NCBI RefSeq assembly: GCF_900606115.1
Contig: NZ_UWPJ01000007.1
Span: 1-64,000, forward strand
Origin: Pigmentiphaga humi
GTDB taxonomy: Bacteria > Pseudomonadota > Gammaproteobacteria > Burkholderiales > Burkholderiaceae_B
Direction: 5' to 3'
Length of the DNA stretch: 64,000 nucleotides
This document shows, in pieces, positions 1 to 64,000 of the stretch (its first letter is position 1; each line of letters opens with the position of its first letter). The notes under the pieces are model-generated. The model made no database searches. It was not told where the DNA came from and was given only the letters and a program-made list of their open reading frames with translations. The translations under genes were made by a program, and so were the position numbers.

Positions 1-128
<128 letters not shown>

Positions 129-154
129 TTAACGAATTACTTGCCAGCAGCCAA

Positions 155-2257
155 TTACTTGGCGCGGGCGCTGATGATCGCGTCGGCGACGTTCTTCGGC
201 GCTTCGGCGTAATGCTTGAATTCCATCGTGTACGTGGCGCGGCCCTGGGTCGCGGAACGCAGCGAGGTGGAATAACCGAACATCTCGGCCAGCGGGACTT
301 CGGCCTTGATGGTCTTGCCGCCGCCGACCATGTCGTCCATGCCCTGGACCATGCCGCGGCGCGAGGACAGATCGCCCATCACTGTACCGGCGTAGTCTTC
401 GGGGGTTTCGACTTCCACGGCCATCATGGGCTCGAGCAGGACCGGGCTGGCCTTGCGCATGCCGTCCTTGAAAGCCATCGAGGCAGCCATCTTGAACGCG
501 TTTTCGTTCGAGTCCACGTCGTGGTACGAACCGAAGAACAGCGTGACCTTGACGTCGACCACGGGGTAGCCGGCCATCACGCCAGCGGACAGGGTGTCGA
601 TGCAACCCTTCTCCACCGCCGGGATGAATTCACGGGGCACCACGCCGCCCTTGATCGCGTCGACGAACTCGAAGCCCTTGCCCGCTTCTTGCGGCTCGAC
701 CTTGAGCACGACGTGGCCGTACTGGCCGCGGCCGCCCGACTGCTTGACGAACTTGCCTTCGGATTCTTCGCAGACCTTGCGGATGGTTTCGCGGTAGGCC
801 ACCTGCGGCTTGCCCACGTTGGCATCCACGCCGAACTCGCGCTTCATGCGGTCCACCAGGATTTCCAGGTGGAGCTCGCCCATGCCGGCGATGATGGTCT
901 GGCCCGATTCTTCATCGGTGCGCACGCGGAACGACGGATCTTCGGCGGCCAGGCGGTTCAGGGCGATGCCCATCTTTTCCTGGTCGGCCTTGGTCTTGGG
1001 TTCGACGGCCTGCGCGATCACGGGCTCGGGGAACTCCATCTTTTCCAGCGTGACGATCGATTCCGGATCGCACAGCGTTTCGCCGGTCGTGACGTCCTTC
1101 AGGCCCACGGCCGCGGCGATGTCGCCCGCCAGAACTTCCTTGATTTCTTCACGCTGGTTGGCGTGCATCTGCAGGATACGGCCGACGCGCTCTTTCTTGC
1201 CCTTGATCGCGTTGTAGACGGTGTCGCCGGAATTCAGCACGCCCGAGTACACGCGGATGAAGGTCAACTGGCCGACGAACGGGTCGGTCATCAGCTTGAA
1301 CGCCAGCGCGGCGAACTTTTCCTTGTCGTCGGCCTTGCGGACCACCGGCTGGTCGTTCTCGTCGGTGCCATCCACGGGCGGGATGTCGACCGGCGAGGGC
1401 AGGTAGTCGATGACCGCGTCCAGCATGGCCTGCACGCCCTTGTTCTTGAAGGCGGTGCCGCACAGCATGGGCTGGATTTCGCCGGCGATGGTGCGCTGGC
1501 GAATGGCGAACTTGATCTCGTCTTCCGACAGCTCGCCGGATTCCAGATACTTGTCCATCAGCTCTTCGGACGATTCGGCAGCCGCCTCGACCATCTTCTC
1601 GCGCCATTCGTTGCAGGTGTCGACCAGCTCGGCGGGAATGTCGCCGTATTCGAACTTGGTACCCTGGCTGGCGTCATCCCACAGGATGGCCTTCATCTTG
1701 ACCAGGTCGACCACGCCCTTGAACGAATCCTCGGCCCCGATCGGCACTTGCAGCGGGACCGGATTGGCCTTCAGGCGCAGACGCATCTGCTCGTAGACCT
1801 TGAAGAAGTTCGCGCCGGTGCGGTCCATCTTGTTGACGAACGCAAGACGGGGCACGCCATACTTGTTGGCCTGGCGCCAGACGGTTTCCGACTGGGGCTG
1901 CACGCCGCCCACGGCGCAATACACCATGCAGGCGCCGTCGAGCACGCGCATGGAGCGCTCGACTTCGATGGTGAAGTCCACGTGCCCCGGGGTGTCGATG
2001 ATGTTGAAACGGTGTTCCGGGTAGTTGCCGGCCATTCCCTTCCAGAAGCAGGTCGTGGCAGCGGAGGTGATCGTGATACCCCGTTCCTGCTCCTGCTCCA
2101 TCCAGTCCATGGTCGCGGCGCCGTCGTGCACTTCGCCGAGCTTGTGGTTGACGCCCGTATAGAACAGGATACGTTCGGTGGTGGTGGTCTTCCCTGCGTC
2201 GATGTGCGCAGAGATGCCGATATTGCGATAGCGCTCGATCGGGGTCTTGCGGGCCAT
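155..2257 (-). CDS. fusA: Elongation factor G
   Basis: A 700-residue translational GTPase that drives translocation of tRNA and mRNA and acts with RRF in ribosome recycling. The N-terminus carries the P-loop AHIDAGKTT (around residue 17), then DTPGHVDF (G3) and NKMDR (G4). The length is normal for a bacterial EF-G, and the EF-G domain order (G, II, III, IV, V) fits. It sits between rpsG and tuf in the str operon, 79 bases after the rpsG stop. The start at 2257 ([14 protein letters not shown]) has a purine-rich AAGGAAA just upstream. Nothing is unusual, and long antisense frames over this gene are codon-bias shadows. Confidence 0.98.
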
Positions 2258-2336
2258 GATCGGATTTCCTTGATGACTGGGCTAGTCGGCCCGCGACGAT
2301 CAGCCGCGGGCCATTAAAAACGAAGGGTGCTGCTGC

Positions 2337-2807
2337 TTACCAGCGGAAGTGGCTGAAGGCCTTGTTGGCCTCGGCCATCTTGTGGGTGTCGTCACGCTTC
2401 TTGACGGCACCGCCGCGTCCTTCGGACGCGTCCATCAGTTCGCCCGCCAGGCGCAGGTCCATGGACTTCTCGCCACGCTTCTTGGCTGCCTCGCGAACCC
2501 AACGCATTGCCAAGGCCAGGCGGCGCACGGGGCGCACTTCAACCGGCACTTGGTAGTTGGCGCCGCCGACACGGCGGCTCTTGACCTCGACGATGGGCTT
2601 GACGTTGCCGATCGCCTGACCGAACACCTCGATGGGGTCCTTGCCGGTCTTGGTCTGGATCTGTTCGAGGGCGCCGTAAACGATGCGCTCTGCAACGGCT
2701 TTCTTGCCGGAGAGCATCACGACGTTCATGAATTTGGCGAGTTCCACGCTGCCGAACTTGGGATCGGGCAGGATTTCACGCTTGGGTACTTCGCGACGAC
2801 GAGGCAT
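2337..2807 (-). CDS. rpsG: 30S ribosomal protein S7
   Basis: A 156-residue primary 16S rRNA-binding protein that organises the 3' head domain of the small subunit near the E site. It starts [20 protein letters not shown], includes the S7 signature [12 protein letters not shown] in the middle, and ends in AFSHFRW, as in other betaproteobacteria. It is second in the str operon, 150 bases after rpsL and 79 bases before fusA. In enterobacteria S7 is the translational repressor of this operon through the rpsL-rpsG spacer. The 150-base spacer here leaves room for such a site, but I cannot show one from sequence alone. Confidence 0.98.
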
Positions 2808-2957
2808 TTCTACTTCCTATGTCTTCAGTTGAACCGCCGGCTAGCGCCTGCGGCCGCGGCCTGTCTTGAGGGCTTGCGCCCGACCGGCCCCTTACTCGCG
2901 CCCGCCCTGCAAACCAGGACGACGGCGACGGGACGATGCTGCTGGGAAAGCCCGGGA

Positions 2958-3335
2958 TCAGGCCTTCTTGGGACGCTTGGCGCCGTACTTCGAGCGCGAC
3001 TGCTTGCGATCCTTGACGCCTTGCAGGTCGAGGGAACCGCGCACGATGTGATAGCGCACACCCGGGAGATCCTTCACCCGGCCGCCGCGCACGAGCACGA
3101 CCGAGTGCTCTTGCAGGTTGTGGCCTTCGCCGCCGATGTACGAGATGACCTCGTAACCGTTGGTCAGGCGCACCTTGGCGACCTTACGCAGAGCCGAGTT
3201 CGGCTTCTTCGGGGTCGTAGTGTAGACACGGGTGCAGACGCCGCGACGCTGCGGGCTGTTCTCAAGAGCGGGAGACTTGCTCTTGGCATGGCTGGATTCG
3301 CGCGGCTTGCGCACGAGTTGGCTGATAGTTGGCAT
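2958..3335 (-). CDS. rpsL: 30S ribosomal protein S12
   Basis: A 125-residue decoding-centre protein. The start at 3335 ([15 protein letters not shown]) was chosen because it matches S12 proteins exactly; the open frame extends upstream to 3485 but those residues do not look like S12. The streptomycin-contact residues are wild type: Lys43 in [12 protein letters not shown] and Lys88 in [13 protein letters not shown], so no resistance allele is present. It is the first gene of the str operon, preceded by a leader of roughly 300 bases and a near-consensus promoter at 3646-3675. The basic C-terminus ([10 protein letters not shown]) is typical. Confidence 0.98.
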
Positions 3336-3848
3336 AAGCCCTCTTCCGTAACCTTTGGGGGTCTTTGGGATCCGGTCTGCGACCTTCGTCACAAGGCGCA
3401 GACAGCTGCAACAAACCGCCCGACCGGCTCCGAGCAGGAAGCCGCCACCGGGTAGCCGGAAGAGGAACATGCACGGGCCGCGCAATCGTGCGGCATGGAA
3501 TCTACTGCTGGGGAAGGAACGCCGCGACGCGGCTCTTGAGAAAGGCAGCTACTGCGGGGATCCGGGCAATGCTGCCTGCCGGATATTGCAGTTCTGCACA
3601 TCAAAGAACGCGCGGCCCGGGCGAGCCGACTCCAGAGAGCTTGCGATAATAACCTGGGCCCGCGAGAACTGTCAATGCACGCCCGCGCCTTCCATTGGCG
3701 CGCCATCGTGGCCGGCGCGCAACGTCAGGCGGGGGACGTCATCGGCCCGCCGCCCCGGCGCGCCAGCGAACCTGTTACTCTCGCTCACATATGGCGCGAT
3801 CGCCCTCCACAGCCTATCCGCCCCCTCCCCGCCTGTCGACAGCACCTC
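3336..3848. other. Intergenic region between rpsL and the AraC-type regulator (513 bases)
   Basis: The left part is the rpsL leader on the minus strand and contains the str promoter (3646-3675). The right part (about 3676-3848) must carry the promoter of the plus-strand AraC-type gene, but I see no convincing hexamers there. Open frames across the region have no recognisable protein features. No RNA gene or riboswitch was recognised. Confidence 0.5.
3646..3675 (-). promoter_or_regulatory. Probable sigma-70 promoter of the str operon
   Basis: On the minus strand a perfect -35 TTGACA (3670-3675) is followed after 18 bases by TATTAT (3646-3651), one base from the consensus -10. The expected transcript begins near 3640, leaving about 300 untranslated bases before rpsL. 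Both the strength and the long leader suit a ribosomal protein operon. The start site itself has not been measured. Confidence 0.7.
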
Positions 3849-4877
3849 ATGCCCGCTCCCGCTTCCGCCGGCTTGCCCCGTTGCACCCTGTCTCTCGCCG
3901 GCGTCGAAGAAACCGCGCGTGTGGCCCAATGGCGCCAGTGGATGGCGCACATGGTCGATATCGATGTACCGCGCCGAGGCGGCCCCTTTCACGGCAACCT
4001 GATCGCCTACACCACCGACGGCGTCGTGCTCTCTCATTGCGAGAGCACCGCGATGACGGTCCGGCGCAGCCTGGACCGCATCGCCCACGACGACATCGAC
4101 TATTACATGATACAGATCGTGCTGAGCGGGGGCGCAGGCCGTGTCACTTCAGGCCGCAGCGAGGTGCCCAGCGGTCCCGGCGACATCATGCTGATGGACT
4201 TCGATCGACCCATCGCCATCGAGCGCGCCGCCTACCGCGCGATCGGGCTGTTCGTGCCCAAGCGCATGCTGGCGCCTCATCTGTCAGCAAATGGAGAACA
4301 TTGCTGCATCGCGCACCGCGAACACGCGATGGCAGCCACGGCAACGGATTGGGCGCTCGCGCTGCTCAGGCAGACCCCCTTCCTGAACGAGGCCGGCGCG
4401 AACCTCGCGCTGTCCAGCCTGCTTCCGCTGTTGGCGGCCAGCCTGGCGCCCGACGCGCGCGCAGAGGGCGGGGCCACAGGCCGCGGCGGCGCGCGACAGC
4501 GGCATGTGCTCGATTACATCCATGCCCACCGCGACGACCCCGAACTGGACATCGCCCAGGTCCAGGCACATTTCGGGATATCGCGCTCGCAACTATACCG
4601 GCTGTTCGCCGGCGATCCAGACGGGCCCGCCGCCCTGATCCGGCACTATCGGCTCAAGACCGCGCTGCAAGACGTGGTGCAGCGCGACGACCTGAGCATC
4701 GCGCAGATCGCGTATGCCGCCGGCTTTGCCACGCCGGCCGGCTTCAGCACGGCCTTCCGGCGCATGTATCACGCCTCGCCGCTGCAATTGCGCCAGCAGG
4801 CGCAGGCACCCACGGGCCGGCGGCGGCCAGCCCCGGCCGCCAGGCCGTACCAGCCACACCTCCCTTCCGCCGGCTAA
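3849..4877 (+). CDS. AraC family transcriptional regulator
   Basis: About 342 residues from the ATG at 3849 (MPAPASAGLPRCTL). The open frame reaches back to 3675, but the upstream residues are low-complexity Arg/Pro sequence and were left out. The N-terminal half resembles the AraC-binding-like (cupin-type) sensor domain seen in regulators of aromatic catabolism. The last 110 residues hold the double helix-turn-helix: a first helix pair around DIAQVQAHFGISRSQLYRLF and a second around LSIAQIAYAAGFATPAGFS. It stands alone between the str operon and a convergent lipoprotein gene, so its target is not obvious. It could control the divergent pyridine cluster further right, but nothing in the sequence proves that. 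Confidence 0.85.
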   Translation: MPAPASAGLPRCTLSLAGVEETARVAQWRQWMAHMVDIDVPRRGGPFHGNLIAYTTDGVVLSHCESTAMTVRRSLDRIAHDDIDYYMIQIVLSGGAGRVTSGRSEVPSGPGDIMLMDFDRPIAIERAAYRAIGLFVPKRMLAPHLSANGEHCCIAHREHAMAATATDWALALLRQTPFLNEAGANLALSSLLPLLAASLAPDARAEGGATGRGGARQRHVLDYIHAHRDDPELDIAQVQAHFGISRSQLYRLFAGDPDGPAALIRHYRLKTALQDVVQRDDLSIAQIAYAAGFATPAGFSTAFRRMYHASPLQLRQQAQAPTGRRRPAPAARPYQPHLPSAG

Positions 4878-4935
4878 AGCCTGTTCATGCCAAAAGGAGG
4901 TTCGCACAGACCGGGAACCGGCGACGCGCCTCTTC

Positions 4936-6753
4936 CTAGCGTTGCCGCTGACTGTAGAGCCAAGGCAGATACATCGCGGCTTCGGCCTGCTCCATGGGAC
5001 GCCAGACGGCATAGTGCGCGCGGTTGGTCGATACAAGGTCCGAGGGAAGCGAGTCATTATTTCTCGTCACGCCGATGTACATCGGGTTGTCGTCGGCGAA
5101 ATGGTAGACCCAGCAGGTCCCGATGGACACGAACCTCACATCCCAGGAACACTCTGACGTCCACATGTTGATTCCGCCACCGGCAAACAGCTTCGACGGC
5201 GCTCCCTGCTGCAGGGCGAAAACGTTGCCGTCGATGCGGTTGCGGTCGGTCTGCTTGAAAGCCTGAGTGACGACAGACAGCTCGGGTTTGCGCCAGCCGC
5301 CTTTGGCGGCGACGGCGGCAGGCAGCCTGGGGATTTCGTCGTGCAGCACGTAATAGTCGCGTGAACTGTGCCACATGCGCAGCGTGTCGGCGTGTATGAA
5401 AGTCGTATCGTCCGGCAGCGCCCTGGGCAAACGCCCCATGTACAAGTCACGCTCTTCTTCCATGTCCCGGACGAGCATCTCGATGTCTCCCTGCGCCGAC
5501 TTGCCGGTGCGTGCCTCACGCGAGCGGAAGGCTTCGATCAGCAGGTAGTGCATTTGCAAATTGTACGAATCGAAAAGCTCCACGAAGTCGATCAGACGAC
5601 GGTAATGCTCCACCGAATAGAAGCGCTGGCCTACATGCAGGCTTTCCGCATAGGCCTGGATGATGGATTCCTTGGCCAACGCCCCATTCAGCACATCGGC
5701 GAACGCCGTACGCAGCCCGTACAGCGACAGGATCGCGTTCTCGACCTCGAGTTGCTTGCTCGCCCGGTCGCCGCTGTAGCCTGCCATGTTGCGCAAGTCC
5801 TTCATCAAGCCCCGTATACGGGAGATCAGGGTGTCCAAGGAACCTTGCTTGATCTCCACCTGCAGGGCAGCGATGCGCTTGACGGCTTCGTCCACGGTGG
5901 CACGCACTTCATCGAGCTTGCTTTCGATCAGGCGCAATTGAGCCATGACTTCGGCATGATCGGCTTGCCCGACGCCGAGTCCGCTCAGGAGTTCGCCGGT
6001 AGCAGTGCCGCTCAGCTTGCTGACGGCACCGTTGATCAGCCCGAGCGCGACCGTCGTGCCGAACGGGGACAGCCGCAGCCCGCCCGTGAAGGCCTGCCGG
6101 CTCTCGGCGCTAACCATCGCCTGCGCCACCTGTTGATCGATGAATCCGTCCAGGCCCAGGCCGCTTTCCTGCGCCGCCCGCTGGAAGGCCGCGCTGTTGA
6201 AATCGCTGGCATCGGCAAAGCCGCTATAGAGCGAACGCCCCGGCTCGAGCTGCAGGTACGCGGCAAGCCTGACCTGTGCGGTCTCCAGGTCCCATCCGGC
6301 CGTATGCAGGCGGTCAAGCAGCGTCGAGACCGCGGTAATCTGCTCGCCGAAAAGCCCCGCGCCGAATGGCTCGACATACGTGGACAGCGTTGCGGATACC
6401 GCACTGCCGTCCGGCAGCGTGCCGCCCGAGGCAAGGATGCGCAGCCCTTGCGGCACCTGCTCGGCCGGGATCTCGAACATCCCTTCCTCGTCGGTGACAG
6501 CACTGCCCGGCCAAGCACTGCCGTTCGCCGCCTGCAGCGAGACGGTCGCGCCCGCCACGGGCCCGTCCAGGCTGACCTTGCCGAAGACCGGCCCGGGAAC
6601 GAGGGTGGCGGTTGTGCCGCCGGCGTCCGATGCGCCGGTCACGGCCGAATCCCCGCCGCATCCGGCCAGGGCAAAACAAAGCACACAGGCTCGGAGCCAG
6701 GAGATGTGCAGCCGCCACGGCGAGGTGGCGGGCGCCAGCGAAAATGTTGTCAT
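4936..6753 (-). CDS. Large predicted lipoprotein of unknown function
   Basis: A 605-residue protein starting at the ATG at 6753. That start gives a clean lipoprotein signal: hydrophobic stretch LRACVLCFALAGC with the acylated Cys at residue 32. The open frame extends to 6975, but those residues would place the signal deep inside the protein. Just after the Cys comes a beta-sandwich-like segment (GKVSLDGPVAGATVSLQA) resembling carboxypeptidase-regulatory-like repeats. The middle contains a coiled-coil-prone stretch (AQLRLIESKLDEVRATVDEA) near residues 270-300. The C-terminal 250 residues are unrecognised. The gene converges on the AraC-type gene and is divergent from the picolinate-type cluster. 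Function unknown; probably attached to a membrane on the periplasmic side. Confidence 0.75.
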   Translation of the reverse strand: MTTFSLAPATSPWRLHISWLRACVLCFALAGCGGDSAVTGASDAGGTTATLVPGPVFGKVSLDGPVAGATVSLQAANGSAWPGSAVTDEEGMFEIPAEQVPQGLRILASGGTLPDGSAVSATLSTYVEPFGAGLFGEQITAVSTLLDRLHTAGWDLETAQVRLAAYLQLEPGRSLYSGFADASDFNSAAFQRAAQESGLGLDGFIDQQVAQAMVSAESRQAFTGGLRLSPFGTTVALGLINGAVSKLSGTATGELLSGLGVGQADHAEVMAQLRLIESKLDEVRATVDEAVKRIAALQVEIKQGSLDTLISRIRGLMKDLRNMAGYSGDRASKQLEVENAILSLYGLRTAFADVLNGALAKESIIQAYAESLHVGQRFYSVEHYRRLIDFVELFDSYNLQMHYLLIEAFRSREARTGKSAQGDIEMLVRDMEEERDLYMGRLPRALPDDTTFIHADTLRMWHSSRDYYVLHDEIPRLPAAVAAKGGWRKPELSVVTQAFKQTDRNRIDGNVFALQQGAPSKLFAGGGINMWTSECSWDVRFVSIGTCWVYHFADDNPMYIGVTRNNDSLPSDLVSTNRAHYAVWRPMEQAEAAMYLPWLYSQRQR

Positions 6754-7090
6754 GGTCCAGGTTTTCCAGAAGAAAGAAAGCCGGCTCGCTCCGAAAAGGT
6801 GCCGGGTTGCGTGCATTGTCCCGGCCCGGGATCGCGCGGCATTCCCAAGCGTCTCGGGTTTCTTCGAATTCGTCCCGAAGCGCGCGCGCACGCCGGCAAC
6901 ATTGGCCACGGCCCCCTGGGCTTGACGCCTGTCGAGGGGGGCGCGCGAAGGCCGGTCGACCATTGAACATTGCACTCGGCAAAACCTGGCCCGAAGATTG
7001 CTTAATTCTGCCGTGCGGCGCCGTGCGCACCTTTGCAGAGTCTTCCGCTAGCCATTCACTAGTGAATTCCCTAATTAAGTCGCGCAAAAT

Positions 7091-7108
7091 TACTCAGTAC
7101 AGTGATCA
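7091..7108. promoter_or_regulatory. Probable PicR-type operator, site 1
   Basis: TACTCAG-TACA-GTGATCA: two 7-base arms around a 4-base spacer, 95 bases before the first gene of the catabolic cluster. The left arm has the strict TCAG; the right arm differs from CTGA at one base (GTGA). It is one of four similar sites in the cluster and abuts site 2 on the next helical turns (centres 21 bases apart). Confidence 0.65.
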
Positions 7109-7111
7109 TAT

Positions 7112-7129
7112 TACTCAGCCTACTGAGTA
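7112..7129. promoter_or_regulatory. Probable PicR-type operator, site 2
   Basis: TACTCAG-CCTA-CTGAGTA is a perfect 7-base inverted repeat with a 4-base spacer. It fits the TCAG-N4-CTNN motif reported for PicR of Alcaligenes faecalis, where two sites also precede the transporter/dehydrogenase operon. It most likely represses transcription of the genes from 7203 onward. Confidence 0.78.
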
Positions 7130-7202
7130 TTTTGGTGCATCGCCGGCACCCTTGCGGTGCAAGTTTGCCGTCCGACCAATCCTTCTCCAAGCGAGTCCGA
7201 CC

Positions 7203-8189
7203 ATGCTGACCAAGCTGCCCATCAATCTGCTGTTCTCCCTGGCTCTAACCACCTTTATCCAACAGGCCGCGGCGGCGGAAATAAAACCCGCTCCCACCTT
7301 TCCCGTCAAACAGGTCGAGATTACCGTCCCGTATGCCGTAGGCGGCGGCGTGGACATGCTCGCGCGCCTGATCGGCGAACAGCTGGGCAAGCTCGGCCAC
7401 CCGGTGATCGTCGACAACAAGGCGGGCGCCGGCAGCACGGTGGGAACCCGCATCGTCGCAGGCAAGCCCAAGGACGGCCATTCGCTGCTGATGATGAACG
7501 ACGCCTATTCGCTGGCGCCCGCTATATATAAGAACCTGGGCTACGATCCCAAGAAGGACCTGGAGGCGGTGATCAACGTCGCCTATGCGCCCATGCTCGT
7601 GGTCGTGCCCACCACCTCCAAGTTCAAGACGCTGGCCGACCTGGTCGCCGCCGGCCGCGAGGCGCCCGGCAAGCTGTCGTACGGCTCCTGCGGCGCCGGC
7701 ACCGACCCGCACCTGGCCGGCGAGATGATGAACATCGATTTCAAGATGCAGAACGTCCACGTGCCTTACAAGGGCTGTGGCCCGGCCTTGGTCGACACCA
7801 TGGGCGGGCAGGTCGATTTCGCCGTGGTCACCATCTCCGGCGCCCTGACCTACATCTCGGGCAACAAGCTGCGCGCGTTGGCCATCACCTCGGCCGACCG
7901 CTCCAAGGCCGTGCCCGAGGTCCCCACCATCGCCGAAAGCGGCGCGCCCGGCTTCAATCTGAGCCAATGGCAAGGCCTGGCCGTGCCGGGCGGCACGCCC
8001 GAGAACATCAAGATGGACGTCTACAAGACGATCTCCGCCATCATGAAGACCGACGCGATGCGCAAGCGCCTGCTGGACCTGGGCTACACCACCGCCGACG
8101 AGGGTCCGGCCGCGTTCCAGAAGATCGTCAACGAGGACATCGACCGTTTCGCCACCCTCGCCCAGAAAATCGGCCTGAGGGCGGACTGA
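7203..8189 (+). CDS. Bug/TctC family periplasmic binding protein, first gene of the pyridine-carboxylate cluster
   Basis: A 328-residue solute receptor. The ATG at 7203 gives a Sec signal peptide (MLTKLPINLLFSLALTTF, cleavage after AAA near residue 23), followed by the Bug pattern: ITVPYAVGGGVDMLARL, VIVDNKAGAGSTVGTR, HVPYKGCGPALVDTMGGQ and a late LSQWQGLAVPGGTP. Bug proteins bind carboxylates in the periplasm and pass them to tripartite transporters; no TctA/TctB partner is encoded nearby. The gene lies directly behind two operators (7091-7129) and 29 bases ahead of the next gene. By position it corresponds to the transporter gene that heads the picT-picA operon of A. faecalis, so picolinate or hydroxypicolinate is a reasonable ligand (inference). 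Confidence 0.9.
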   Translation: MLTKLPINLLFSLALTTFIQQAAAAEIKPAPTFPVKQVEITVPYAVGGGVDMLARLIGEQLGKLGHPVIVDNKAGAGSTVGTRIVAGKPKDGHSLLMMNDAYSLAPAIYKNLGYDPKKDLEAVINVAYAPMLVVVPTTSKFKTLADLVAAGREAPGKLSYGSCGAGTDPHLAGEMMNIDFKMQNVHVPYKGCGPALVDTMGGQVDFAVVTISGALTYISGNKLRALAITSADRSKAVPEVPTIAESGAPGFNLSQWQGLAVPGGTPENIKMDVYKTISAIMKTDAMRKRLLDLGYTTADEGPAAFQKIVNEDIDRFATLAQKIGLRAD

Positions 8190-8218
8190 GCATTCATTAA
8201 AACAAGAAGGACGCATTC

Positions 8219-9211
8219 GTGAACAAACTCAACATCAGCCTCTCCGTAGGCAATTACGACCGCACCCAGGCCCTGTTCGACGGCCGCGTGGACATCGAGG
8301 GCTGCAACGTGCGCGCCGTCCCGCTCGAGCCGGAGGAAGCCTTCCACCGCGCTTTCCGCTACGAAGAATTCGACGTGACGGAAATCTCGATGAGCAGCCA
8401 CATGATGACCACGGCGCGCGGCGACAACCAGTACATCGGGATTCCGGCCTTCCTGTCGCGCGTGTTCCGCCAGTCGGGCATCTACGTGCGCACCGACCGC
8501 GGCATCGACAAGCCCGAAGACCTGCGCGGCAAGACCATAGGCGTGCCGGAATACCAGATCACCGCCAATGTGTGGATCCGCGGCATCCTGGAAGACGAGT
8601 ACGGCGTCAAGCCGGCCGACATCAAGTGGCGCCGCGGCGGCGTGGAAGAGCCCGGCCGCGGCGAACGCGCTCCGATCGAGCTCGATCCCTCCATCGACCT
8701 GCAGCAGATTCCCGACGACAAGACCCTGTCGGGCATGCTGGAGTCCGGCGAGATCGATGCCGTGATCGGCGCCCGCGCGCCGTCCTGCTTCCTGCGCGGC
8801 GTGCCCAACGTGGGCCGCCTGTTCGGCGACTACATCGAGGCCGAGAAGGATTATTTCCGCCGCACCCGGATCTTCCCGATCATGCACATGGTGGGCATCC
8901 GCAAGTCGCTGGTGGCCGAGAACCCGTGGCTGCCGGTCAGCGTCTACAAGGCCTTCCTGAAGGCCAAGATGCTGGCGGTCAAGGAGCTGGACGAGATCTG
9001 CCACCTGGCGGTGACGCTGCCCTGGATGGTGCACCACCACAACGAGGCCAAGAAGCTGATGGGCGAGGATTACTGGCCCTATGGGCTGGATGCCAACCGG
9101 CACGTGATCGAAACCTTCGCGCGCTATCACTACGGGCAGGGCCTGTCCAAGCGCAAGGTGGCGCCCGAGGAGCTGTTCGCCGCCTCTTCCCTGGACCTGT
9201 CCAAGATCTGA
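8219..9211 (+). CDS. 4,5-dihydroxyphthalate decarboxylase-like / NMT1-type ligand-binding protein
   Basis: A 330-residue cytoplasmic-looking protein with no signal peptide. The GTG at 8219 is preceded by AAGAAGGA at good spacing. The sequence (LSVGNYDRTQALFDG near the start, GVPEYQITANVWIRGILEDEYG near residue 105, and an ending in FARYHYGQGL) is characteristic of the family containing Pht5, 4,5-dihydroxyphthalate decarboxylase, which shares the fold of substrate-binding proteins. Members occur as decarboxylases of dihydroxylated aromatic acids and as uncharacterised ligand-binding proteins. Here it lies between the Bug receptor and the molybdenum dehydrogenase. A separate decarboxylase (17381) already fits the expected step, so the role of this one is uncertain: a second decarboxylase or a ligand-binding accessory. 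Confidence 0.75.
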   Translation: MNKLNISLSVGNYDRTQALFDGRVDIEGCNVRAVPLEPEEAFHRAFRYEEFDVTEISMSSHMMTTARGDNQYIGIPAFLSRVFRQSGIYVRTDRGIDKPEDLRGKTIGVPEYQITANVWIRGILEDEYGVKPADIKWRRGGVEEPGRGERAPIELDPSIDLQQIPDDKTLSGMLESGEIDAVIGARAPSCFLRGVPNVGRLFGDYIEAEKDYFRRTRIFPIMHMVGIRKSLVAENPWLPVSVYKAFLKAKMLAVKELDEICHLAVTLPWMVHHHNEAKKLMGEDYWPYGLDANRHVIETFARYHYGQGLSKRKVAPEELFAASSLDLSKI

Positions 9212-9217
9212 GGCCGC

Positions 9218-10081
9218 ATGAAAGCCCCCGCCGTCGAGTACGTCAGGCCCGCCAGCCTGGATGAAGCCCTGCAGTGCCTGGGCGGCATCGACAACGCCCG
9301 CGTACTGGCCGGCGGCCAGTCGCTGATGGCGATGCTGAACATGCGCTTCGCGTTTCCGGACTGCCTGGTCGACATCAACCGCATCCCGGAGCTTTCCTAT
9401 ATCCGGGATGACGGCGATGCCGTCCATATCGGCGCCATGACCCGCCAGCGGGAGGTGGAGTTCTCGGACCTGGTGGCGTCCCGGCTGCCCATCCTGCGCG
9501 AGGCCATCCTCAACGTGGGCCACCGGCAGACGCGCAACCGCGGCACCGTGGGCGGCAGCCTGTGCCAGCTCGACCCTTCGGCGGAAATCCCCACCATTGC
9601 CATGGCGATGGACGCCGAAGTCCAGGTCGGCAGCGCCGCCGGGCGCCGCGGCATCGCCATGGCCGATTTCCCCGCCGGCTATATGACGCCGGCGCTGCAG
9701 CCCGACGAAATGGTGCTGGGCGTCTCCCTCCGGCCCTGGGATCCGGGCCACGGCTCCTGTTTCCTGGAGTTCTCGCGGCGCCATGGCGATTTCGCGATCG
9801 CTTCGGCCGCGGTGCTGCTGCAGTTCGGACCGGACGACAGGATCGCGCGCTGCTCGATCACGCTGGGCGGCTGCGCCTCGGCGCCGGTGCGCATGCCGCG
9901 CGCCGAGCAGGCGCTGCTGGGCACGCCGGCGGCGCCGGGCGACATCGAGCGCGCCGCGGGCCTGTGCGCCGAGGTGGAAGCGAGCACCGATTCCTACGTG
10001 CCTGGCTGGTACCGCCAGCGGCTGGCCCGGGTCCTCGCCAGCCGCGCCATTACCGGCGCGCTCGCGCGCACGACGAGATAA
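9218..10081 (+). CDS. Molybdenum hydroxylase, FAD-binding medium subunit (picolinate dehydrogenase candidate)
   Basis: A 287-residue CoxM/CutM-type subunit that transfers electrons from the iron-sulfur subunit to FAD and on to an acceptor. FAD-binding motifs are visible: LAGGQSLMAMLNMR (around residue 29) and the TVGGSLCQLDPSAE loop (around residue 110). It begins 6 bases after the previous stop and is followed 4 bases later by the 2Fe-2S subunit and then the large subunit, a complete three-subunit enzyme of the xanthine dehydrogenase family. In the pic pathway such an enzyme (PicA) hydroxylates picolinate to 6-hydroxypicolinate using water as oxygen source. The family assignment is firm; the substrate is inferred from context. 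Confidence 0.92.
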   Translation: MKAPAVEYVRPASLDEALQCLGGIDNARVLAGGQSLMAMLNMRFAFPDCLVDINRIPELSYIRDDGDAVHIGAMTRQREVEFSDLVASRLPILREAILNVGHRQTRNRGTVGGSLCQLDPSAEIPTIAMAMDAEVQVGSAAGRRGIAMADFPAGYMTPALQPDEMVLGVSLRPWDPGHGSCFLEFSRRHGDFAIASAAVLLQFGPDDRIARCSITLGGCASAPVRMPRAEQALLGTPAAPGDIERAAGLCAEVEASTDSYVPGWYRQRLARVLASRAITGALARTTR

Positions 10082-10085
10082 GAAC

Positions 10086-10598
10086 ATGGCAATGACGCAA
10101 AACTCCCAAGCGCGGCCGGTCTGCCTGTCGGTCAACGGGCAGCCCTGCCAGGGCATGGCCGAACCGCGCGTGCACCTGGCCGATTTCCTGCGCGGCGAAC
10201 TGAAGCTGACCGGCACGCACGTCGGCTGTGAACACGGCGTCTGCGGCGCCTGTACCGTCCTGGTGGACGGCGTCTCGGCGCGCAGCTGCCTGATGCTGGC
10301 CGTGCAGAGCGACGGCTGCGCCGTCACCACCATCGAGGGGCTGTCGGCCGACGAACGCGCCCCCCACGCGCTGCAGCAGGCCTTCCACGAACTGCATGCG
10401 CTGCAATGCGGTTTCTGCACCCCCGGCATCCTGATGTCGCTCAAGGAATTGCTGGACCACAATTCCGATCCCGACGAAGACACCATCCGCGACGTGCTCT
10501 CGGGCCATCTGTGCCGCTGCACCGGCTACCAGAACATCGTCGCCGCCGCCAAGCGCGCGGCGCAGATCATGCGCGAGCGAGGCAGCCATGCACGCTGA
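10086..10598 (+). CDS. Molybdenum hydroxylase, 2Fe-2S small subunit
   Basis: A 170-residue CoxS-type subunit starting at the ATG at 10086. It has both expected clusters: a plant-ferredoxin-type N-terminal set (Cys48, Cys53, Cys56 in CEHGVCGAC, and Cys68) and the C-terminal set (Cys108, Cys111 in CGFC and Cys143, Cys145 in CRC-TGY). These carry electrons from the molybdopterin centre to FAD. The gene overlaps the next one by 11 bases, implying coupled translation. All ligands are intact, so the enzyme should be functional. Substrate assignment (picolinate) comes from the cluster, not from this subunit. Confidence 0.94.
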   Translation: MAMTQNSQARPVCLSVNGQPCQGMAEPRVHLADFLRGELKLTGTHVGCEHGVCGACTVLVDGVSARSCLMLAVQSDGCAVTTIEGLSADERAPHALQQAFHELHALQCGFCTPGILMSLKELLDHNSDPDEDTIRDVLSGHLCRCTGYQNIVAAAKRAAQIMRERGSHAR

Positions 10599-12951
10599 TC
10601 CGGGCCTGGTCACCCATCCCGGCATGGGCATGAGCCCCGGCCGGCTCGAGGACGAACAACTGCTGCGCGGCAAAGCCTGCTTCCTGGACGACGTGGCCGT
10701 GCCCGATCCGCTGCACGCCTGCTTCGTGCGCAGCCCGCACGCCCACGCCCGCCTGCTGTCGGTCGACGCGGCGCAGGCGCGCGCCATGCCGGGCGTGGTC
10801 GCGGTCTACGCCCGCCAGGACCTGTTCGGCCACATCACGTCGTGGCGCATGCCGCTGGGCTTTCCGCTGGCGGTCCTGCCCGAGGACACGACCCCGTTCG
10901 CGCTGGCCGGCGACGAAGTCGCCTTCGCCGGGGAAGCCTACGCCGTGGTCGTGGCGCGCACCCGCCACCAGGCGGAGGACGCGGCCGCCGCGGTGCAGGC
11001 CGAATTCGACGTATTGCCCGCCGTCTCGGACTGCCGCCGCGCCGTCGAGCCGGATGCCCCGCTGGTGCGCAGCGAAATCGCCGGCAACGTGCTGCAGGAC
11101 TACACCCTGGCCTACGGCGACCACGACGCGGCCTTCGAACAGGCGGCGGTCGTCCTGCACGACGATTTCTGGGTCCATCGCGGCTGCGGCCACCCGATGG
11201 AAGGCCGCGGCGTGGTGGCCGCGCCCGATCCGGCCACCGGCGTGCTGACCGTCTGGTCCTCCACCCAGATGGCGCACGAACTGCACTACACCATTGCCCA
11301 CATGCTGGACCAGCCCGAAGACCAGCTGCGCATCATCACGCCGGACGTGGGCGGCGGCTTCGGCGCCAAGTTCATGATCTACCCCGAGGAGGTGGTCGTC
11401 CCCGCCGTGGCGCGCGCGCTCGGCCGCCCGGTCAAATGGGTGGAAGACCGGCGCGAGAATTTCCTGACCACCATCCAGGAGCGCGACCAGTTCTGGTCCA
11501 TCTCCGTCGCCGCCGACCGCGACGGCAAGCTGCTGGGCGTGCGCGGCGGCTTCATCCACGACCACGGCGCCTATACCCCGCAGGGCACCAACGTGCCCTA
11601 CAACGCCGCCTCGTCCATGACGGGCCCCTACGTGGTCCCGGCCTTCTCGCTGCGGGCGCGGGTGGCCTATACCAACAAGGTGCCGGTGGCCACCATACGC
11701 GGCGCCGGCTATCCGCAGGCCGCCTTCGTGATGGAACGGATGATGGACAAGCTGGCGCTGGAGCTGGGGCTGGACCGCCTCGAATGCCGCCGGCGCAACC
11801 TGATTCCGCCCGGCAAGATTCCCTATACCAAGCCGCTGAAATCGCGCGCCGGCGTCCCGCTGGTGATCGACAGCGGCGACTTTCCCGCGCTGCAGGCGCG
11901 CGCCGCCGAGGCCATCGACTACGACGGCTTCGAAGCGCGCCGTGCCCGCTCGGCCGAGACCGGCATGCTGCGAGGGGTGGCGCTGGCCAACAGCGTCAAG
12001 CCCACCGGCCGCGGCCCCTACGAGACCGCCCGGGTGAAGATCCATCCGTCCGGCCGAGTGGTGGTGCACACCGGCGCGCTGGCCATGGGCCAGGGCATCA
12101 AGACCACGCTGGCGCAACTGTGCGCGGCGCACCTGGGCCTGGACCCGGTCGCGGTAGACGTAGTGGCCGGCGACACCGGGCACATCGCCTACGGCATGGG
12201 CGGCTTCGCCAGCCGCCAGGCCATGATGGCCGGCTCGGCCGTGTCCGAGGCCGCCGCCAAGGTGCGCGCCAAGGCGCTCTGCACCGCCGCCGCCGTGCTC
12301 AAGGTGGACCAGGGCGAACTGGACATCTCCAACGGCGAAGTCCACACCGCCGACTTCAGCCAGCGCGTCCCGCTGGCGCGCCTGGCCATGCTGCTCAAGG
12401 GCGTGCCGGGCTATGCGCTGCCGGTCCCGGGCATGCCGGGGCTGGAGGAAACCGTGCACTTCCAGTGCGACGCCCAGGCCTACGCCGGCGCCTCGCATGC
12501 CTGCGAAGTCGAGGTCGATCCGCTCACCGGCGCGGTCCACGTGCGGCGCTACGTGGCGGTGCAGGACAGCGGCAACATCATCAACCCGCAGATCGCGCAC
12601 GGCCAGGTCCACGGCGGCGTGGTCCACGGCATCGGCAACGCCCTGTTCGAATGGATGGGCTACGACGCCAATGCCCAGCCGCTGACCACGACCTTTGCCG
12701 AATACCTGCTGCCCACCGCGCCGGAAGTGCCGACTATCGAGGTGATCTTCCAGCCCTCGCCCACGGAACTGAACCCGCTGGGCGTCAAAGGCATAGGCGA
12801 GGTCGCCACCATTCCCGTGGCCGCCGCCGTGATCGGCGCCGTCGAGCACGCACTGGCCGGGCATGGGGTGCGCATCACCGAATTTCCGCTCACGCCGGTG
12901 CGCCTGGTCGAACTGCTGGACCAGGCCGCCTCCGCCAGCCCTAAGCATTGA
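10588..12951 (+). CDS. Molybdenum hydroxylase, molybdopterin-binding large subunit
   Basis: A 787-residue catalytic subunit of the xanthine dehydrogenase/CO dehydrogenase family. Molybdopterin-contact motifs include GGGFGAKF (around residue 257), the TIRGAGYPQAAF loop (around residue 370), and the C-terminal GVKGIGE, whose Glu is the conserved catalytic base. The AYxCSFR selenosulfide motif of true CO dehydrogenases is absent, so this is a hydroxylase for an organic substrate. It overlaps the 2Fe-2S gene by 11 bases and is followed by a CoxG-like gene. In the proposed pathway it carries out C6 hydroxylation of picolinate; nicotinate or another azaarene acid is the alternative. Confidence 0.92.
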   Translation: MHADPGLVTHPGMGMSPGRLEDEQLLRGKACFLDDVAVPDPLHACFVRSPHAHARLLSVDAAQARAMPGVVAVYARQDLFGHITSWRMPLGFPLAVLPEDTTPFALAGDEVAFAGEAYAVVVARTRHQAEDAAAAVQAEFDVLPAVSDCRRAVEPDAPLVRSEIAGNVLQDYTLAYGDHDAAFEQAAVVLHDDFWVHRGCGHPMEGRGVVAAPDPATGVLTVWSSTQMAHELHYTIAHMLDQPEDQLRIITPDVGGGFGAKFMIYPEEVVVPAVARALGRPVKWVEDRRENFLTTIQERDQFWSISVAADRDGKLLGVRGGFIHDHGAYTPQGTNVPYNAASSMTGPYVVPAFSLRARVAYTNKVPVATIRGAGYPQAAFVMERMMDKLALELGLDRLECRRRNLIPPGKIPYTKPLKSRAGVPLVIDSGDFPALQARAAEAIDYDGFEARRARSAETGMLRGVALANSVKPTGRGPYETARVKIHPSGRVVVHTGALAMGQGIKTTLAQLCAAHLGLDPVAVDVVAGDTGHIAYGMGGFASRQAMMAGSAVSEAAAKVRAKALCTAAAVLKVDQGELDISNGEVHTADFSQRVPLARLAMLLKGVPGYALPVPGMPGLEETVHFQCDAQAYAGASHACEVEVDPLTGAVHVRRYVAVQDSGNIINPQIAHGQVHGGVVHGIGNALFEWMGYDANAQPLTTTFAEYLLPTAPEVPTIEVIFQPSPTELNPLGVKGIGEVATIPVAAAVIGAVEHALAGHGVRITEFPLTPVRLVELLDQAASASPKH

Positions 12952-12970
12952 CGCATCCGAGAACCGACTC

Positions 12971-13759
12971 ATGGAATTCACCAATCGATTTCACGTTCCG
13001 CTGCCGCTGGAAGAAACCTGGAAGCTGATGCTGGACGTTCCGCGCATCCTGCCCTGCCTGCCCGGCGCCAGCCTCAAGGACACCCTCGGCGAGAACAAGT
13101 ACCTGGGCTCCGTCTCCGTCAAGCTCGGCCCCATCAAGCTGTCGTTCGACGGCCAGGCCGAACTGGTGCGCCAGGATGACGAGCAGCACATCGCGTGGCT
13201 ACGCGGCTCCGGCCTGGACCCCAAGGGGCGCGGCTCGGCGCAGTCCGAGTTCAGCTTCGCGCTGACGCCCGCCGCGGCCGGCGGCACCGATGTCACCGTC
13301 ACCACGCAGCTGCAGTTGTCCGGCGCGGTGGCTCAGTACGGCCGGGGCAGCGGCATGATCGCCGAAGTGGCCGGGCACATCCTCAAGCAATTCGAAGCCA
13401 ACCTGGCCGCCTCGCTGCACGACGACGCGCCGGCGCCGGCCGCTCCGGCTCCCGCTCCTGCCGGGGCGGGCCTGCCGGCTGGCGCGATGCCCCGGCCGGC
13501 AGACGCCGCCCAACCCGCGGCGCCTGCCGCCGTCGCCGTCAGCACGCCCGAAGCCCAGGCGCTCATGCTGCAGGCGCAGGCCGTGCTGGCCCAGGCCCAG
13601 GCCGTCCTGGCCGCGACCCAGCAGGCGCTGCACCAGTCGCAGCGCGGCGCCGCCCGGCAGGCTGCCCGGCCCAAGGAATTGAACATGCTTTCCATCGGGC
13701 TCAAGGCCATGTGGTCGCAATTCAAGATGTCGCTGGGAGGGCTGTTCGGCCGCCGCTAA
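12971..13759 (+). CDS. CoxG-like SRPBCC domain protein
   Basis: A 262-residue protein. Residues 1-150 form a SRPBCC/CoxG domain (MEFTNRFHVPLPLEETWKLM, then LPGASL, and VTVTTQLQLSGAVAQYGRG). CoxG proteins accompany molybdenum hydroxylases and in CO dehydrogenase systems help anchor the enzyme to the membrane. After the domain comes an Ala/Pro-rich linker, an Ala/Gln-rich helical stretch (LQAQAVLAQAQAVLAATQQA) and a short amphipathic C-terminus (LKAMWSQFKMSLGGLFGRR), consistent with peripheral membrane contact. It starts 19 bases after the large subunit and ends 35 bases before an operator, so it is probably the last gene of the first operon. Confidence 0.85.
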   Translation: MEFTNRFHVPLPLEETWKLMLDVPRILPCLPGASLKDTLGENKYLGSVSVKLGPIKLSFDGQAELVRQDDEQHIAWLRGSGLDPKGRGSAQSEFSFALTPAAAGGTDVTVTTQLQLSGAVAQYGRGSGMIAEVAGHILKQFEANLAASLHDDAPAPAAPAPAPAGAGLPAGAMPRPADAAQPAAPAAVAVSTPEAQALMLQAQAVLAQAQAVLAATQQALHQSQRGAARQAARPKELNMLSIGLKAMWSQFKMSLGGLFGRR

Positions 13760-13794
13760 GGATTCGGGCGCCACGGCCGCGAGCCCTGCCCACA

Positions 13795-13812
13795 TACTCA
13801 GCATACTGATAA
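13795..13812. promoter_or_regulatory. Probable PicR-type operator, site 3
   Basis: TACTCAG-CATA-CTGATAA lies between the CoxG-like gene and the Rieske ferredoxin gene and ends one base before the start codon used here (13813). It matches site 2 in 13 of 18 positions, including TCAG-N4-CTGA. It suggests that the monooxygenase genes have their own regulated promoter. Because the palindrome touches the ATG at 13813, translation may really begin at the second ATG at 13825. Confidence 0.75.
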
Positions 13813-14133
13813 ATGGAACCCGCCATGAACTGGACACGAATCGCCAAGGTCGCCGATGTCGGCGACGACGAAGGCATGCCCTTCAACCTGGACGGCAAGG
13901 AACTCGCGCTGTTCCGCAGCGACGGCGAATTCTTCGCCACCGACAACGTCTGTACCCACCAGTACGCCCTGCTGAGCGACGGCTACGTCGAGGACGGCTG
14001 CGTCGAATGCCCGCTGCACCAGGCCCAGTTCGACCTGCGCACGGGCGAGGCCAAGTGCGCCCCCGCCACGCAGCCCATCCGGGTCTATCCCATCAAGGTG
14101 GAAGAAGATGACATCTACGTCGCCATCGAATGA
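13813..14133 (+). CDS. Rieske [2Fe-2S] ferredoxin of the hydroxypicolinate monooxygenase system
   Basis: A 106-residue Rieske ferredoxin with ligands Cys47-x-His49 (CTH) and Cys66-x2-His69 (CPLH). It carries electrons from the flavoprotein reductase encoded next to the oxygenase encoded at 15408. The ATG at 13813 is used here; an internal ATG at 13825 (MNWTRIAKV) fits typical ferredoxin N-termini and would clear the operator just upstream. It overlaps the reductase gene by 26 bases. Four genes (ferredoxin, reductase, alpha, beta) make up the complete multicomponent oxygenase, as in the four-component PicB enzyme that converts 6-hydroxypicolinate to 3,6-dihydroxypicolinate. Confidence 0.92.
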   Translation: MEPAMNWTRIAKVADVGDDEGMPFNLDGKELALFRSDGEFFATDNVCTHQYALLSDGYVEDGCVECPLHQAQFDLRTGEAKCAPATQPIRVYPIKVEEDDIYVAIE

Positions 14134-15391
14134 ACAGGCGCCGCTGATCATCGTCGGCGCCGGACAGGCGGGCGCCATGGCGGCGCGCGCGCTGCGCGAG
14201 TCCGGCTACGCCGGCCGGCTGCTGCTGATCGGCGACGAACGGCATGCCCCGTACGAACGCCCGCCGCTGTCCAAGGCCGTGCTGTCCGAGCCCGAACCGC
14301 CCGCGCTGGACCTGCTGCCCACCGGCTTTCCCGCCGAGCAGGGCATGGAACTGCTGACCGGCAGGCGCGTGGCGCGCCTGGATCCGCAAGGCCGGCGCAT
14401 ACAGCTCGACGACGGCGCCTGGCTGCCCTTTCGCGCCTGCCTGCTGGCCACCGGCGGCCAGGTCCGCACGCTCCCCGCCCTGCCGCCCGGCACGCCGGGC
14501 GTGCACTACCTGCGCACGCTGGACGACGCCTTGCGCCTGCGGCAAGCCATGCGGACGGCCGACCGCATGCTGGTCATCGGCGGCGGCTTCCTCGGCCTGG
14601 AAGTCGCGTCCACCGCGCGCGCGCAAGGCATGGCGGTCACGCTGGTGGAACAGGCTCCCATGCTGCTCGGGCGCGCCGTGCCGCCCGAGGTATCCGCCTG
14701 GCTGGCCGGCCGCGCGGCCGCCTACGGCATAGACCTGCGCCTGGACGCCCGGATCGGGTCGCTGGAAGCGCGGGATGGCGGCGTGACCGCCGTCCTGGCC
14801 GATGGCGAGACCCTGCGTGCGCCGCTGGCCGTCGTGTCGGTCGGGCTGGTGCCCGAGGTCGCCCTGGCGCAGGCTGCCGGGCTGGTGATCGACGCGCGCA
14901 ACGGCGGCGTACTGGTCGATGCCGGCTGCCGCAGCAGCGCCCCCGGCATCTACGCGGCGGGCGACTGCGCCAGCCGCCGTGAAGTCGGCAGCGACGCCGG
15001 GCTGCGCCTGGAGTCCTGGCAGAACGCCAACGAGCAGGCCCGCATCGCCGCGGCCGCCATGCTGGGCGTCGAGACCCACCCGGCGCCCCAGCCCTGGTTC
15101 TGGACCGACCAGTTCGACTGCAACATCCAGATGATGGGCCATGGCGGCAGCGGCACGCGCTACGTCGCGCGCGGCGATCTTTCCCCCGGCCGCGACGGCG
15201 GCAAGGCGCTGATTTTCGGCGTCCGCGACGGCCTGCTCGCGCAACTGATCGCGATCAACGCGGGCGGCGATCTGCGCGCCTTCCGCGACCTGGTAGGCAA
15301 GCCGCTCGCCTGCGCGCCCGAGGCCCTCGGCGACGCCGCCATCCCCGCCAAACAGCTCGCCCGCCTGGCGCTCGGCCAGGCGCGCTCCTAG
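14108..15391 (+). CDS. FAD-dependent ferredoxin reductase
   Basis: A 427-residue flavoprotein of the ferredoxin reductase group (pyridine nucleotide-disulfide oxidoreductase fold). An FAD-binding Rossmann motif (IIVGAGQAGAMAARAL) is at residues 14-30, an NAD(P)H-binding motif (VIGGGFLGLEVAS) is near residue 156, and the second FAD motif (YAAGDCASR) near residue 285. It reduces the Rieske ferredoxin encoded just upstream with NAD(P)H. The start lies inside the ferredoxin gene (26-base overlap), and the dioxygenase alpha gene follows after 16 bases, so the four components are probably cotranscribed. Confidence 0.92.
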   Translation: MTSTSPSNEQAPLIIVGAGQAGAMAARALRESGYAGRLLLIGDERHAPYERPPLSKAVLSEPEPPALDLLPTGFPAEQGMELLTGRRVARLDPQGRRIQLDDGAWLPFRACLLATGGQVRTLPALPPGTPGVHYLRTLDDALRLRQAMRTADRMLVIGGGFLGLEVASTARAQGMAVTLVEQAPMLLGRAVPPEVSAWLAGRAAAYGIDLRLDARIGSLEARDGGVTAVLADGETLRAPLAVVSVGLVPEVALAQAAGLVIDARNGGVLVDAGCRSSAPGIYAAGDCASRREVGSDAGLRLESWQNANEQARIAAAAMLGVETHPAPQPWFWTDQFDCNIQMMGHGGSGTRYVARGDLSPGRDGGKALIFGVRDGLLAQLIAINAGGDLRAFRDLVGKPLACAPEALGDAAIPAKQLARLALGQARS

Positions 15392-15407
15392 CAAGGAAAG
15401 ACACATC

Positions 15408-16709
15408 ATGTACAAGAACCAGGAAATCCTCGACTACACCGTCGGCGCCAAGAACGGCCCGGCCGAAGACTACGCGTGGCCGGAGGACGGCGAACACCTG
15501 ATCCCCGATTGGGTCTATACCAGCCAGTCCGTCTACGACCGCGAGATGGAACGCATCTTCAAGGGCAAGACGTGGAACTTCGTCGCGCTGGAGGCCGAGA
15601 TTCCCAACCCGGGCGACTACAAGCGCTCGTACGTGGGCCCGGTCCCGGTCGTGGTCTCGCGCGCCGAAGACGGCGCGATCACCGTGTTCGAGAACCGCTG
15701 CGCGCACCGCGGCGCCGAGTTCTGCCGCACCAGCCAGGGCAATGCCAAGGAATTCGTCTGCCCTTACCACCAATGGTCCTACGACCTGAAAGGCAACCTG
15801 CAGGGCATCCCGTTCAAGCGCGGCGTGGCCAAGCAGGGCGGCATGCCCAAGGATTTCCGCAACGAAGACCACGGGCTGCTCAAGCTGCGCGTCACCACCC
15901 GCAACGGCGTGATCTTCGCTTCGTACTCGGACGAGGTCGAGCCCATCGAGGAGTACCTCACGCCCGAGATCCTGAAGGATTTCGACGTCGCGTTCCCAGG
16001 CAAGCCGCTCAAGATTCTCGGCTATTACAAGAACGAGCTGCCCTGCAACTGGAAGATGTATCACGAGAACCTGAAGGATCCGTACCACGCCACGCTGCTG
16101 CACTCTTTCCTGGTGGTGTTCGGCCTGCTGGTGGCGGGCAACGACTCGGCCATGATCGCCGACCCCGTGCACCATCGCCACGGCACCATGGCCTCGGCCA
16201 AGAAAGAAGACAAGTACGCCGCCATCAGCGACGACACCAAGAAGGAAATGCGCTCCTTCCATGACGGCATGCGTCTGCAGGACGACCGCTTCCTGGAGTT
16301 CGTCAAGGAGTTCGATTCGCCCTGGTCCGTGACGATGCAGACGATCTGGCCCAACCTGATCGTGCAGCGCGAAATGAACACGCTGGGCGTGCGCCAGATC
16401 GTGCCCAACGGTCCCAACAGCATGATCATGCTCTGGACCATGTTCGGCTACGAAGACGACACCCCCGAGATGATCCGCCACCGGCTGCGCCAGGGCAACC
16501 TGATGGGGCCGGCCGGCTTCCTCGGCCTGGAGGACAACGAGGCCATGAAATTCGTGCAGGAAGGTGTGCGCCGCAGCAGCTCCGACATGAACGTGGTCAA
16601 GCTCGATGCGGCCAATACCGGCACGTCGAATTCGCTGATTTCGGAAGCGGCGATCCGCGGGATGTATCAGTACTACAGAAAAGTAATGGAGCTCCCCCCT
16701 ACGCGCTGA
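15408..16709 (+). CDS. Rieske non-heme iron oxygenase, alpha subunit
   Basis: A 433-residue catalytic subunit of a ring-hydroxylating oxygenase. The Rieske ligands are Cys98-x-His100 (CAHRG) and Cys118-x2-His121 (CPYH). The mononuclear iron site lies in NWKMYHENLKDPYHATLLH, with His227 and His232 as the likely facial histidines. It is paired with a beta subunit gene 136 bases later. In this pathway it would hydroxylate C3 of 6-hydroxypicolinate. The last four residues (PPTR) and the stop codon come from an intergenic palindromic repeat that begins at about 16694; the same ending is seen in the FecR gene at 51356. Confidence 0.92.
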   Translation: MYKNQEILDYTVGAKNGPAEDYAWPEDGEHLIPDWVYTSQSVYDREMERIFKGKTWNFVALEAEIPNPGDYKRSYVGPVPVVVSRAEDGAITVFENRCAHRGAEFCRTSQGNAKEFVCPYHQWSYDLKGNLQGIPFKRGVAKQGGMPKDFRNEDHGLLKLRVTTRNGVIFASYSDEVEPIEEYLTPEILKDFDVAFPGKPLKILGYYKNELPCNWKMYHENLKDPYHATLLHSFLVVFGLLVAGNDSAMIADPVHHRHGTMASAKKEDKYAAISDDTKKEMRSFHDGMRLQDDRFLEFVKEFDSPWSVTMQTIWPNLIVQREMNTLGVRQIVPNGPNSMIMLWTMFGYEDDTPEMIRHRLRQGNLMGPAGFLGLEDNEAMKFVQEGVRRSSSDMNVVKLDAANTGTSNSLISEAAIRGMYQYYRKVMELPPTR

Positions 16710-16775
16710 CGCGCGCCCCCCAGGGGGCGGCCCTGGCGGACTGGCAGAGCCAGATCCGCGGTGCCCTGGGTCTGG
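16694..16775 (+). repeat. 3'-end palindromic repeat, copy A
   Basis: About 80 bases of the form CCCCCTACGCGC..., then a GC hairpin (CGCCCCCCAGGGGGCG), then CTGGCGGA...CAGATCCGC...CCCTGGGTC. It starts inside the last codons of the Rieske alpha gene and contains its stop. It is one of six copies in the window, all downstream of a gene and in the same orientation relative to that gene. It interrupts the alpha and beta subunit genes. Confidence 0.75.
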
Positions 16776-16845
16776 GGAGGGTGTCTTGGATAGAGGTGAT
16801 GTGTTCTTTTGATCCTCTGCTGATCAGGTATGGAAGGATTTTGTG

Positions 16846-17367
16846 ATGAGCGAATTGAAGATTTCTGGATATCAGGCGGCGCGGGTGGATGCGCGGCGGG
16901 CGATGGCGCTGCGGCCGTTGGTGGAGCATTTCAATGCGGAGTATTGCGCGGCGCTGGATGGCGGCGATATCGAGCGCTGGCCCGAGTTCTTCACGGAAGA
17001 CTGCGTCTATCGCATCACTGCGCGCGAGAATGCCGATCTGAACCTGCCGGTGGGGCTGGTGTACGCCGAGGGGCGGCCGATGCTGCACGATCGCGCGGTG
17101 GCGATCTCGCGCACGCAGATGTTCGCGCCGCGCACCATGCTCCACGTGCTCTCGAACGCCCGCGTGGTCGACGGCAGCGACGACACGATCGTGGCGCAAT
17201 GCAATTTCGTGCTGCTGCAGACCCTGGTCGAGGGCCCCACCACCCTGCACCTGGCCGGCACCTACTACGACCGTTTCCAGCGCGACGGCGACGAGCTGCT
17301 GCTGCAGGAGCGCCAGGTCGTCTACGAATCGTCGGTCATTGCCAATGACCTGGTCTATCCAGTCTAA
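16846..17367 (+). CDS. Ring-hydroxylating oxygenase, beta subunit
   Basis: A 173-residue small subunit of the NTF2-like fold (FNAEYCAALDGGDIERWPEF near residue 30). It supports assembly of alpha3beta3 oxygenases. The ATG at 16846 has GGAAGGA eight bases upstream; a GTG three bases earlier is also possible. It follows the alpha subunit after a 136-base gap filled by a palindromic repeat and precedes the decarboxylase gene by 13 bases. The repeat may set different transcript levels for alpha and beta. Confidence 0.9.
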   Translation: MSELKISGYQAARVDARRAMALRPLVEHFNAEYCAALDGGDIERWPEFFTEDCVYRITARENADLNLPVGLVYAEGRPMLHDRAVAISRTQMFAPRTMLHVLSNARVVDGSDDTIVAQCNFVLLQTLVEGPTTLHLAGTYYDRFQRDGDELLLQERQVVYESSVIANDLVYPV

Positions 17368-17380
17368 AGGGAGTATCCAA

Positions 17381-18343
17381 GTGCAAACCCACCGCAAGAT
17401 CGCGCTCGAAGAACACTTCATGATGCCCGGCTTCGAGGAATATTCGAACAGTTTCCTCAGCTTCATCGACCCGGCCACCCAGAAGGAACTGGCCCAGCGC
17501 CTGAACGACTTCGACGAATTGCGCCTGGACGAAATGGACCGCGCGGCCATCGACCTGGTCGTGCTGTCGCAATCGGGCCCCGGAGTCCAGGCCGAGCCCG
17601 ACGGGCAGGCCGCGATCGCCAAGGCGCGCGCCAACAACGACTTCCTGGCCGAGCGCATCGCCCGCCATCCCGAACGCTACGCCGGCTTTGCCATGCTGCC
17701 CATGCACGATCCGCTCGAAGCCGCGCGCGAACTCGAGCGCTGCGTCGCGCAGATGGGCTTCAAGGGTTCGCTGGTCAACGGCCATACGTTGGGCCGCTAC
17801 TACGAGTCACGCGACTACGATCCGTTCTGGGCCCGCATGCAGGAACTGGACGTGCCCATGTACCTGCACCCGGCCTACCCCTGGCGTCCGCTGCATGCGC
17901 TGGAAGGCATGCCGGTGCTGACCGGGGCCAGCTGGGGCTGGGGCGTGGAGACGGCCAGCCACGCGCTGCGCTTGCTGTTCGGCGGCGTGTTCGACCGTTT
18001 CCCCGGTCTCAAGGTGATCCTCGGCCACATGGGCGAATTCCTGCCCTTCCAGCGCTGGCGCCTGGACAGCCGCTTCGCCGCCTATCCCTTCGGCATCGAG
18101 CTCGAGCGGCAGCCTTCGCAGTACATCGGCAGCAATCTGGTGATCACCACCTCCGGCGTCTGCTCGCATCCCACGCTGCTCGGCGCCGTGGGAGAAATCG
18201 GCGCCGACGCGGTGATGTTCTCGGTCGATTACCCCTATGAATCGACCGAAGCGGCCGCCGCCTTCATCGACAGCGCGCCGCTGCCGCCCGACCAGCTCGA
18301 GGCCATCTGCCACGGCAACGCCGCCCGCCTACTCAAGCTCTGA
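17381..18343 (+). CDS. picC: 3,6-dihydroxypicolinate decarboxylase-type amidohydrolase
   Basis: A 320-residue non-oxidative decarboxylase of the ACMSD/LigW amidohydrolase group, using a metal ion to remove CO2 from a hydroxylated aromatic acid. It begins with the family motif KIALEEHFMMPGF. The GTG at 17381 was chosen because AAAGGGAG lies 7 bases upstream. With this start, His163 (YLHPAYP) and His216 (LGHMGEF) fall at the numbers I recall as essential in PicC of A. faecalis, and Asp283 lies in SVDYPYES. The expected reaction is 3,6-dihydroxypicolinate to 2,5-dihydroxypyridine. A gamma-resorcylate-type decarboxylase is the alternative, but the neighbouring dihydroxypyridine genes favour PicC. 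Confidence 0.87.
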   Translation: MQTHRKIALEEHFMMPGFEEYSNSFLSFIDPATQKELAQRLNDFDELRLDEMDRAAIDLVVLSQSGPGVQAEPDGQAAIAKARANNDFLAERIARHPERYAGFAMLPMHDPLEAARELERCVAQMGFKGSLVNGHTLGRYYESRDYDPFWARMQELDVPMYLHPAYPWRPLHALEGMPVLTGASWGWGVETASHALRLLFGGVFDRFPGLKVILGHMGEFLPFQRWRLDSRFAAYPFGIELERQPSQYIGSNLVITTSGVCSHPTLLGAVGEIGADAVMFSVDYPYESTEAAAAFIDSAPLPPDQLEAICHGNAARLLKL

Positions 18344-18360
18344 ATCTGGACGACAAGACC

Positions 18361-19116
18361 ATGACCAAGCAACTGTTCCGCATCGGCCAGATCGTGCCGA
18401 GCTCCAACACCACGATGGAAACCGAGATACCGGCCATGCTGACCGCGCGCCAGCAGATCCGGCCCGAGCGCTTCACCTTCCATTCGAGCCGCATGCGCAT
18501 GAAGCACGTGGTCAAGGAAGAGCTGGCCGCCATGGACGCGGAATCCGACCGGTGCGCGGTCGAACTGAGCGACGCGCGCGTGGACGTGCTGGGCTATGCC
18601 TGCCTGGTGGCCATCATGGCCATGGGCCGCGGCTATCACCGCCAGTCCGAGAGCCGGCTCAAGAAGCACACCGCCGCCAACGGCGGCGACGCCCCGGTGA
18701 TCACCAGCGCCGGCGCCCTGATCGACGGCCTGAAGGTGATCGGCGCCAAGCGCATCGTGGTGGTGGCCCCCTATATGAAGCCGCTGACCGAGCTGGTGGT
18801 GGACTATATCCGCCACGAGGGCTATGACGTGGCCGACTATCGCGCGCTGGAGATTCCCGACAACCTGGAAGTGGGCCGGCACGACCCGGAGAACCTGCCC
18901 GCCATCGTCGCGCAGATGGACACCGGCGATGTCGATGCCATCGTGCTGTCGGCCTGCGTCCAGATGCCCTCGCTGCCGGTGATCGCCAAGGTCGAGGCGC
19001 TGACCGGCAAGCCGGTGATCACCGCCGCCGTCGCCACGACCTACGCCATGCTCAAGGCGCTGGGCCTGGAGCCCATCGTGCCGGGCGCGGGCGCATTGCT
19101 CTCAGGCGCCTACTGA
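18361..19116 (+). CDS. maiA: Maleate cis-trans isomerase
   Basis: A 251-residue member of the Asp/Glu racemase superfamily that converts maleate to fumarate with two active-site cysteines. Cys81 (YACLVAI) and Cys199 (LSACVQMP) occupy the two expected positions, one per lobe. The N-terminal IGQIVPSSNTTMETE is typical of maleate isomerases (NicE/MaiA). It is the last chemical step of the maleamate route and feeds the TCA cycle. The gene sits 17 bases after picC and 60 bases before the deformylase gene, so gene order does not follow the reaction order. Confidence 0.9.
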   Translation: MTKQLFRIGQIVPSSNTTMETEIPAMLTARQQIRPERFTFHSSRMRMKHVVKEELAAMDAESDRCAVELSDARVDVLGYACLVAIMAMGRGYHRQSESRLKKHTAANGGDAPVITSAGALIDGLKVIGAKRIVVVAPYMKPLTELVVDYIRHEGYDVADYRALEIPDNLEVGRHDPENLPAIVAQMDTGDVDAIVLSACVQMPSLPVIAKVEALTGKPVITAAVATTYAMLKALGLEPIVPGAGALLSGAY

Positions 19117-19176
19117 TCCGGCAGCGGCCGCCGGAGCGGCCGCGCCTGCCCCTTTCACGCATCCAGCGAGCCAGCC

Positions 19177-20004
19177 ATGTCAGACAGCAACTTCCTCTAC
19201 GGCGCCAACGTCCGCGCCAACGGCATCCGCCAGCACTATCTGCGGTACGGCGGGGACCAGGGCGAGCGCGCCGCGCGCGACCCGGTCATCCTGGTGCCCG
19301 GCATCACCAGCCCCGCCATCACCTGGGGCTTCGTGGGCGAGCGGCTGGGCCGCCGCTTCGACACCTACATCCTCGACGTGCGGGGACGAGGCCTGTCCAC
19401 CGCCGCGCCCGGCCTGGACTACAGCCTGGACGCCCAGGCCGAGGACCTGATCGCGCTGGCCGAGGCGCTGGGCCTGGCGCGCGCCAGCGTCGTCGGCCAC
19501 TCCATGGGCGCGCGCATCGGCCTGCGCGCCGCCCGCATCGGCATGCCGGCCATGGCGCGCCTGGTCGCGGTCGATCCGCCGGTGTCCGGGCCCGGACGCC
19601 GCGCCTATCCGGCCAAGCTGCCCTGGTACGTCGATTCCATGAAGGCCGCCCGCGCCGGCATGGACTGGCAGGCCATGCGCGAGTTCTGCCCCACCTGGAC
19701 CGAAGAGCAGTTGCGGCTGCGCGCCGAGTGGCTGCACACCTGCGACGAGGAAGCGGTGCTGGCCAGCTTCGAGGGCTTCCACACCGACGACATCCATGCC
19801 GACCTGCCCAAGGTCGAACAGCCAGTACTGCTGATGACGGCCGAGCGCGGCGACGTGGTGCAGGATGGCGACGTCGAGGAGATCGGCAGCCTGCTCGCCT
19901 CGATGCAGACGGTGCGCGTGCCCGGCGCCGGCCACATGATTCCGTGGGACAACGAGGAAGGCTTCTACGCGGCCTTCGGCAACTTCTTGGGAGAGGAGGT
20001 CTGA
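19177..20004 (+). CDS. picE: N-formylmaleamate deformylase, alpha/beta hydrolase
   Basis: A 275-residue alpha/beta hydrolase. The nucleophile elbow GHSMG places Ser109, with His253 in GAGHMIPWDN as the catalytic base and HxG-like PGITSPAITW as the oxyanion region. It most resembles NicD of nicotinate catabolism, which removes formate from N-formylmaleamate to give maleamate. The next gene, 2 bases away, encodes the dioxygenase that makes N-formylmaleamate, and its ribosome-binding site (GAGGAGGT) lies inside the end of this gene. The two are therefore translated together. Confidence 0.86.
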   Translation: MSDSNFLYGANVRANGIRQHYLRYGGDQGERAARDPVILVPGITSPAITWGFVGERLGRRFDTYILDVRGRGLSTAAPGLDYSLDAQAEDLIALAEALGLARASVVGHSMGARIGLRAARIGMPAMARLVAVDPPVSGPGRRAYPAKLPWYVDSMKAARAGMDWQAMREFCPTWTEEQLRLRAEWLHTCDEEAVLASFEGFHTDDIHADLPKVEQPVLLMTAERGDVVQDGDVEEIGSLLASMQTVRVPGAGHMIPWDNEEGFYAAFGNFLGEEV

Positions 20005-20006
20005 CC

Positions 20007-21038
20007 ATGGCCATTAGCGACTATGCCTTCATCGAGGCCTGGCGCGAGGTGTTGACGCTGTCGCGGCTGGAGGCCGGGCAGACCGTCACCATCCTGACGT
20101 CCGCTTCCACCCATCCGCAGACCTTGTCCTGCGCCACCATTGCCGCGCAGTCCCTGGGCGCCATCGTCAACCGGCTGGACCTGCCGCCGATCAACGGCGA
20201 AAAAGCGCTGAGCCGCGACTCGCTGGCCTACCTGGGCACCACGCCGCTGACGGGCAACCGCGCCGCGATCGCCGCGCTCAAGGCCAGCGACCTGGTGCTG
20301 GACCTGATGACGCTGCTGTTCTCGCCCGAGCAGCACGAGATCCTGCAGACCGGCACCAAGATCCTGCTGGCGGTCGAGCCGCCCGAGGTGCTGATGCGCA
20401 TGGTGCCGACGCTGCAGGACAAGGCGCGGGTCACGGCCGCGGCGGCCCGCATCGCGGCCGCCAGGCAGATGCGCGTGCGCTCGGACGCGGGCACCGACCT
20501 GGCCTGCCCGCTGGGCGAGTTCCCCGCCATCAGCGAGTACGGCTTCGTCGACGAGCCGGGCCGCTGGGACCACTGGCCCAGCGGCTTTGCGCTGACCTGG
20601 CCCGACGAGGGCGGCGCCAGCGGCCGCATCGTGATCGACCGCGGCGACATCCTGCTGCCGCAGAAATGCTACGTGCAGGATCCGATCACGCTGACGGTGG
20701 AAAAAGGCTACGCGACCCGCATCGAGGGCGGCCTGTCGGCCGACCTGCTGCGCGACTACATGGCTTCGTTCGACGATCCGGAGGCCTATGCCATTTCGCA
20801 CATCGGCTGGGGGCTGCAGCCGCGCGCGCGCTGGTCCACGCTCGGGCTCTACGACCGCGAGGCTACTATAGGCATGGATGCACGCGCCTTCGAGGGCAAT
20901 TTCCTGTTCTCGCTCGGCCCCAACAACGAAGCGGGCGGCTCGCGCACGACCACCTGCCATATCGACATCCCGCTGCGCCACTGCACCGTGAGCCTGGACG
21001 GCCAGGACGTGGTGGCCGGCGGCAAGGTCCTCGACTGA
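20007..21038 (+). CDS. picD: 2,5-dihydroxypyridine 5,6-dioxygenase
   Basis: A 343-residue non-heme iron extradiol-type dioxygenase related to NicX, opening 2,5-dihydroxypyridine to N-formylmaleamate. From the ATG at 20007 the numbering places His265 (SHIGWGL), His318 and Asp320 (CHIDIPL) at the positions known as iron ligands in Pseudomonas putida NicX, a strong functional match. A good GAGGAGGT precedes the start. It belongs to the M29-like aminopeptidase fold. It lies between the deformylase and maleamate amidase genes. Confidence 0.92.
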   Translation: MAISDYAFIEAWREVLTLSRLEAGQTVTILTSASTHPQTLSCATIAAQSLGAIVNRLDLPPINGEKALSRDSLAYLGTTPLTGNRAAIAALKASDLVLDLMTLLFSPEQHEILQTGTKILLAVEPPEVLMRMVPTLQDKARVTAAAARIAAARQMRVRSDAGTDLACPLGEFPAISEYGFVDEPGRWDHWPSGFALTWPDEGGASGRIVIDRGDILLPQKCYVQDPITLTVEKGYATRIEGGLSADLLRDYMASFDDPEAYAISHIGWGLQPRARWSTLGLYDREATIGMDARAFEGNFLFSLGPNNEAGGSRTTTCHIDIPLRHCTVSLDGQDVVAGGKVLD

Positions 21039-21050
21039 ACCGGAATCGTC

Positions 21051-21668
21051 ATGCACAAGGAAATCTCGACCTACCAGCGCCAGGGATTCGGCGCCGACCT
21101 CGAACTGCGCGGCCCGGCCGGGCTGCTCATCATCGACTTCGTCAACGGCTTTGCCGACCCCGAGGTGTTCGGCGGCGGCAACATCCGCGAGGCCATCGAG
21201 CGCACCGCGGTACTGCTGGCCCAGGCGCGGCAGCGGGGGTGGCCCGTGGCCCATACCCGCATCGTGTTCGCCGACGATGCCGGCGACCAGAACGTGTTCA
21301 GCGAGAAGGTTCCCGGCCTGCTGGTGCTCACGGAGCACGATCCGCGCAGCGCCATCGTGCCGGAACTGGCCCCGGCGCCCGGCGAACTGGTGGTCCGCAA
21401 GACCCTGCCGTCGGCCTTCTTCGGCACCACGCTGGCCGCCTGGCTGACCCAGCGCGGCGTGCGCACGCTGGTGGTGGCGGGCGCGGTGACCAGCGGCTGC
21501 GTGCGCGCCAGCGTGGTGGATGCGATGTGCCACGGCTTCCGCACGGTGGTGGCCGCGGACTGCGTCGGCGACCGCGCGCTCGGCCCGCACGAGGCCAACC
21601 TGTTCGACATGCAGCAGAAGTACGCCGCCGTCCTGCCGCGCGACGAAGTGCTGGCGGCACTGGGGTAG
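21051..21668 (+). CDS. picF: Maleamate amidohydrolase, isochorismatase-like
   Basis: A 205-residue cysteine hydrolase of the isochorismatase-like family. The catalytic triad is present: Asp29 (LIIDFVNGF), Lys117 (RKTLPSAFF) and Cys150 (VTSGCVRAS, with the usual cis-peptide before the Cys loop). Together with the neighbouring deformylase this fits NicF/PicF, which releases ammonia from maleamate to give maleate. It starts 12 bases after the dioxygenase and is the last enzyme of the pathway operon. The stop is followed within 4 bases by a palindromic repeat (21672-21751). Confidence 0.9.
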   Translation: MHKEISTYQRQGFGADLELRGPAGLLIIDFVNGFADPEVFGGGNIREAIERTAVLLAQARQRGWPVAHTRIVFADDAGDQNVFSEKVPGLLVLTEHDPRSAIVPELAPAPGELVVRKTLPSAFFGTTLAAWLTQRGVRTLVVAGAVTSGCVRASVVDAMCHGFRTVVAADCVGDRALGPHEANLFDMQQKYAAVLPRDEVLAALG

Positions 21669-21671
21669 AGG

Positions 21672-21751
21672 CCCCCCTACGCGCTTGCGCGCGCCCCCCA
21701 GGGGCGGCGCTGGCGGACCGGCGGAGCCGGATCCGCGGCGCCCTGGGTCGG
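21672..21751 (+). repeat. 3'-end palindromic repeat, copy B
   Basis: Same family as copy A and in the same orientation relative to the upstream gene (picF): CCCCCTACGCGC, a GC-rich hairpin, then GGCGGACCGGCGGAGCCGG (an inverted repeat around GGAG) and ATCCGCGGCGCCCTGGGTC. It separates the catabolic operon from the regulator promoter and may end or stabilise the operon transcript. Confidence 0.75.
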
Positions 21752-21790
21752 GAAATGGCGCGAGACACCGTGGAGGAAGGCAGGCGAGGA

Positions 21791-21808
21791 TCGGCAGTAT
21801 ACTGATCA
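21791..21808. promoter_or_regulatory. Probable PicR-type operator, site 4 (autoregulatory)
   Basis: TCGGCAG-TATA-CTGATCA, with a perfect core CAGTATACTG, lies 37-54 bases before the regulator start. The left arm is weaker (GCAG in place of TCAG), while the right arm matches the others. It suggests that the MarR-type regulator represses its own gene. Confidence 0.68.
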
Positions 21809-21844
21809 AAACGCGCCGGGTTGCCGGTGCGGATACTATCGACG

Positions 21845-22372
21845 ATGCACCCCAAGATGACTCTTCAAGAAGCCCCATCGGGAGCTACCGACAACGAGGT
21901 ACCCTCGCCTGCCTTCGATCCCGCCGAACAAGTGCTCTGGTCTCGCCCCGGCTACCTGGCCCGCCGCCTGAACCAGATCCACTATGCAATGTTCTTCGAG
22001 GAATGCAGCAATGAGATCACGCCAGTCCAATATGGCATACTCACCGCGCTGTCCCTCCAGCCCGGCAGCGACCAGAAGACCATAGGCAGGGAACTCGGCC
22101 TGGACCGCACCACGACCGCCGACGTGCTCAAGCGGCTCGAGCGCAAGGGCTACGTCACGCGGCGCGTCGATCCCGACGACCGCCGTTCGCGCCAGTCCTT
22201 CATCACGGACGAGGGCCTGCGGGTGATGGGGCTGCTGCAGGAGGGCATGAACCGCGCCCAGCAGCGCCTGATCTCGCCCCTGAACAAGAAAGACCAGCAT
22301 ACCTTCGTCCGGCTGCTGGCCAAACTGGTCCAGGCGAACAATCACTACGGCCGGGCCGCGGCCGACCTCTGA
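21845..22372 (+). CDS. picR: MarR family repressor of the pyridine-carboxylate cluster
   Basis: A 175-residue winged-helix regulator from the ATG at 21845 (MHPKMTLQEAP). Alternative starts are a GTG at 21821 and an ATG at 21857; none has a strong ribosome site. The core reads ITPVQYGILTALSLQPG, then recognition helix DRTTTADVLKRLERKGYV and wing RRVDPDDRRSRQSF, the standard MarR layout. It resembles PicR/NicR-type repressors, which are released by a hydroxylated pyridine intermediate. The four palindromes at 7091, 7112, 13795 and 21791 are its probable binding sites. The effector would be 6-hydroxypicolinate by analogy (inference). Confidence 0.82.
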   Translation: MHPKMTLQEAPSGATDNEVPSPAFDPAEQVLWSRPGYLARRLNQIHYAMFFEECSNEITPVQYGILTALSLQPGSDQKTIGRELGLDRTTTADVLKRLERKGYVTRRVDPDDRRSRQSFITDEGLRVMGLLQEGMNRAQQRLISPLNKKDQHTFVRLLAKLVQANNHYGRAAADL

Positions 22373-22420
22373 TTTCCCGCGGCCGGGCTGCGCCCGCGCC
22401 GCCGCAACACGGATCGATGC

Positions 22421-23593
22421 ATGCTCGGGCTCATCCTGACGCTTGCCATCCAGGCCACGGCCTCGATGGCATTGCTCGCACTTCCCATGGTCGCTCCCGC
22501 GGTCAGCGACACCCTCGGACTCTCTGCGGTATTCGTCGGCTACTACATCAGCATCGCCTACATCGGCGCCGTGATCGGCAGCCTGGCCGCCGGCACGCTG
22601 GTGCCCCGGCTGGGCGCGATCCGGGCCAGCCAGTTCGGCCTGCTGCTGATCGCAGGCGGACTGGCGCTGTCCAGCGCCGCCCAACTGGGCCCGATGCTGG
22701 CGGGCGCGCTGCTGCTGGGCATGGGCTACGGCCCCATCACGCCGGCCAGTTCTCACCTGCTGGCCCGCACCAGTTCGCCGCGCCACATGTCGCTGATCTT
22801 CTCGCTCAAGCAGACCGGCGTGCCGCTGGGCGGCATGCTGGCCGCCGCGCTGGTACCGCCGATCGCCATGCACAGCAGCTGGCAGGCCGGCATCCTCGTC
22901 GTGGCGGCGGCCTGCGCCCTCTGCGCGCTGGCCGCGCAGCCCCTGCGCGCCGCGCTCGACGTGGGCACGCACGCCGCCGGCCCGGGCGGCCGTCTGCGCA
23001 ACGTTCTCGCGCCGCTCCGGCAAGTCTGGTCGCGCCGGCCGCTGCGGATCCTGTCCATCTGCTCTTTGCTGTATTCGGCGGTGCAGGTCTCGCTCACCAC
23101 CTACCTGGTCACCTTTCTTCACGTCGAACTCGGGCTGACGCTGGTCGCCGCCGGCCTGGCCTCGTCCGCCTGCCAGTTCGCCGGCGTGGTGGGACGCATA
23201 GGCTGGGGCTGGGTCGCGGACCGCGGCCTGGGAGCGCTGCGCACGCTGGCCTTGCTCGGCCTGCTGAGTCTGGCCTGCTGCGTCGCCGTGGCGCTCGTCC
23301 CCACGGCCGTGCCGGTGCGGCTGCTGATCGTGCTGCTGTGCATATTCGGCGCGGCCGCCATCGGCTGGAACGGCGTCTACCTGGCCGAACTGGCGCGCCG
23401 CGCGCCGGCCGGCTCGGCCGGCAGCATCACCGGCGGCGCCTCGGCCATCACCTTCCTGGGCGTCGTCGCCGGGCCGCCCCTGTTCGGCATTGTGTCCGAC
23501 CTCACCGACAGCTACCGGACCGGCTTCGCCATGCTGGCCCTGCCGCTGGCCTGGTGCATCTACCGGCTGGTGAGCGACAGCCGCCGGGGGTAG
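22421..23593 (+). CDS. Major facilitator superfamily transporter
   Basis: A 390-residue integral membrane protein with about 12 hydrophobic segments in two halves joined by a charged central loop (around residues 185-205, including RNVLAPLRQVWSRRPLR). MFS signatures are recognisable, for instance GYYISIAYIGAVIGSLAAG in segment 2 and the related GVVGRIGWGWVADRG in the second half. It starts 48 bases after picR on the same strand. An importer or exporter for a pyridine acid or intermediate is plausible from position alone; the substrate cannot be read from sequence. No operator lies directly in front, so it probably shares the picR transcript. Confidence 0.88.
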   Translation: MLGLILTLAIQATASMALLALPMVAPAVSDTLGLSAVFVGYYISIAYIGAVIGSLAAGTLVPRLGAIRASQFGLLLIAGGLALSSAAQLGPMLAGALLLGMGYGPITPASSHLLARTSSPRHMSLIFSLKQTGVPLGGMLAAALVPPIAMHSSWQAGILVVAAACALCALAAQPLRAALDVGTHAAGPGGRLRNVLAPLRQVWSRRPLRILSICSLLYSAVQVSLTTYLVTFLHVELGLTLVAAGLASSACQFAGVVGRIGWGWVADRGLGALRTLALLGLLSLACCVAVALVPTAVPVRLLIVLLCIFGAAAIGWNGVYLAELARRAPAGSAGSITGGASAITFLGVVAGPPLFGIVSDLTDSYRTGFAMLALPLAWCIYRLVSDSRRG

Positions 23594-23650
23594 GCACGTT
23601 CTTGCCCCGCCCGCGGCAACCCGACAGGCTCGTGCCCCCGGGATACGGAA

Positions 23651-24085
23651 TCAGGATGGCCGGACGCCGAAATTGTTGGCCCAGACGGTCAGCGCCGCCT
23701 GGCGCATCTGCGGGCTGAACTCGGCCCGCAGATGGCGGAAGCGCCGCTGGACCGCGGCGGACACGGTGTGCACCACGTCGTTGCCGGCGGCCGTGGCGCG
23801 GATCAGGGTGACGCGCCGGTCGGCCGACGAGGGAATCCGCACGACCAGCTCGCGCCGTTCCAGCCGGGCAGCGAGCCGCGACGACAGCGCCAGCGAGACG
23901 TCGAGCCGGACCGCCAGCTCGGATACCGACCGGGTGCCGTCCCGGCTCCCCTGCAGCTGCACCAGCAATTGGTGCTCCAGAGGCTCGACGCCTGCCCGCC
24001 GCGCCTCGTCATCGATCATCCGGAAGGCCAGGCGCATCAGATAACGCGCATCGGCCACCGCAACCGCGCGCGGATTCGTGTTCAA
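23651..24085 (-). CDS. MarR family transcriptional regulator
   Basis: About 144 residues. The TTG at 24085 was chosen because GGAGG stands 6 bases upstream; the longer frame to 24421 is low-complexity and overlaps the flavin reductase gene. The core contains LEHQLLVQLQG, the recognition helix DVSLALSSRLAARLERRELV and wing RIPSSADRRVTL. It lies 101 bases after a flavin reductase and monooxygenase pair on the same strand and probably controls them. An inverted repeat in front of the monooxygenase (26229-26242) is a candidate site. The gene converges on the MFS transporter. Confidence 0.82.
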   Translation of the reverse strand: MNTNPRAVAVADARYLMRLAFRMIDDEARRAGVEPLEHQLLVQLQGSRDGTRSVSELAVRLDVSLALSSRLAARLERRELVVRIPSSADRRVTLIRATAAGNDVVHTVSAAVQRRFRHLRAEFSPQMRQAALTVWANNFGVRPS

Positions 24086-24186
24086 TCGCCACCTCCGTCT
24101 GTGGACATCGCTTCTGCGCAGGAAAACGGGAGCCTGGCAGGAGCAGACGAATAGTGCGTCGACGCGCGGATCAAGGCAAGAACCGC

Positions 24187-24783
24187 CTACAGGTGGACGC
24201 CCACCCTGGCACGGGCAAAGGTCACGACTTGCCCTGCCAGCGCCGCCAGTTGCTCGCCTACCTTGGCGTCGGCCACCTTGCCGTCCGCCCCGAAAGGCGC
24301 CTGGGCCGAGTTGATGGCGACCCCCAGCGGCGTAGGCCAGCCGCGCAGCGCGTGGATGGTCGCGCGCACCGACGCCAGCACCGTGGCGCCCGCCTGCCAC
24401 CCAGCCGCCGATACGATGCACCCCACCGCCTTGTTGTGAAGGTAGGGATCGGGGTCGTCGGCAAGCCCTTGCAAATAGTCCAGCGCATTCTTCAGGAAGC
24501 CGGAGATGCCGCCGTGATAGCCCGGCGTGGCGAAGATCACGCAGTCTGCCCGGCGCACGGCCTCCAACAACTGGTTGGCCGCCTCGACGTGGTGCGCCTG
24601 GGCCGGGTCGTACATCGGCAGGCCCAGATCCGCCGCGACCAGCAGTTCGGTTTCCGCTCCCAGGCGGCGCGCCTCCTCCAATGCCAGGCGCAACGCCAGT
24701 TCCGACGAAGAATACGGCCGCAGCGTACCGCCGATTCCCAGTATCACGGGCGGACGGCCCTGGCCGAAAGACAGATCATTCAT
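24187..24783 (-). CDS. NAD(P)H-dependent FMN reductase
   Basis: A 198-residue flavodoxin-fold reductase. The phosphate-binding loop is GIGGTLRPYSSSELALR at residues 16-32, and the flavin-contact motif ATPGYHGGISGFLKNALD is near residue 85. Enzymes of this type supply reduced FMN to two-component monooxygenases such as msuE/ssuE partners. It follows the luciferase-like monooxygenase gene by 93 bases on the same strand, the natural partner. The start has GGAG eight bases upstream. The physiological substrate of the pair is unknown. Confidence 0.9.
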   Translation of the reverse strand: MNDLSFGQGRPPVILGIGGTLRPYSSSELALRLALEEARRLGAETELLVAADLGLPMYDPAQAHHVEAANQLLEAVRRADCVIFATPGYHGGISGFLKNALDYLQGLADDPDPYLHNKAVGCIVSAAGWQAGATVLASVRATIHALRGWPTPLGVAINSAQAPFGADGKVADAKVGEQLAALAGQVVTFARARVGVHL

Positions 24784-24876
24784 AACAGTGACTCCATATC
24801 AGATATCCATAGCGCACGTGAAAATACGCCACCGACCCGGGGCGCAGCGGCTGGGGCCTACCATGCCGGGCACGCG

Positions 24877-26202
24877 TCAGCGCGTCGGGAAGGGACCCTC
24901 TCCCAAACCCAGGTTCTCGCGCAGCGTCGCGTGCTCGTACTCCCGGTGAAACATGCCGCGCCGCTGGAGTTCTGGCACCAGCATGCCGACCACGTCGTCG
25001 AAGCCCGAGGGAAGCATGTCCACCATCAGGTTGAAGCCGTCCGCCCCGCCGGCCTCCAGCCAGGTAGCCATGATGTCGGCCACCTGCTCCGGGGTGCCGA
25101 CGATCTGCTGGTGGCCGCCGCCGTAGCGCGCCAGCAATTGGCGCACCGTCAGCTTCTCCTTAACGGCCAGGTTCACCAGCGTGCGACGAAAGCCGATCGA
25201 GCCGGAGAACGCCTCATCGGGACCGAGAAGGTGGGCCGGGAACGGCTCGTCGAGCTTGAGCACCTCCACATCGAGCCCTACGCGGCGCGCGAGCTTGAGC
25301 AGTTCGGGGCCCAGGCCCAGCGCTTCATCCATCATGTCCTTGCGCCGCCATGCGTCCGCCTCGGTCGCGCCGAGCACCGGCAGGATCCCGGGCAGGATCT
25401 TGATCTGGTCGGGGTGGCGGCCATAGCTTTGCGCGCGGCGGCGCATGTCGGAGCGGAACTCCACGCCTCCTTCCAGCAGATGCTGGGCGGTGAAGACCAC
25501 GTCGGCGTACTTGGCCGCCTGGTCGCGCCCCTCCGGCGAAGCGCCCGCCTGGAAAATGACCGGCCGGCCCTGCGGCGGGCGGGCGAACGGCAGCGGGCCG
25601 CGCACCGAGAAATATTCCCCGGCATGATTGATTTCGTGCACCTTCCCGGCATGGGCGAACAATTTGTTCGCCTTGTCGCCTACCAGTGCGTCGTCTTCCC
25701 AGCTATCCCACAACTTCAGCGTTACGTCGATGAATTCGTCGGCGCGGGCATAGCGGCTCTCATGATCGGGCAAGGTGCCGCCGCCGAACATGCTCGCCAC
25801 AGCCGGCAGGAAGGTAGCCACCGAATTCCAGCCCGCGCGGCCGCGCGTGAGGTGGTCCAGCGTCGCAAAACGGCGCGCCAGATCGTACGGCTGGTTGTAT
25901 GTCGTCGAAGCGGTGCCGACCAGGCCGATGCGATTGGTCACCGCCGCCATCAGCGCCAGGATCGTGACCGGATCCATCGATCCGCAGGGCCGCTCGGTGC
26001 CCGCCTCGGCATTGGTCATGCCGTCCGCCAGGAAGATCGCATGCAGCTTGCCGGCCTCGGCGGTCCGGGCGATCTGCAGGTACATCTCGGGCCGCAGATA
26101 ATCCGTCACCTCGCCATCGCGCGCCGCCCATGCCCCCAAATGCATCCCGAGCCCGTGCATCACCGACGCGGACAGGATCATCGAAGAATTCTTTACAGCC
26201 AT
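24877..26202 (-). CDS. Luciferase-like FMN-dependent monooxygenase (NtaA/SnaA/DszA family)
   Basis: A 441-residue flavin monooxygenase with a TIM-barrel luciferase fold. Family motifs include the N-terminal HGLGMHLGAWAARDG, the GRAGWNSVAT segment near residue 145 and SPEGRDQAAKYADVVF near residue 225. Relatives oxidise nitrilotriacetate, pristinamycin, dibenzothiophene sulfone or alkanesulfonates with reduced FMN. The reductase gene downstream supplies that cofactor. The gene is preceded by the inverted repeat at 26229-26242. No thiol or sulfur transporter lies adjacent, so the substrate cannot be assigned. Confidence 0.9.
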   Translation of the reverse strand: MAVKNSSMILSASVMHGLGMHLGAWAARDGEVTDYLRPEMYLQIARTAEAGKLHAIFLADGMTNAEAGTERPCGSMDPVTILALMAAVTNRIGLVGTASTTYNQPYDLARRFATLDHLTRGRAGWNSVATFLPAVASMFGGGTLPDHESRYARADEFIDVTLKLWDSWEDDALVGDKANKLFAHAGKVHEINHAGEYFSVRGPLPFARPPQGRPVIFQAGASPEGRDQAAKYADVVFTAQHLLEGGVEFRSDMRRRAQSYGRHPDQIKILPGILPVLGATEADAWRRKDMMDEALGLGPELLKLARRVGLDVEVLKLDEPFPAHLLGPDEAFSGSIGFRRTLVNLAVKEKLTVRQLLARYGGGHQQIVGTPEQVADIMATWLEAGGADGFNLMVDMLPSGFDDVVGMLVPELQRRGMFHREYEHATLRENLGLGEGPFPTR

Positions 26203-26228
26203 CGCCTTGCTCCATTGGTGGTTATTGA

Positions 26229-26242
26229 TTGACTAAAGTCAA
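26229..26242. promoter_or_regulatory. Inverted repeat before the luciferase-like monooxygenase
   Basis: TTGAC-TAAA-GTCAA sits 27 bases upstream of the start codon at 26202, in a short AT-rich stretch. Size and position suit an operator for the adjacent MarR-type regulator. It does not match the TCAG-N4-CTGA sites of the neighbouring cluster. Confidence 0.45.
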
Positions 26243-26316
26243 CTAAATTCCTTGCACTTCGATATTCCAGGTCACGTGGCAACCTATCCGCAACACATAA
26301 AACAGATGCCACTTAG

Positions 26317-26396
26317 ACCCAGGGCACAGCGGATCCGGCTTTGCCGGTCCGCCAATGCCGCCCCCTTGAGGGGGCCCGCGTAGCGGGTAGGGGGTG
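26317..26396 (-). repeat. 3'-end palindromic repeat, copy C
   Basis: A full-length copy downstream of the IclR-type gene, in the same gene-relative orientation as copies A and B. It reads on the minus strand as CCCCCTACCCGC, a CCCCCTCAAGGGGG hairpin, then GGCGGACCGGCAAAGCCGG and ATCCGCTGTGCCCTGGGTC. A truncated tandem copy lies at 26406-26457. Confidence 0.75.
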
Positions 26397-26405
26397 GTCT
26401 CTCCT

Positions 26406-26457
26406 TCCGGTCCGCCAGTGCCGCCCCCTGGGGGGCGCGCGTCAGCGCGTAGGGGGG
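26406..26457 (-). repeat. 3'-end palindromic repeat, truncated copy C2
   Basis: The first 50 or so bases of the repeat (CCCCCTACGCGCTGACGCGC, hairpin, GGCGGCACTGGCGGACCGG) stand directly after the IclR-type gene, followed by full copy C. The truncation falls at the CCGG hairpin, as if the tandem arose by recombination there. Confidence 0.65.
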
Positions 26458-26472
26458 TCTATATTCAGGGGG

Positions 26473-27234
26473 TTACATACCAATTGCCGCCGACAGCCGC
26501 CGCGCCTGTGACGCGATCAGGCGCGCATACGCCGCCTCGGACGAATCGCGGAACCGCATGGCCGGGATCACCAGCGCGATCGCGCCGACCACCCTGCGTC
26601 CCGGCCCATAGACAGGACTGGCCAGCCCGACCGCCGATTCGAGGATCTCGCCGCGCGTCAGCGAGTAGCCCCGCGCGCGCACCTTGTCCAATTCCTGTTC
26701 GATGTCGGGGATCGGGCGCGCGGGACGCGGCATCGTCTCGTCGCCCTTGGCCAGCGCAGCTTTCGCTTCCTCGGTGGGCAGCGAAGCCAGGATCGCGCGC
26801 GCGGGGGCGCCCCGCAGCAGCGACAGCGGCTGCTGCATCAGGAACCGGTATTGCAGCGGCTTGGTCGCATCCACCCGTTCGGCCAGCATCATCGCGTGCG
26901 ACGACGGCAGCGCAGTCGCGAACAGGCAGGTCTCGTCGCACTGTCGAACCGTGTCGAGCAGGAACTGGCGCGCCAGCGTCATTCCCGGCACGCTGCGCCC
27001 CGCCGTGGCGCTGGTCCGGTAGAACTCGACGCTGGCGCGGTAGCGGCGCATGGGCGCGCGGTCGGCCCAGCCGACATTGACCAGTTCATTGAGCAGGCGA
27101 TGGACGGTGCTGGTCGCCAGCCCCAGCGAATCCGCGATCTCGACGATCGCCAACGGCTCGGGGCTGGCCGCCAGCATCTCCATGATGGCCTTGGCGCGCG
27201 CCACCACGCCGCCGCTGATTCGCTGTGCCGCCAT
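26473..27234 (-). CDS. IclR family transcriptional regulator
   Basis: A 253-residue regulator starting at the ATG at 27234, with AAGGAGG five bases upstream; the frame extends to 27543 but overlaps the hydratase gene. The N-terminal winged helix (AIVEIADSLGLATSTVHRLL) is followed by the IclR effector domain, with ATALPSSHAMMLAERVDA and GLASPVYGPGRRVVGAIAL. It is the third gene after a Bug receptor and an enoyl-CoA hydratase-like gene, so it probably regulates that small operon in response to its substrate. Two palindromic repeats follow the stop. Confidence 0.88.
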   Translation of the reverse strand: MAAQRISGGVVARAKAIMEMLAASPEPLAIVEIADSLGLATSTVHRLLNELVNVGWADRAPMRRYRASVEFYRTSATAGRSVPGMTLARQFLLDTVRQCDETCLFATALPSSHAMMLAERVDATKPLQYRFLMQQPLSLLRGAPARAILASLPTEEAKAALAKGDETMPRPARPIPDIEQELDKVRARGYSLTRGEILESAVGLASPVYGPGRRVVGAIALVIPAMRFRDSSEAAYARLIASQARRLSAAIGM

Positions 27235-27263
27235 GAAAAGCCTCCTTGAGCAAACGCTTTCGT

Positions 27264-27983
27264 CTACGAGCGTACCAGCGCCAGCAGGGTGCCGGCATAT
27301 TCGGCCGCCATGTCGGGCGGCAGCCGCCCGGCCTTGCCCTGATAGCGCTTGATGATCTCGAGCACACGGCGGGGCCGCGCCGCCAGCTGCCGCACGAAGG
27401 CCAGGCCGTCGCCGCGAAAAGTTTCCGCGGCCAGCACCTTGCTGGCCAGCCCCAGCGACACCGCCGATGCGGCATCGATCTTCTCGGCCGAGTAGATCAG
27501 GTAGGCCAGCGCCTTCTCCGGCACCTTGCCGAGGGCGGCGCACATCGCCATCGTCGGCGGAATGTCGTGCTCGATCTCGGGAAACGCGAACGCCGCATCG
27601 GCCGCTGCCAGGGTGATGTCGCAGGCGGCGGCGAGCGCCGCGCCGAAGCCCAGCGCATCGCCGTGCACGAGCGCGACCACCGGCACCTGCGCATCGGCCA
27701 CGGCCTGGTAGGCGTCGAGGACGGCGCCCATCATATGGACGCGGACGTCGTAGGGCGTCATGCCGCTGCGGTCCTCTCCTTTGCCGTCCCGGCCCGTGCA
27801 GAACTGCGGGCCGCGGCCTTCGACGACGATCACATGGATCGTTTCGTCGCTGCCGAGCTCGCGAATCGCCGCGGCCAGGCGGCGCATCATCGCGCGCGTC
27901 AGTGCATTGCCCTCGCCGGGGCGGTTGAGGTCGAGCCTGGCAACCGCGCCTTCGCGGGTGATCTGGAAGTCGAATTCGCTCAT
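27264..27983 (-). CDS. Enoyl-CoA hydratase/isomerase family protein
   Basis: A 239-residue crotonase-fold protein. The ATG at 27983 has GAGGGGG five bases upstream. Typical elements are FCTGRDGKGED (first oxyanion-hole segment, near residue 60), ALVHGDALGFGAALAAACDI (second, near residue 103) and FAFPEIEHDIPPTM. The usual catalytic Glu pair of hydratases is not clearly retained: the second position reads EHDIPP rather than the more common PExxLG, so it may be an isomerase, hydrolase or decarboxylase of the superfamily. It lies 10 bases after the Bug gene and 29 bases before iclR. Confidence 0.85.
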   Translation of the reverse strand: MSEFDFQITREGAVARLDLNRPGEGNALTRAMMRRLAAAIRELGSDETIHVIVVEGRGPQFCTGRDGKGEDRSGMTPYDVRVHMMGAVLDAYQAVADAQVPVVALVHGDALGFGAALAAACDITLAAADAAFAFPEIEHDIPPTMAMCAALGKVPEKALAYLIYSAEKIDAASAVSLGLASKVLAAETFRGDGLAFVRQLAARPRRVLEIIKRYQGKAGRLPPDMAAEYAGTLLALVRS

Positions 27984-27993
27984 GCCGTCCCCC

Positions 27994-28965
27994 TCACTCG
28001 TCGAACGACAGCTTGCGCTTGTCGATAATGGCCTGGAACATCTTGCGATCGGACTGGAGCTGCCCTGCCAGGTCTTCCGGCGTACCTGCGCCGGGCACAT
28101 TCCCCATGGTCGCGATGACCCGGCGGGTCTTCTCGTCCTTCAGCGCATACTGCAGCGCGTCGCTGAGCTTGCGCACCACCGAGTCGGGCGTACCCTGCGG
28201 CACCATCAGGCCGTTCCAGCCGTTGAACGAAAAGCCGGCCAGTTCGGGCAGCGTGCCCTGGATGGGAGGCAGGTCGGGGATGGGCGGCCAGGTTTCATGA
28301 TTGGTGGTGGCGACCCCGGTCACCAGGCCGCCGTCGAGAAATGGCTTGGCGCCCGCCATGAACATCATCGACACCCGGCCCGACGCGATCTCCGCGGCGG
28401 CAGGCGCTTCGCCGCGGAACGGCACGTGAACCAGGGAAAGACCGGTAGCCGCCGCGAACATCTCGGCCATCAAGTGCTGGCTGGAACCCGAACCGATACT
28501 GCCGAAAGTCAGCTTGCCCGGATTGTCGCGGCCGTAGCGGACCAGATCGGCCACGGTGTTCACCCCCAGCTTCGGCGATACGACCAGGGAAAGACCCGAC
28601 ACGCATATCTTGCCGACCGGCTTGAGCTTGCCTTCCACATCGAACGACAGCTTGGGACGGGTGATGAAGTTGGCCGTGTTGGCCGCGCTCGGGACCGACA
28701 CCGTATAGCCGTCCGGTTCGGCGGATGCGACGCGGACGAGGCCGATGTTGCCGGTGGCGCCCGTCACGTTCTCGACGATCACGGTCTGGCCGAGACGGGC
28801 CTGCATCGCCTGCGCCACCGTGCGCATGCACAGGTCCGACGGGCCGCCGCTTCCGGTCGGCACGATGAAGCGTATGGGCCGGTCGGGGTAGCCGGCCGCG
28901 CCGGCCGATGCCGTGCATGCAACCATCGCGATCAAGGTCAAAGAGCGAAAAAGATTCCGTGTCAT
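27994..28965 (-). CDS. Bug/TctC family periplasmic binding protein
   Basis: A 323-residue receptor with a signal peptide (TRNLFRSLTLIAMVACTASA, cleaved near AGA-AGYPDRP). Bug landmarks: IRFIVPTGSGGPSDLCMR, VIVENVTGATGNIGLVR and LVHVPFRGEAPAAAEIASG. The ATG at 28965 has GGAG seven bases upstream; an in-frame ATG at 29004 is less likely. It leads a three-gene unit with an enoyl-CoA hydratase-like gene and an IclR regulator. A ligand cannot be inferred. Confidence 0.9.
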   Translation of the reverse strand: MTRNLFRSLTLIAMVACTASAGAAGYPDRPIRFIVPTGSGGPSDLCMRTVAQAMQARLGQTVIVENVTGATGNIGLVRVASAEPDGYTVSVPSAANTANFITRPKLSFDVEGKLKPVGKICVSGLSLVVSPKLGVNTVADLVRYGRDNPGKLTFGSIGSGSSQHLMAEMFAAATGLSLVHVPFRGEAPAAAEIASGRVSMMFMAGAKPFLDGGLVTGVATTNHETWPPIPDLPPIQGTLPELAGFSFNGWNGLMVPQGTPDSVVRKLSDALQYALKDEKTRRVIATMGNVPGAGTPEDLAGQLQSDRKMFQAIIDKRKLSFDE

Positions 28966-29260
28966 GCTTGTCTCCGCCTGCGTCCGCTTGGGAACGTTGT
29001 TCAAATTTCGGAGACGAGTCTACGCAACGGGGAGGAATCGGCAATATTGAAATCCCGCGTCGCGGAATTCGGCCGATAAATAATTCTGACGCGCCTTGCG
29101 ACCCCGCCGCAGAACCGGACACCGACCGCGTCCGGCCGCCGGGCAATAGCGGCGGATACTGGCGGCGCATCCAGGTTGACGCTTGAGCTGCTTGGCCCGG
29201 ACAATGAACGCAGAGGCGGCTCCGCCCGCCCATCCTTCCCCGAGCCAACAGGAGTCAGAC

Positions 29261-30724
29261 ATGACCGACAAGAACGCGCTTCCCGGCCATTCCACCACCA
29301 GTTTCGGCGCCCCGGCACCCAGCGACCGCAATTCGCTGACCGTGGGCAGCGATGGCCCCATCCTTCTGCACGACGTGCACTTCCTCGAGCAGATGGCACA
29401 CTTCAACCGCGAAAAAGTGCCCGAGCGCCAGCCGCACGCCAAAGGGTCGGGCGCTTTCGGCGAATTCGAGACGACCGAGGACGTCTCGCGCTACACCAGG
29501 GCCGCGTTGTTCCAGAAAGGCTGTAAGACCGAAACGCTGGCCCGCTTCTCGACCGTGGCGGGCGAGTCCGGCAGCCCCGATACCTGGCGCGACGTACGCG
29601 GCTTCTCGCTGAAGTTCTACACCAGCGAAGGCAATTACGACCTGGTCGGCAACAACACGCCTGTCTTCTTCGTGCGCGACCCGATGAAGTTCCCCCACTT
29701 CATCCGCAGCCAGAAGCGCCTGCCCGACTCCGGCCTGCGCGACGCCCACATGCAATGGGACTTCTGGACCAACAATCCCGAAAGCGCGCACCAGGTCACC
29801 TACCTGATGGGCGACCGCGGCCTGCCCCAGTCGTGGCGCCACATGAACGGCTTCGGCTCGCACACCTATATGTGGATCAACGCCCAGGGCGAGAAATTCT
29901 GGGTCAAGTACCACTTCCACAACCAGCAGGGCGAGAAGAACCTCACCAACGAAGAGGCCGCCCGCATCGCCGGCATGGACGCCGACTACCATCGCCGCGA
30001 CCTGTTCGAGGCCATTGCCCGGGGCGATCATCCGAAGTGGGTGATGTCGGTGCAGGTCATGCCCTACGCCGAGGCCAAGACCTACCGCTTCAACCCCTTC
30101 GACCTGACCAAGGTCTGGCCGCACAAGGACTACCCGCTGATCAAGGTCGGCGTGATGACGCTGAACCGCAACCCGGAGAACTTCTTCGCGCAGATCGAGC
30201 AGGCGGCGTTCTCGCCCGGCAACACCGTGCCGGGCATCGGCCTGTCGCCCGACAAGATGCTGCTGGGCCGCGCCTTCGCCTACAACGACGCCCAGCGCGC
30301 CCGCATCGGCACCAATTTCAACCAGTTGCCCGTCAACCAGCCCAAGGTGCCCGTCAATACCTATATGTTCGACGGCCACATGACCTACCACCACGCCGGC
30401 AACGCCGCGACCTACGTGCCGAACAGCAGCGGCCGCGCCTGGGCCGACGAGACGGGCCCCATGGAAGACAGCTGGGAGAACGACGGCAACCTGGTCCGCG
30501 AAGCCTACAAGCTGCGCAGGGACGACGACGATTTCGGCCAGGCCGGCGCCCTGGTGCGCGGCGTGTTCGACGACGCGCAGCGCGAGCGCCTGGTCCAGAC
30601 CGTGGTCGGCACGCTCAAGTCCGGCGTACGCTCGCCGGTGCTGGAACGGGTGTTCGAGTACTGGAAGAACGTCGATGCCGGCATCGGCCAGCGCATCGAA
30701 GAGGCCTGCAAGAAGAGCAGCTGA
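29261..30724 (+). CDS. Monofunctional heme catalase
   Basis: A 487-residue catalase that destroys hydrogen peroxide. The distal His59 ([14 protein letters not shown]), Asn132 ([13 protein letters not shown]) and the proximal heme-ligand region with its Tyr ([15 protein letters not shown], near residue 340) are all present. The ATG at 29261 follows CAGGAG. It is a small-subunit enzyme, but the N-terminal region ([20 protein letters not shown]) differs from the main KatA catalase I remember for Bordetella, so it is probably a second catalase. It stands alone, divergent from the Bug operon. No OxyR gene is adjacent. Confidence 0.94.
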
Positions 30725-30731
30725 GCCCCTC

Positions 30732-30760
30732 AGGCGTGGCGGCGCCGCGCCGTCACGCCT
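30732..30760. terminator. Hairpin between catalase and LysR genes
   Basis: AGGCGTGGCGGC / GCCGTCACGCCT form a 12-base stem with one mismatch around a 5-base loop, starting 8 bases after the catalase stop and covering the last codon of the convergent LysR gene. There is no T run, so it is at best a weak bidirectional terminator or an RNA-stabilising hairpin. Confidence 0.45.
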
Positions 30761-31982
30761 GTTCCGCCACCGAGGCCTCGTTGCGGCAGACCTGCCGGAC
30801 CTCGTCGATCAGCAGCTGCGCCCCCGGCGACGAATGCTCCGACGTGCGCCGCAGGATGCCCATCGGGCGCTCGGTGCCCGGCAGGCTCACCGGCAGCGTC
30901 ACCAGCACGCCCGCCTTCAGTTCATGCGAGAACAGCTGGCGCGACGCGGCCGAGATCATGTCGGTCTCGAGCAGCAGGCCGCGGATCACCGAGATGTCCG
31001 ACGACTCCACCGCCACCTGCGGTTCGGTCAGCCCCTGCTGGGCCAGGCAGGAGCTCAGCGCCTCGCGGCTCGGCGTCCCGGGCCGCGACAGCACCCACGA
31101 CGCGTCCAGCAGGTCGGCCAGGTCCAGCGCGGAGGCCGCGGCCAGGGGATGATCCGCGCGCGCCAGCACGGCCATGGGCTCGCTCATCAATTGCTCGACC
31201 ACCAGGCCGCTTTCCACCGGTTCCAGCGGCAGCGCGCCGGTCAGGAAATCGACGTCGCCCAGCCTCAGCCCGGCGATCAGCGCATCCATGGGCGCCTCCA
31301 GCGTTCGCACCTGCAGGCGCGGATGTTCCCGCAAGACCCGCCCGATCGCCACCGGCAGCACGAAGGGCCGGCTGAACGGCAGCGCGCCCACCACCACCTG
31401 CCCCTCGATCACCCCTTTCAGCGCGGAGATTTCGCTGGCCGCCAGCCTTAGCTGCGCCAGCGCGCGCTTGACGTGCGCCAGCAGCAATTCGCCGCATTCG
31501 TTCAAGGCCACGCCCGCATGGGCCCGGTCGAACAGCGGCACGCCCACGCTGGACTCGAGATCGTAGAGCGCCATGCTGGCGGCCGGCTGCGACACGCCCA
31601 CCGACGCGGCCGCGGTGCTGATGTGCTTGCGCTCGGTGAAGGCGAACAGCAGCTCGAGCCGGCGTTCGTGCACCGACAGCGAGAAAAACGGCGCGGCCCG
31701 CAGCCGCGCGGCCGAGGCAGGATGGCGCTCGCACAACAGGTCGCAGGCGCTCTGCAGTTCGGCAAAGGCCATTTCCGTGCGCCGCGACAGGGCCTGGCCG
31801 AAATTGGTCAGCAGCCACTGGCGCGCGCCCCGTTCGAACAAGGCCACCCCGAACCATGCCTCCAGTTCCTGGACCGAGCGCGACACCGCGGATTGCGCGC
31901 GGCGCAATTCTTCGCTGGCGCGCGTAAGGTTGCCGTGGCGCACGACGGCGAGAAAGGGCTTGAGGTGTTTGGTGTGAAGCAT
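30753..31982 (-). CDS. LysR-type regulator with two helix-turn-helix domains
   Basis: At 409 residues this is about 100 longer than a standard LysR regulator. Residues 4-62 form a LysR winged helix (FLAVVRHGNLTRASEELRRA, SAVSRSVQELEAW) and residues 105-165 form a second (LLFAFTERKHISTAAASVGV, SQPAASMALYDLESSVG). The periplasmic-binding-like effector domain follows from about residue 190. Such double-HTH LysR proteins are known but uncommon. It is the last gene of an operon with a 3-hydroxyanthranilate dioxygenase, an isochorismatase-like amidase, a Bug receptor and a metallo-beta-lactamase fold protein, 18 bases after the latter, and so probably regulates that operon. Confidence 0.88.
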   Translation of the reverse strand: MLHTKHLKPFLAVVRHGNLTRASEELRRAQSAVSRSVQELEAWFGVALFERGARQWLLTNFGQALSRRTEMAFAELQSACDLLCERHPASAARLRAAPFFSLSVHERRLELLFAFTERKHISTAAASVGVSQPAASMALYDLESSVGVPLFDRAHAGVALNECGELLLAHVKRALAQLRLAASEISALKGVIEGQVVVGALPFSRPFVLPVAIGRVLREHPRLQVRTLEAPMDALIAGLRLGDVDFLTGALPLEPVESGLVVEQLMSEPMAVLARADHPLAAASALDLADLLDASWVLSRPGTPSREALSSCLAQQGLTEPQVAVESSDISVIRGLLLETDMISAASRQLFSHELKAGVLVTLPVSLPGTERPMGILRRTSEHSSPGAQLLIDEVRQVCRNEASVAEQA

Positions 31983-32000
31983 GCGGCGCGGACCGGGAGC

Positions 32001-32921
32001 TCAGGCGCCCGGCCAGGAGGGCAGGAAACCCGCCCCCGCGGCCCTGACCCGGCAATGGAACGGCGCCGCGAAATGCGTCGGCAGCAACAGCAGGCCATCC
32101 TGCGCCGCGGCAGCCAGCAGGTCCAGCCGGGTCTGGAGTCCCACCACGGGGTCGTCGTCGAATATCGAGCACAGCGCCGGGTAAGGCAGCTGGATCGGGT
32201 GATGGATGACGTCGCCGCTGAACAGGGCCTGGTCGCCGCCGGCCCGCAACCGGATCGTCGCGTTCCCCGCGGTATGCCCCGGGGCGGGCTCGACCGTCAG
32301 CCGGTCGTCCACCACGTGCCCGTCGTCTATCAGCACCGCCTGGCCCGACTCGACGACCGGCAGGATGCTGTCCGCGAACACGAAGCGCTGCGACTCGCGC
32401 GGCACGTGGTCCGGACGGCGTTCGTCCCAGCGGTCGAACTCCGCGCGCTTGAACAGATAGCGGGCGTTGCGGAAGGTCGGCACCCAGCGGCCGTCCCGCA
32501 GACAGGTATTCCAGCCGACGTGATCCGCGTGGAAATGCGTGCACATCACGAAGTCGATCTCGTCCGGGTGCGCGCCGGCGGCCGCCAGGCGCTGCAGCCA
32601 GGGCTCGTCGCGCATGTGGAAGCGCGGGTCGGACGGCCGGTTCTTGTGGTTGCCGATGCAGCAGTCGATCAGGATCTTGTGGTGCGGCGTGACGACCAGC
32701 CAGCTGTGGATGCTGGTGCGCAGGCGGCTGCTCTGCGGATCGTAGAAGTGCGGCACCAGCCAATCCCGCTGCGCCTCCCACATGTCGGGAAGCAGCGCGG
32801 GGAACATGCCTGTGCCGGTCAGGCCGGGGCCGTGATAATCCTCGATGCGCGTGATCGAGACGTCCCCGACGCGGAGCCCACGCAGGCCCGGATCGAAGGC
32901 GGGCAGGGGGTGCGCGGTCAT
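32001..32921 (-). CDS. Metallo-beta-lactamase fold hydrolase
   Basis: A 306-residue two-metal hydrolase. The metal-binding motif THFHADHVGW gives His129, His131, Asp133 and His134; His216 (APGHTAGN), Asp237 (LFSGDVIHH) and a His near residue 284 (LPTHFAAP) complete the site. No signal peptide is seen, so it is cytoplasmic. Relatives include lactonases and hydrolases of ring-fission products. In this operon it may hydrolyse a lactone or lactam formed from the dioxygenase product (inference). It lies 25 bases after the Bug gene and 18 bases before the LysR gene. Confidence 0.88.
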   Translation of the reverse strand: MTAHPLPAFDPGLRGLRVGDVSITRIEDYHGPGLTGTGMFPALLPDMWEAQRDWLVPHFYDPQSSRLRTSIHSWLVVTPHHKILIDCCIGNHKNRPSDPRFHMRDEPWLQRLAAAGAHPDEIDFVMCTHFHADHVGWNTCLRDGRWVPTFRNARYLFKRAEFDRWDERRPDHVPRESQRFVFADSILPVVESGQAVLIDDGHVVDDRLTVEPAPGHTAGNATIRLRAGGDQALFSGDVIHHPIQLPYPALCSIFDDDPVVGLQTRLDLLAAAAQDGLLLLPTHFAAPFHCRVRAAGAGFLPSWPGA

Positions 32922-32946
32922 GGCTGCATTATTGCAGGAACGCCCG

Positions 32947-33912
32947 TCATTGATCGAGGCGGATTCCCGCCTCCCTGATGATTTTCCCCCAGCGCGCCGC
33001 GTCCGCGGCGATGAATTGCTTGAAATCCTTCCCGCTCGTGGTATCGACGGTATACCCCTGCCCCACCATCATCGCGCGCAGCTCCTGGCTGCGCATGGCC
33101 GCCACCGCCGCCGACCGTATCCGCTCGAGCACCGCCGGCGGGGTTCCCGCCGGCGCGAACAGTCCCTGCCAGCTGAGCACCTCGTCCAGCTGCGCCACGC
33201 CGAGTTCGGCGAAGGTCGGCACCCCGGGCAACAGCGGATGGCGGCGCGTTCCGGTGATGGCGGCGCCCTTGACCCGCCCAGCCTGCAGATAAGGCAGGTA
33301 GAACGGCACGTCGCTGATCGCGCTGTCGATCTGTCCGCCCAGCAGGGCCTGCAGCGCATCGATGCTGCCGCGGTACGGGACGTGCAGCATGTGGATGCCG
33401 GCCGAGCGCGCGAGGAGTTCGCCCGTCAGGTGCATGGACGAGCCGTTCCCGGGCGTGCCGTAGCTCGGCCCGGGGGTTTCCCGGCCCAGGCGCCGCAGGT
33501 CGTCGAATCCGGCCACGCGCCCGCCTTCCCGCCCCACCAGCAACAGCGGCGAGTGCACCAGCATGGTCACGGGCTCGAGTTCGCGCAGCGGATCCAGCGG
33601 CAGGCTGCGATAAAGACTGGGGCTGATGGCCAGGATGCCGGTGAAGCCCAGCAGCAGCGTATAGCCGTCCGGCTTGGCCTTGGCCACCGCGGCGGCGCCG
33701 ATCAGGCCGGCGCTGCCGGTCCGGTTCTCGACGACGACCGGCTGGCCGAGCGAGTCGGCCATGCGCTCGCCGAGCTTGCGCGCCAGCGCGTCGGTTCCGC
33801 CGCCCGCCGGCACGGGCACGACGATGCGCACGGGCCGTTGCGGGAAGTCCTGCGCGCCGGCCGCGCCGGCGATCAGCAGCAAAGGAGCGAGGAGGTAGCG
33901 CAGCAGGAACAT
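32947..33912 (-). CDS. Bug/TctC family periplasmic binding protein
   Basis: A 321-residue receptor starting at the ATG at 33912 (CGGGAG six bases upstream) with a signal peptide MFLLRYLLAPLLLIAGAAGA. Bug features: VRIVVPVPAGGGTDALARKL, VVVENRTGSAGLIGAAAV and HVPYRGSIDALQALLGGQ. It is embedded in the five-gene operon between an isochorismatase-like gene (14 bases) and the metallo-beta-lactamase-fold gene (25 bases). It should bind the operon's substrate in the periplasm, probably an aromatic or heterocyclic carboxylate. Confidence 0.9.
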   Translation of the reverse strand: MFLLRYLLAPLLLIAGAAGAQDFPQRPVRIVVPVPAGGGTDALARKLGERMADSLGQPVVVENRTGSAGLIGAAAVAKAKPDGYTLLLGFTGILAISPSLYRSLPLDPLRELEPVTMLVHSPLLLVGREGGRVAGFDDLRRLGRETPGPSYGTPGNGSSMHLTGELLARSAGIHMLHVPYRGSIDALQALLGGQIDSAISDVPFYLPYLQAGRVKGAAITGTRRHPLLPGVPTFAELGVAQLDEVLSWQGLFAPAGTPPAVLERIRSAAVAAMRSQELRAMMVGQGYTVDTTSGKDFKQFIAADAARWGKIIREAGIRLDQ

Positions 33913-33926
33913 GGGAATCTCCCGGT

Positions 33927-34586
33927 TCAGAGCGCCTGCAGGGCCGGCGCGTGTTCGCCGAGCACTTGCAGGAACTCGGCGGAGGAAATGACCGAGCCGA
34001 AGTTGACCCTGACGGTGGACAGGGTGCCCTCGTGCCCGGTCGGGTTGCCGCTGCCCACGCAATCCTCCAGGACCACGATGTGGTAGCCCAGGAAAAAGCC
34101 ATGGCGCAGCGTGGAATCCACGCATACGTTGGTGGCCACGCCCGTCAGCACCAGCGTGCGGATGCCGCGCGCCTGCAGTTGGGCATGCAGGGTAGTCTCG
34201 TGAAAGCCGCTGAAGGTGTGCTTGTCGGCCAGCACGTCGCCCGGCTCGGGCTGGATGCGGAAGAAATCCGCGCCCCAGGTGCCTTCCATGCAGCAGCCTT
34301 CGCCCTCGCGCATGGCGATGTGCGCGTCGGCCAGGTACTTGAAGTCGTACACGGACCGCAGCCAGGCCACCGTCGCCCCGGCGCGGCGGGCCGCCTGCGC
34401 CAGCTCCCCGATGCGATCGGCGATGCGCGCGTTGCTGTCCACGCGGATGGGATTGCGGCCGCTTTCTGCGCGCGTGCGGTGCAGGTAGCCGCCTTCGGCG
34501 CAGAAGTCGTTCTGCATGTCTACGATCACCAACGCCGTCTGGCTGGGCTGCAGCTGTTCCGACAGCGTGCTTGGGATGTTTTTCAT
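33927..34586 (-). CDS. Isochorismatase-like cysteine hydrolase
   Basis: A 219-residue hydrolase of the isochorismatase-like family with the triad Asp23 (LVIVDMQNDF), Lys122 (ADKHTFSGFHET) and Cys155 (GVATNVCVDST). The sequence around Cys155 is close to that of RutB and related ureidoacrylate or carbamoyl amidases. The start at 34586 was chosen because the longer frame overlaps the dioxygenase gene. It follows the dioxygenase after 17 bases. A role in releasing ammonia from an amide or enamide intermediate would suit the operon, but the substrate is not known. Confidence 0.9.
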   Translation of the reverse strand: MKNIPSTLSEQLQPSQTALVIVDMQNDFCAEGGYLHRTRAESGRNPIRVDSNARIADRIGELAQAARRAGATVAWLRSVYDFKYLADAHIAMREGEGCCMEGTWGADFFRIQPEPGDVLADKHTFSGFHETTLHAQLQARGIRTLVLTGVATNVCVDSTLRHGFFLGYHIVVLEDCVGSGNPTGHEGTLSTVRVNFGSVISSAEFLQVLGEHAPALQAL

Positions 34587-34603
34587 GAATTGCCTCTGTG
34601 CGC

Positions 34604-35137
34604 TCAACGTTCCGGCATGACAGTGCCGCACTTCTTGCAGGTGCGGAATTCGAGCGAGCCCCAGAAATTGTCGTAGGCTCGGGAAACCGGGTCGGTTCCG
34701 TAGTCGTTCACGATGAACGTTTCTTCGTGCAGCAGGTTGTCGCACGACGGGCAGAACCAATGGAAACGGTCCACTTCGCCGGGACGCCGCATGCGCTCGA
34801 CCACGAGCTGGAACGCATCCGGCGGGAAACGCGGCGAATGCGGCACCATCGGAGGCTGGTACAGGCAGTGCCCCTCGGGCACGACGGCCACCTTCTCGAC
34901 GCCTTCGGGCGTACGGTAATGCAGGTGCAGGTCGCCCTTGAGCGAGTATTGGAGCTCGTGGCTGGGATTCAGGTGGAATTCGCTGCGGTACTCGCGGCCG
35001 CGCGCCACGAAGCACAGGCAGTCGTCCTCCTGCCACAGCGGGTAGGTGCGCCGCTCGTCGGTCGACGACAGGTAATCCATGATTTCCTGCAGGTCAACCT
35101 GCGGCATGTGCAATTGCAGGCTGGGAAAGATTTTCAT
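34604..35137 (-). CDS. 3-hydroxyanthranilate 3,4-dioxygenase-type cupin
   Basis: A 177-residue cupin dioxygenase. The residues match those known in the Cupriavidus metallidurans enzyme with a constant offset of about 4: iron ligands His55, Glu61 and His100; substrate-binding Arg51, Arg103 and Glu114. The rubredoxin-like second iron site is also present (Cys129-x2-Cys132 and Cys167-x2-Cys170). The expected reaction opens 3-hydroxyanthranilate to 2-amino-3-carboxymuconate semialdehyde. No ACMS decarboxylase or other kynurenine gene is near, so a related aminohydroxybenzoate is a real alternative (Bordetella sp. 10d degrades 4-amino-3-hydroxybenzoate). It is the first gene of a five-gene operon. 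Confidence 0.88.
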   Translation of the reverse strand: MKIFPSLQLHMPQVDLQEIMDYLSSTDERRTYPLWQEDDCLCFVARGREYRSEFHLNPSHELQYSLKGDLHLHYRTPEGVEKVAVVPEGHCLYQPPMVPHSPRFPPDAFQLVVERMRRPGEVDRFHWFCPSCDNLLHEETFIVNDYGTDPVSRAYDNFWGSLEFRTCKKCGTVMPER

Positions 35138-35377
35138 CTCGATGTCCTCGGATAGTCCGCCTATTCTCGGCGCGCCGGCCCGGCCATGCCAGCCGGTAAC
35201 GCTTCTTTGTCGGACTAAAAAACTTATGCCGCGCCGCGCTGCCCCCGGTCACCCCGGCACATAAAGAAATTGCGCCGCGGCAGAACCATTTTGCCGCGCA
35301 GGGATCGGGCATCCGCCCGAGAATGCCCTTACGGGAAGGCACCGTGCCCCGCTGTTGATCACAACGAGGAACAGAGC

Positions 35378-36373
35378 ATGAAACATCTGCGCAACACCAT
35401 GCATCGCATCCTGGCAACGGCCGCGTTTCCGGTGGCCGTCCTGGCCGCCCCGGCCCATGCCAACGAGGCCGCCGGCTGGCCCGACCGCATGATCAAGCTG
35501 GTGGTTCCGTTTCCGGCGGGCAGCGTGACCGACCGGATCGGCCGCGTCCTGGCACAGCACCTGGAGGCCAGCCTGAAGCAGTCCGTGGTCGTGGAAAACC
35601 GTCCCGGGGCCGGCGCGACCATAGGCAGCGACCACGTCGCCAAGGCCAAGCCCGACGGCTACACCATCCTGCTGGGCGCCAATGCGTCGCATGCGGTGAA
35701 CGTGGCGTTCATGAAGCTTCCCTACGATCCGGTCGCCAGCTTCGAACCGATCAGCCTGGTCGCGGCGGTGCCCAGCGTCCTGATGGTCAACCCCAGCTTG
35801 CCGGTCAAGACCGTCGCCGACCTGCTGGCCCTGTCCAGGAGCCGGCAGGACAAGATCACCTATACCTCCGCCGGCGTCGGCACCACCGGGCACCTGGGCA
35901 TGGAAATGCTCGCGTCGACCACCGGCACGGCGTTCCTGCACGTTCCCGCCAAGGGCCCCGCCCAGGCGCTGCAGGACGTCATGGGCGGACACGTCGACAT
36001 GCTGATCGAAAGCATCGCGCTGTCGGCCCCCGTCGTGAAGGACGGCCGTCTGCGCGGCCTGGCCGTCACCTCGCAGCAGCGCTCGCCGGCCCTCCCGGAG
36101 ATGCCCACCATGGTCGAGGCGGGAGTGCCGGGCTACGAGCTGCTGCTATGGTTCGCGCTCTATGCGCCGGCCGGGACGCCGCAGGCCATCGTCGAACGCC
36201 TGCACAAGGAAACCGCCCGCATCTTCGCCGATCCGGCGGTGCGCGATCCGCTGGTCCGCGACGGCGTCACGGTGGTGGCGGGCACGCCCAAGGAACTGGC
36301 CGACTTCCAGCGTTCCGAGATCGACAAATTCGGCGCCCTCATCCGTACGCTCAAGCTCGATTTGCGCCAATAG
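35378..36373 (+). CDS. Bug/TctC family periplasmic binding protein
   Basis: A 331-residue receptor from the ATG at 35378 (GAGGAACAGAGC upstream) with a signal peptide ending near AAPAHA. Bug motifs: IKLVVPFPAGSVTDRIGRVL, VVVENRPGAGATIGSDHV and FLHVPAKGPAQALQDVMGG. It is divergent from the dioxygenase operon across 240 bases and converges on the gamma-glutamyltransferase-like gene 22 bases away. The shared divergent region may serve both the Bug gene and the dioxygenase operon, so the two could respond to the same signal (inference). Confidence 0.9.
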   Translation: MKHLRNTMHRILATAAFPVAVLAAPAHANEAAGWPDRMIKLVVPFPAGSVTDRIGRVLAQHLEASLKQSVVVENRPGAGATIGSDHVAKAKPDGYTILLGANASHAVNVAFMKLPYDPVASFEPISLVAAVPSVLMVNPSLPVKTVADLLALSRSRQDKITYTSAGVGTTGHLGMEMLASTTGTAFLHVPAKGPAQALQDVMGGHVDMLIESIALSAPVVKDGRLRGLAVTSQQRSPALPEMPTMVEAGVPGYELLLWFALYAPAGTPQAIVERLHKETARIFADPAVRDPLVRDGVTVVAGTPKELADFQRSEIDKFGALIRTLKLDLRQ

Positions 36374-36395
36374 CTCCGGCCCGCGGACCGCCGGA

Positions 36396-37976
36396 TCAGA
36401 AGCCGGCGGCGGCGCCATCGCGCCTCGGCTCGGACGCCCCCACGTAGCCCTCGCCGCTGCGCACGATCAGTTGCGCTCCGCCGAAATCCAGGTCGTCCAG
36501 CGCACTCGCGCTCTTGACCGGATGGCCGCGCGCGGCCAGGGCCTGGGCCACGCCGGCGTCGAAATGCGCTTCCAGCCGCAGCATGCCGGCGTCGTCGATG
36601 CGCCAGCGCGGCATGTCCAGCGCCGCCTGGGGATTCAGGCCCAGATCGGCCAGCGCGCAAATCACCTGCACCTGGCCCTGCGGCTGCATATCGGCCCCGA
36701 CCACGCCCAGGGCGGCCAGCGGCCGGCCGCCGCGGGTCAGCATGGCAGGAATGATGGTGTGGAACGGCAGCTTCCCGCCCGCCACCCGGTTCGGATGCCC
36801 CAGCTGCAGCACGAAGCCCGACCCCCGGTTGTTGAGGCTGATGCCCGACTCCGGCACGACCACGCCCGACCCGAAGCCGTGGTAGTTGGATTGGATCAGC
36901 GAGACCATCAGGCCGCCGCCGTCCGCCGCAGCCAGATAGACGGTGCCGCCCCCCGGCAGCGGACGCGCGCCGTAATTGCCCGCCCTGTGCAGCGATACCT
37001 CGCGGGCGCGCTGGGCCAGGTACGCGGGCTCGAGCAGCCAGTCCGGCGGGACGGCCATCGCGTCAGGATCGGCCAGATGCGCGTAGACGTCGGCGAACGC
37101 CATTTTCATGGCCTCGATCTGGAGGTGGGCGCGCTGATCGGGCGCCACGTCCGGCCCCAGCTCGAAATGGGCGAGGATTCCCAGCGCGATCAACACGGCA
37201 AGGCCTTGCGAATTGGGCGGCAGTTCATGGACACGCAGCCCGCGATAGTCGCCATGCATGGGCACGACCCACTCGGCGCGCTGGGCCGCCAGATCGTCCA
37301 TGCTCAACGCGCCGCCGTGCTCCCGCGCGTGCGCGGCGAGCAACCGCGCCGACCTGCCTTCGTAGAAATCGCGCCCCTGCGTATCGGCGATACGGCCGAG
37401 CGTGTCGCCCAGCACGGGCAAGCGGAACCGCTCGCCGGGCAGCGGCGCCCGGCCTTGCGGCAGGAATGCCGCGGCGAACCCGGGCTGCCCGCGCAGCCGG
37501 GGAACCTGCCGGGCCCACAGCCGCGCGATCTGCGGGGAAACCAGGAATCCCTCGCGCGCATAGCGGATGGCCGGCTCCATCAGCACGGGCCACGGCAGCC
37601 TCGCCCCCATCTCGGCAAGCGCCATCCAGGCCGACACCCCGCCCGGCACCGTTACGCTGTCCCATCCTTCCGCCGGCATGCGGGAGCGTCCGGCAAAGCG
37701 CTCGGGCGTCCAGGCGCGCGGCGACCGGCCGCAGCCCGTCAGGCCGCGCACCGCCGATCCGTCCCAGACGATGGCCAGCGTGTCCGAGCCCAGGCCGTTC
37801 ATGACCGGCTCGACCACCGTCAGCACGGCCGCAGCGGCGATCGCCGCATCGACGGCGCTGCCCCCGCGCGCCATCATCGACAGCCCGGCCTGTACCGCCA
37901 GCGGCTGCGAGCTGGCGACCACGTGCTCGGCCAGCACCGGCATGCGCCGGGACGCATAAGGAAAATCCCAATTCAT
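36396..37976 (-). CDS. Gamma-glutamyltransferase family protein (Ntn hydrolase)
   Basis: A 526-residue Ntn-hydrolase. Thr345 in PGGGTVYLAAAD is the expected cleavage site and nucleophile; the upstream GGSAVDAAIAAAAVLTVVEP and downstream NNRGSGF elements are typical of the family. No signal peptide is present, unlike classical periplasmic GGT, so the protein is probably cytoplasmic and may act as a gamma-glutamyl or acyl-amide hydrolase on a catabolic substrate. It is downstream of an amidohydrolase gene by 31 bases, forming a two-gene unit that converges on a Bug gene. Confidence 0.88.
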   Translation of the reverse strand: MNWDFPYASRRMPVLAEHVVASSQPLAVQAGLSMMARGGSAVDAAIAAAAVLTVVEPVMNGLGSDTLAIVWDGSAVRGLTGCGRSPRAWTPERFAGRSRMPAEGWDSVTVPGGVSAWMALAEMGARLPWPVLMEPAIRYAREGFLVSPQIARLWARQVPRLRGQPGFAAAFLPQGRAPLPGERFRLPVLGDTLGRIADTQGRDFYEGRSARLLAAHAREHGGALSMDDLAAQRAEWVVPMHGDYRGLRVHELPPNSQGLAVLIALGILAHFELGPDVAPDQRAHLQIEAMKMAFADVYAHLADPDAMAVPPDWLLEPAYLAQRAREVSLHRAGNYGARPLPGGGTVYLAAADGGGLMVSLIQSNYHGFGSGVVVPESGISLNNRGSGFVLQLGHPNRVAGGKLPFHTIIPAMLTRGGRPLAALGVVGADMQPQGQVQVICALADLGLNPQAALDMPRWRIDDAGMLRLEAHFDAGVAQALAARGHPVKSASALDDLDFGGAQLIVRSGEGYVGASEPRRDGAAAGF

Positions 37977-38007
37977 TGCCCTTCCTCCGGCGCGCCGTTG
38001 CTGCGCG

Positions 38008-39675
38008 CTACCCTTCCGCGTACACCCATCGGCCGCCCACCATCGTGGCCAGACACCTCAGATCGCGAAGCGCCTCGGCCGGCGTCGCCAGCGGGTCGCC
38101 GGACAATACGGCGAGATCGGCATGATGGCCGGCAACGAGCTGCCCTTTTTCGCCTTCTTCGAACGTGAGCCAGGCACCGCCCCGGGTCACCAGGCGCAAC
38201 GCCACCTCGTTCGACGCAATGCCGCCCGGCCCCATGACCCGCCCCGTGGTCCGCTCGCGGCGGGTAGCCATGGCCCACATGCAGAACAGGGGATCGTAGG
38301 GCACGGAATCCGTCCCGGCAGCCACCGGCACGCCCAGCTCGAACAACTGGCGGGCCGGCGAAACGTAGTCCATGGCCTGCGGATCGATGGAGAGAAACGG
38401 CCTGCCATGCTTCCACAGGTACTGGCCGGGAATCAGCGTCGTGCCGACCCCGAGGCGTCGCAGCGCAGCCAGTTCGTCCGGCGTGGACCGGCTGATGTGC
38501 TCCAGCACCCAGCGCCGCTCGCCGATGGGGAAACGCCCGGCGAGCCGCTCCATGACCGGGACGATTTGCGACAGCTTGTCGGACACCACCGTATGCACGC
38601 GCAGGTCGTACTGCCCGGCGAGCATGCACAAGGTCTCGAACTCTTCGGTCGAATTGGCCTGCTGCACGTAGCCCGACCATCCCATGTAGTCGAGTTCGCG
38701 GCGCTGGATGGCCTGGACGCAGGGGTCCCCGCCATGCGCGAGGAACACGCCGGACACCCGGAACACGGCATCGCCTACGCCCCGCCCCCTGAGCAGCGGC
38801 GCCCAGTCGCGCATCGCGGCGGCCGCCTCCTCCAGGCTGCGCCAGCGTGGGCTGACGGTCATCGCGGTGCGCATCGTCAGCTCGCCGCGCTCCCACATGT
38901 CCCGGTAGGCGGCGATCACCTCGGGAGCGCTGCCGTGGCCCTCGTAGATGCTGGTGATGCCGGCGCGATGATAGAGATCCATCGCCCGGACGATGCCCTC
39001 TCGCCGCTGTTCGTAGCTGAAGCGGGGCACCGCCGGCAGCAGGTCCGGCTCCAGGGTGTTGACGAAGCCCAGCTCCGTGAACAGGCCCAGCGGCTCGCCA
39101 TCGGCGTCTTTCTCGATGATGGTCGCGGGTGTCGCCGGCACCGTGCCGCGTCCGACGCCATTGAGCGCCAGGCCCAGCGAGTTCATCGCGGCATGGCAGG
39201 GCGGCTGGCCCCAATACCCGCTGGGAGACGGGATGTAGACGGGATGGTCGGGCGCCACGCTGTCCAGTTCGTAGCGATTGGGCAGCCGGCCTTCGCGCAG
39301 CGTCGATGGCGCGTCGAAATAATAGGGAGGCTGCCCCGCCGGCATCGTGACGATCCACTGCCCGGGCGGCGTGCGCTGCGCCAGGCTGCGGATGCGCGCG
39401 AGTATCTCGGGGATGCCGTGCGCCCCCTCCAGGGTCGGCCGTATGAGCCGCGTGCCGATGGAGTCCATGTGGGCATGGGCATCGTTGAAACCGGGGATGA
39501 TCGCGCAACCGGGAAAATCCCTGACTTCGGTTCCCGGTCCGCGCAGCGCCAGCATCGCCTCGCGGCTGCCGGTGGCCAGCACCCTGCCGTTCCCGATCGC
39601 GAGCGCCTGCGCGCGCGTGCCGGCATCGTCCAGCGTCAAGACCTGCCCCAGCAGAATCGTATCGGCCCGCCTCAT
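38008..39675 (-). CDS. Metal-dependent amidohydrolase (YtcJ-like)
   Basis: A 555-residue amidohydrolase of the YtcJ group starting at the ATG at 39675, with GGAAGG three bases upstream; the frame extends to 39798 without family resemblance. Metal-binding elements are GFNDAHAHMDSIG (near residue 65), a His in VLEHISRSTPDEL (near residue 390) and PVAAGTDSVPYDPLF (Asp near residue 450). It ends in the small composite beta domain (HADLAVLSGDPL). Members hydrolyse cyclic or N-acyl amides. Its pairing with a gamma-glutamyltransferase-like gene suggests sequential amide hydrolysis, though the substrate is unknown. Confidence 0.88.
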   Translation of the reverse strand: MRRADTILLGQVLTLDDAGTRAQALAIGNGRVLATGSREAMLALRGPGTEVRDFPGCAIIPGFNDAHAHMDSIGTRLIRPTLEGAHGIPEILARIRSLAQRTPPGQWIVTMPAGQPPYYFDAPSTLREGRLPNRYELDSVAPDHPVYIPSPSGYWGQPPCHAAMNSLGLALNGVGRGTVPATPATIIEKDADGEPLGLFTELGFVNTLEPDLLPAVPRFSYEQRREGIVRAMDLYHRAGITSIYEGHGSAPEVIAAYRDMWERGELTMRTAMTVSPRWRSLEEAAAAMRDWAPLLRGRGVGDAVFRVSGVFLAHGGDPCVQAIQRRELDYMGWSGYVQQANSTEEFETLCMLAGQYDLRVHTVVSDKLSQIVPVMERLAGRFPIGERRWVLEHISRSTPDELAALRRLGVGTTLIPGQYLWKHGRPFLSIDPQAMDYVSPARQLFELGVPVAAGTDSVPYDPLFCMWAMATRRERTTGRVMGPGGIASNEVALRLVTRGGAWLTFEEGEKGQLVAGHHADLAVLSGDPLATPAEALRDLRCLATMVGGRWVYAEG

Positions 39676-39995
39676 TACCCTTCCATTTGCTTGATGGCGG
39701 CGTCCGGTCCATCGGGTCGCCGATCCGGCCGCCGGCCGCAGCGCCCTCCTCCGGCATCGGGCCATTATGGCGCCGCCACCACGTGGGCAGCGCAGCAAAA
39801 GGCTGACGCCATGGACGAATCTGCTTATGGCGACGGCGGCGGGTCCGCCCCTTTCCCGCCAGGCGCAACAAAATGCTTCTACCGCTGCCGAAAGCGCTTA
39901 TGCCCCGACACGGCTGCCGCAACCGGTGGCACAGTTGGCGCTAGAAGCTGCTCGCGCAGCATCGCCTCGTGACGTTTTTCTCCGGACAGATAACC
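39676..39995. other. Divergent intergenic region (320 bases)
   Basis: This separates the amidohydrolase (minus) from a Bug gene (plus) and must hold promoters for both. No palindrome matching the other operators and no RNA gene was recognised. Confidence 0.4.
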
Positions 39996-40976
39996 ATGAA
40001 AACACCGCTGCTCCCCACCGTGCTCGCCGCGACGCTCCTGACCCTGGCCGCGCCGCTGGCCGCCCAGGCCCAGGCCTATCCGAACAAGCCGGTCAAGATC
40101 GTCTCGACCTTTCCCGTCGGCGCCGGACCCGACGTGGCGCTGCGGCTCGTGGCCGACAAGCTGTCGCAGAAATGGGGCCAGCCCGTCGTGGTGGAAAACA
40201 AGCCGGGCGGCAACGGCTTCATCGCGGTGGACGCGGTCAAGCGCAGCGCGGCCGACGGCTATACGCTGGTCCAGATGGACAACGCGCAGACCAGCGCCCA
40301 GCCCTATCTGTTCAAGAAGCTGCCCTACGACCTGATGCGCGATTTCGAGCCCATCACGCCGATGCTGCGCAACTACTTCTTCCTGGTCGTGCCGGTCGAC
40401 AGCCCCTACAAATCGACCGGCGACCTGCTCAAGGCCGCGCGCGCGCAGCCGGGCAAGATCACCTACGGCTCCTGGTTCATCGGCAGCCCCGGCCACATCG
40501 GCGGCGCGATGCTGGAACAGGAGGCCGGCGTGGAGATGATGCACGTCCCCTACAAGGAGATGGGGCAGCTGTACACCGCCGTAGCCAACAAGGAACTGGC
40601 CTGGGCCTTCGGCAGCGGCGGCAGCGCCGGTCCGCTGCAGCGCGCCGGCAAGGTGCGCTACCTCGCCGTGTCGTCGCCCAAGCGGCTGGAAGGTTTTCCG
40701 GAAGTGCCCACCATCAGCGAATCGGGCGGACCGGCGGGCTACGACCTGATGGGTTCGGTGGCGCTGCTGGCGCCCAAGGGCACGCCCGCCGAAATCGCCG
40801 ACAAGATCCAGGCGGACGTCGCCGCGGTGGTGCGCGACCCCGAGATCGCCAAGCGCTATGACGGCATGTTCTACGAACCCTATACGATGACCCGCCCCGA
40901 GTTCGTCAAGACGCTGGCCGACGAGAACCGCAAGTTCGGCCAGGTGCTGCAGAAGCTGAACATCGCGCTGGATTGA
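39996..40976 (+). CDS. Bug/TctC family periplasmic binding protein
   Basis: A 326-residue receptor with a signal peptide (MKTPLLPTVLAATLLTLAAP, cleaved near AQA-QAYPNKP). Bug landmarks: VKIVSTFPVGAGPDVALRL, VVVENKPGGNGFIAVDAV and MMHVPYKEMGQLYTAVANKE. The start is the ATG at 39996, with an alternative upstream at 39969. It is divergent from the amidohydrolase/GGT pair and converges on the TusA-MetE fusion gene, separated by a strong hairpin. The ligand may be the amide substrate of the divergent enzymes (inference). Confidence 0.9.
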   Translation: MKTPLLPTVLAATLLTLAAPLAAQAQAYPNKPVKIVSTFPVGAGPDVALRLVADKLSQKWGQPVVVENKPGGNGFIAVDAVKRSAADGYTLVQMDNAQTSAQPYLFKKLPYDLMRDFEPITPMLRNYFFLVVPVDSPYKSTGDLLKAARAQPGKITYGSWFIGSPGHIGGAMLEQEAGVEMMHVPYKEMGQLYTAVANKELAWAFGSGGSAGPLQRAGKVRYLAVSSPKRLEGFPEVPTISESGGPAGYDLMGSVALLAPKGTPAEIADKIQADVAAVVRDPEIAKRYDGMFYEPYTMTRPEFVKTLADENRKFGQVLQKLNIALD

Positions 40977-40982
40977 GCTCCT

Positions 40983-41017
40983 GCGCGCTTCCGCGCGCCC
41001 TACACGCGGAAGCGCGC
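40983..41017. terminator. Perfect 13-bp hairpin between convergent genes
   Basis: GCGCGCTTCCGCG (40983-40995) pairs perfectly with CGCGGAAGCGCGC (41005-41017) around a 9-base loop, six bases after the Bug stop. The loop holds the stop codon of the convergent TusA-MetE gene, so the right arm encodes its last residues. There is no T run; it may be a bidirectional termination or RNA-protection element. Confidence 0.6.
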
Positions 41018-42502
41018 CACCGCCTGGGCGATGGCCGCCAGTTTTTCCTGCGCGTGTCCGGCCGAGCAGATGGCGTTGTCGGCGAAGGTGGCGAAGCCGC
41101 AGTCCGGGTGCAGCAGCAGGCGCTCGCGCCCGAACAGGTCGATGCCGCGCTGGATGCGCGCCGCCACCCCGTCCACGGACTCCACGCTGCAGTCTTTCTG
41201 GTTGACCACGCCTATGCCTATGCGCGCATCGTCGGGCAACTGCTTCAGGATCTCGACGTCGCCGGCGCGCGGCGTGCACATTTCCAGCAGATAGGCGCCC
41301 ACCCGCACCTGCGCCAGCGTACCGACCAGGGGCGCGTAGCTGCCCGCGAGGGCGACGCTTTCGTCGGGAGTCCAGTTGCCGCGGCACACGTGCAGCGCGG
41401 TGCGCTCGCGCGGCATGCCGTCGAACACGGCATTGAGCAGATCGCGCGCGAAGCCCAGTTCCTGTTCCGGAGGCAGGGACTCGGATAGCGCTCCGCACAT
41501 GAAGCTGCGCTTGTTCTTGGCGCCGGCGAACACCACCTCGGAAAGCACGGGCTCGTCGAACTGGATGATGGAGGCGCCCGCATCGAGCAGTTCCTGCAGC
41601 TCCTCGCGCAGCACCCGGACGATGTCCGCGGCCAGTTGCTCGCGGCTGTCGTAGGCGCGGTCGGAAATGCATTCCATCCACATCGTGCGGGTGAGCAGGT
41701 AGGGGCCGGGCAACGCGACCTTGACCGGCTTGTCGCTTGCCGCGCGCAGGAAATCGACCTCGTGCGCCACCAGCGGGCGCGAACGCGACAGCGCGCCGAA
41801 CACCGCCGGATGGCGGACGTCGCCGGCGGGAATGTCGAGCGCGCGCAGTTCGGCGGCGAATTCCTCCGGGTCGTCCACCAGCGGCAGCAGGTCGGCCAGC
41901 GGGATCAGCTGGCAGTTGTCCAGGCGCGAAGCGACGAAACTCGCGTAGCTGTCGCGCCGCTGCTCGCCGTCGGTCATGACGTCGACGCCCGCCTTCTCCT
42001 GGGCCGCCACGACCAGGCGCACGGCATCGTCCGCCGTCTCGTGGAAGGCCGCCTCGGAAAGCCGCCCTTCCACATAGGCGTGCATGGCCTCGATCATCCA
42101 GCGCGGCCGGGGCCAGCTGCCTATGCCCATGACCGCCAGCTCCGGCACCGGCGGCGCGGCGACGGGCTCGCGGCGGCGCATGGGCGCCGCAACCGGCGCG
42201 GCCGGTTCGACCGCCGCGACAGCCACAGCCGCATCGCGCTCGGCCAGCCGGCCCTTGCAGACCAGGAAGCTGCGCTGCTTGCCGGTCTTGGTCCACGAGA
42301 CCAGTTCGTTGCCGGTCAGGCGGCACCAGGCCGGCAAGTCCTCGTCCACGGAGATCTCGCGCGACAGGATCTCCAGCAGGCCGCCGCGCGGCAGCGGATC
42401 GATATGTTTGCGGATCAGCAGCAGCAAGCCGTTGCCGCAATCGAGATCGCCGCCGTCGAAGCCGACGTCCGGCGCATGCGCGTGTTGGGCCGAAAGTTCC
42501 AT
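41000..42502 (-). CDS. Fusion of a TusA-like domain with a MetE-type (cobalamin-independent) methyltransferase barrel
   Basis: About 500 residues from the ATG at 42502. Residues 13-85 form a TusA/SirA-like domain: Cys22 in LDCGNGLLLLIRK stands where TusA has its sulfur-carrying Cys, but followed by Gly instead of Pro, and Cys60 in LPAWCRLTGNELV. A Pro/Ala linker follows (residues 95-120). Residues 122-500 are a methionine synthase C-terminal barrel (MGIGSWPRPRW; FDEPVL). Zinc ligands appear as His371-x-Cys373 (LHVCRGN) and Cys468 (HPDCGF), with a Glu near 407. The fusion suggests that a sulfur species is brought on the TusA domain to the methyl-transferring zinc site. It is last in a five-gene operon. 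Confidence 0.82.
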   Translation of the reverse strand: MELSAQHAHAPDVGFDGGDLDCGNGLLLLIRKHIDPLPRGGLLEILSREISVDEDLPAWCRLTGNELVSWTKTGKQRSFLVCKGRLAERDAAVAVAAVEPAAPVAAPMRRREPVAAPPVPELAVMGIGSWPRPRWMIEAMHAYVEGRLSEAAFHETADDAVRLVVAAQEKAGVDVMTDGEQRRDSYASFVASRLDNCQLIPLADLLPLVDDPEEFAAELRALDIPAGDVRHPAVFGALSRSRPLVAHEVDFLRAASDKPVKVALPGPYLLTRTMWMECISDRAYDSREQLAADIVRVLREELQELLDAGASIIQFDEPVLSEVVFAGAKNKRSFMCGALSESLPPEQELGFARDLLNAVFDGMPRERTALHVCRGNWTPDESVALAGSYAPLVGTLAQVRVGAYLLEMCTPRAGDVEILKQLPDDARIGIGVVNQKDCSVESVDGVAARIQRGIDLFGRERLLLHPDCGFATFADNAICSAGHAQEKLAAIAQAVARFRV

Positions 42503-42528
42503 GACCGTTTCCAATAATGCAGTGGCAA

Positions 42529-44088
42529 TCAGGCGCGCCGGCGGCGCCCCAGTTCGAAGCCGACGACCAGGCAGCCGAGCGCGAGCAGCGCCAGCGCGAT
42601 GATCAGCGACGGCGACATCCCCGCGCTCGCGGCCGGTTCCTGCGGCTGCGCGGGCGCTTGCGCGCCCGCAGGCGCGGCGTTGCCATCGGCGCGCGCCGCG
42701 GCATCGTACATGCGTGCCAGCATGGTGCGCCCGACGTCTTTCAGGATGGCCTGGCCCGCCACGCGCCCCTGGCCCAGCACCAGGTCGACGCTGGCCACCT
42801 CGGGGCCGCCCAGGTTGATCGAGCGCGCGCCGTCCTTGTCCTCCACGTGCCAGGCGGTGACCTTGTCGCCGTCGATGGCGTCCACCACGATCTTGAAGTA
42901 GCCCTCCGGGCCGGTTGCCGAAGCGCCGGGCTTGAGCCGGATCTCTTCCTTGTTGACCAGCATGAAGCCGAAGTTGTGCCCGGTCGGGCAGCCGACGGGA
43001 TAGGAGGCGTAGCGCGGATCCGGCGCGTAGTCCTCGCCGTAGCGCAGGCTGAACGCCTTGCCGTAGACCTTGAGGTTGGCCTTGCCGCCCTCGAAGGCGT
43101 TGGGCCAGGGCGACAGGAACGCCACCATGTCGCCGTCCTCGAACACCAGCGCCTTGCGCGCGGCGGTATCCTCGATCAGCAGCTCTTTCTTGACCGGACC
43201 CACGGTGCGGGTATTCTTCACTTCGCCGTTCTCGAGCAGTTCCAGCGTCGCCGTGCCGGCCTGCTCGTCGACCTGGGCGACGCGCAGCGTGCGCGCGCCG
43301 ACCTGCCAGGAATCGCCCTGCGCGGCCAGGCCGGCGAAGACTTTCTGCTCGGCCAGCAGCAGCCGGTCCATGCGTATGCCGCTGAGCCAGTCGAACTCCA
43401 GCTTCTGCGGCGAGACCTCGCGCGCCTGCCCCTGGTTGTAGAGCTGCGTGAAGCGGTTGCCCCACCAATTGGTTTCGTTGGCCGACAGCACGGGCGCGCC
43501 GAAGGCCCATTCCCAATCGGTGCCGGCGATGGTCTTGACGTGCAGCGCATGGTTGGCCATGGTCTCGTGGCCGACCGTCGCGTAATAGTGGTAGACCGTG
43601 CCGCCCACGACCGCGCTGCCGCCGGCCGGAATGGTCACGTTCTCCTGCACCTCGATGGACATGTCGTAGTCGACGTAGGTCGCCATGCGGCCCAGCACGG
43701 GCACGATCTCGCCGCGCAGCGCGACCTCGCCGCCCCAGGTGTCCTCGTGGTAATACAGGCCGCCCGGCGGAATGACCACCTCGCCGTTCTCGACCCGGCT
43801 CTTGCGGATGAACACGCCGTCGAACTTGGGAATCTTGCGGCCGAAATCGTCGCTGACCATGCGGTATTGCGGCAAGCCCGGCAAGCCGGCCACGTATGCC
43901 GGCTTGACCGGGCGGTCGGCCATGGAAGAGAGCGGCGGCGGCGCGAGAGGCTTGTCGGCCAGCGGGTGCGCCAGCGGCAGGCCCGGACGCGCCGGGGTCA
44001 ATATCGCGGCATAGTCGGCGGCCGCTGCGGGCGCGACTTGGACAAGCACCAGCATCGCCGCGGTGGCGGCGGCAAGGCGTCGTTTCAT
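42529..44088 (-). CDS. Exported, membrane-anchored protein of unknown function
   Basis: A 519-residue protein with an N-terminal signal peptide (KRRLAAATAAMLVLVQVAPA, cleavage near AAA-DYAAI) and a C-terminal transmembrane helix (SPSLIIALALLALGCLVVGF) followed by ELGRRRRA. Before the helix is a Pro/Ala/Gln-rich linker. Thus the body is periplasmic, tethered to the inner membrane. The central 400 residues are beta-rich, with repeated short glycine turns such as VIPPGGLYYHED and IPAGGSAVVGGTVYHYY, and a single Cys near residue 370 (SYPVGCPTGHNFG). I do not recognise the family. Its place inside a sulfur-carrier operon suggests a sensor or substrate-handling role. Confidence 0.75.
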   Translation of the reverse strand: MKRRLAAATAAMLVLVQVAPAAAADYAAILTPARPGLPLAHPLADKPLAPPPLSSMADRPVKPAYVAGLPGLPQYRMVSDDFGRKIPKFDGVFIRKSRVENGEVVIPPGGLYYHEDTWGGEVALRGEIVPVLGRMATYVDYDMSIEVQENVTIPAGGSAVVGGTVYHYYATVGHETMANHALHVKTIAGTDWEWAFGAPVLSANETNWWGNRFTQLYNQGQAREVSPQKLEFDWLSGIRMDRLLLAEQKVFAGLAAQGDSWQVGARTLRVAQVDEQAGTATLELLENGEVKNTRTVGPVKKELLIEDTAARKALVFEDGDMVAFLSPWPNAFEGGKANLKVYGKAFSLRYGEDYAPDPRYASYPVGCPTGHNFGFMLVNKEEIRLKPGASATGPEGYFKIVVDAIDGDKVTAWHVEDKDGARSINLGGPEVASVDLVLGQGRVAGQAILKDVGRTMLARMYDAAARADGNAAPAGAQAPAQPQEPAASAGMSPSLIIALALLALGCLVVGFELGRRRRA

Positions 44089-44132
44089 GAGGAGACCCCC
44101 GGTTGTCTATCGTTATCGGTTATTGACGTCGT

Positions 44133-44675
44133 TCAATGCTGCGCCTGCGGCGCGCATGCCGTTCCCCCCGCCTGGGCGGGCGGCAATGCGCAGGTCGCCA
44201 GACGACGCGACAGGAACAGCGTTCCCCAGGCGGTGAACAGCAGGGTATTGAGCGCGATCAGCCATTTCGGCACCCCCGCGAGGAAGCTGCCCGCCACGCC
44301 CAGCCCCACCACCGAAAGCGCCGGCGCGATGCAGCTGATGCACAGCGCGGACACCGCCAGCACGCCGCTGCCGGCGGCCACACCTGCCGACGCCGCACCG
44401 CCCCGGCGGCCCGCCACCAGCGCGAAGGCCATGAAGGCGAAGGCCAGCCCCACCGTCAGCGCGGTGAAGTACTCCTGCTTGCGCACGAAGCTCACTTTCC
44501 ATGCCTCTGTCCGCGCATAGGCCAGGCCTTCCGCGGCGGAGAACTCGCCCGGCAGGAAGCCGCACTCCTCGGCGGCGGACTCGGTGGCCGGCATTTCGAA
44601 CACGGCAAAGCTCACGGCCACGTAGCCGAGCGCCGCCAACAGGAACACGATGGCCATCAGGCGTTTCGGAATCAT
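44133..44675 (-). CDS. Small integral membrane protein with a paired-cysteine helix
   Basis: A 180-residue inner-membrane protein with four predicted hydrophobic segments: residues 5-27, 70-90, about 100-130 and about 138-156. The third holds Cys-x2-Cys inside the membrane (ALCISCIAPALSVVGLG), and further cysteines occur in the loop (AEECGFLPG) and tail (ATCALPP, TACAP). Intramembrane cysteine pairs occur in thiol- or metal-transporting proteins such as MerT/MerC, but this is no close match. Its operon partners carry sulfur on cysteines, so transport of a thiol or sulfide is a plausible role (inference). Confidence 0.72.
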   Translation of the reverse strand: MIPKRLMAIVFLLAALGYVAVSFAVFEMPATESAAEECGFLPGEFSAAEGLAYARTEAWKVSFVRKQEYFTALTVGLAFAFMAFALVAGRRGGAASAGVAAGSGVLAVSALCISCIAPALSVVGLGVAGSFLAGVPKWLIALNTLLFTAWGTLFLSRRLATCALPPAQAGGTACAPQAQH

Positions 44676-44718
44676 GCTTGTATCCGGATCAAAGATGGGA
44701 TTGGATGCGGCCCGGCGA

Positions 44719-45078
44719 TCAATAGCAAATGCTCGGCGCGCCTTCGCTCATGAATTCGACCAGCTTGGCGCCGCCGACGATCTTGGCGCCGGCCACCAGG
44801 TTCTCTTCGTCCAGCCCGCGTTTCTTGAAACACGGCGAGCACACGTAGATCTGGCCGCCCGCCTCGGCAAAACTGGCCATCAAGTCCTTGAGCGGCGCGA
44901 AGCCTTCTTCATGGATGTCGTCGGCATATCCCTTCTGCGACAGGCGCGTGCCTTCGACCGACAGGAACACCACGGTCTCTTTGTCGGACGCCACGGCGGC
45001 ATTGGCGATGACGAAGCCCACGGTGGCCTTGTCGGTATCGTTCTTGGCGCAGCTGATGGAAACCACGAATTTGCTCAT
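44719..45078 (-). CDS. DsrE/DsrF-like sulfur-carrier protein
   Basis: A 119-residue protein of the DsrE fold. The start KFVVSISCAKNDTDKAT and the Cys80-x2-Cys83 pair (IYVCSPCFKKRG) match the DsrE family, where a Cys at this position carries persulfide. A further Cys10 and Cys118 (SICY at the end) are present. A good AGGAG is six bases before the ATG. DsrE proteins exchange sulfur with TusA-type partners, and a TusA-like gene lies 42 bases upstream. It is second in the operon. Confidence 0.88.
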   Translation of the reverse strand: MSKFVVSISCAKNDTDKATVGFVIANAAVASDKETVVFLSVEGTRLSQKGYADDIHEEGFAPLKDLMASFAEAGGQIYVCSPCFKKRGLDEENLVAGAKIVGGAKLVEFMSEGAPSICY

Positions 45079-45120
45079 GTCGGACTCCTGAAGAAAAAAG
45101 GGGACTGCGGGGAAAGCGGA

Positions 45121-45384
45121 CTACCAATCCAGGCGCGATCGTATCCAGAACCCATGGGCCTGGGCGTCGTAGCGCAGAAGCTCGTTGCGGGTCATGCGGC
45201 ACCACGCGGGAATGTCCTCGGGCGCGCCGGCGTCGCGGGTGACCATGTACAGCACCTGGCCGGGCATGGCGCGCAGGCGGCGGCGCAGGCGCGACACCAA
45301 TGCGCCGCAGCCCATGTCGCCGGCGTCCCAGGTGTCGGCCACGGCGATGTCGCCCGCCGGGACGGGAAGAGGCGTATCAGTCAT
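45121..45384 (-). CDS. TusA-like sulfur-carrier protein
   Basis: An 87-residue TusA/SirA-like protein. Cys29 is in GDMGCGALVSRLRRRL and Cys60 or so in IPAWCRMTRNELL. Both positions and the CG (not CP) variation match the N-terminal domain of the fusion protein at 42502, so the two are paralogues in one operon. It is the first gene. The ATG at 45384 has no strong ribosome site. The canonical CPxP TusA motif is missing, so either the chemistry differs or the Pro is dispensable. Confidence 0.8.
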   Translation of the reverse strand: MTDTPLPVPAGDIAVADTWDAGDMGCGALVSRLRRRLRAMPGQVLYMVTRDAGAPEDIPAWCRMTRNELLRYDAQAHGFWIRSRLDW

Positions 45385-45687
45385 GGCGTATCCGGCGCGC
45401 CGCCAATGGGCGAGGCGCGATGGCGATGAATCGCATCGTTCAGGTATTCAATGGGGCGTGGACGAAGGCGCGCAGCGCCGCGGGCCGGCCCGCGCGCAAG
45501 AACGCCGCACGGGCACTGGCTGAAGGCGACCATGCGGCACGCGCATGGCGGGGTATCAGGAAGAAGGCGGATGCAGGCGGATGTCGAAACCGGGGGCGGG
45601 CATGGCGATCTCCGGGGACGCGCCTGCTTGCGAACCGCGCGCGGTGCGCTCCCCTGGCGTGACTATACTATCTCCCGGGGTCGGCCG
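45385..45687. other. Intergenic region upstream of the TusA operon (303 bases)
   Basis: This should hold the promoter of the TusA/DsrE operon on the minus strand. Just before the TPR gene stop is a sequence GACTATACTATCTC that could be a -10-like element on the plus strand, but no gene follows it. A short plus-strand frame from 45421 has no recognisable features. Confidence 0.4.
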
Positions 45688-46926
45688 CTAACTGCCGGAA
45701 CCGGCCGGCACGGGCTGCCTCAGCTCGGCCGCGCGGCGCGCAAACTCCCTGCTCTTGTCAGGCTGGCCCCGGCTGGCGTAGTAGGTATCCAGGTTGTCCA
45801 GCACGGGCAGCAGGCGCGGATCAGCCGGCCCGGCCGCCTGTTCCAGCAAACGCAGCGCCTCCAGAAAACGCCGCTCGGCATCGGCCCAGCGCTGTTGCCG
45901 ATAGTCCAGGCCGGCCAACTGGTTGAGGATCTGCGACCTGCCGGCCAAGGCTTCATCGGCATCGCCGAGCCCTGTGTAGATGTCCAAGGCCGCGCCATAG
46001 GCCTGGCGGGCCTGCGCGGTCCCGCCCTGCTGCTCGGCCAGTTTCGCCATGCTGGCCAGGATCGCGGCCTCGGGAAGGGCGCGCGCGGCGCCTTCGCGCT
46101 TCCTCGCCTGTGCCAGCGCCTGCTCGAAGCGCTGCCGGGCCTCCCCGTATTCCTTCCGCTGCATGTGCCAGAGCGCGAGTTCGTTGTAGTGGCCCGCCAG
46201 GGCGGGGTCGTCCGGATCGGCGGCCTCGCGCAGCGCCGCGGCTTCACGGTGCAGGCCGGCAGCCTCGTCCGCCCCGCCCTGCTCCTGCAGGGCCTGCGCC
46301 TGGCGCGCCAGGGCATCTGCCCGCTCGCGCCCGGACAGGGTGGAGTCCTCCTCGGCCAGCAAGCGCCGGTCGTAAGCCCGCGCCTGCTCGGGCCGGCCCA
46401 GCCCGGCCGCGAGCGCGCTCAATGCGGACAAGGCATTCTTGCGCAAACGGGCTGCCTGCCCGTCCGCGCCGCCGGGCAGCGCCTCGCCGATCGCCAGGCA
46501 GCGCTCGTAGGCAGCGATCGCCTCCTCGCCCCGGCCCGCAGCTTCCAGCGCGCCGCCCAGGTTCAGCGCCAGCGCCGCGGTATTGGCATGGGCGCCGAGC
46601 GCGCGTTCGCTCAGCGCGAGCGCCTCGCGCAGCAGTTCGGCCGCCTGCGCGGCATCGCCCTGGGCCTGCCTCGCGAGGGCGAGCAGATTCAGGCTGCTGG
46701 CCACGTGCGGGTCGCTGCGGCGCTGGGCCGTGCGCGCCATCCGCAAGGCCTGGCGAGCCGCCGCTTCGGCAGCCGCGGCATCGCCGCCGGCGTAATGGCG
46801 CCCGGCCCGCTCGTACAGGGATTGCCATTCGCCGCTGGCAGCTGCGGCGCACGGCGCCGCGGCTGCCAGCATGCCGGCGGCCGCCAGCACCGCGGCCGCG
46901 ATGCCGCGAAACCCCGGGCGCGTCAT
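45688..46926 (-). CDS. Exported tetratricopeptide repeat protein
   Basis: About 412 residues from the ATG at 46926, which overlaps the stop of the preceding gene (ATGA). A signal peptide is clear (MTRPGFRGIAAAVLAAAG, cleavage near AAA-SGEW). The rest is a run of TPR-like helix pairs of the ALxxAEAAARQALRMA type, ending PVPAGSGS. TPR proteins act as scaffolds. Coupling to the GlyGly-CTERM-type protein, itself downstream of a TonB receptor, suggests a periplasmic or surface scaffold for that system. No enzymatic domain is seen. Confidence 0.82.
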   Translation of the reverse strand: MTRPGFRGIAAAVLAAAGMLAAAAPCAAAASGEWQSLYERAGRHYAGGDAAAAEAAARQALRMARTAQRRSDPHVASSLNLLALARQAQGDAAQAAELLREALALSERALGAHANTAALALNLGGALEAAGRGEEAIAAYERCLAIGEALPGGADGQAARLRKNALSALSALAAGLGRPEQARAYDRRLLAEEDSTLSGRERADALARQAQALQEQGGADEAAGLHREAAALREAADPDDPALAGHYNELALWHMQRKEYGEARQRFEQALAQARKREGAARALPEAAILASMAKLAEQQGGTAQARQAYGAALDIYTGLGDADEALAGRSQILNQLAGLDYRQQRWADAERRFLEALRLLEQAAGPADPRLLPVLDNLDTYYASRGQPDKSREFARRAAELRQPVPAGSGS

Positions 46927-48605
46927 GCCGGCGTGGAGGCGGCGGCCCGGCGCCGCAGGACGGCGCCCAGCACAGCCAAGGGCAGCAGCAGCCAGCCGAG
47001 CGCGCCGCCGTTGCCGCCCGACACCGGCTCGGCCTCGACGGGAACGACATCGATCGCATAGGTGGACGACACCTGGCCGGGAAAGTCGGCGCTGGTGCTG
47101 TCGCAGGTCAGGGTATAGGTCCAGGCGCCCAGCCTTCCCGGCGTATAGCTCTCGCCGCTGGACGACGCGTCGCGGCTGCCGGCCCAGGCGCTGCCCGGCT
47201 CGGTGCTGCTGGCCACGCAATTGGCCGCGAGCTGGCTGCTCCAGGCGAACTTGACGGTCTGGCCCAGCGCGACGGACCGCGCGTCCACCGCTCCACCTCC
47301 CACATTGTGGGGCGCCGTCGCGGAAAGCTTGACGACCGGTTCGAACTTGAACACCGGCACTTCGTCGCCGGGGTTGAACTTGAACACGGTGCCCCAGCCG
47401 TATGAACCGCCCAGTTGCGCCATGCCGTAGAGCGTGCCGTCGCCGGCGCGCATCAGGCCCAGCGGATTCTTGCCATCGGGGTTGTAGCCGCTGTTGTTGC
47501 CGACCGTCTCGTGCGCGCTCAGCGCATTGAAAGCGTACAAGGCATCGTATGCGCCGCTTGCCGGATTCAACCGGAAGATCAGCCCATTGCCACTCACCCC
47601 GCCGAGCATGGCCGTTCCGTACAGATTGCCGTCGGCCCCCTTGACCAGCGACGAGGGGCGCATGCCGTCGATATTGGCCGTCTCGGCGCCGAACTCGTAC
47701 AGGACCCGGTAATCGCTGCCGTCCGGCATGATGCGGAAGAGCGTGCCGTTGCCGTTCGCCCCGCCCATCGAGGTGGCGCCGTACAGAATGCCGTCGGCTG
47801 CCTCGACCAGCGCGGTGACCTCCAGGCCCGCATAGCTGCCGGCATCGCCGATGTTCTCCGCCAGAACGCGAAAATCCGTACCGTCGGGCAGAATGCTGAA
47901 AACCATGGGCCGCCATGCGTTGCCGCTGCCCGTATCCTTCAGGATGCGCGCCACTCCATACAGCCTGCCGTTGCTGTGGGACAGCACCAGGCCCGCCTGC
48001 GAACCCACGGTGGTGGCGATGGTGTACAGGGTCTCCATGCCGCCGGAACCATCCTTGTTCACCACGTAGAGAATGCGCGCCCGGTTGGAGTTGTACAACC
48101 GGCCGTCGGCGCCCTCGATCCAGGCATTTCTCAGCGTGCCGCTGGGGGTGGGTGCAAGCAGCTCCCAGCCGCTTCCGGTCCAGCGCCGCAGGCCGCCCTC
48201 GATGCTGTAGAGCCTGCCATTGCTGGCATAGGTCAGCTGGCCGGGGCGCGCATTGCCCGTGTCGGCCTCGCGCTCCAGGATCGTCTGGCCTGCATCGGGC
48301 GCATAGCGGTAGAACAGCCCGCCGATGCCGCCGGAATCCATGTACGCCGCGTCATAGCCGCCGCCATTGGCGGTCGAACCGTACAGGCTGCCGCCCTCTC
48401 CCTCGACCAGGGCCGCTACCGGATAGTAGATGGTGGCATTGCCGGTGGGCGGATAGGCGCCGTTGCCGCCGGCGGCAACGTTGCCGGTGTAATGGATGAC
48501 GGCCTCGACGGAAGGCAGCTCGGCGTGGGCGGACGGCGCGGCGACGAGCGCGCCCGAGGCCAGCGCCAGCAGCGCGGCGGTAACAGTGGAAACGCGTAGG
48601 GTCAT
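46923..48605 (-). CDS. Exported repeat protein with a GlyGly-CTERM-like sorting tail
   Basis: A 560-residue protein with a signal peptide (TLRVSTVTAALLALASGALV, cleavage near AHA-ELPSV). Residues 60-390 contain about eight repeats with motifs such as LVEAADGILYGATSMGGANG and FRIMPDGSDYRVLY, the pattern of GloVer-type beta-propeller-like repeats. Residues 430-500 look like an Ig-type domain with a Cys pair (NCVAS, LTCDS). The end, GGNGGALGWLLLPLAVLGAV followed by RRR, fits a GlyGly-CTERM sorting signal cleaved by a rhombosortase; no such protease gene is in the window. It starts 16 bases after the TonB receptor stop. Confidence 0.82.
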   Translation of the reverse strand: MTLRVSTVTAALLALASGALVAAPSAHAELPSVEAVIHYTGNVAAGGNGAYPPTGNATIYYPVAALVEGEGGSLYGSTANGGGYDAAYMDSGGIGGLFYRYAPDAGQTILEREADTGNARPGQLTYASNGRLYSIEGGLRRWTGSGWELLAPTPSGTLRNAWIEGADGRLYNSNRARILYVVNKDGSGGMETLYTIATTVGSQAGLVLSHSNGRLYGVARILKDTGSGNAWRPMVFSILPDGTDFRVLAENIGDAGSYAGLEVTALVEAADGILYGATSMGGANGNGTLFRIMPDGSDYRVLYEFGAETANIDGMRPSSLVKGADGNLYGTAMLGGVSGNGLIFRLNPASGAYDALYAFNALSAHETVGNNSGYNPDGKNPLGLMRAGDGTLYGMAQLGGSYGWGTVFKFNPGDEVPVFKFEPVVKLSATAPHNVGGGAVDARSVALGQTVKFAWSSQLAANCVASSTEPGSAWAGSRDASSSGESYTPGRLGAWTYTLTCDSTSADFPGQVSSTYAIDVVPVEAEPVSGGNGGALGWLLLPLAVLGAVLRRRAAASTPA

Positions 48606-48621
48606 GATGCGGAATCCGGGA

Positions 48622-51156
48622 TCAGAATTGATAGGTGACCGTGACTTTGGCCGTGCGTCCGGGAGCGGGAATCGCCAGCGCGGGCGTGCTCAGGGCCTCG
48701 ATGTAGTAGCGGTCGCGCAGGTTCTCGATGCTGAAGTTCACGTCGAGGTACCGGTTGACCCGGTAGCTGCCGAACAGGTCGAAGACTTCATAAGGCTGCC
48801 AGCCCAGGTTCATGGTGTTGCCCTGGCTGTCCTGCAGGCGGCCGGCCGCGCCGCTGACGAAATGGGCCCGCACGCCGAGCGTCAGGCGCCGCTCGAAGAA
48901 GCGGCCGCCCAGGACCAGCGTCTGCGTGCGCTTGGGCGGCAGGACCACGCCGAACATGGCGATGCCGAAATCGCTGGTGAAAGAATCGGTGCACTGCGGC
49001 TCCATGAAGCCGCAGAACTGCGCCTTGCTGTATTGGGTGAGCGCGTAGCTGGCGAAGAAACGGCCGTTGTCGTAGCGGGCGGAAAGCTCCGCGCCGCGAA
49101 AACGCGCGCCGTCGATGTTGAAGTAGTAGTACGGCGTGTTGCTGTTCGTGCTGAGCATCCGCGCCATATAGTTCTTGTGCCGGTTGTTGAACCAGGCCAG
49201 GTTCACGGTCAGGCTGTCGTCCGTGGTCCACAGCGCGCGCTGGGTGGAGCGCACGCCCAGTTCGATACTGCGCGTCACCTCGGGCTGGAGCACGCTGCCC
49301 GCGTTCCCGTAGGTCAGGCCGACCTCCTTGGCCGTGGGCGGGCGCCAGCCCTCGCTGTAGCGGGCATAGAGATCGGTCGAGCGCCACGGCGTGAAGGTCA
49401 CGCCCACGGTGGGATTGAGGCGGCTATGCCCGTCCTCCACGCTGAAGGGAATGCGGTTCTGCCCGGGCACGGACGAGACGAAGCTGCCCGTGCCATCGGT
49501 GGTATAGGTCTCGCGGCGCAACCCGCCCTCCAGCGACAGCCGCTCGGTCAGCTTCGCATCGGCCCGCGCGAACAGGCTGTAGAGCTTGCGCTCGCCGCGC
49601 GGTTCGGTAATGCCCAGGCCGGTGGTCTTGTCGGTCTGCACCGAGCCGCCATAGGCCAAGGTCAACTCCCTGCCCGCCACGCTCAGTTCCGACGTGTTCC
49701 AGGCCTCCAGGCCGCGCGTGGTCGTGCTGCCCGAGACCCCGTAGGTCACTTCGGGATGCAGCTCGTCCAGGTCGACGCTCCAGACGTTCGCGCGCAGATT
49801 CCAGAATGGGTTGGACGCCGGCCGCCAGCCATAGCGCGCCAGCCAGGTGCTCTTGCGCACTTCGGCCGGCTGCTTCTGCTCGATGTTGTAGTCGTAGGCC
49901 GTCAGCCGCGACTCGCCGAAGCGGCTGTTCAAATGGTTGTAGCTCAGTTCGGCCCACTGGTCGCCGGGCAGTTCCAGGCGCGCCTTGAACAAGGTGGAAT
50001 GCGTTTCTTGCGAGGTATTGAAAACCTGCTGGCCGGGCCCGTAGAGCGACAGCGGATAGCGGGTCTCGCCGGTCGCGCCGGTGACGGCATAGGTGGACGA
50101 TCCGCGCTCGCCGGCGTAGTAATTGCTGGTGCGCCGCTGGCTGTGCGCGAACACCAGGTCGAGCTTGTCGTCGAGCCCGCGCCATGCGGCGGCCACGCTG
50201 CCGGAGAGGTTCTTGTCCGGCGTCTTGACGTCGAGCGGCGCGGTGCCCTGGTAGTTCATGTAGCCGTCGCCGGGACTGTTGTGGTTGGCCCAGCCGCCGC
50301 GCAGGCGCAGGCCCCACTTTTTGCCGTCGCGGATCAGGTCGTCCGAGGTCAGCGTGCTCACGTTGACCACGGCGCCGCCGGTGCCCGCGCCGTTCGGGCC
50401 GATGTTGGGCCCCTTCTCGACCACGATGCTGCTGATCAGATCGGCATCGACATAGTTGTGGTTGTTTTCGCCGCCATAGCTCTTGGAGGTGTTGCTGGTG
50501 GCCTGGGTGCCGTCGACCAGCACCTTGATGCGGTCGCTCTGCATGCCGCGGATGTTGAGGTCGAAGGAGACCCCGTTGCGGGCATTGGCCGCGGTCACGC
50601 CGGGTATGCCCTTGAACAGGTCGCTGGTGCTGGTAACGGCGAAGCGATCGAGTTCGGCGCGGGTGACGACGTCGACGGTTCCGGCATCCCGCTGGGCCTC
50701 GCGCTCGCCGATCACCGGCACGGACGGCAAGGTCAGGGTGCCCGGCGCGACGCCGCCGGCCTGCTCCCCGGCCAGAACTGCGCCGCCGCGCCGCAGCGCG
50801 TAGCCGCCCTGGCCGTCGCGTTCGGCTTGCAGGCCGCTGCCCGCCAGCAGCGCGGCCAGTCCGCCCTCGACGCTGTAGCGCCCACGCAGCGCGGGCGCCT
50901 GTTTGCCGTCGGCCAGCAGGCTGTCGATCGACAACAGGATGCCCGTCTCGACGGCAAAACGATTGAGCGCCTCGGCCAGCGGCGCGGCCGGCAGATCGTA
51001 GCTGCGCACCGCGTCGGCCGGGGCCGGCCGCTGCTGGCCCGCAGCCTGCTGCGGCCATGCGGCCGGCGCCCAGGCCAGCAGCGTGGACAGGACCAGCACG
51101 CTCAAGTGGAAGGGTTCGGGGGTGCGGCGTCCCGTTGACGCAATGTGGCGTGGCAT
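48622..51156 (-). CDS. TonB-dependent outer membrane receptor with STN signalling domain
   Basis: About 844 residues from the ATG at 51156 (GAGGA eight bases upstream); the frame extends to 51348. A signal peptide is followed by an STN domain (SYDLPAAPLAEALNRFAVET), the domain that talks to FecR-type regulators. The plug domain holds LFKGIPGVTAANARNG and the FDLNIRGMQSDRIKVLVDGT segment, and the 22-strand barrel ends in KVTVTYQF. The extracellular loops have no heme motif I can name, so siderophore or heme cannot be decided. It lies 199 bases after fecR and is directly followed by the repeat protein and TPR genes. Confidence 0.92.
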   Translation of the reverse strand: MPRHIASTGRRTPEPFHLSVLVLSTLLAWAPAAWPQQAAGQQRPAPADAVRSYDLPAAPLAEALNRFAVETGILLSIDSLLADGKQAPALRGRYSVEGGLAALLAGSGLQAERDGQGGYALRRGGAVLAGEQAGGVAPGTLTLPSVPVIGEREAQRDAGTVDVVTRAELDRFAVTSTSDLFKGIPGVTAANARNGVSFDLNIRGMQSDRIKVLVDGTQATSNTSKSYGGENNHNYVDADLISSIVVEKGPNIGPNGAGTGGAVVNVSTLTSDDLIRDGKKWGLRLRGGWANHNSPGDGYMNYQGTAPLDVKTPDKNLSGSVAAAWRGLDDKLDLVFAHSQRRTSNYYAGERGSSTYAVTGATGETRYPLSLYGPGQQVFNTSQETHSTLFKARLELPGDQWAELSYNHLNSRFGESRLTAYDYNIEQKQPAEVRKSTWLARYGWRPASNPFWNLRANVWSVDLDELHPEVTYGVSGSTTTRGLEAWNTSELSVAGRELTLAYGGSVQTDKTTGLGITEPRGERKLYSLFARADAKLTERLSLEGGLRRETYTTDGTGSFVSSVPGQNRIPFSVEDGHSRLNPTVGVTFTPWRSTDLYARYSEGWRPPTAKEVGLTYGNAGSVLQPEVTRSIELGVRSTQRALWTTDDSLTVNLAWFNNRHKNYMARMLSTNSNTPYYYFNIDGARFRGAELSARYDNGRFFASYALTQYSKAQFCGFMEPQCTDSFTSDFGIAMFGVVLPPKRTQTLVLGGRFFERRLTLGVRAHFVSGAAGRLQDSQGNTMNLGWQPYEVFDLFGSYRVNRYLDVNFSIENLRDRYYIEALSTPALAIPAPGRTAKVTVTYQF

Positions 51157-51301
51157 CCGGCGGATCCTCATGGGGAAACAGGGCAACAAGCGCCGTCGCG
51201 GTACCGCCGCGCGGCTTTCATCCTGTTGGCCGGACCAGTCCGTCAAACCGGAACCGCCCCGCGAAAAAATTTTTGCCGTACCGCCTTGCATTCGACCCGG
51301 G

Positions 51302-51372
51302 TCATAGCGGATCCGGCTTGCCGGTCGGCAAGCGTCCCCCCGGTCCATACACGCGTCAGCGCGTAGGCGTGG
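51302..51372 (-). repeat. 3'-end palindromic repeat, degenerate copy D
   Basis: A weakened copy after the FecR-type gene in the usual gene-relative orientation. Its first bases encode the FecR C-terminus (TPTR) and stop, the same arrangement as the Rieske alpha gene (PPTR). The central hairpin is reduced and the CCGGCAAGCCGG inverted repeat remains. Confidence 0.6.
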
Positions 51373-52354
51373 ACCCTACCATTACCCACCAGGGCGCGTA
51401 ACGCCGCACCTCGACCGGCAGTGCATGCTCCAGGGCCGCCAGCGCATGGTCGGTGTCCCGCACCGAATAGACCCCGGCCAGCCGCAAGCCCGCCACGTCC
51501 GGATCGCAGCCCAGCCTGCCCCGCCGATAACGACCCAGTTCGGCGAGGAAGTCGTCCAGCCGCACGTCCTGGACCACCAGCACGCCACGGGTCCAGCCAT
51601 GCGCCACGCCGGTCAGCGGCCCGGGCGCGTCCACACCGCTTGCGGAAAACCGCGCGCGCCTGCCCGCTTCGACCACCTTGGCGGCGCCGCCGCCGGCGGG
51701 CGCGATCTCGACCGCGCCCGCCTCGACCGACAACAGGCTTGTTTCCCGCCCCTGCCTGACGGTGAAGCGGGTGCCCAACGGGCGCAGCCGCGCATGCGCG
51801 GTGTCCAGGTAGAACGGCCGCGGCCCCGCGCGGCCCGGGTCCGGCGCAGTGGCCACGTGGACCTCGCCGTGCAGCAGGCGCACCCGGCGTTCGCGCACCC
51901 CGTAGCGCACGTCGATGGCGCTCGCGGTATTGAGCCAGATGCGCGTCCCGTCGGCCAACGTCTGCTCGCGGATCTCGCCGGTAGCGGTGCTCAGGTCCGC
52001 CCGCATGCTTTCCCACGCTTGCGTGCGGCTGCCCATCCAGGCCGCGGCGGCGGAACCGCCCAGCGCCGCCAGCGCGCCCAGGGCCTTTCGGCGCGATGCG
52101 CCGCCGCGCGCGTGCAATGCGAAGCGGCCGGGCAGCTCGGCCGCCGCGCCGAACCGTCCGCTGATGGCCTCCACGCGCCGCCAGGCCGCGTGCTGGGCGC
52201 TGCCCGGCATGCCCAGCCAAGCCCGCCAGCGCGCGCGGTCCTCCTCGCGCGCGTCGCCGAAATGGAGCACGGCGAACCATTGCGCGGCTTCCTGCAGAAT
52301 GCGCTTGTCGGGGGAACGAGGCGGGGCAGTCACGGACGATCGCCCATTCGGCAT
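51356..52354 (-). CDS. FecR-type anti-sigma factor/sigma regulator
   Basis: About 332 residues from the ATG at 52354 (MPNGRSSVTAPPRS), 7 bases after the sigma factor stop; the longer frame overlaps that gene. The N-terminal cytoplasmic anti-sigma part contains AAQWFAVLHFGDAREEDRAR and AWRRVE. One transmembrane stretch follows (ALGALAALGGSAAAAWMGS near residue 90). The periplasmic FecR domain then contains TLADGTRIWLNTASAIDV and HGEVHVATA. It receives the signal from the receptor's STN domain and controls the sigma factor. The last residues (TPTR) and the stop come from a palindromic repeat. Confidence 0.9.
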   Translation of the reverse strand: MPNGRSSVTAPPRSPDKRILQEAAQWFAVLHFGDAREEDRARWRAWLGMPGSAQHAAWRRVEAISGRFGAAAELPGRFALHARGGASRRKALGALAALGGSAAAAWMGSRTQAWESMRADLSTATGEIREQTLADGTRIWLNTASAIDVRYGVRERRVRLLHGEVHVATAPDPGRAGPRPFYLDTAHARLRPLGTRFTVRQGRETSLLSVEAGAVEIAPAGGGAAKVVEAGRRARFSASGVDAPGPLTGVAHGWTRGVLVVQDVRLDDFLAELGRYRRGRLGCDPDVAGLRLAGVYSVRDTDHALAALEHALPVEVRRYAPWWVMVGSTPTR

Positions 52355-52361
52355 GCGCGGT

Positions 52362-52892
52362 TCACTCTGCGCCCACGTCCAGCAGCAGGCATTGGTACAT
52401 GGCCTGCGCCAGGTATTTGCGCACCATGCGGTCCGAGACGCCCAGCACGCCGGCGATCTCCCCGCACCCCAGGCCATCGAGCCGGGCCAGCAGGAAGGCG
52501 CGCCGCGCCTTGGCCGGCAGGCGATCGAGCATGGCATCCAGTTCGCACAGCGTCTGCACCGCAACGAGCCGCTCTTCCGGCGACGGCGCCAGGGCCTCGG
52601 GGCGGCGGGCCAGTTCCTCCAGGTACGCCTGCTCGACGCGCTGCCTGCGCCAATGGTCGGCCACCAGGCCGTTGGCAATGGTGGCGAGGTAGCGGTAGGG
52701 CTCGCGCACGATCAATGCCGCAGCGGGCTGCGCGTGCAGACGTCCCAGCACGCGCAGGAAGGTATCCTGCGTCAGGTCGGCCGCGTCCGCGGCGTGCCCG
52801 AGCTTGCGGCGCAGCCACCTGTCCAGCCAATCGCCGTACTCGGTGTACAGGGCTTCGACATCGCGGAAGGACGTGAGCTGTTCGCTGGACAT
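52362..52892 (-). CDS. ECF sigma factor, FecI type
   Basis: About 176 residues from the ATG at 52892 (MSSEQLTSFRDVEALY). A TTG at 52940 gives 16 more residues but would leave only 5 bases between the Fur-like site and the start, so it is less likely. Region 2 contains DAADLTQDTFLRVLGRL and the YRYLATIANGLVADHWRRQ segment; region 4 holds LPAKARRAFLLARLDGLG and GVSDRMVRKYLAQAM. It belongs to the iron-starvation ECF sigma factors that direct RNA polymerase to the promoter of the cognate TonB receptor. A Fur-like operator lies upstream at 52946-52966. Confidence 0.92.
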   Translation of the reverse strand: MSSEQLTSFRDVEALYTEYGDWLDRWLRRKLGHAADAADLTQDTFLRVLGRLHAQPAAALIVREPYRYLATIANGLVADHWRRQRVEQAYLEELARRPEALAPSPEERLVAVQTLCELDAMLDRLPAKARRAFLLARLDGLGCGEIAGVLGVSDRMVRKYLAQAMYQCLLLDVGAE

Positions 52893-52945
52893 GGGGCTCG
52901 GGAGCGCGGCATGGCCATGGGCCGGCGCCGGGCCGCTCAATCGGT

Positions 52946-52966
52946 AATGAGAATTAATCTCATATT
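52946..52966. promoter_or_regulatory. Fur-box-like operator upstream of fecI
   Basis: AATGAGAATTAATCTCATATT contains an inverted repeat AATGAGA...TCTCAT resembling the Fur consensus. Position (about 54-74 bases before the sigma factor ATG) and the AT-rich character fit iron repression. It supports iron control of the whole receptor system. Confidence 0.68.
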
Positions 52967-53062
52967 AAAAGCGCGTTCGAAAAATTTTGCAAATATTCCG
53001 GTGGACTGCCTATGCCGCGCCGCCCGGTCAGGCGGGTCCGCGCGGGCGGTTCGAGGCCGGGG

Positions 53063-53992
53063 TCAGGCGGACCAGCCGCGCGACCGCATCCAGGCGGCGA
53101 GAGACCGCTCGGCGTCGGCGCCCTCGCTCACGAGCCAGTCGCGGAACGCGCGCGCGGCGCGGCGCTCCGCGGGAAGGTTGGGATAACTGACGTAATACGT
53201 GCGCCGCTTGACCGGCGGTATGTCCAAAGGCACCACCAGCCTGCCGGCGATGATGTCGTCGAGGACGAGAAAGAGCGGCACCAGCATGACGCCCAGGCCT
53301 TCCATGGTCGCCTGCAGCGAGAAATACATCTGTTCGAAGCTCAGTATGTTGACCGGCCGCACATGGCCGCATCCGACGCCATGCAGCCATTCGGACCAGG
53401 AATACGATTCCGTGGCATAGCTGAGCAGCGTGTGGCGCGCCAGATCCTCCGGCTGCGCGAGCCCCGGCCACTCCAGCAGGTCGGCGTGGCAGACGGGCAC
53501 GACCACTTCGCTCATCACGGGGATGGAGCAGCAATGCAGCAGTGGCGCGTAGTCGGTGCGTATCGCCAGATCGTAGCCATGGTCCTGGAAGTTGACCGGC
53601 GCGATGGACGTGGTCAGCCGCACATCGATTTCGGGCCGCGCCCGCTGGAAACGCGAAAGCCTGGGGATCAGCCAGCGCATCATGAATGTCGGCGGCGCGT
53701 TGACCCGCAGGCCGGCCCCCGCGGATTGCTGCCGGGCCTGCATGGACGCGACCGCGATCAGATCGAGGCCCATCGTTATCTGCTCGAGATAATCGCGGCC
53801 GGCGTCGGTGAGCGCCAGCTGCGATGCCGACCGCAAGAACAGCGGGACCCCCAGCCAGGCCTCGAGCAGCGCGACTTGCCGGCTGACGGCGCCATGCGTG
53901 ACGTGCAGCTCTTCGGCTGCCTTGGTGAAATTGACGTGCCGCGCTGCGACCTCGAACATCCGGACGGCATTCATCGGAGGCAATTTTCTCAT
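53063..53992 (-). CDS. LysR-type transcriptional regulator (GcvA-like)
   Basis: A 309-residue LysR regulator. The winged helix is at residues 8-62 (RHVNFTKAAEELHVTHGAVS, RQVALLEAWLGVPLF), followed by the effector-binding domain (LRVNAPPTFMMRWLIPRL; LQATMEGLGVMLVPLFLVLDD). The length is normal. It ends an operon of nitrilase, two SDRs and a Bug receptor (113 bases after the Bug gene) and probably regulates it. Upstream on the other side is the Fur-like site of the sigma factor, with about 100 bases of separation. Confidence 0.9.
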   Translation of the reverse strand: MRKLPPMNAVRMFEVAARHVNFTKAAEELHVTHGAVSRQVALLEAWLGVPLFLRSASQLALTDAGRDYLEQITMGLDLIAVASMQARQQSAGAGLRVNAPPTFMMRWLIPRLSRFQRARPEIDVRLTTSIAPVNFQDHGYDLAIRTDYAPLLHCCSIPVMSEVVVPVCHADLLEWPGLAQPEDLARHTLLSYATESYSWSEWLHGVGCGHVRPVNILSFEQMYFSLQATMEGLGVMLVPLFLVLDDIIAGRLVVPLDIPPVKRRTYYVSYPNLPAERRAARAFRDWLVSEGADAERSLAAWMRSRGWSA

Positions 53993-54105
53993 GGTCGCCG
54001 GATATTGCCATGAGCCGCCGGCGCCGCCAATGGGCGCTGCCTATCCGGCCGGCGCCCCCGCCCTGCCGGATGCCTCAGGGCGCCGCCTGCGCGGGCCCGT
54101 GGCGT

Positions 54106-55086
54106 TCAATTGCCGATCCGCAGGTTCAGATCCTTGATCACCTTCGTCCAGCGCGACAGCTCGTCGCGCTGGAAAGCGGCGAACTCGGCCGGAGGCATGA
54201 GCGGGCTCATCTCGTAGCCTACCGCCACACAGCCTTCCTTGAATTTCTCCGAGGCCAGCACCTCGGACAGCGCGCGATACAGTTTGTCCGCGACCGCGGG
54301 CGGCGTGCCGGCCGGGGCGTAGAGGCCGATCCACGAGGCGCTCTCGAAGTCCACCCCCTGCTCGATCACCGTGGGGACGTCCTTGACGAAGCCGCTGCGC
54401 TCCTTGCCGGTCACTGCCAGGGCGCGCAGCTTGCCGGCCCGGATCTGCGGCAGCGCGTCCGAGACCGACGACACCAGGACCTGGACGTCGCCGGCCGCCG
54501 CCGCGAGGATCGCGGGCCCCGACCCCTTGTACGGCACCTGCTGGATATCGATTCCGGTCTTTTGCTTGAACGCTTCGAACGCCACCTGGTGCGGCGACGA
54601 CGGCGATGCATAGAACAGGCGGCCGGGCTTGGACTTCGCGAGCTGGACCAGATCGGCCAGCGAATGCACGGGCAGGTTCTGGGGCACCGAGAACAGCAGC
54701 TGGCTATACCCGATCATCGTGATCGGGACGAAATCCTTCATCGGATCGTAGGCCAATGCCGGATTTAAGCCGGGGTTGTAGGCCATCATCCCGCTCGAGC
54801 CGCTCAGCAGGGTATAGCCGTCCGGAGCGGACTTGGCCACATACTGCGCCGCGATCGCCCCGTCGGCGCCCGCCTTGTTCTCCACGACCACCGGTTGCCC
54901 GAGCACCTTGCGCAGGTGCTCGGCCACGAGCCTGCCCATGATATCGTTGCCGCCGCCCGGCGCAAAACCTATCACCAGCGTGACGGGCTTGCTCGGGTAG
55001 TCCTGCCCGAAGGCCGGAGCCGCCACCACCGCCAGACAGATCGCCAGTGCGCCGCTGGCGCGCTTCCATCGCCGTTTGCCGTTCAT
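54106..55086 (-). CDS. Bug/TctC family periplasmic binding protein
   Basis: A 326-residue receptor from the ATG at 55086, with GGAGAC four bases upstream. Signal peptide RWKRASGALAICLAVVAA cleaved near AFG-QDYPSKP. Bug features: VTLVIGFAPGGGNDIMGRLV, VVVENKAGADGAIAAQYVAK and IQQVPYKGSGPAILAAAAGD. It follows the first SDR gene by 69 bases and precedes the LysR gene by 113 bases. It probably binds the operon's substrate, possibly an amide- or nitrile-bearing carboxylate given the nitrilase-family enzyme (inference). Confidence 0.9.
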   Translation of the reverse strand: MNGKRRWKRASGALAICLAVVAAPAFGQDYPSKPVTLVIGFAPGGGNDIMGRLVAEHLRKVLGQPVVVENKAGADGAIAAQYVAKSAPDGYTLLSGSSGMMAYNPGLNPALAYDPMKDFVPITMIGYSQLLFSVPQNLPVHSLADLVQLAKSKPGRLFYASPSSPHQVAFEAFKQKTGIDIQQVPYKGSGPAILAAAAGDVQVLVSSVSDALPQIRAGKLRALAVTGKERSGFVKDVPTVIEQGVDFESASWIGLYAPAGTPPAVADKLYRALSEVLASEKFKEGCVAVGYEMSPLMPPAEFAAFQRDELSRWTKVIKDLNLRIGN

Positions 55087-55155
55087 GTTTGTCTCCAACG
55101 TTATCGTCATGGTCCGGCCGGATGCGGGTTTGCCCGGTCGGAGCCATGCTTTGCA

Positions 55156-55926
55156 TCAACTCATTGCGCCTCCGCCATCGACAGGCAGCGCCACGCCGGT
55201 GATGTATGAATTTTCGGGTGCCACGAGAAATAGTGCGGCGCGCGCCATCTCCTCCGGCGTGCCCAGCCGCTTGATGGACCGCACCTGCCGGTTCATTTCG
55301 GCGTAGGAATCGGGAACGATGCCGGGATGGCGCGCCAGCACGCCCTGCCACAGCGGCGTAGTGTCGATGGGGCCCGGGCAGATGGCATTGACGCGAATGC
55401 CGTCCGGGCCGAGCGCGACCGCCAGCGCTCGCGCCAGCATCAGCAGCCCGGCCTTGGAAGCCGAATACGCCGGCGACTGCCGGGACGGCCTCAGGCCCAG
55501 GCCCGACGCGGTGAACAGGATCGAACCGCCGCCCGCGCGCCGCAAATGCGGCACGGCATACTTGGCGCCGAAGAAGCCGGCCTTCAGGTGGATGTCCATC
55601 ACCTGGTCGTACTGCGCTTCGGTCGTGTCCTCGAGCAGCCCCGGCCCAGCCACGCCGGCGTTGTGGAAGAACACGTCGAGCTGGCCCCAGCGCCGGACGG
55701 TCTCGTCCACGGCATAGGCGATCTGCCCGGTCTGGCGCAGGTCGCATTCCACGAAAAAGGCCTCGCCGCCGTCCTCCCCGATGTCGCGCGCGGTTCGTTC
55801 GGCGTCGGCGCGATTGATGTCCGCGATGGCGACCCGGGCCCCCTCGCGGGCGAACAGCAATGCGCTGGCACGGCCGATGCCCGTCGCCGCGCCGGTAATC
55901 AGGACTGTCTTCGATTGCAGCAGCAT
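55156..55926 (-). CDS. Short-chain dehydrogenase/reductase
   Basis: A 256-residue SDR. The NAD(P) motif TGAATGIG is at residues 11-18, NAG near residue 87, catalytic Ser in FTASGLG near residue 140, and Tyr-x3-Lys (YSASK) near residue 154; C-terminal PVDGGGAM. The start at 55926 has GGAG upstream; an ATG at 55938 is also possible. The Asp after the second strand (ADINRAD) favours NAD. It lies 44 bases after the second SDR gene and 69 bases before the Bug gene. Substrate unknown. Confidence 0.88.
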   Translation of the reverse strand: MLLQSKTVLITGAATGIGRASALLFAREGARVAIADINRADAERTARDIGEDGGEAFFVECDLRQTGQIAYAVDETVRRWGQLDVFFHNAGVAGPGLLEDTTEAQYDQVMDIHLKAGFFGAKYAVPHLRRAGGGSILFTASGLGLRPSRQSPAYSASKAGLLMLARALAVALGPDGIRVNAICPGPIDTTPLWQGVLARHPGIVPDSYAEMNRQVRSIKRLGTPEEMARAALFLVAPENSYITGVALPVDGGGAMS

Positions 55927-55970
55927 CAATGGCTCCATCCGATGATCGAAGGGACTCGCCGCGCCGGACG

Positions 55971-56789
55971 TCAATCGGCGCGGTCGAGATCGCGAAAAGC
56001 CGGACGGCCGTCGCGGGTCAACCACATCTGCCCGCCCGCGCAGTCCATGACGGTCCCGCTGATGAAGGCGGCCGCATCCGAGGCCAGATAGAGCGCCATG
56101 TCGGCAACCTCCTCGGGAGACCCCATGCGCGCCAGCGGCACGTTCGACAGCAGCTGTCCCAATTGCTCGGGGCGCCGGTTCAGCGAGGTGCGCGGCGTTT
56201 CGATCAGGCCCGGCGCCAGCGCATTGACCCGCACATGCGGCGCGAGCTCCATCGCCAGCGACTGCGTCAGGCTGATCACCGCCGCCTTGGCGGCCGAGTA
56301 CGCCGGCAGGCCCGGGAACGGGAACTGGCCCGTCAGCGATGCCATGTTCACGATGCTGCCGCGCTCCTGGGCCAGCATGAGCGGCGCGACCGCGCGCGTG
56401 CACAGGAAAACGCTCTTCAGATTAACGGCGAAGGTATCGTCCCAATCCTGCTCGCTCAACTTGCAGACCCGTCCTATCCTGAAGCTGGGACCGCTCGCGC
56501 CGCCCGCGTTGTTGACCAGCACGTCTACCGTGCCGAACGCCTCTCGCGCCGCGCCCACCATGCGGTCGACGTCGTCCGCGCGCGTCACGTCGACCCGGAC
56601 GGCAATCGACTCGCTTCCGCCGGCCCGGCTTTCGGCCGCCGCGGATTCGGCCTTGTCCGGATCCATGTCGGCGAAGCACACCCGGCCGCCCAGCCGCGCG
56701 ATCCCCAGGCCGATCTCCCGGCCTATGCCGCTTCCCCCGCCCGTCACGATGGCGGCTCTGCCGCGGAACGACAGTTCTGACAATCTCAT
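55971..56789 (-). CDS. Short-chain dehydrogenase/reductase
   Basis: A 272-residue SDR with TGGGSGIG at residues 16-23, an Asp-rich cofactor loop (FADMDPDKAES) favouring NAD, NNAG near residue 94, Ser in NMASLTG and YSAAK near residue 168. The start at 56789 has GGGGAGG five bases upstream. It differs clearly from the neighbouring SDR, so they may act on successive hydroxyl groups rather than being a recent duplication. It follows the nitrilase-family gene by 26 bases. Confidence 0.88.
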   Translation of the reverse strand: MRLSELSFRGRAAIVTGGGSGIGREIGLGIARLGGRVCFADMDPDKAESAAAESRAGGSESIAVRVDVTRADDVDRMVGAAREAFGTVDVLVNNAGGASGPSFRIGRVCKLSEQDWDDTFAVNLKSVFLCTRAVAPLMLAQERGSIVNMASLTGQFPFPGLPAYSAAKAAVISLTQSLAMELAPHVRVNALAPGLIETPRTSLNRRPEQLGQLLSNVPLARMGSPEEVADMALYLASDAAAFISGTVMDCAGGQMWLTRDGRPAFRDLDRAD

Positions 56790-56815
56790 CTGCGCCTCCC
56801 CTGGCTCTTCCACGG

Positions 56816-57925
56816 TCAATCGTTGCCGCGGCGCGGAGGGATGTAGACGCCCTCCTCGACGAAGCGCTGGATGGGCTGGGCGCGCGACCGATCGGCCTGG
56901 TCCACGGGCAGGCGGTCCGCGTACATGTTGATCGGATACAGCGGCTTGTCGTACATGTGCCGGAAGGCTTCGCTGCGCACCTGCGTCAGCCAGTTGTGGC
57001 GCGGGTCCATGCGCCGGCGCCGCAGCGCCTCGATGCTGATCTGCGCGGCCGTTACGGTCTCGCCGGGATAGTTCACGTGCTGCACGATGGCGCCGTGATA
57101 ATCGATCACCATCGACCCGCCCGGGTAGGAATTGGCCGGATTGCCGCGCACCAGCAGGTTGCCCGGCGCGCAAGCCGCCACGTACATGGTGTTGAAGGCA
57201 GCGTGCGCCCGGTTGGTCACTTCCCACAGGTCTTGCGGCGGCGACCCATCGGGCTCGGCCATGCCGCTCGACCGGATCATGACTTCGCATCCCTGCAGGG
57301 CCATGGCCCGGGAATGCTCGGGATAGAACGCTTCGTTGCAGATCAGGTAGCCGAGCTTGCCGATGTCGGTCTCGATGACGGGGAACATGCAGCTGAGCTC
57401 GTCGCCTTTCTTGCGGCCGTACTTGCCGTCCATCACCTCGATGTAGCGGTCCCAGACGTCATGGGGGCTGACGTCGTCGCGCCCGCTGTACGGCAGGTAG
57501 GGGCAATACTTGTGGCGCTTGTAGATGACCTCGCCGGCCGGATCGATGATGAACGCGGCGTTGAACGCGAATTCCGTGCTGATTTCGGGAATCACCTCAT
57601 GGGCGCTGCCGGCGATGTAGGTCTTGTATTTGCGCGCCTGTTCGGCCAGCAGTTCGATTTCGTCGCCCGGAATCCGGATCGCCATGTCCTTGGCGACCTT
57701 GGTGAACAGGTTCGAATAGGGCTCCGGATTGTTGTTCCAGCCCTGCATGAAGACTTCCGGCAGCACCACCAGCTTCAGCGGCGCGTATTCCCGGAACGCC
57801 AGCCGCGTCGGCCCGTAGCCGAAGATTTCGATGATGCGGTCCAGGTTGGCCTTGCGGATATCGCGCCTATGGTCGATGCCCACCCGGTTGGTCTGCATCA
57901 GGACGATGGAATAGAGATCGGTCAC
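56816..57925 (-). CDS. Nitrilase-superfamily carbon-nitrogen hydrolase
   Basis: A 369-residue C-N hydrolase. The catalytic triad is visible: Glu57 (LVVLPEVFMQ), a Lys in VIYKRHKYCPY (Lys136 or Lys139) and Cys196 (LGYLICNEAFYPEHSR). It starts at a GTG (57925) with GAGGAG five bases upstream. The sequence resembles amidases more than nitrilases, and a role hydrolysing an amide or carbamoyl group of the imported substrate is likely. It is the first gene of the operon with two SDRs, a Bug receptor and a LysR regulator. Confidence 0.86.
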   Translation of the reverse strand: MTDLYSIVLMQTNRVGIDHRRDIRKANLDRIIEIFGYGPTRLAFREYAPLKLVVLPEVFMQGWNNNPEPYSNLFTKVAKDMAIRIPGDEIELLAEQARKYKTYIAGSAHEVIPEISTEFAFNAAFIIDPAGEVIYKRHKYCPYLPYSGRDDVSPHDVWDRYIEVMDGKYGRKKGDELSCMFPVIETDIGKLGYLICNEAFYPEHSRAMALQGCEVMIRSSGMAEPDGSPPQDLWEVTNRAHAAFNTMYVAACAPGNLLVRGNPANSYPGGSMVIDYHGAIVQHVNYPGETVTAAQISIEALRRRRMDPRHNWLTQVRSEAFRHMYDKPLYPINMYADRLPVDQADRSRAQPIQRFVEEGVYIPPRRGND

Positions 57926-58159
57926 TGTCGCTCCTCGGTGTCCGACGCGCCGGCGGACGGATCATGGCCGGCGGTGCGTGGTTTCTTCTGTGAGCGAAGT
58001 GTGCGGCGCGCGCCGCGTACCTACCAATCGACATATTTTTGGGGACCTCCAGGAAAACTCACAGTACCCCAGCGCTGCCTCTCGCTCGCACCCGCCGTGG
58101 CGGATGAAGTACTTGCTCACTGCGCGCTAACATGGCCCATCACCATCCAGGAGCAAGCC
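57926..58159. other. Divergent intergenic region (234 bases)
   Basis: Promoter space for the leftward nitrilase operon and the rightward reductase gene. An AT-rich patch (ACATATTTTTGGG, around 58033) and imperfect palindromes near 57990-58010 (GCGGCGCGCGCCGC) are present. No clear operator was identified. Confidence 0.4.
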
Positions 58160-59131
58160 ATGGGTATTCTGCAAAACGGCCGCTGGGTCGAACAGGAAGT
58201 CGGCGCCGCGTCGGCCGGTGGGGAATTCGTGCGCGAGCATTCGGTCTTTTGCAACTGGGTTACCGCGGATGGGCGGCCCGGCCCCACCGGAGAAGGCGGC
58301 TTTCGCGCGGAGGCGGGCCGCTACCGCTTGTACGTGAGCCTGGCGTGTCCGTGGGCGCATCGCACCCTGATCTTCCGGCGGCTGAAGGGTCTGGAAGCGA
58401 TGATCCCGATATCGGTGGTGCACTGGCACCTGGGGCCGGACGGCTGGTCGTTCGAGCCGGGCGAGGGCGTGATTCCCGATGCGGCCAACGGCAAGCGCCT
58501 GCTGCGCGACATCTACACGCTGGCCGACCCGCATTGCTCCGGCAAGGTCACGGTGCCGGTGCTGTGGGACACCCAGCGCCGCACCATCGTCAGCAATGAG
58601 TCGGCCGACATCATCCGGATGTTCAATACGGCCTTCGATGCGCTGGGCGCGCGCGAGGGCGACTACTGCCCGGCGGCGCTGCGCGAAGAGATCGACCGAT
58701 TCAACGAGCGCATCTACGCCACGGTGAACAACGGCGTCTACCGGGCCGGCTTCGCCGGCACGCAGGACGCCTACGAGCGCGCGGTGCGCCCGCTGTTCGA
58801 AACGCTGGACTGGCTGGAGGAGCGCCTGCGGAGCAGCCGCTACCTGTGCGGCGACCGCATCACCGAGGCCGACTGGCGCCTGTTCACGACATTGCTGCGC
58901 TTCGACGCCGTCTACGTCGGCCATTTCAAGTGCAACCTGCGGCGCCTGGCCGATTACCCGGCGCTATGGGGCTACGCGCGCGAGCTGTACCAGTGGCCCG
59001 GCGTGCGCGACACCGTGGATTTCGGCCACATCAAGCGCCACTACTACGGCAGCCACCGCCATCTGAACCCCTCGGGCATCGTGCCGCTGGGCCCCGTGCT
59101 GGACTTCGAAGCTCCCCACGGGCGGGGATAG
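58160..59131 (+). CDS. yqjG: Glutathionyl-hydroquinone reductase (Xi-class glutathione transferase)
   Basis: A 323-residue enzyme reducing glutathionyl-hydroquinones to hydroquinone and glutathione. Cys63 in ACPWAHRTL is at the same number as the catalytic Cys of E. coli YqjG. The Xi-class pattern continues with PVLWD near residue 135 and the all-helical C-terminal domain (YLCGDRITEADWRLFTTLLR). The ATG at 58160 follows AGGAG. The stop is followed by three tandem terminator-like repeats. Unlike its neighbours it is widely conserved, and may help manage quinones formed by aromatic oxidation. Confidence 0.93.
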   Translation: MGILQNGRWVEQEVGAASAGGEFVREHSVFCNWVTADGRPGPTGEGGFRAEAGRYRLYVSLACPWAHRTLIFRRLKGLEAMIPISVVHWHLGPDGWSFEPGEGVIPDAANGKRLLRDIYTLADPHCSGKVTVPVLWDTQRRTIVSNESADIIRMFNTAFDALGAREGDYCPAALREEIDRFNERIYATVNNGVYRAGFAGTQDAYERAVRPLFETLDWLEERLRSSRYLCGDRITEADWRLFTTLLRFDAVYVGHFKCNLRRLADYPALWGYARELYQWPGVRDTVDFGHIKRHYYGSHRHLNPSGIVPLGPVLDFEAPHGRG

Positions 59132-59141
59132 GCGAAAAAAG

Positions 59142-59377
59142 CCCCCACGCTACGCCTTCGGCTGCGCTGCCCCCCAAGGGGGCGCTTTTTGCCTCGGGGC
59201 GGCCCAGCGGCAAAAAGAAACCCCCACGCTACGCCTTCGGCTACGCTGCCCCCCGAGGGGGCGCTTTTTGCCTCGGGGCGGCCCAGCGGCAAAAAAAACC
59301 CCCACGCTACGCCTTCGGCTGCGCTGCCCCCCGAGGGGGCGCTTTTTTGCCTCGGGGCGGCCCAGCGGCAAAAAAAA
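59142..59377 (+). repeat. Three tandem 78-79-bp units, each containing an intrinsic terminator
   Basis: Units begin at 59142, 59221 and 59299. Each reads CCCCCACGCTACGCCTTCGG, then a GC hairpin (CTGCCCCCC-AGGGGGCGC) ending in TTTTT or TTTTTT, then CCTCGGGGCGGCCCAGCGGC and an A-run. In the plus direction each hairpin plus T-run is a Rho-independent terminator (T-runs at 59186, 59265 and 59343). Units differ at only a few bases. They follow the glutathionyl-hydroquinone reductase stop. Confidence 0.82.
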
Positions 59378-59405
59378 CCCCGACGGCAACAGCCCGTCGG
59401 GGTTT
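59370..59405 (-). terminator. Intrinsic terminator of rpoBC
   Basis: On the minus strand CCCCGACGG (59394-59402, reading leftward) pairs with CCGTCGGGG (59378-59386) around a 7-base loop, followed by eight T residues. This is a clean Rho-independent terminator about 80 bases after the rpoC stop, on the far side of repeat copy E. Confidence 0.85.
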
Positions 59406-59411
59406 GATTCG

Positions 59412-59477
59412 ACCCAGGGCACAGCGGATCCGGCTTTGCCGGGCCGCCAGTGCCGCCCCCTGGTGGGGGGCGTAGGG
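59412..59477 (-). repeat. 3'-end palindromic repeat, copy E
   Basis: Between the rpoC stop (59486) and its terminator, in the same gene-relative orientation as the other copies: CCCTACGCCCCCC, hairpin, GGCGGCACTGGCGGCCCGGC, AAAGCCGG, ATCCGCTGTGCCCTGGGTC. The transcript must pass through it before reaching the terminator. Confidence 0.75.
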
Positions 59478-59485
59478 AAGACTTT

Positions 59486-63748
<4,263 letters not shown>

Positions 63749-63759
63749 GGCGACTCCTA

Positions 63760-64000
<241 letters not shown>

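Follow-up and report, generated by a model that had tools for sequence, protein, structure and literature searches.

A conserved five-gene operon encoding a TusA-MetE fusion is linked to selenocysteine genes and possibly supplies selenium

The routes for using methylated selenium that are described in the available parts of two papers (PMC11097638 and the preprint PMC10418091) depend on corrinoids and belong to anaerobes. SdmABC of Methanococcus has been linked to the use of dimethylselenide, and the TusAD transcripts of Methanococcus maripaludis are increased 4.5-4.6 log2-fold under selenium depletion, as given in the accessible text of PMC11097638, and type I mlp clusters are placed exclusively in anaerobes by the accessible text of PMC10418091. 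YedF, in which a TusA-like (SirA-like) domain is joined to a DsrE-like one, co-occurs with SelD according to excerpts of PMC5322559, and the neighbourhoods of Haft's Tso, Sao, and UGSC selenoproteins are covered in excerpts of a review (PMC13188914). The operon analysed here is similar to SdmABC and the type I mlp clusters in its proposed task, which is to demethylate methylated selenium for use, and in its tie to genomes that use selenocysteine (Sec), as far as these systems are set out in the available parts of PMC11097638 and PMC10418091. However, the known systems consist of corrinoid proteins and coenzyme-M-type methyltransferases, whereas the operon has a MetE-type enzyme fused to TusA, accompanied by carriers and by one membrane and one exported protein. 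No corrinoid protein or corrinoid methyltransferase was found among the five proteins by Pfam and NCBIfam; their neighbours were read by eye at part of the loci. With YedF, the operon shares the TusA-like and DsrE-like modules and the tie to SelD, but its TusA and DsrE are separate genes and its TusA domains lack CPxP; the YedE/YedF models, including that for the ten-helix YedE, gave no match at E≤1 among the five proteins. Tso and Sao were also considered and rejected, as no model for them matched at E≤1 among the five proteins. The sequence-only reading of this DNA could name no described system with this set of genes, and no description of the five-gene operon was found in the papers that we searched.

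The five reading frames were confirmed on the minus strand at 41000-45384 of the window, which is the whole stretch of 64,000 nucleotides that was analysed. In the order of transcription, they and their main features are as follows.

45384-45121, minus strand: orf1, TusA-like carrier, 87 aa (PF01206, 33.4 bits, cut-off 28.6)
45078-44719, minus strand: orf2, DsrE-like protein, 119 aa (PF02635, 61.6 bits, cut-off 22.7)
44675-44133, minus strand: orf3, membrane protein, 180 aa (hydropathy; four invariant cysteines)
44331..44342, minus strand: CISC (CxxC) of orf3, within a hydrophobic segment (hydropathy, alignment)
44088-42529, minus strand: orf4, predicted exported, beta-rich protein with a C-terminal membrane anchor, 519 aa (hydropathy, structure model)
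42976..43002, minus strand: YPVGCPTGH motif of orf4, with C367 and H371 invariant (21/21; alignment)
42502-41000, minus strand: orf5, TusA-MetE fusion, 500 aa from the ATG at 42502 (Pfam, NCBIfam, alignment)
42254..42424, minus strand: TusA-like domain of orf5 with a CGNG motif (TusA model, alignment)
41009..42139, minus strand: MetE-type barrel of orf5 (Pfam MetE catalytic domain, 105.3 bits, cut-off 21)

The intergenic gaps calculated from these coordinates are 42, 43, 44, and 26 bases from orf1 to orf5, so that the earlier description of five genes separated by 26-44 bases stands. The co-occurrence check proposed at that time was run, and the five genes were kept together in an identical order in all 21 loci compared, which answers the doubt whether they are conserved together; three ABC-transporter genes are interposed in the operon at 3 of these loci. 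Each gene is 53-92% identical to its counterpart in the 20 other loci and, together with the constant order, this rules out chance. Thus, the five genes are a conserved operon. The loci were collected by means of orf4 and, therefore, operons without orf4 would escape the count. The 21 loci differ by one each way from the 21 genomes that were searched whole for SelD and SelA, the Paracoccus locus L026 being counted only with the loci and genome G257, which has its operon on two separate contigs, only with the genomes for that reason. At locus L067, orf3 and orf4 were read as one open frame. Rfam gave no match within the window at the gathering threshold.

The assignment of orf1 as TusA-like is supported by its PF01206 score over the cut-off, but CPxP, the motif of TusA, is absent from both TusA domains of the operon, being CGAL in orf1 and CGNG in orf5. 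In the orf1 rows that were read, the motif is CGAL, CGEL, CGPL, or CGIL, with the cysteine kept and the prolines absent, and the second conserved cysteine is located in AWCRMT. Cys26 and Cys62 are present in 20 of 21 rows; the row of L035 is cut to 13 residues, the same genome being intact as L021, and the row of L009 is uninformative at Cys26 because the stretch there is masked. The other TusA of the window's genome (L001) has CPLP. The DsrE-like assignment of orf2 was upheld by the Pfam score listed above, and its CSPC (C80 and C83) and H56 are invariant in all 21 rows.

The TusA domain of orf5 scored from 23.9 bits (Pfam) to 27.6 bits (genome search), which is below the cut-off of 28.6, and it has CGNG in place of CPxP in all 21 fusions, in which Cys22 and Cys60 are invariant. 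For the MetE-type barrel, residues were counted in 20 rows because the fusion of L005 runs off the end of its contig. The zinc ligands H371, C373, E407, and C468 (numbering from the ATG at 42502) are kept in all 20 rows that reach them, as are the homocysteine residues S129, E180, and D316, which were mapped through an alignment with 3RPD, the closest solved structure by sequence, and the residue list (Ser, Glu, and Asp) named in the available part of PMC7857596. This conservation fits homocysteine as the methyl acceptor. The architecture of carriers plus a zinc methyltransferase that had been proposed for this locus is upheld. In having a single MetE-type barrel with these zinc ligands and homocysteine residues, orf5 is similar to the core methionine synthases (MesA-MesD), but it differs from them in its N-terminal TusA domain, its fixed partner genes, and the presence of MetH in 21/21 hosts (20 over the cut-off and G670 with a partial match of 1007.4 versus 1010.85 bits). 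As a result, the fusion is not the sole methionine synthase of these genomes. The intact zinc and homocysteine residues would also be expected of an ordinary methionine synthase of the B12-independent type that has four unrelated genes for neighbours; a fusion working as an ordinary methionine synthase, with no contribution of its N-terminal domain, had been named as an outcome that would overturn the earlier proposal. The presence of MetH in all of these hosts, the joint occurrence of the five genes in 21/21 loci, and the NCBIfam methionine synthase models, the best of which scored 170.9 bits against a cut-off of 406, make such an ordinary synthase highly improbable.

With a threshold of E≤1, neither orf3 nor orf4 had a match in Pfam or NCBIfam. 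The intramembrane Cys-x2-Cys noted earlier in orf3 does lie in a hydrophobic stretch (C112 and C115 within residues 94-135, by hydropathy), but it is not a stand-alone motif and belongs to a set of four invariant cysteines, C38, C112, C115, and C162 (21/21). By hydropathy, orf4 has a signal-like N-terminus and a single hydrophobic C-terminal segment at residues 485-515. Its C367 and H371 may, with H174 and H183, form a putative metal or selenium site. When the PDB was searched by sequence with orf4, no significant match was found (best E 0.36). The first structure model of orf4, based on 11 sequences, was poor (pLDDT 53), and the second, for residues 25-470 with 18 sequences, reached a pLDDT of 72 and a pTM of 0.75. 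When both models were used in Foldseek, the archaeal S-layer DUF1608 domain alone passed E 0.001 (3u2g at E 1.2e-5 with the first model; 3u2g at E 1.8e-6 and 3u2h at E 2.1e-4 with the second), although TM-scores below 0.3 suggest a weak local resemblance of the modelled fold, which gives no function. Three weak matches to orf4 besides the window were found elsewhere in the phylum (E 2.5e-4 to 9.4e-4); the two that were inspected overlap long frames resembling FAD-linked oxidases by eye, and these two were set aside as chance.

SelD and SelA are needed for selenocysteine. In the operon genomes searched whole, SelD was found in 21/21 and SelA in 21/21. In the family of Aquabacter, SelD was present in 10/10 operon genomes versus 88/198 genomes overall (hypergeometric probability 2.2e-4). 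For the family to which the window belongs, the values were 10/10 versus 211/268 (0.087), which is not significant because SelD is so common there. Neither comparison is corrected for phylogeny. Within the window's genus, 9 of 10 other genomes have SelD and none has orf4. Most Sec-using relatives are thus without the operon, indicating that it is an accessory rather than a component of Sec synthesis. For Paracoccus, the search covered two plasmid records, and selD was absent from both.

At L066 and in Paracoccus and Amaricoccus, genes for selD, selA, selB, tRNA-Sec, or the UGSC family adjoin the operon. At L066, the fusion is immediately followed by selD on the same strand, and tRNA-Sec, selB, and selA are within 8 kb on the opposite strand. 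On the plasmid of Paracoccus ferrooxidans (L026), selA and trxB directly follow the fusion, a gene for a SufS-type desulfurase reads divergently from orf1, and selB, tRNA-Sec, and the gene for a UGSC selenoprotein are within about 8 kb; P. versutus (L025) has genes matching these. selA and selB were not found in the stretches fetched for L004-L013 and L033-L037 or in the window, and in the window's genome the operon contig (C24) differs from the contig with selA, selB, and selD (C22). Taken together, co-occurrence and gene neighbourhood make the link of the operon to selenium well supported.

The sequence-only reading had chosen sulfur as the element, with sulfur from methanethiol, dimethylsulfide, or thiosulfate entering through orf3 and being delivered to the zinc site to be methylated or demethylated. 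Such a function would suit TusA and DsrE, whose best-known role is to carry sulfur, and also the SufS-type desulfurases that are found beside the operon in Amaricoccus and Paracoccus. However, no genes for sulfur oxidation, methanethiol, or thiol catabolism were recognised by eye in the parts of the neighbourhoods read at 12 of the 20 other loci, so that a sulfur-oxidation cluster was rejected, and a sulfur function leaves SelD plus SelA in 21/21 genomes unexplained. We therefore did not retain sulfur as the element and consider this version improbable. The earlier option of methyl removal carries over, with selenium in place of sulfur, as a candidate function.

Our tentatively preferred reading, held with somewhat less than even confidence, is that, in proteobacteria, the operon supplies selenium for selenocysteine, the MetE domain demethylating methylated selenium and the carriers relaying it to SelD. 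The substrate, the transport role of orf3 and orf4, and the direction of methyl transfer are what we infer from the gene set and its associations. In its most specific form, which we regard as doubtful when taken as a whole, the process would be a cobalamin-independent demethylation acting on CH3-Se-S-Cys of the TusA domain in aerobic-type proteobacteria, with orf3 and orf4 dedicated to uptake. Under our preferred reading, orf4, on the outer side of the inner membrane, and orf3, within that membrane, would capture a selenium compound and import it. This compound is probably methylated, with methylseleninate, methylselenol, and dimethyl diselenide as candidates, and a PhnCDE-type ABC transporter may assist the import in some genomes. 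Inside the cell, the selenium would form a methyl-selenenylsulfide with the cysteine of the TusA domain in the fusion. Homocysteine activated on the zinc of the MetE domain would then take the methyl group to form methionine, leaving a perselenide on the TusA cysteine, and this perselenide could be relayed by orf2 (DsrE) and orf1 (TusA) to SelD for conversion to selenophosphate.

The PhnCDE-like ABC transporter lies between orf4 and orf5 in 3/21 loci and was not found in the stretches fetched for the other 18. It belongs to the same superfamily as the putative selenate ABC transporter (TIGR04553), but its binding protein reached 81 bits on that model, below the cut-off of 250; on the general phosphate/phosphite/phosphonate model, this PhnD-like protein scored 154.2 bits, over the cut-off of 112.05. 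Members of the phosphate/phosphite/phosphonate transporter family bind oxyanions, and the inserted transporter would accordingly suit an operon that captures and carries selenium without moving a methyl group. Such an operon would import an inorganic form, for example selenite or selenide, and its MetE barrel would have become a zinc site serving to take up or give off selenide or perselenide from the TusA domain. All of the Sec co-occurrence and neighbourhood evidence is equally in favour of such an operon, but the homocysteine-binding residues, kept in 20/20 rows, would be needless for a mere carrier, and we judge it rather unlikely.

MetE-type enzymes require a methyl donor. This matters if the fusion works in the direction of detoxification, methylating carrier-bound selenide so that volatile methylselenol or dimethylselenide leaves the cell. 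A fusion of a methyltransferase with a chalcogen carrier could be capable of this, and methylation has been described as a means of selenium detoxification in the available part of PMC11097638. However, Pfam and NCBIfam identified no donor in the five proteins, be it a folate-binding half, a corrinoid protein, or another, and both the use of Sec in 21/21 genomes and the linkage to selD and selA favour supply over disposal, making this function distinctly improbable.

Selenium supply by the operon bears on the question of how cells deliver selenium to SelD while avoiding its toxicity and an overwhelming excess of sulfur. Relevant to this question are the zinc methyltransferase of the operon, its three carrier modules, and its two membrane or exported proteins, which match no known family. 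If the proposed demethylation is true, it would add a corrinoid-free route for using methylated selenium, and orf5 would be, to our knowledge, the first MetE-family selenium enzyme. Furthermore, dedicated uptake through orf3 and orf4, if true, would represent the first dedicated selenium importer.

The operon in the Pigmentiphaga humi window consists of five genes in the following order:

45121-45384, minus strand: orf1, TusA-like protein
44719-45078, minus strand: orf2, DsrE-like protein
44133-44675, minus strand: orf3, membrane protein
42529-44088, minus strand: orf4, exported and membrane-anchored protein
41000-42502, minus strand: orf5, TusA-MetE fusion

The intergenic gaps were 42, 43, 44, and 26 bases, in agreement with the 26-44 bases of the sequence-only reading. 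Pfam analysis supported TusA for orf1 (33.4 bits), DsrE for orf2 (61.6 bits), and the MetE catalytic domain for orf5 (105.3 bits), and the TusA domain of orf5 scored below the TusA cut-off. No Pfam or NCBIfam model matched orf3 or orf4 at E≤1, which bears on the novelty of the operon. The orf4 fold showed a local resemblance to an archaeal S-layer domain, a likeness that gives no chemistry. In one operon locus, L067, orf3 and orf4 form a single open frame of 715 amino acids (L067:10493-12640), possibly through a natural fusion, or else through a sequence error or missing stop. Just downstream of the operon, the window carries a gene at 39969-40976 (plus strand) that by eye encodes a binding protein of the Bug/TctC type and one at 38008-39798 (minus strand) that by eye encodes an amidohydrolase.

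The operon was sought elsewhere with orf4 as the query, and operons lacking orf4 would hence go undetected. The named-genome collection yielded ten loci, in Bordetella ansorpii (two), B. hinzii, B. genomosp. 12, B. genomosp. 13, Aquabacter (two), Rhizobiales metagenome-assembled genomes (two), and Amaricoccus. With the centre genome included each time, the window's own family had orf4 in 10 of 268 genomes, Aquabacter's family in 10 of 198, and the family of Amaricoccus (295 genomes) in Amaricoccus itself only, and the phylum sample (398 genomes) gave a convincing match in the window only. Among 72,556 plasmid records, orf4 matched three, all from Paracoccus. The TusA-MetE fusion matched 381 plasmid records, and only these same three carried it in full length (at least 80% query coverage). 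Gene-by-gene comparison indicated that the five genes lie on one strand and in one order in 21/21 loci, thus bearing out the co-occurrence that had been singled out for checking from the sequence alone. This constancy, together with the sparse occurrence, indicates that the operon is rare and patchy and behaves as a unit. In a tree of three concatenated proteins, the window copy was placed beside the Bordetella copies, nested with them in a larger supported group that includes the Aquabacter, Amaricoccus, and Paracoccus copies.

The following residues were invariant in all 21 rows: H56, C80, and C83 in orf2; C38, C112, C115, and C162 in orf3; H174, H183, C367, and H371 in orf4; and Cys22 and Cys60 in the fused TusA domain (positions counted from the orf5 ATG). 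In the MetE domain, the four zinc ligands and the three homocysteine residues, as named for MetE in PMC7857596, were retained in the 20/20 rows reaching that far. The operon TusA domains retain the Cys and lack CPxP (CGNG in 21/21 fusions), unlike the other TusA of the window's genome, which has CPLP.

The operon was associated with selenocysteine (Sec) use. Both SelD and SelA were found in 21/21 operon genomes, each counted once; SelD was present in 10/10 operon genomes of the window's own family, 10/10 of Aquabacter's family, and 10/10 genomes behind the comparison loci L004-L013. The SelD background was 211/268 genomes in the window's own family, 88/198 in Aquabacter's family, and 89/120 in a third family, where most matches scored about 300 bits and lay in long frames; among the scores listed, each SelD of an operon genome exceeded 400 bits. 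With shared ancestry ignored, the excess was significant only for Aquabacter's family (hypergeometric, 2.2e-4) and not for the window's own (0.087). For Paracoccus, the search covered two plasmid records, and selD was not found on them.

Linkage to Sec genes was observed in two lineages. In operon locus L066, selD directly follows the fusion on the same strand (model match C14:10019-10948), with tRNA-Sec, selB, and selA within 8 kb on the opposite strand, and this region is flanked by fdhE and formate dehydrogenase subunit genes (named by eye). In Paracoccus ferrooxidans, selA and trxB come after the fusion, and the gene divergent to orf1 encodes a SufS-type desulfurase. Within about 8 kb lie selB, tRNA-Sec, and a UGSC selenoprotein gene whose translation, with TGA as Sec, includes LANUGSC. 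This UGSC gene (L026:6969-7538) is annotated as two hypothetical proteins because the TGA was read as a stop. In Amaricoccus, the operon is likewise adjoined by a SufS-like gene in divergent orientation and by a protein of the UGSC family (Pfam, 131.9 bits; NCBIfam, 49 bits, below the cut-off of 125). The Amaricoccus genome has an additional selA and selD at locus L052, next to a UGSC gene that contains Sec; its Sec cluster of the formate dehydrogenase type is a different locus, L051. In three Bordetella-like genomes (G088, G085, and G024), a single contig carries both orf4 and selD, with 41 to 79 kb between them, which counts as weak evidence. In the window's genome, the operon lies apart from the Sec genes. 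The genome's own Sec cluster is on a different contig, C22 (L032:1-10114), and consists of a formate dehydrogenase gene with an in-frame stop (TGA per the printed frames) at the Sec position, followed by selA, selB, and selD. No selA or selB was found in the stretches fetched for L004-L013 and L033-L037.

A transglutaminase-core protein adjoins the operon in Paracoccus (L026:7942-9048) and was not seen near it in L066. Its relatives stand beside selD in five of six alphaproteobacterial selD loci (L043, L044, L045, L046, and L047; not L048), and the YedF table of PMC5322559 also lists a transglutaminase-like protein. It is possibly a further selenium gene.

MetH was found in 21/21 operon genomes (one by a partial match), indicating that the fusion is not required as a methionine synthase. 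The intact homocysteine site suggests homocysteine as the methyl acceptor, and the fusion of a carrier to the MetE domain suggests a cysteine-bound methyl donor. Selenium is presumably the cargo: the donor could be a methylated selenium compound, bound in the form of a selenenylsulfide, which is plausible in genomes using Sec, and methyl transfer by orf5 in this direction would yield methionine and cysteine perselenide. The perselenide would then pass via DsrE and TusA to SelD, with orf3 and orf4 as the entry side mediating import. Both halves of this mechanism have precedents in two reports: SdmABC is tied to dimethylselenide use and TusAD transcripts are increased in Methanococcus under selenium depletion (PMC11097638), and type I mlp clusters, said to be exclusive to anaerobes, tend to co-occur with Sec genes (PMC10418091, preprint).

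In 3 of the 21 loci, a PhnCDE-like ABC transporter is inserted between orf4 and the fusion:

L067:7848-10445, PhnCDE-like ABC transporter
L069:6942-9485, PhnCDE-like ABC transporter
L071:6054-8529, PhnCDE-like ABC transporter

For the L067 binding protein, the general phosphate/phosphite/phosphonate model gave 154.2 bits, above its cut-off, and TIGR04553, the putative selenate model, gave 81 bits against a cut-off of 250. The transporter is a candidate importer of a selenium compound.

No description of such an operon was found in the literature searched, in the portions covered, with Haft and Tolstoy (2025), the likeliest source of a related neighbourhood, outside that coverage. A role in selenium metabolism, whether by demethylation, as a carrier without methyl transfer, or in detoxification by methylation, is quite probable, and demethylation as the specific mechanism is put forward tentatively, at somewhat less than even chances. 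Within the window's genus, SelD was present in 9 of 10 other genomes and the operon in none, indicating that the operon is an accessory of Sec users and not part of Sec synthesis.
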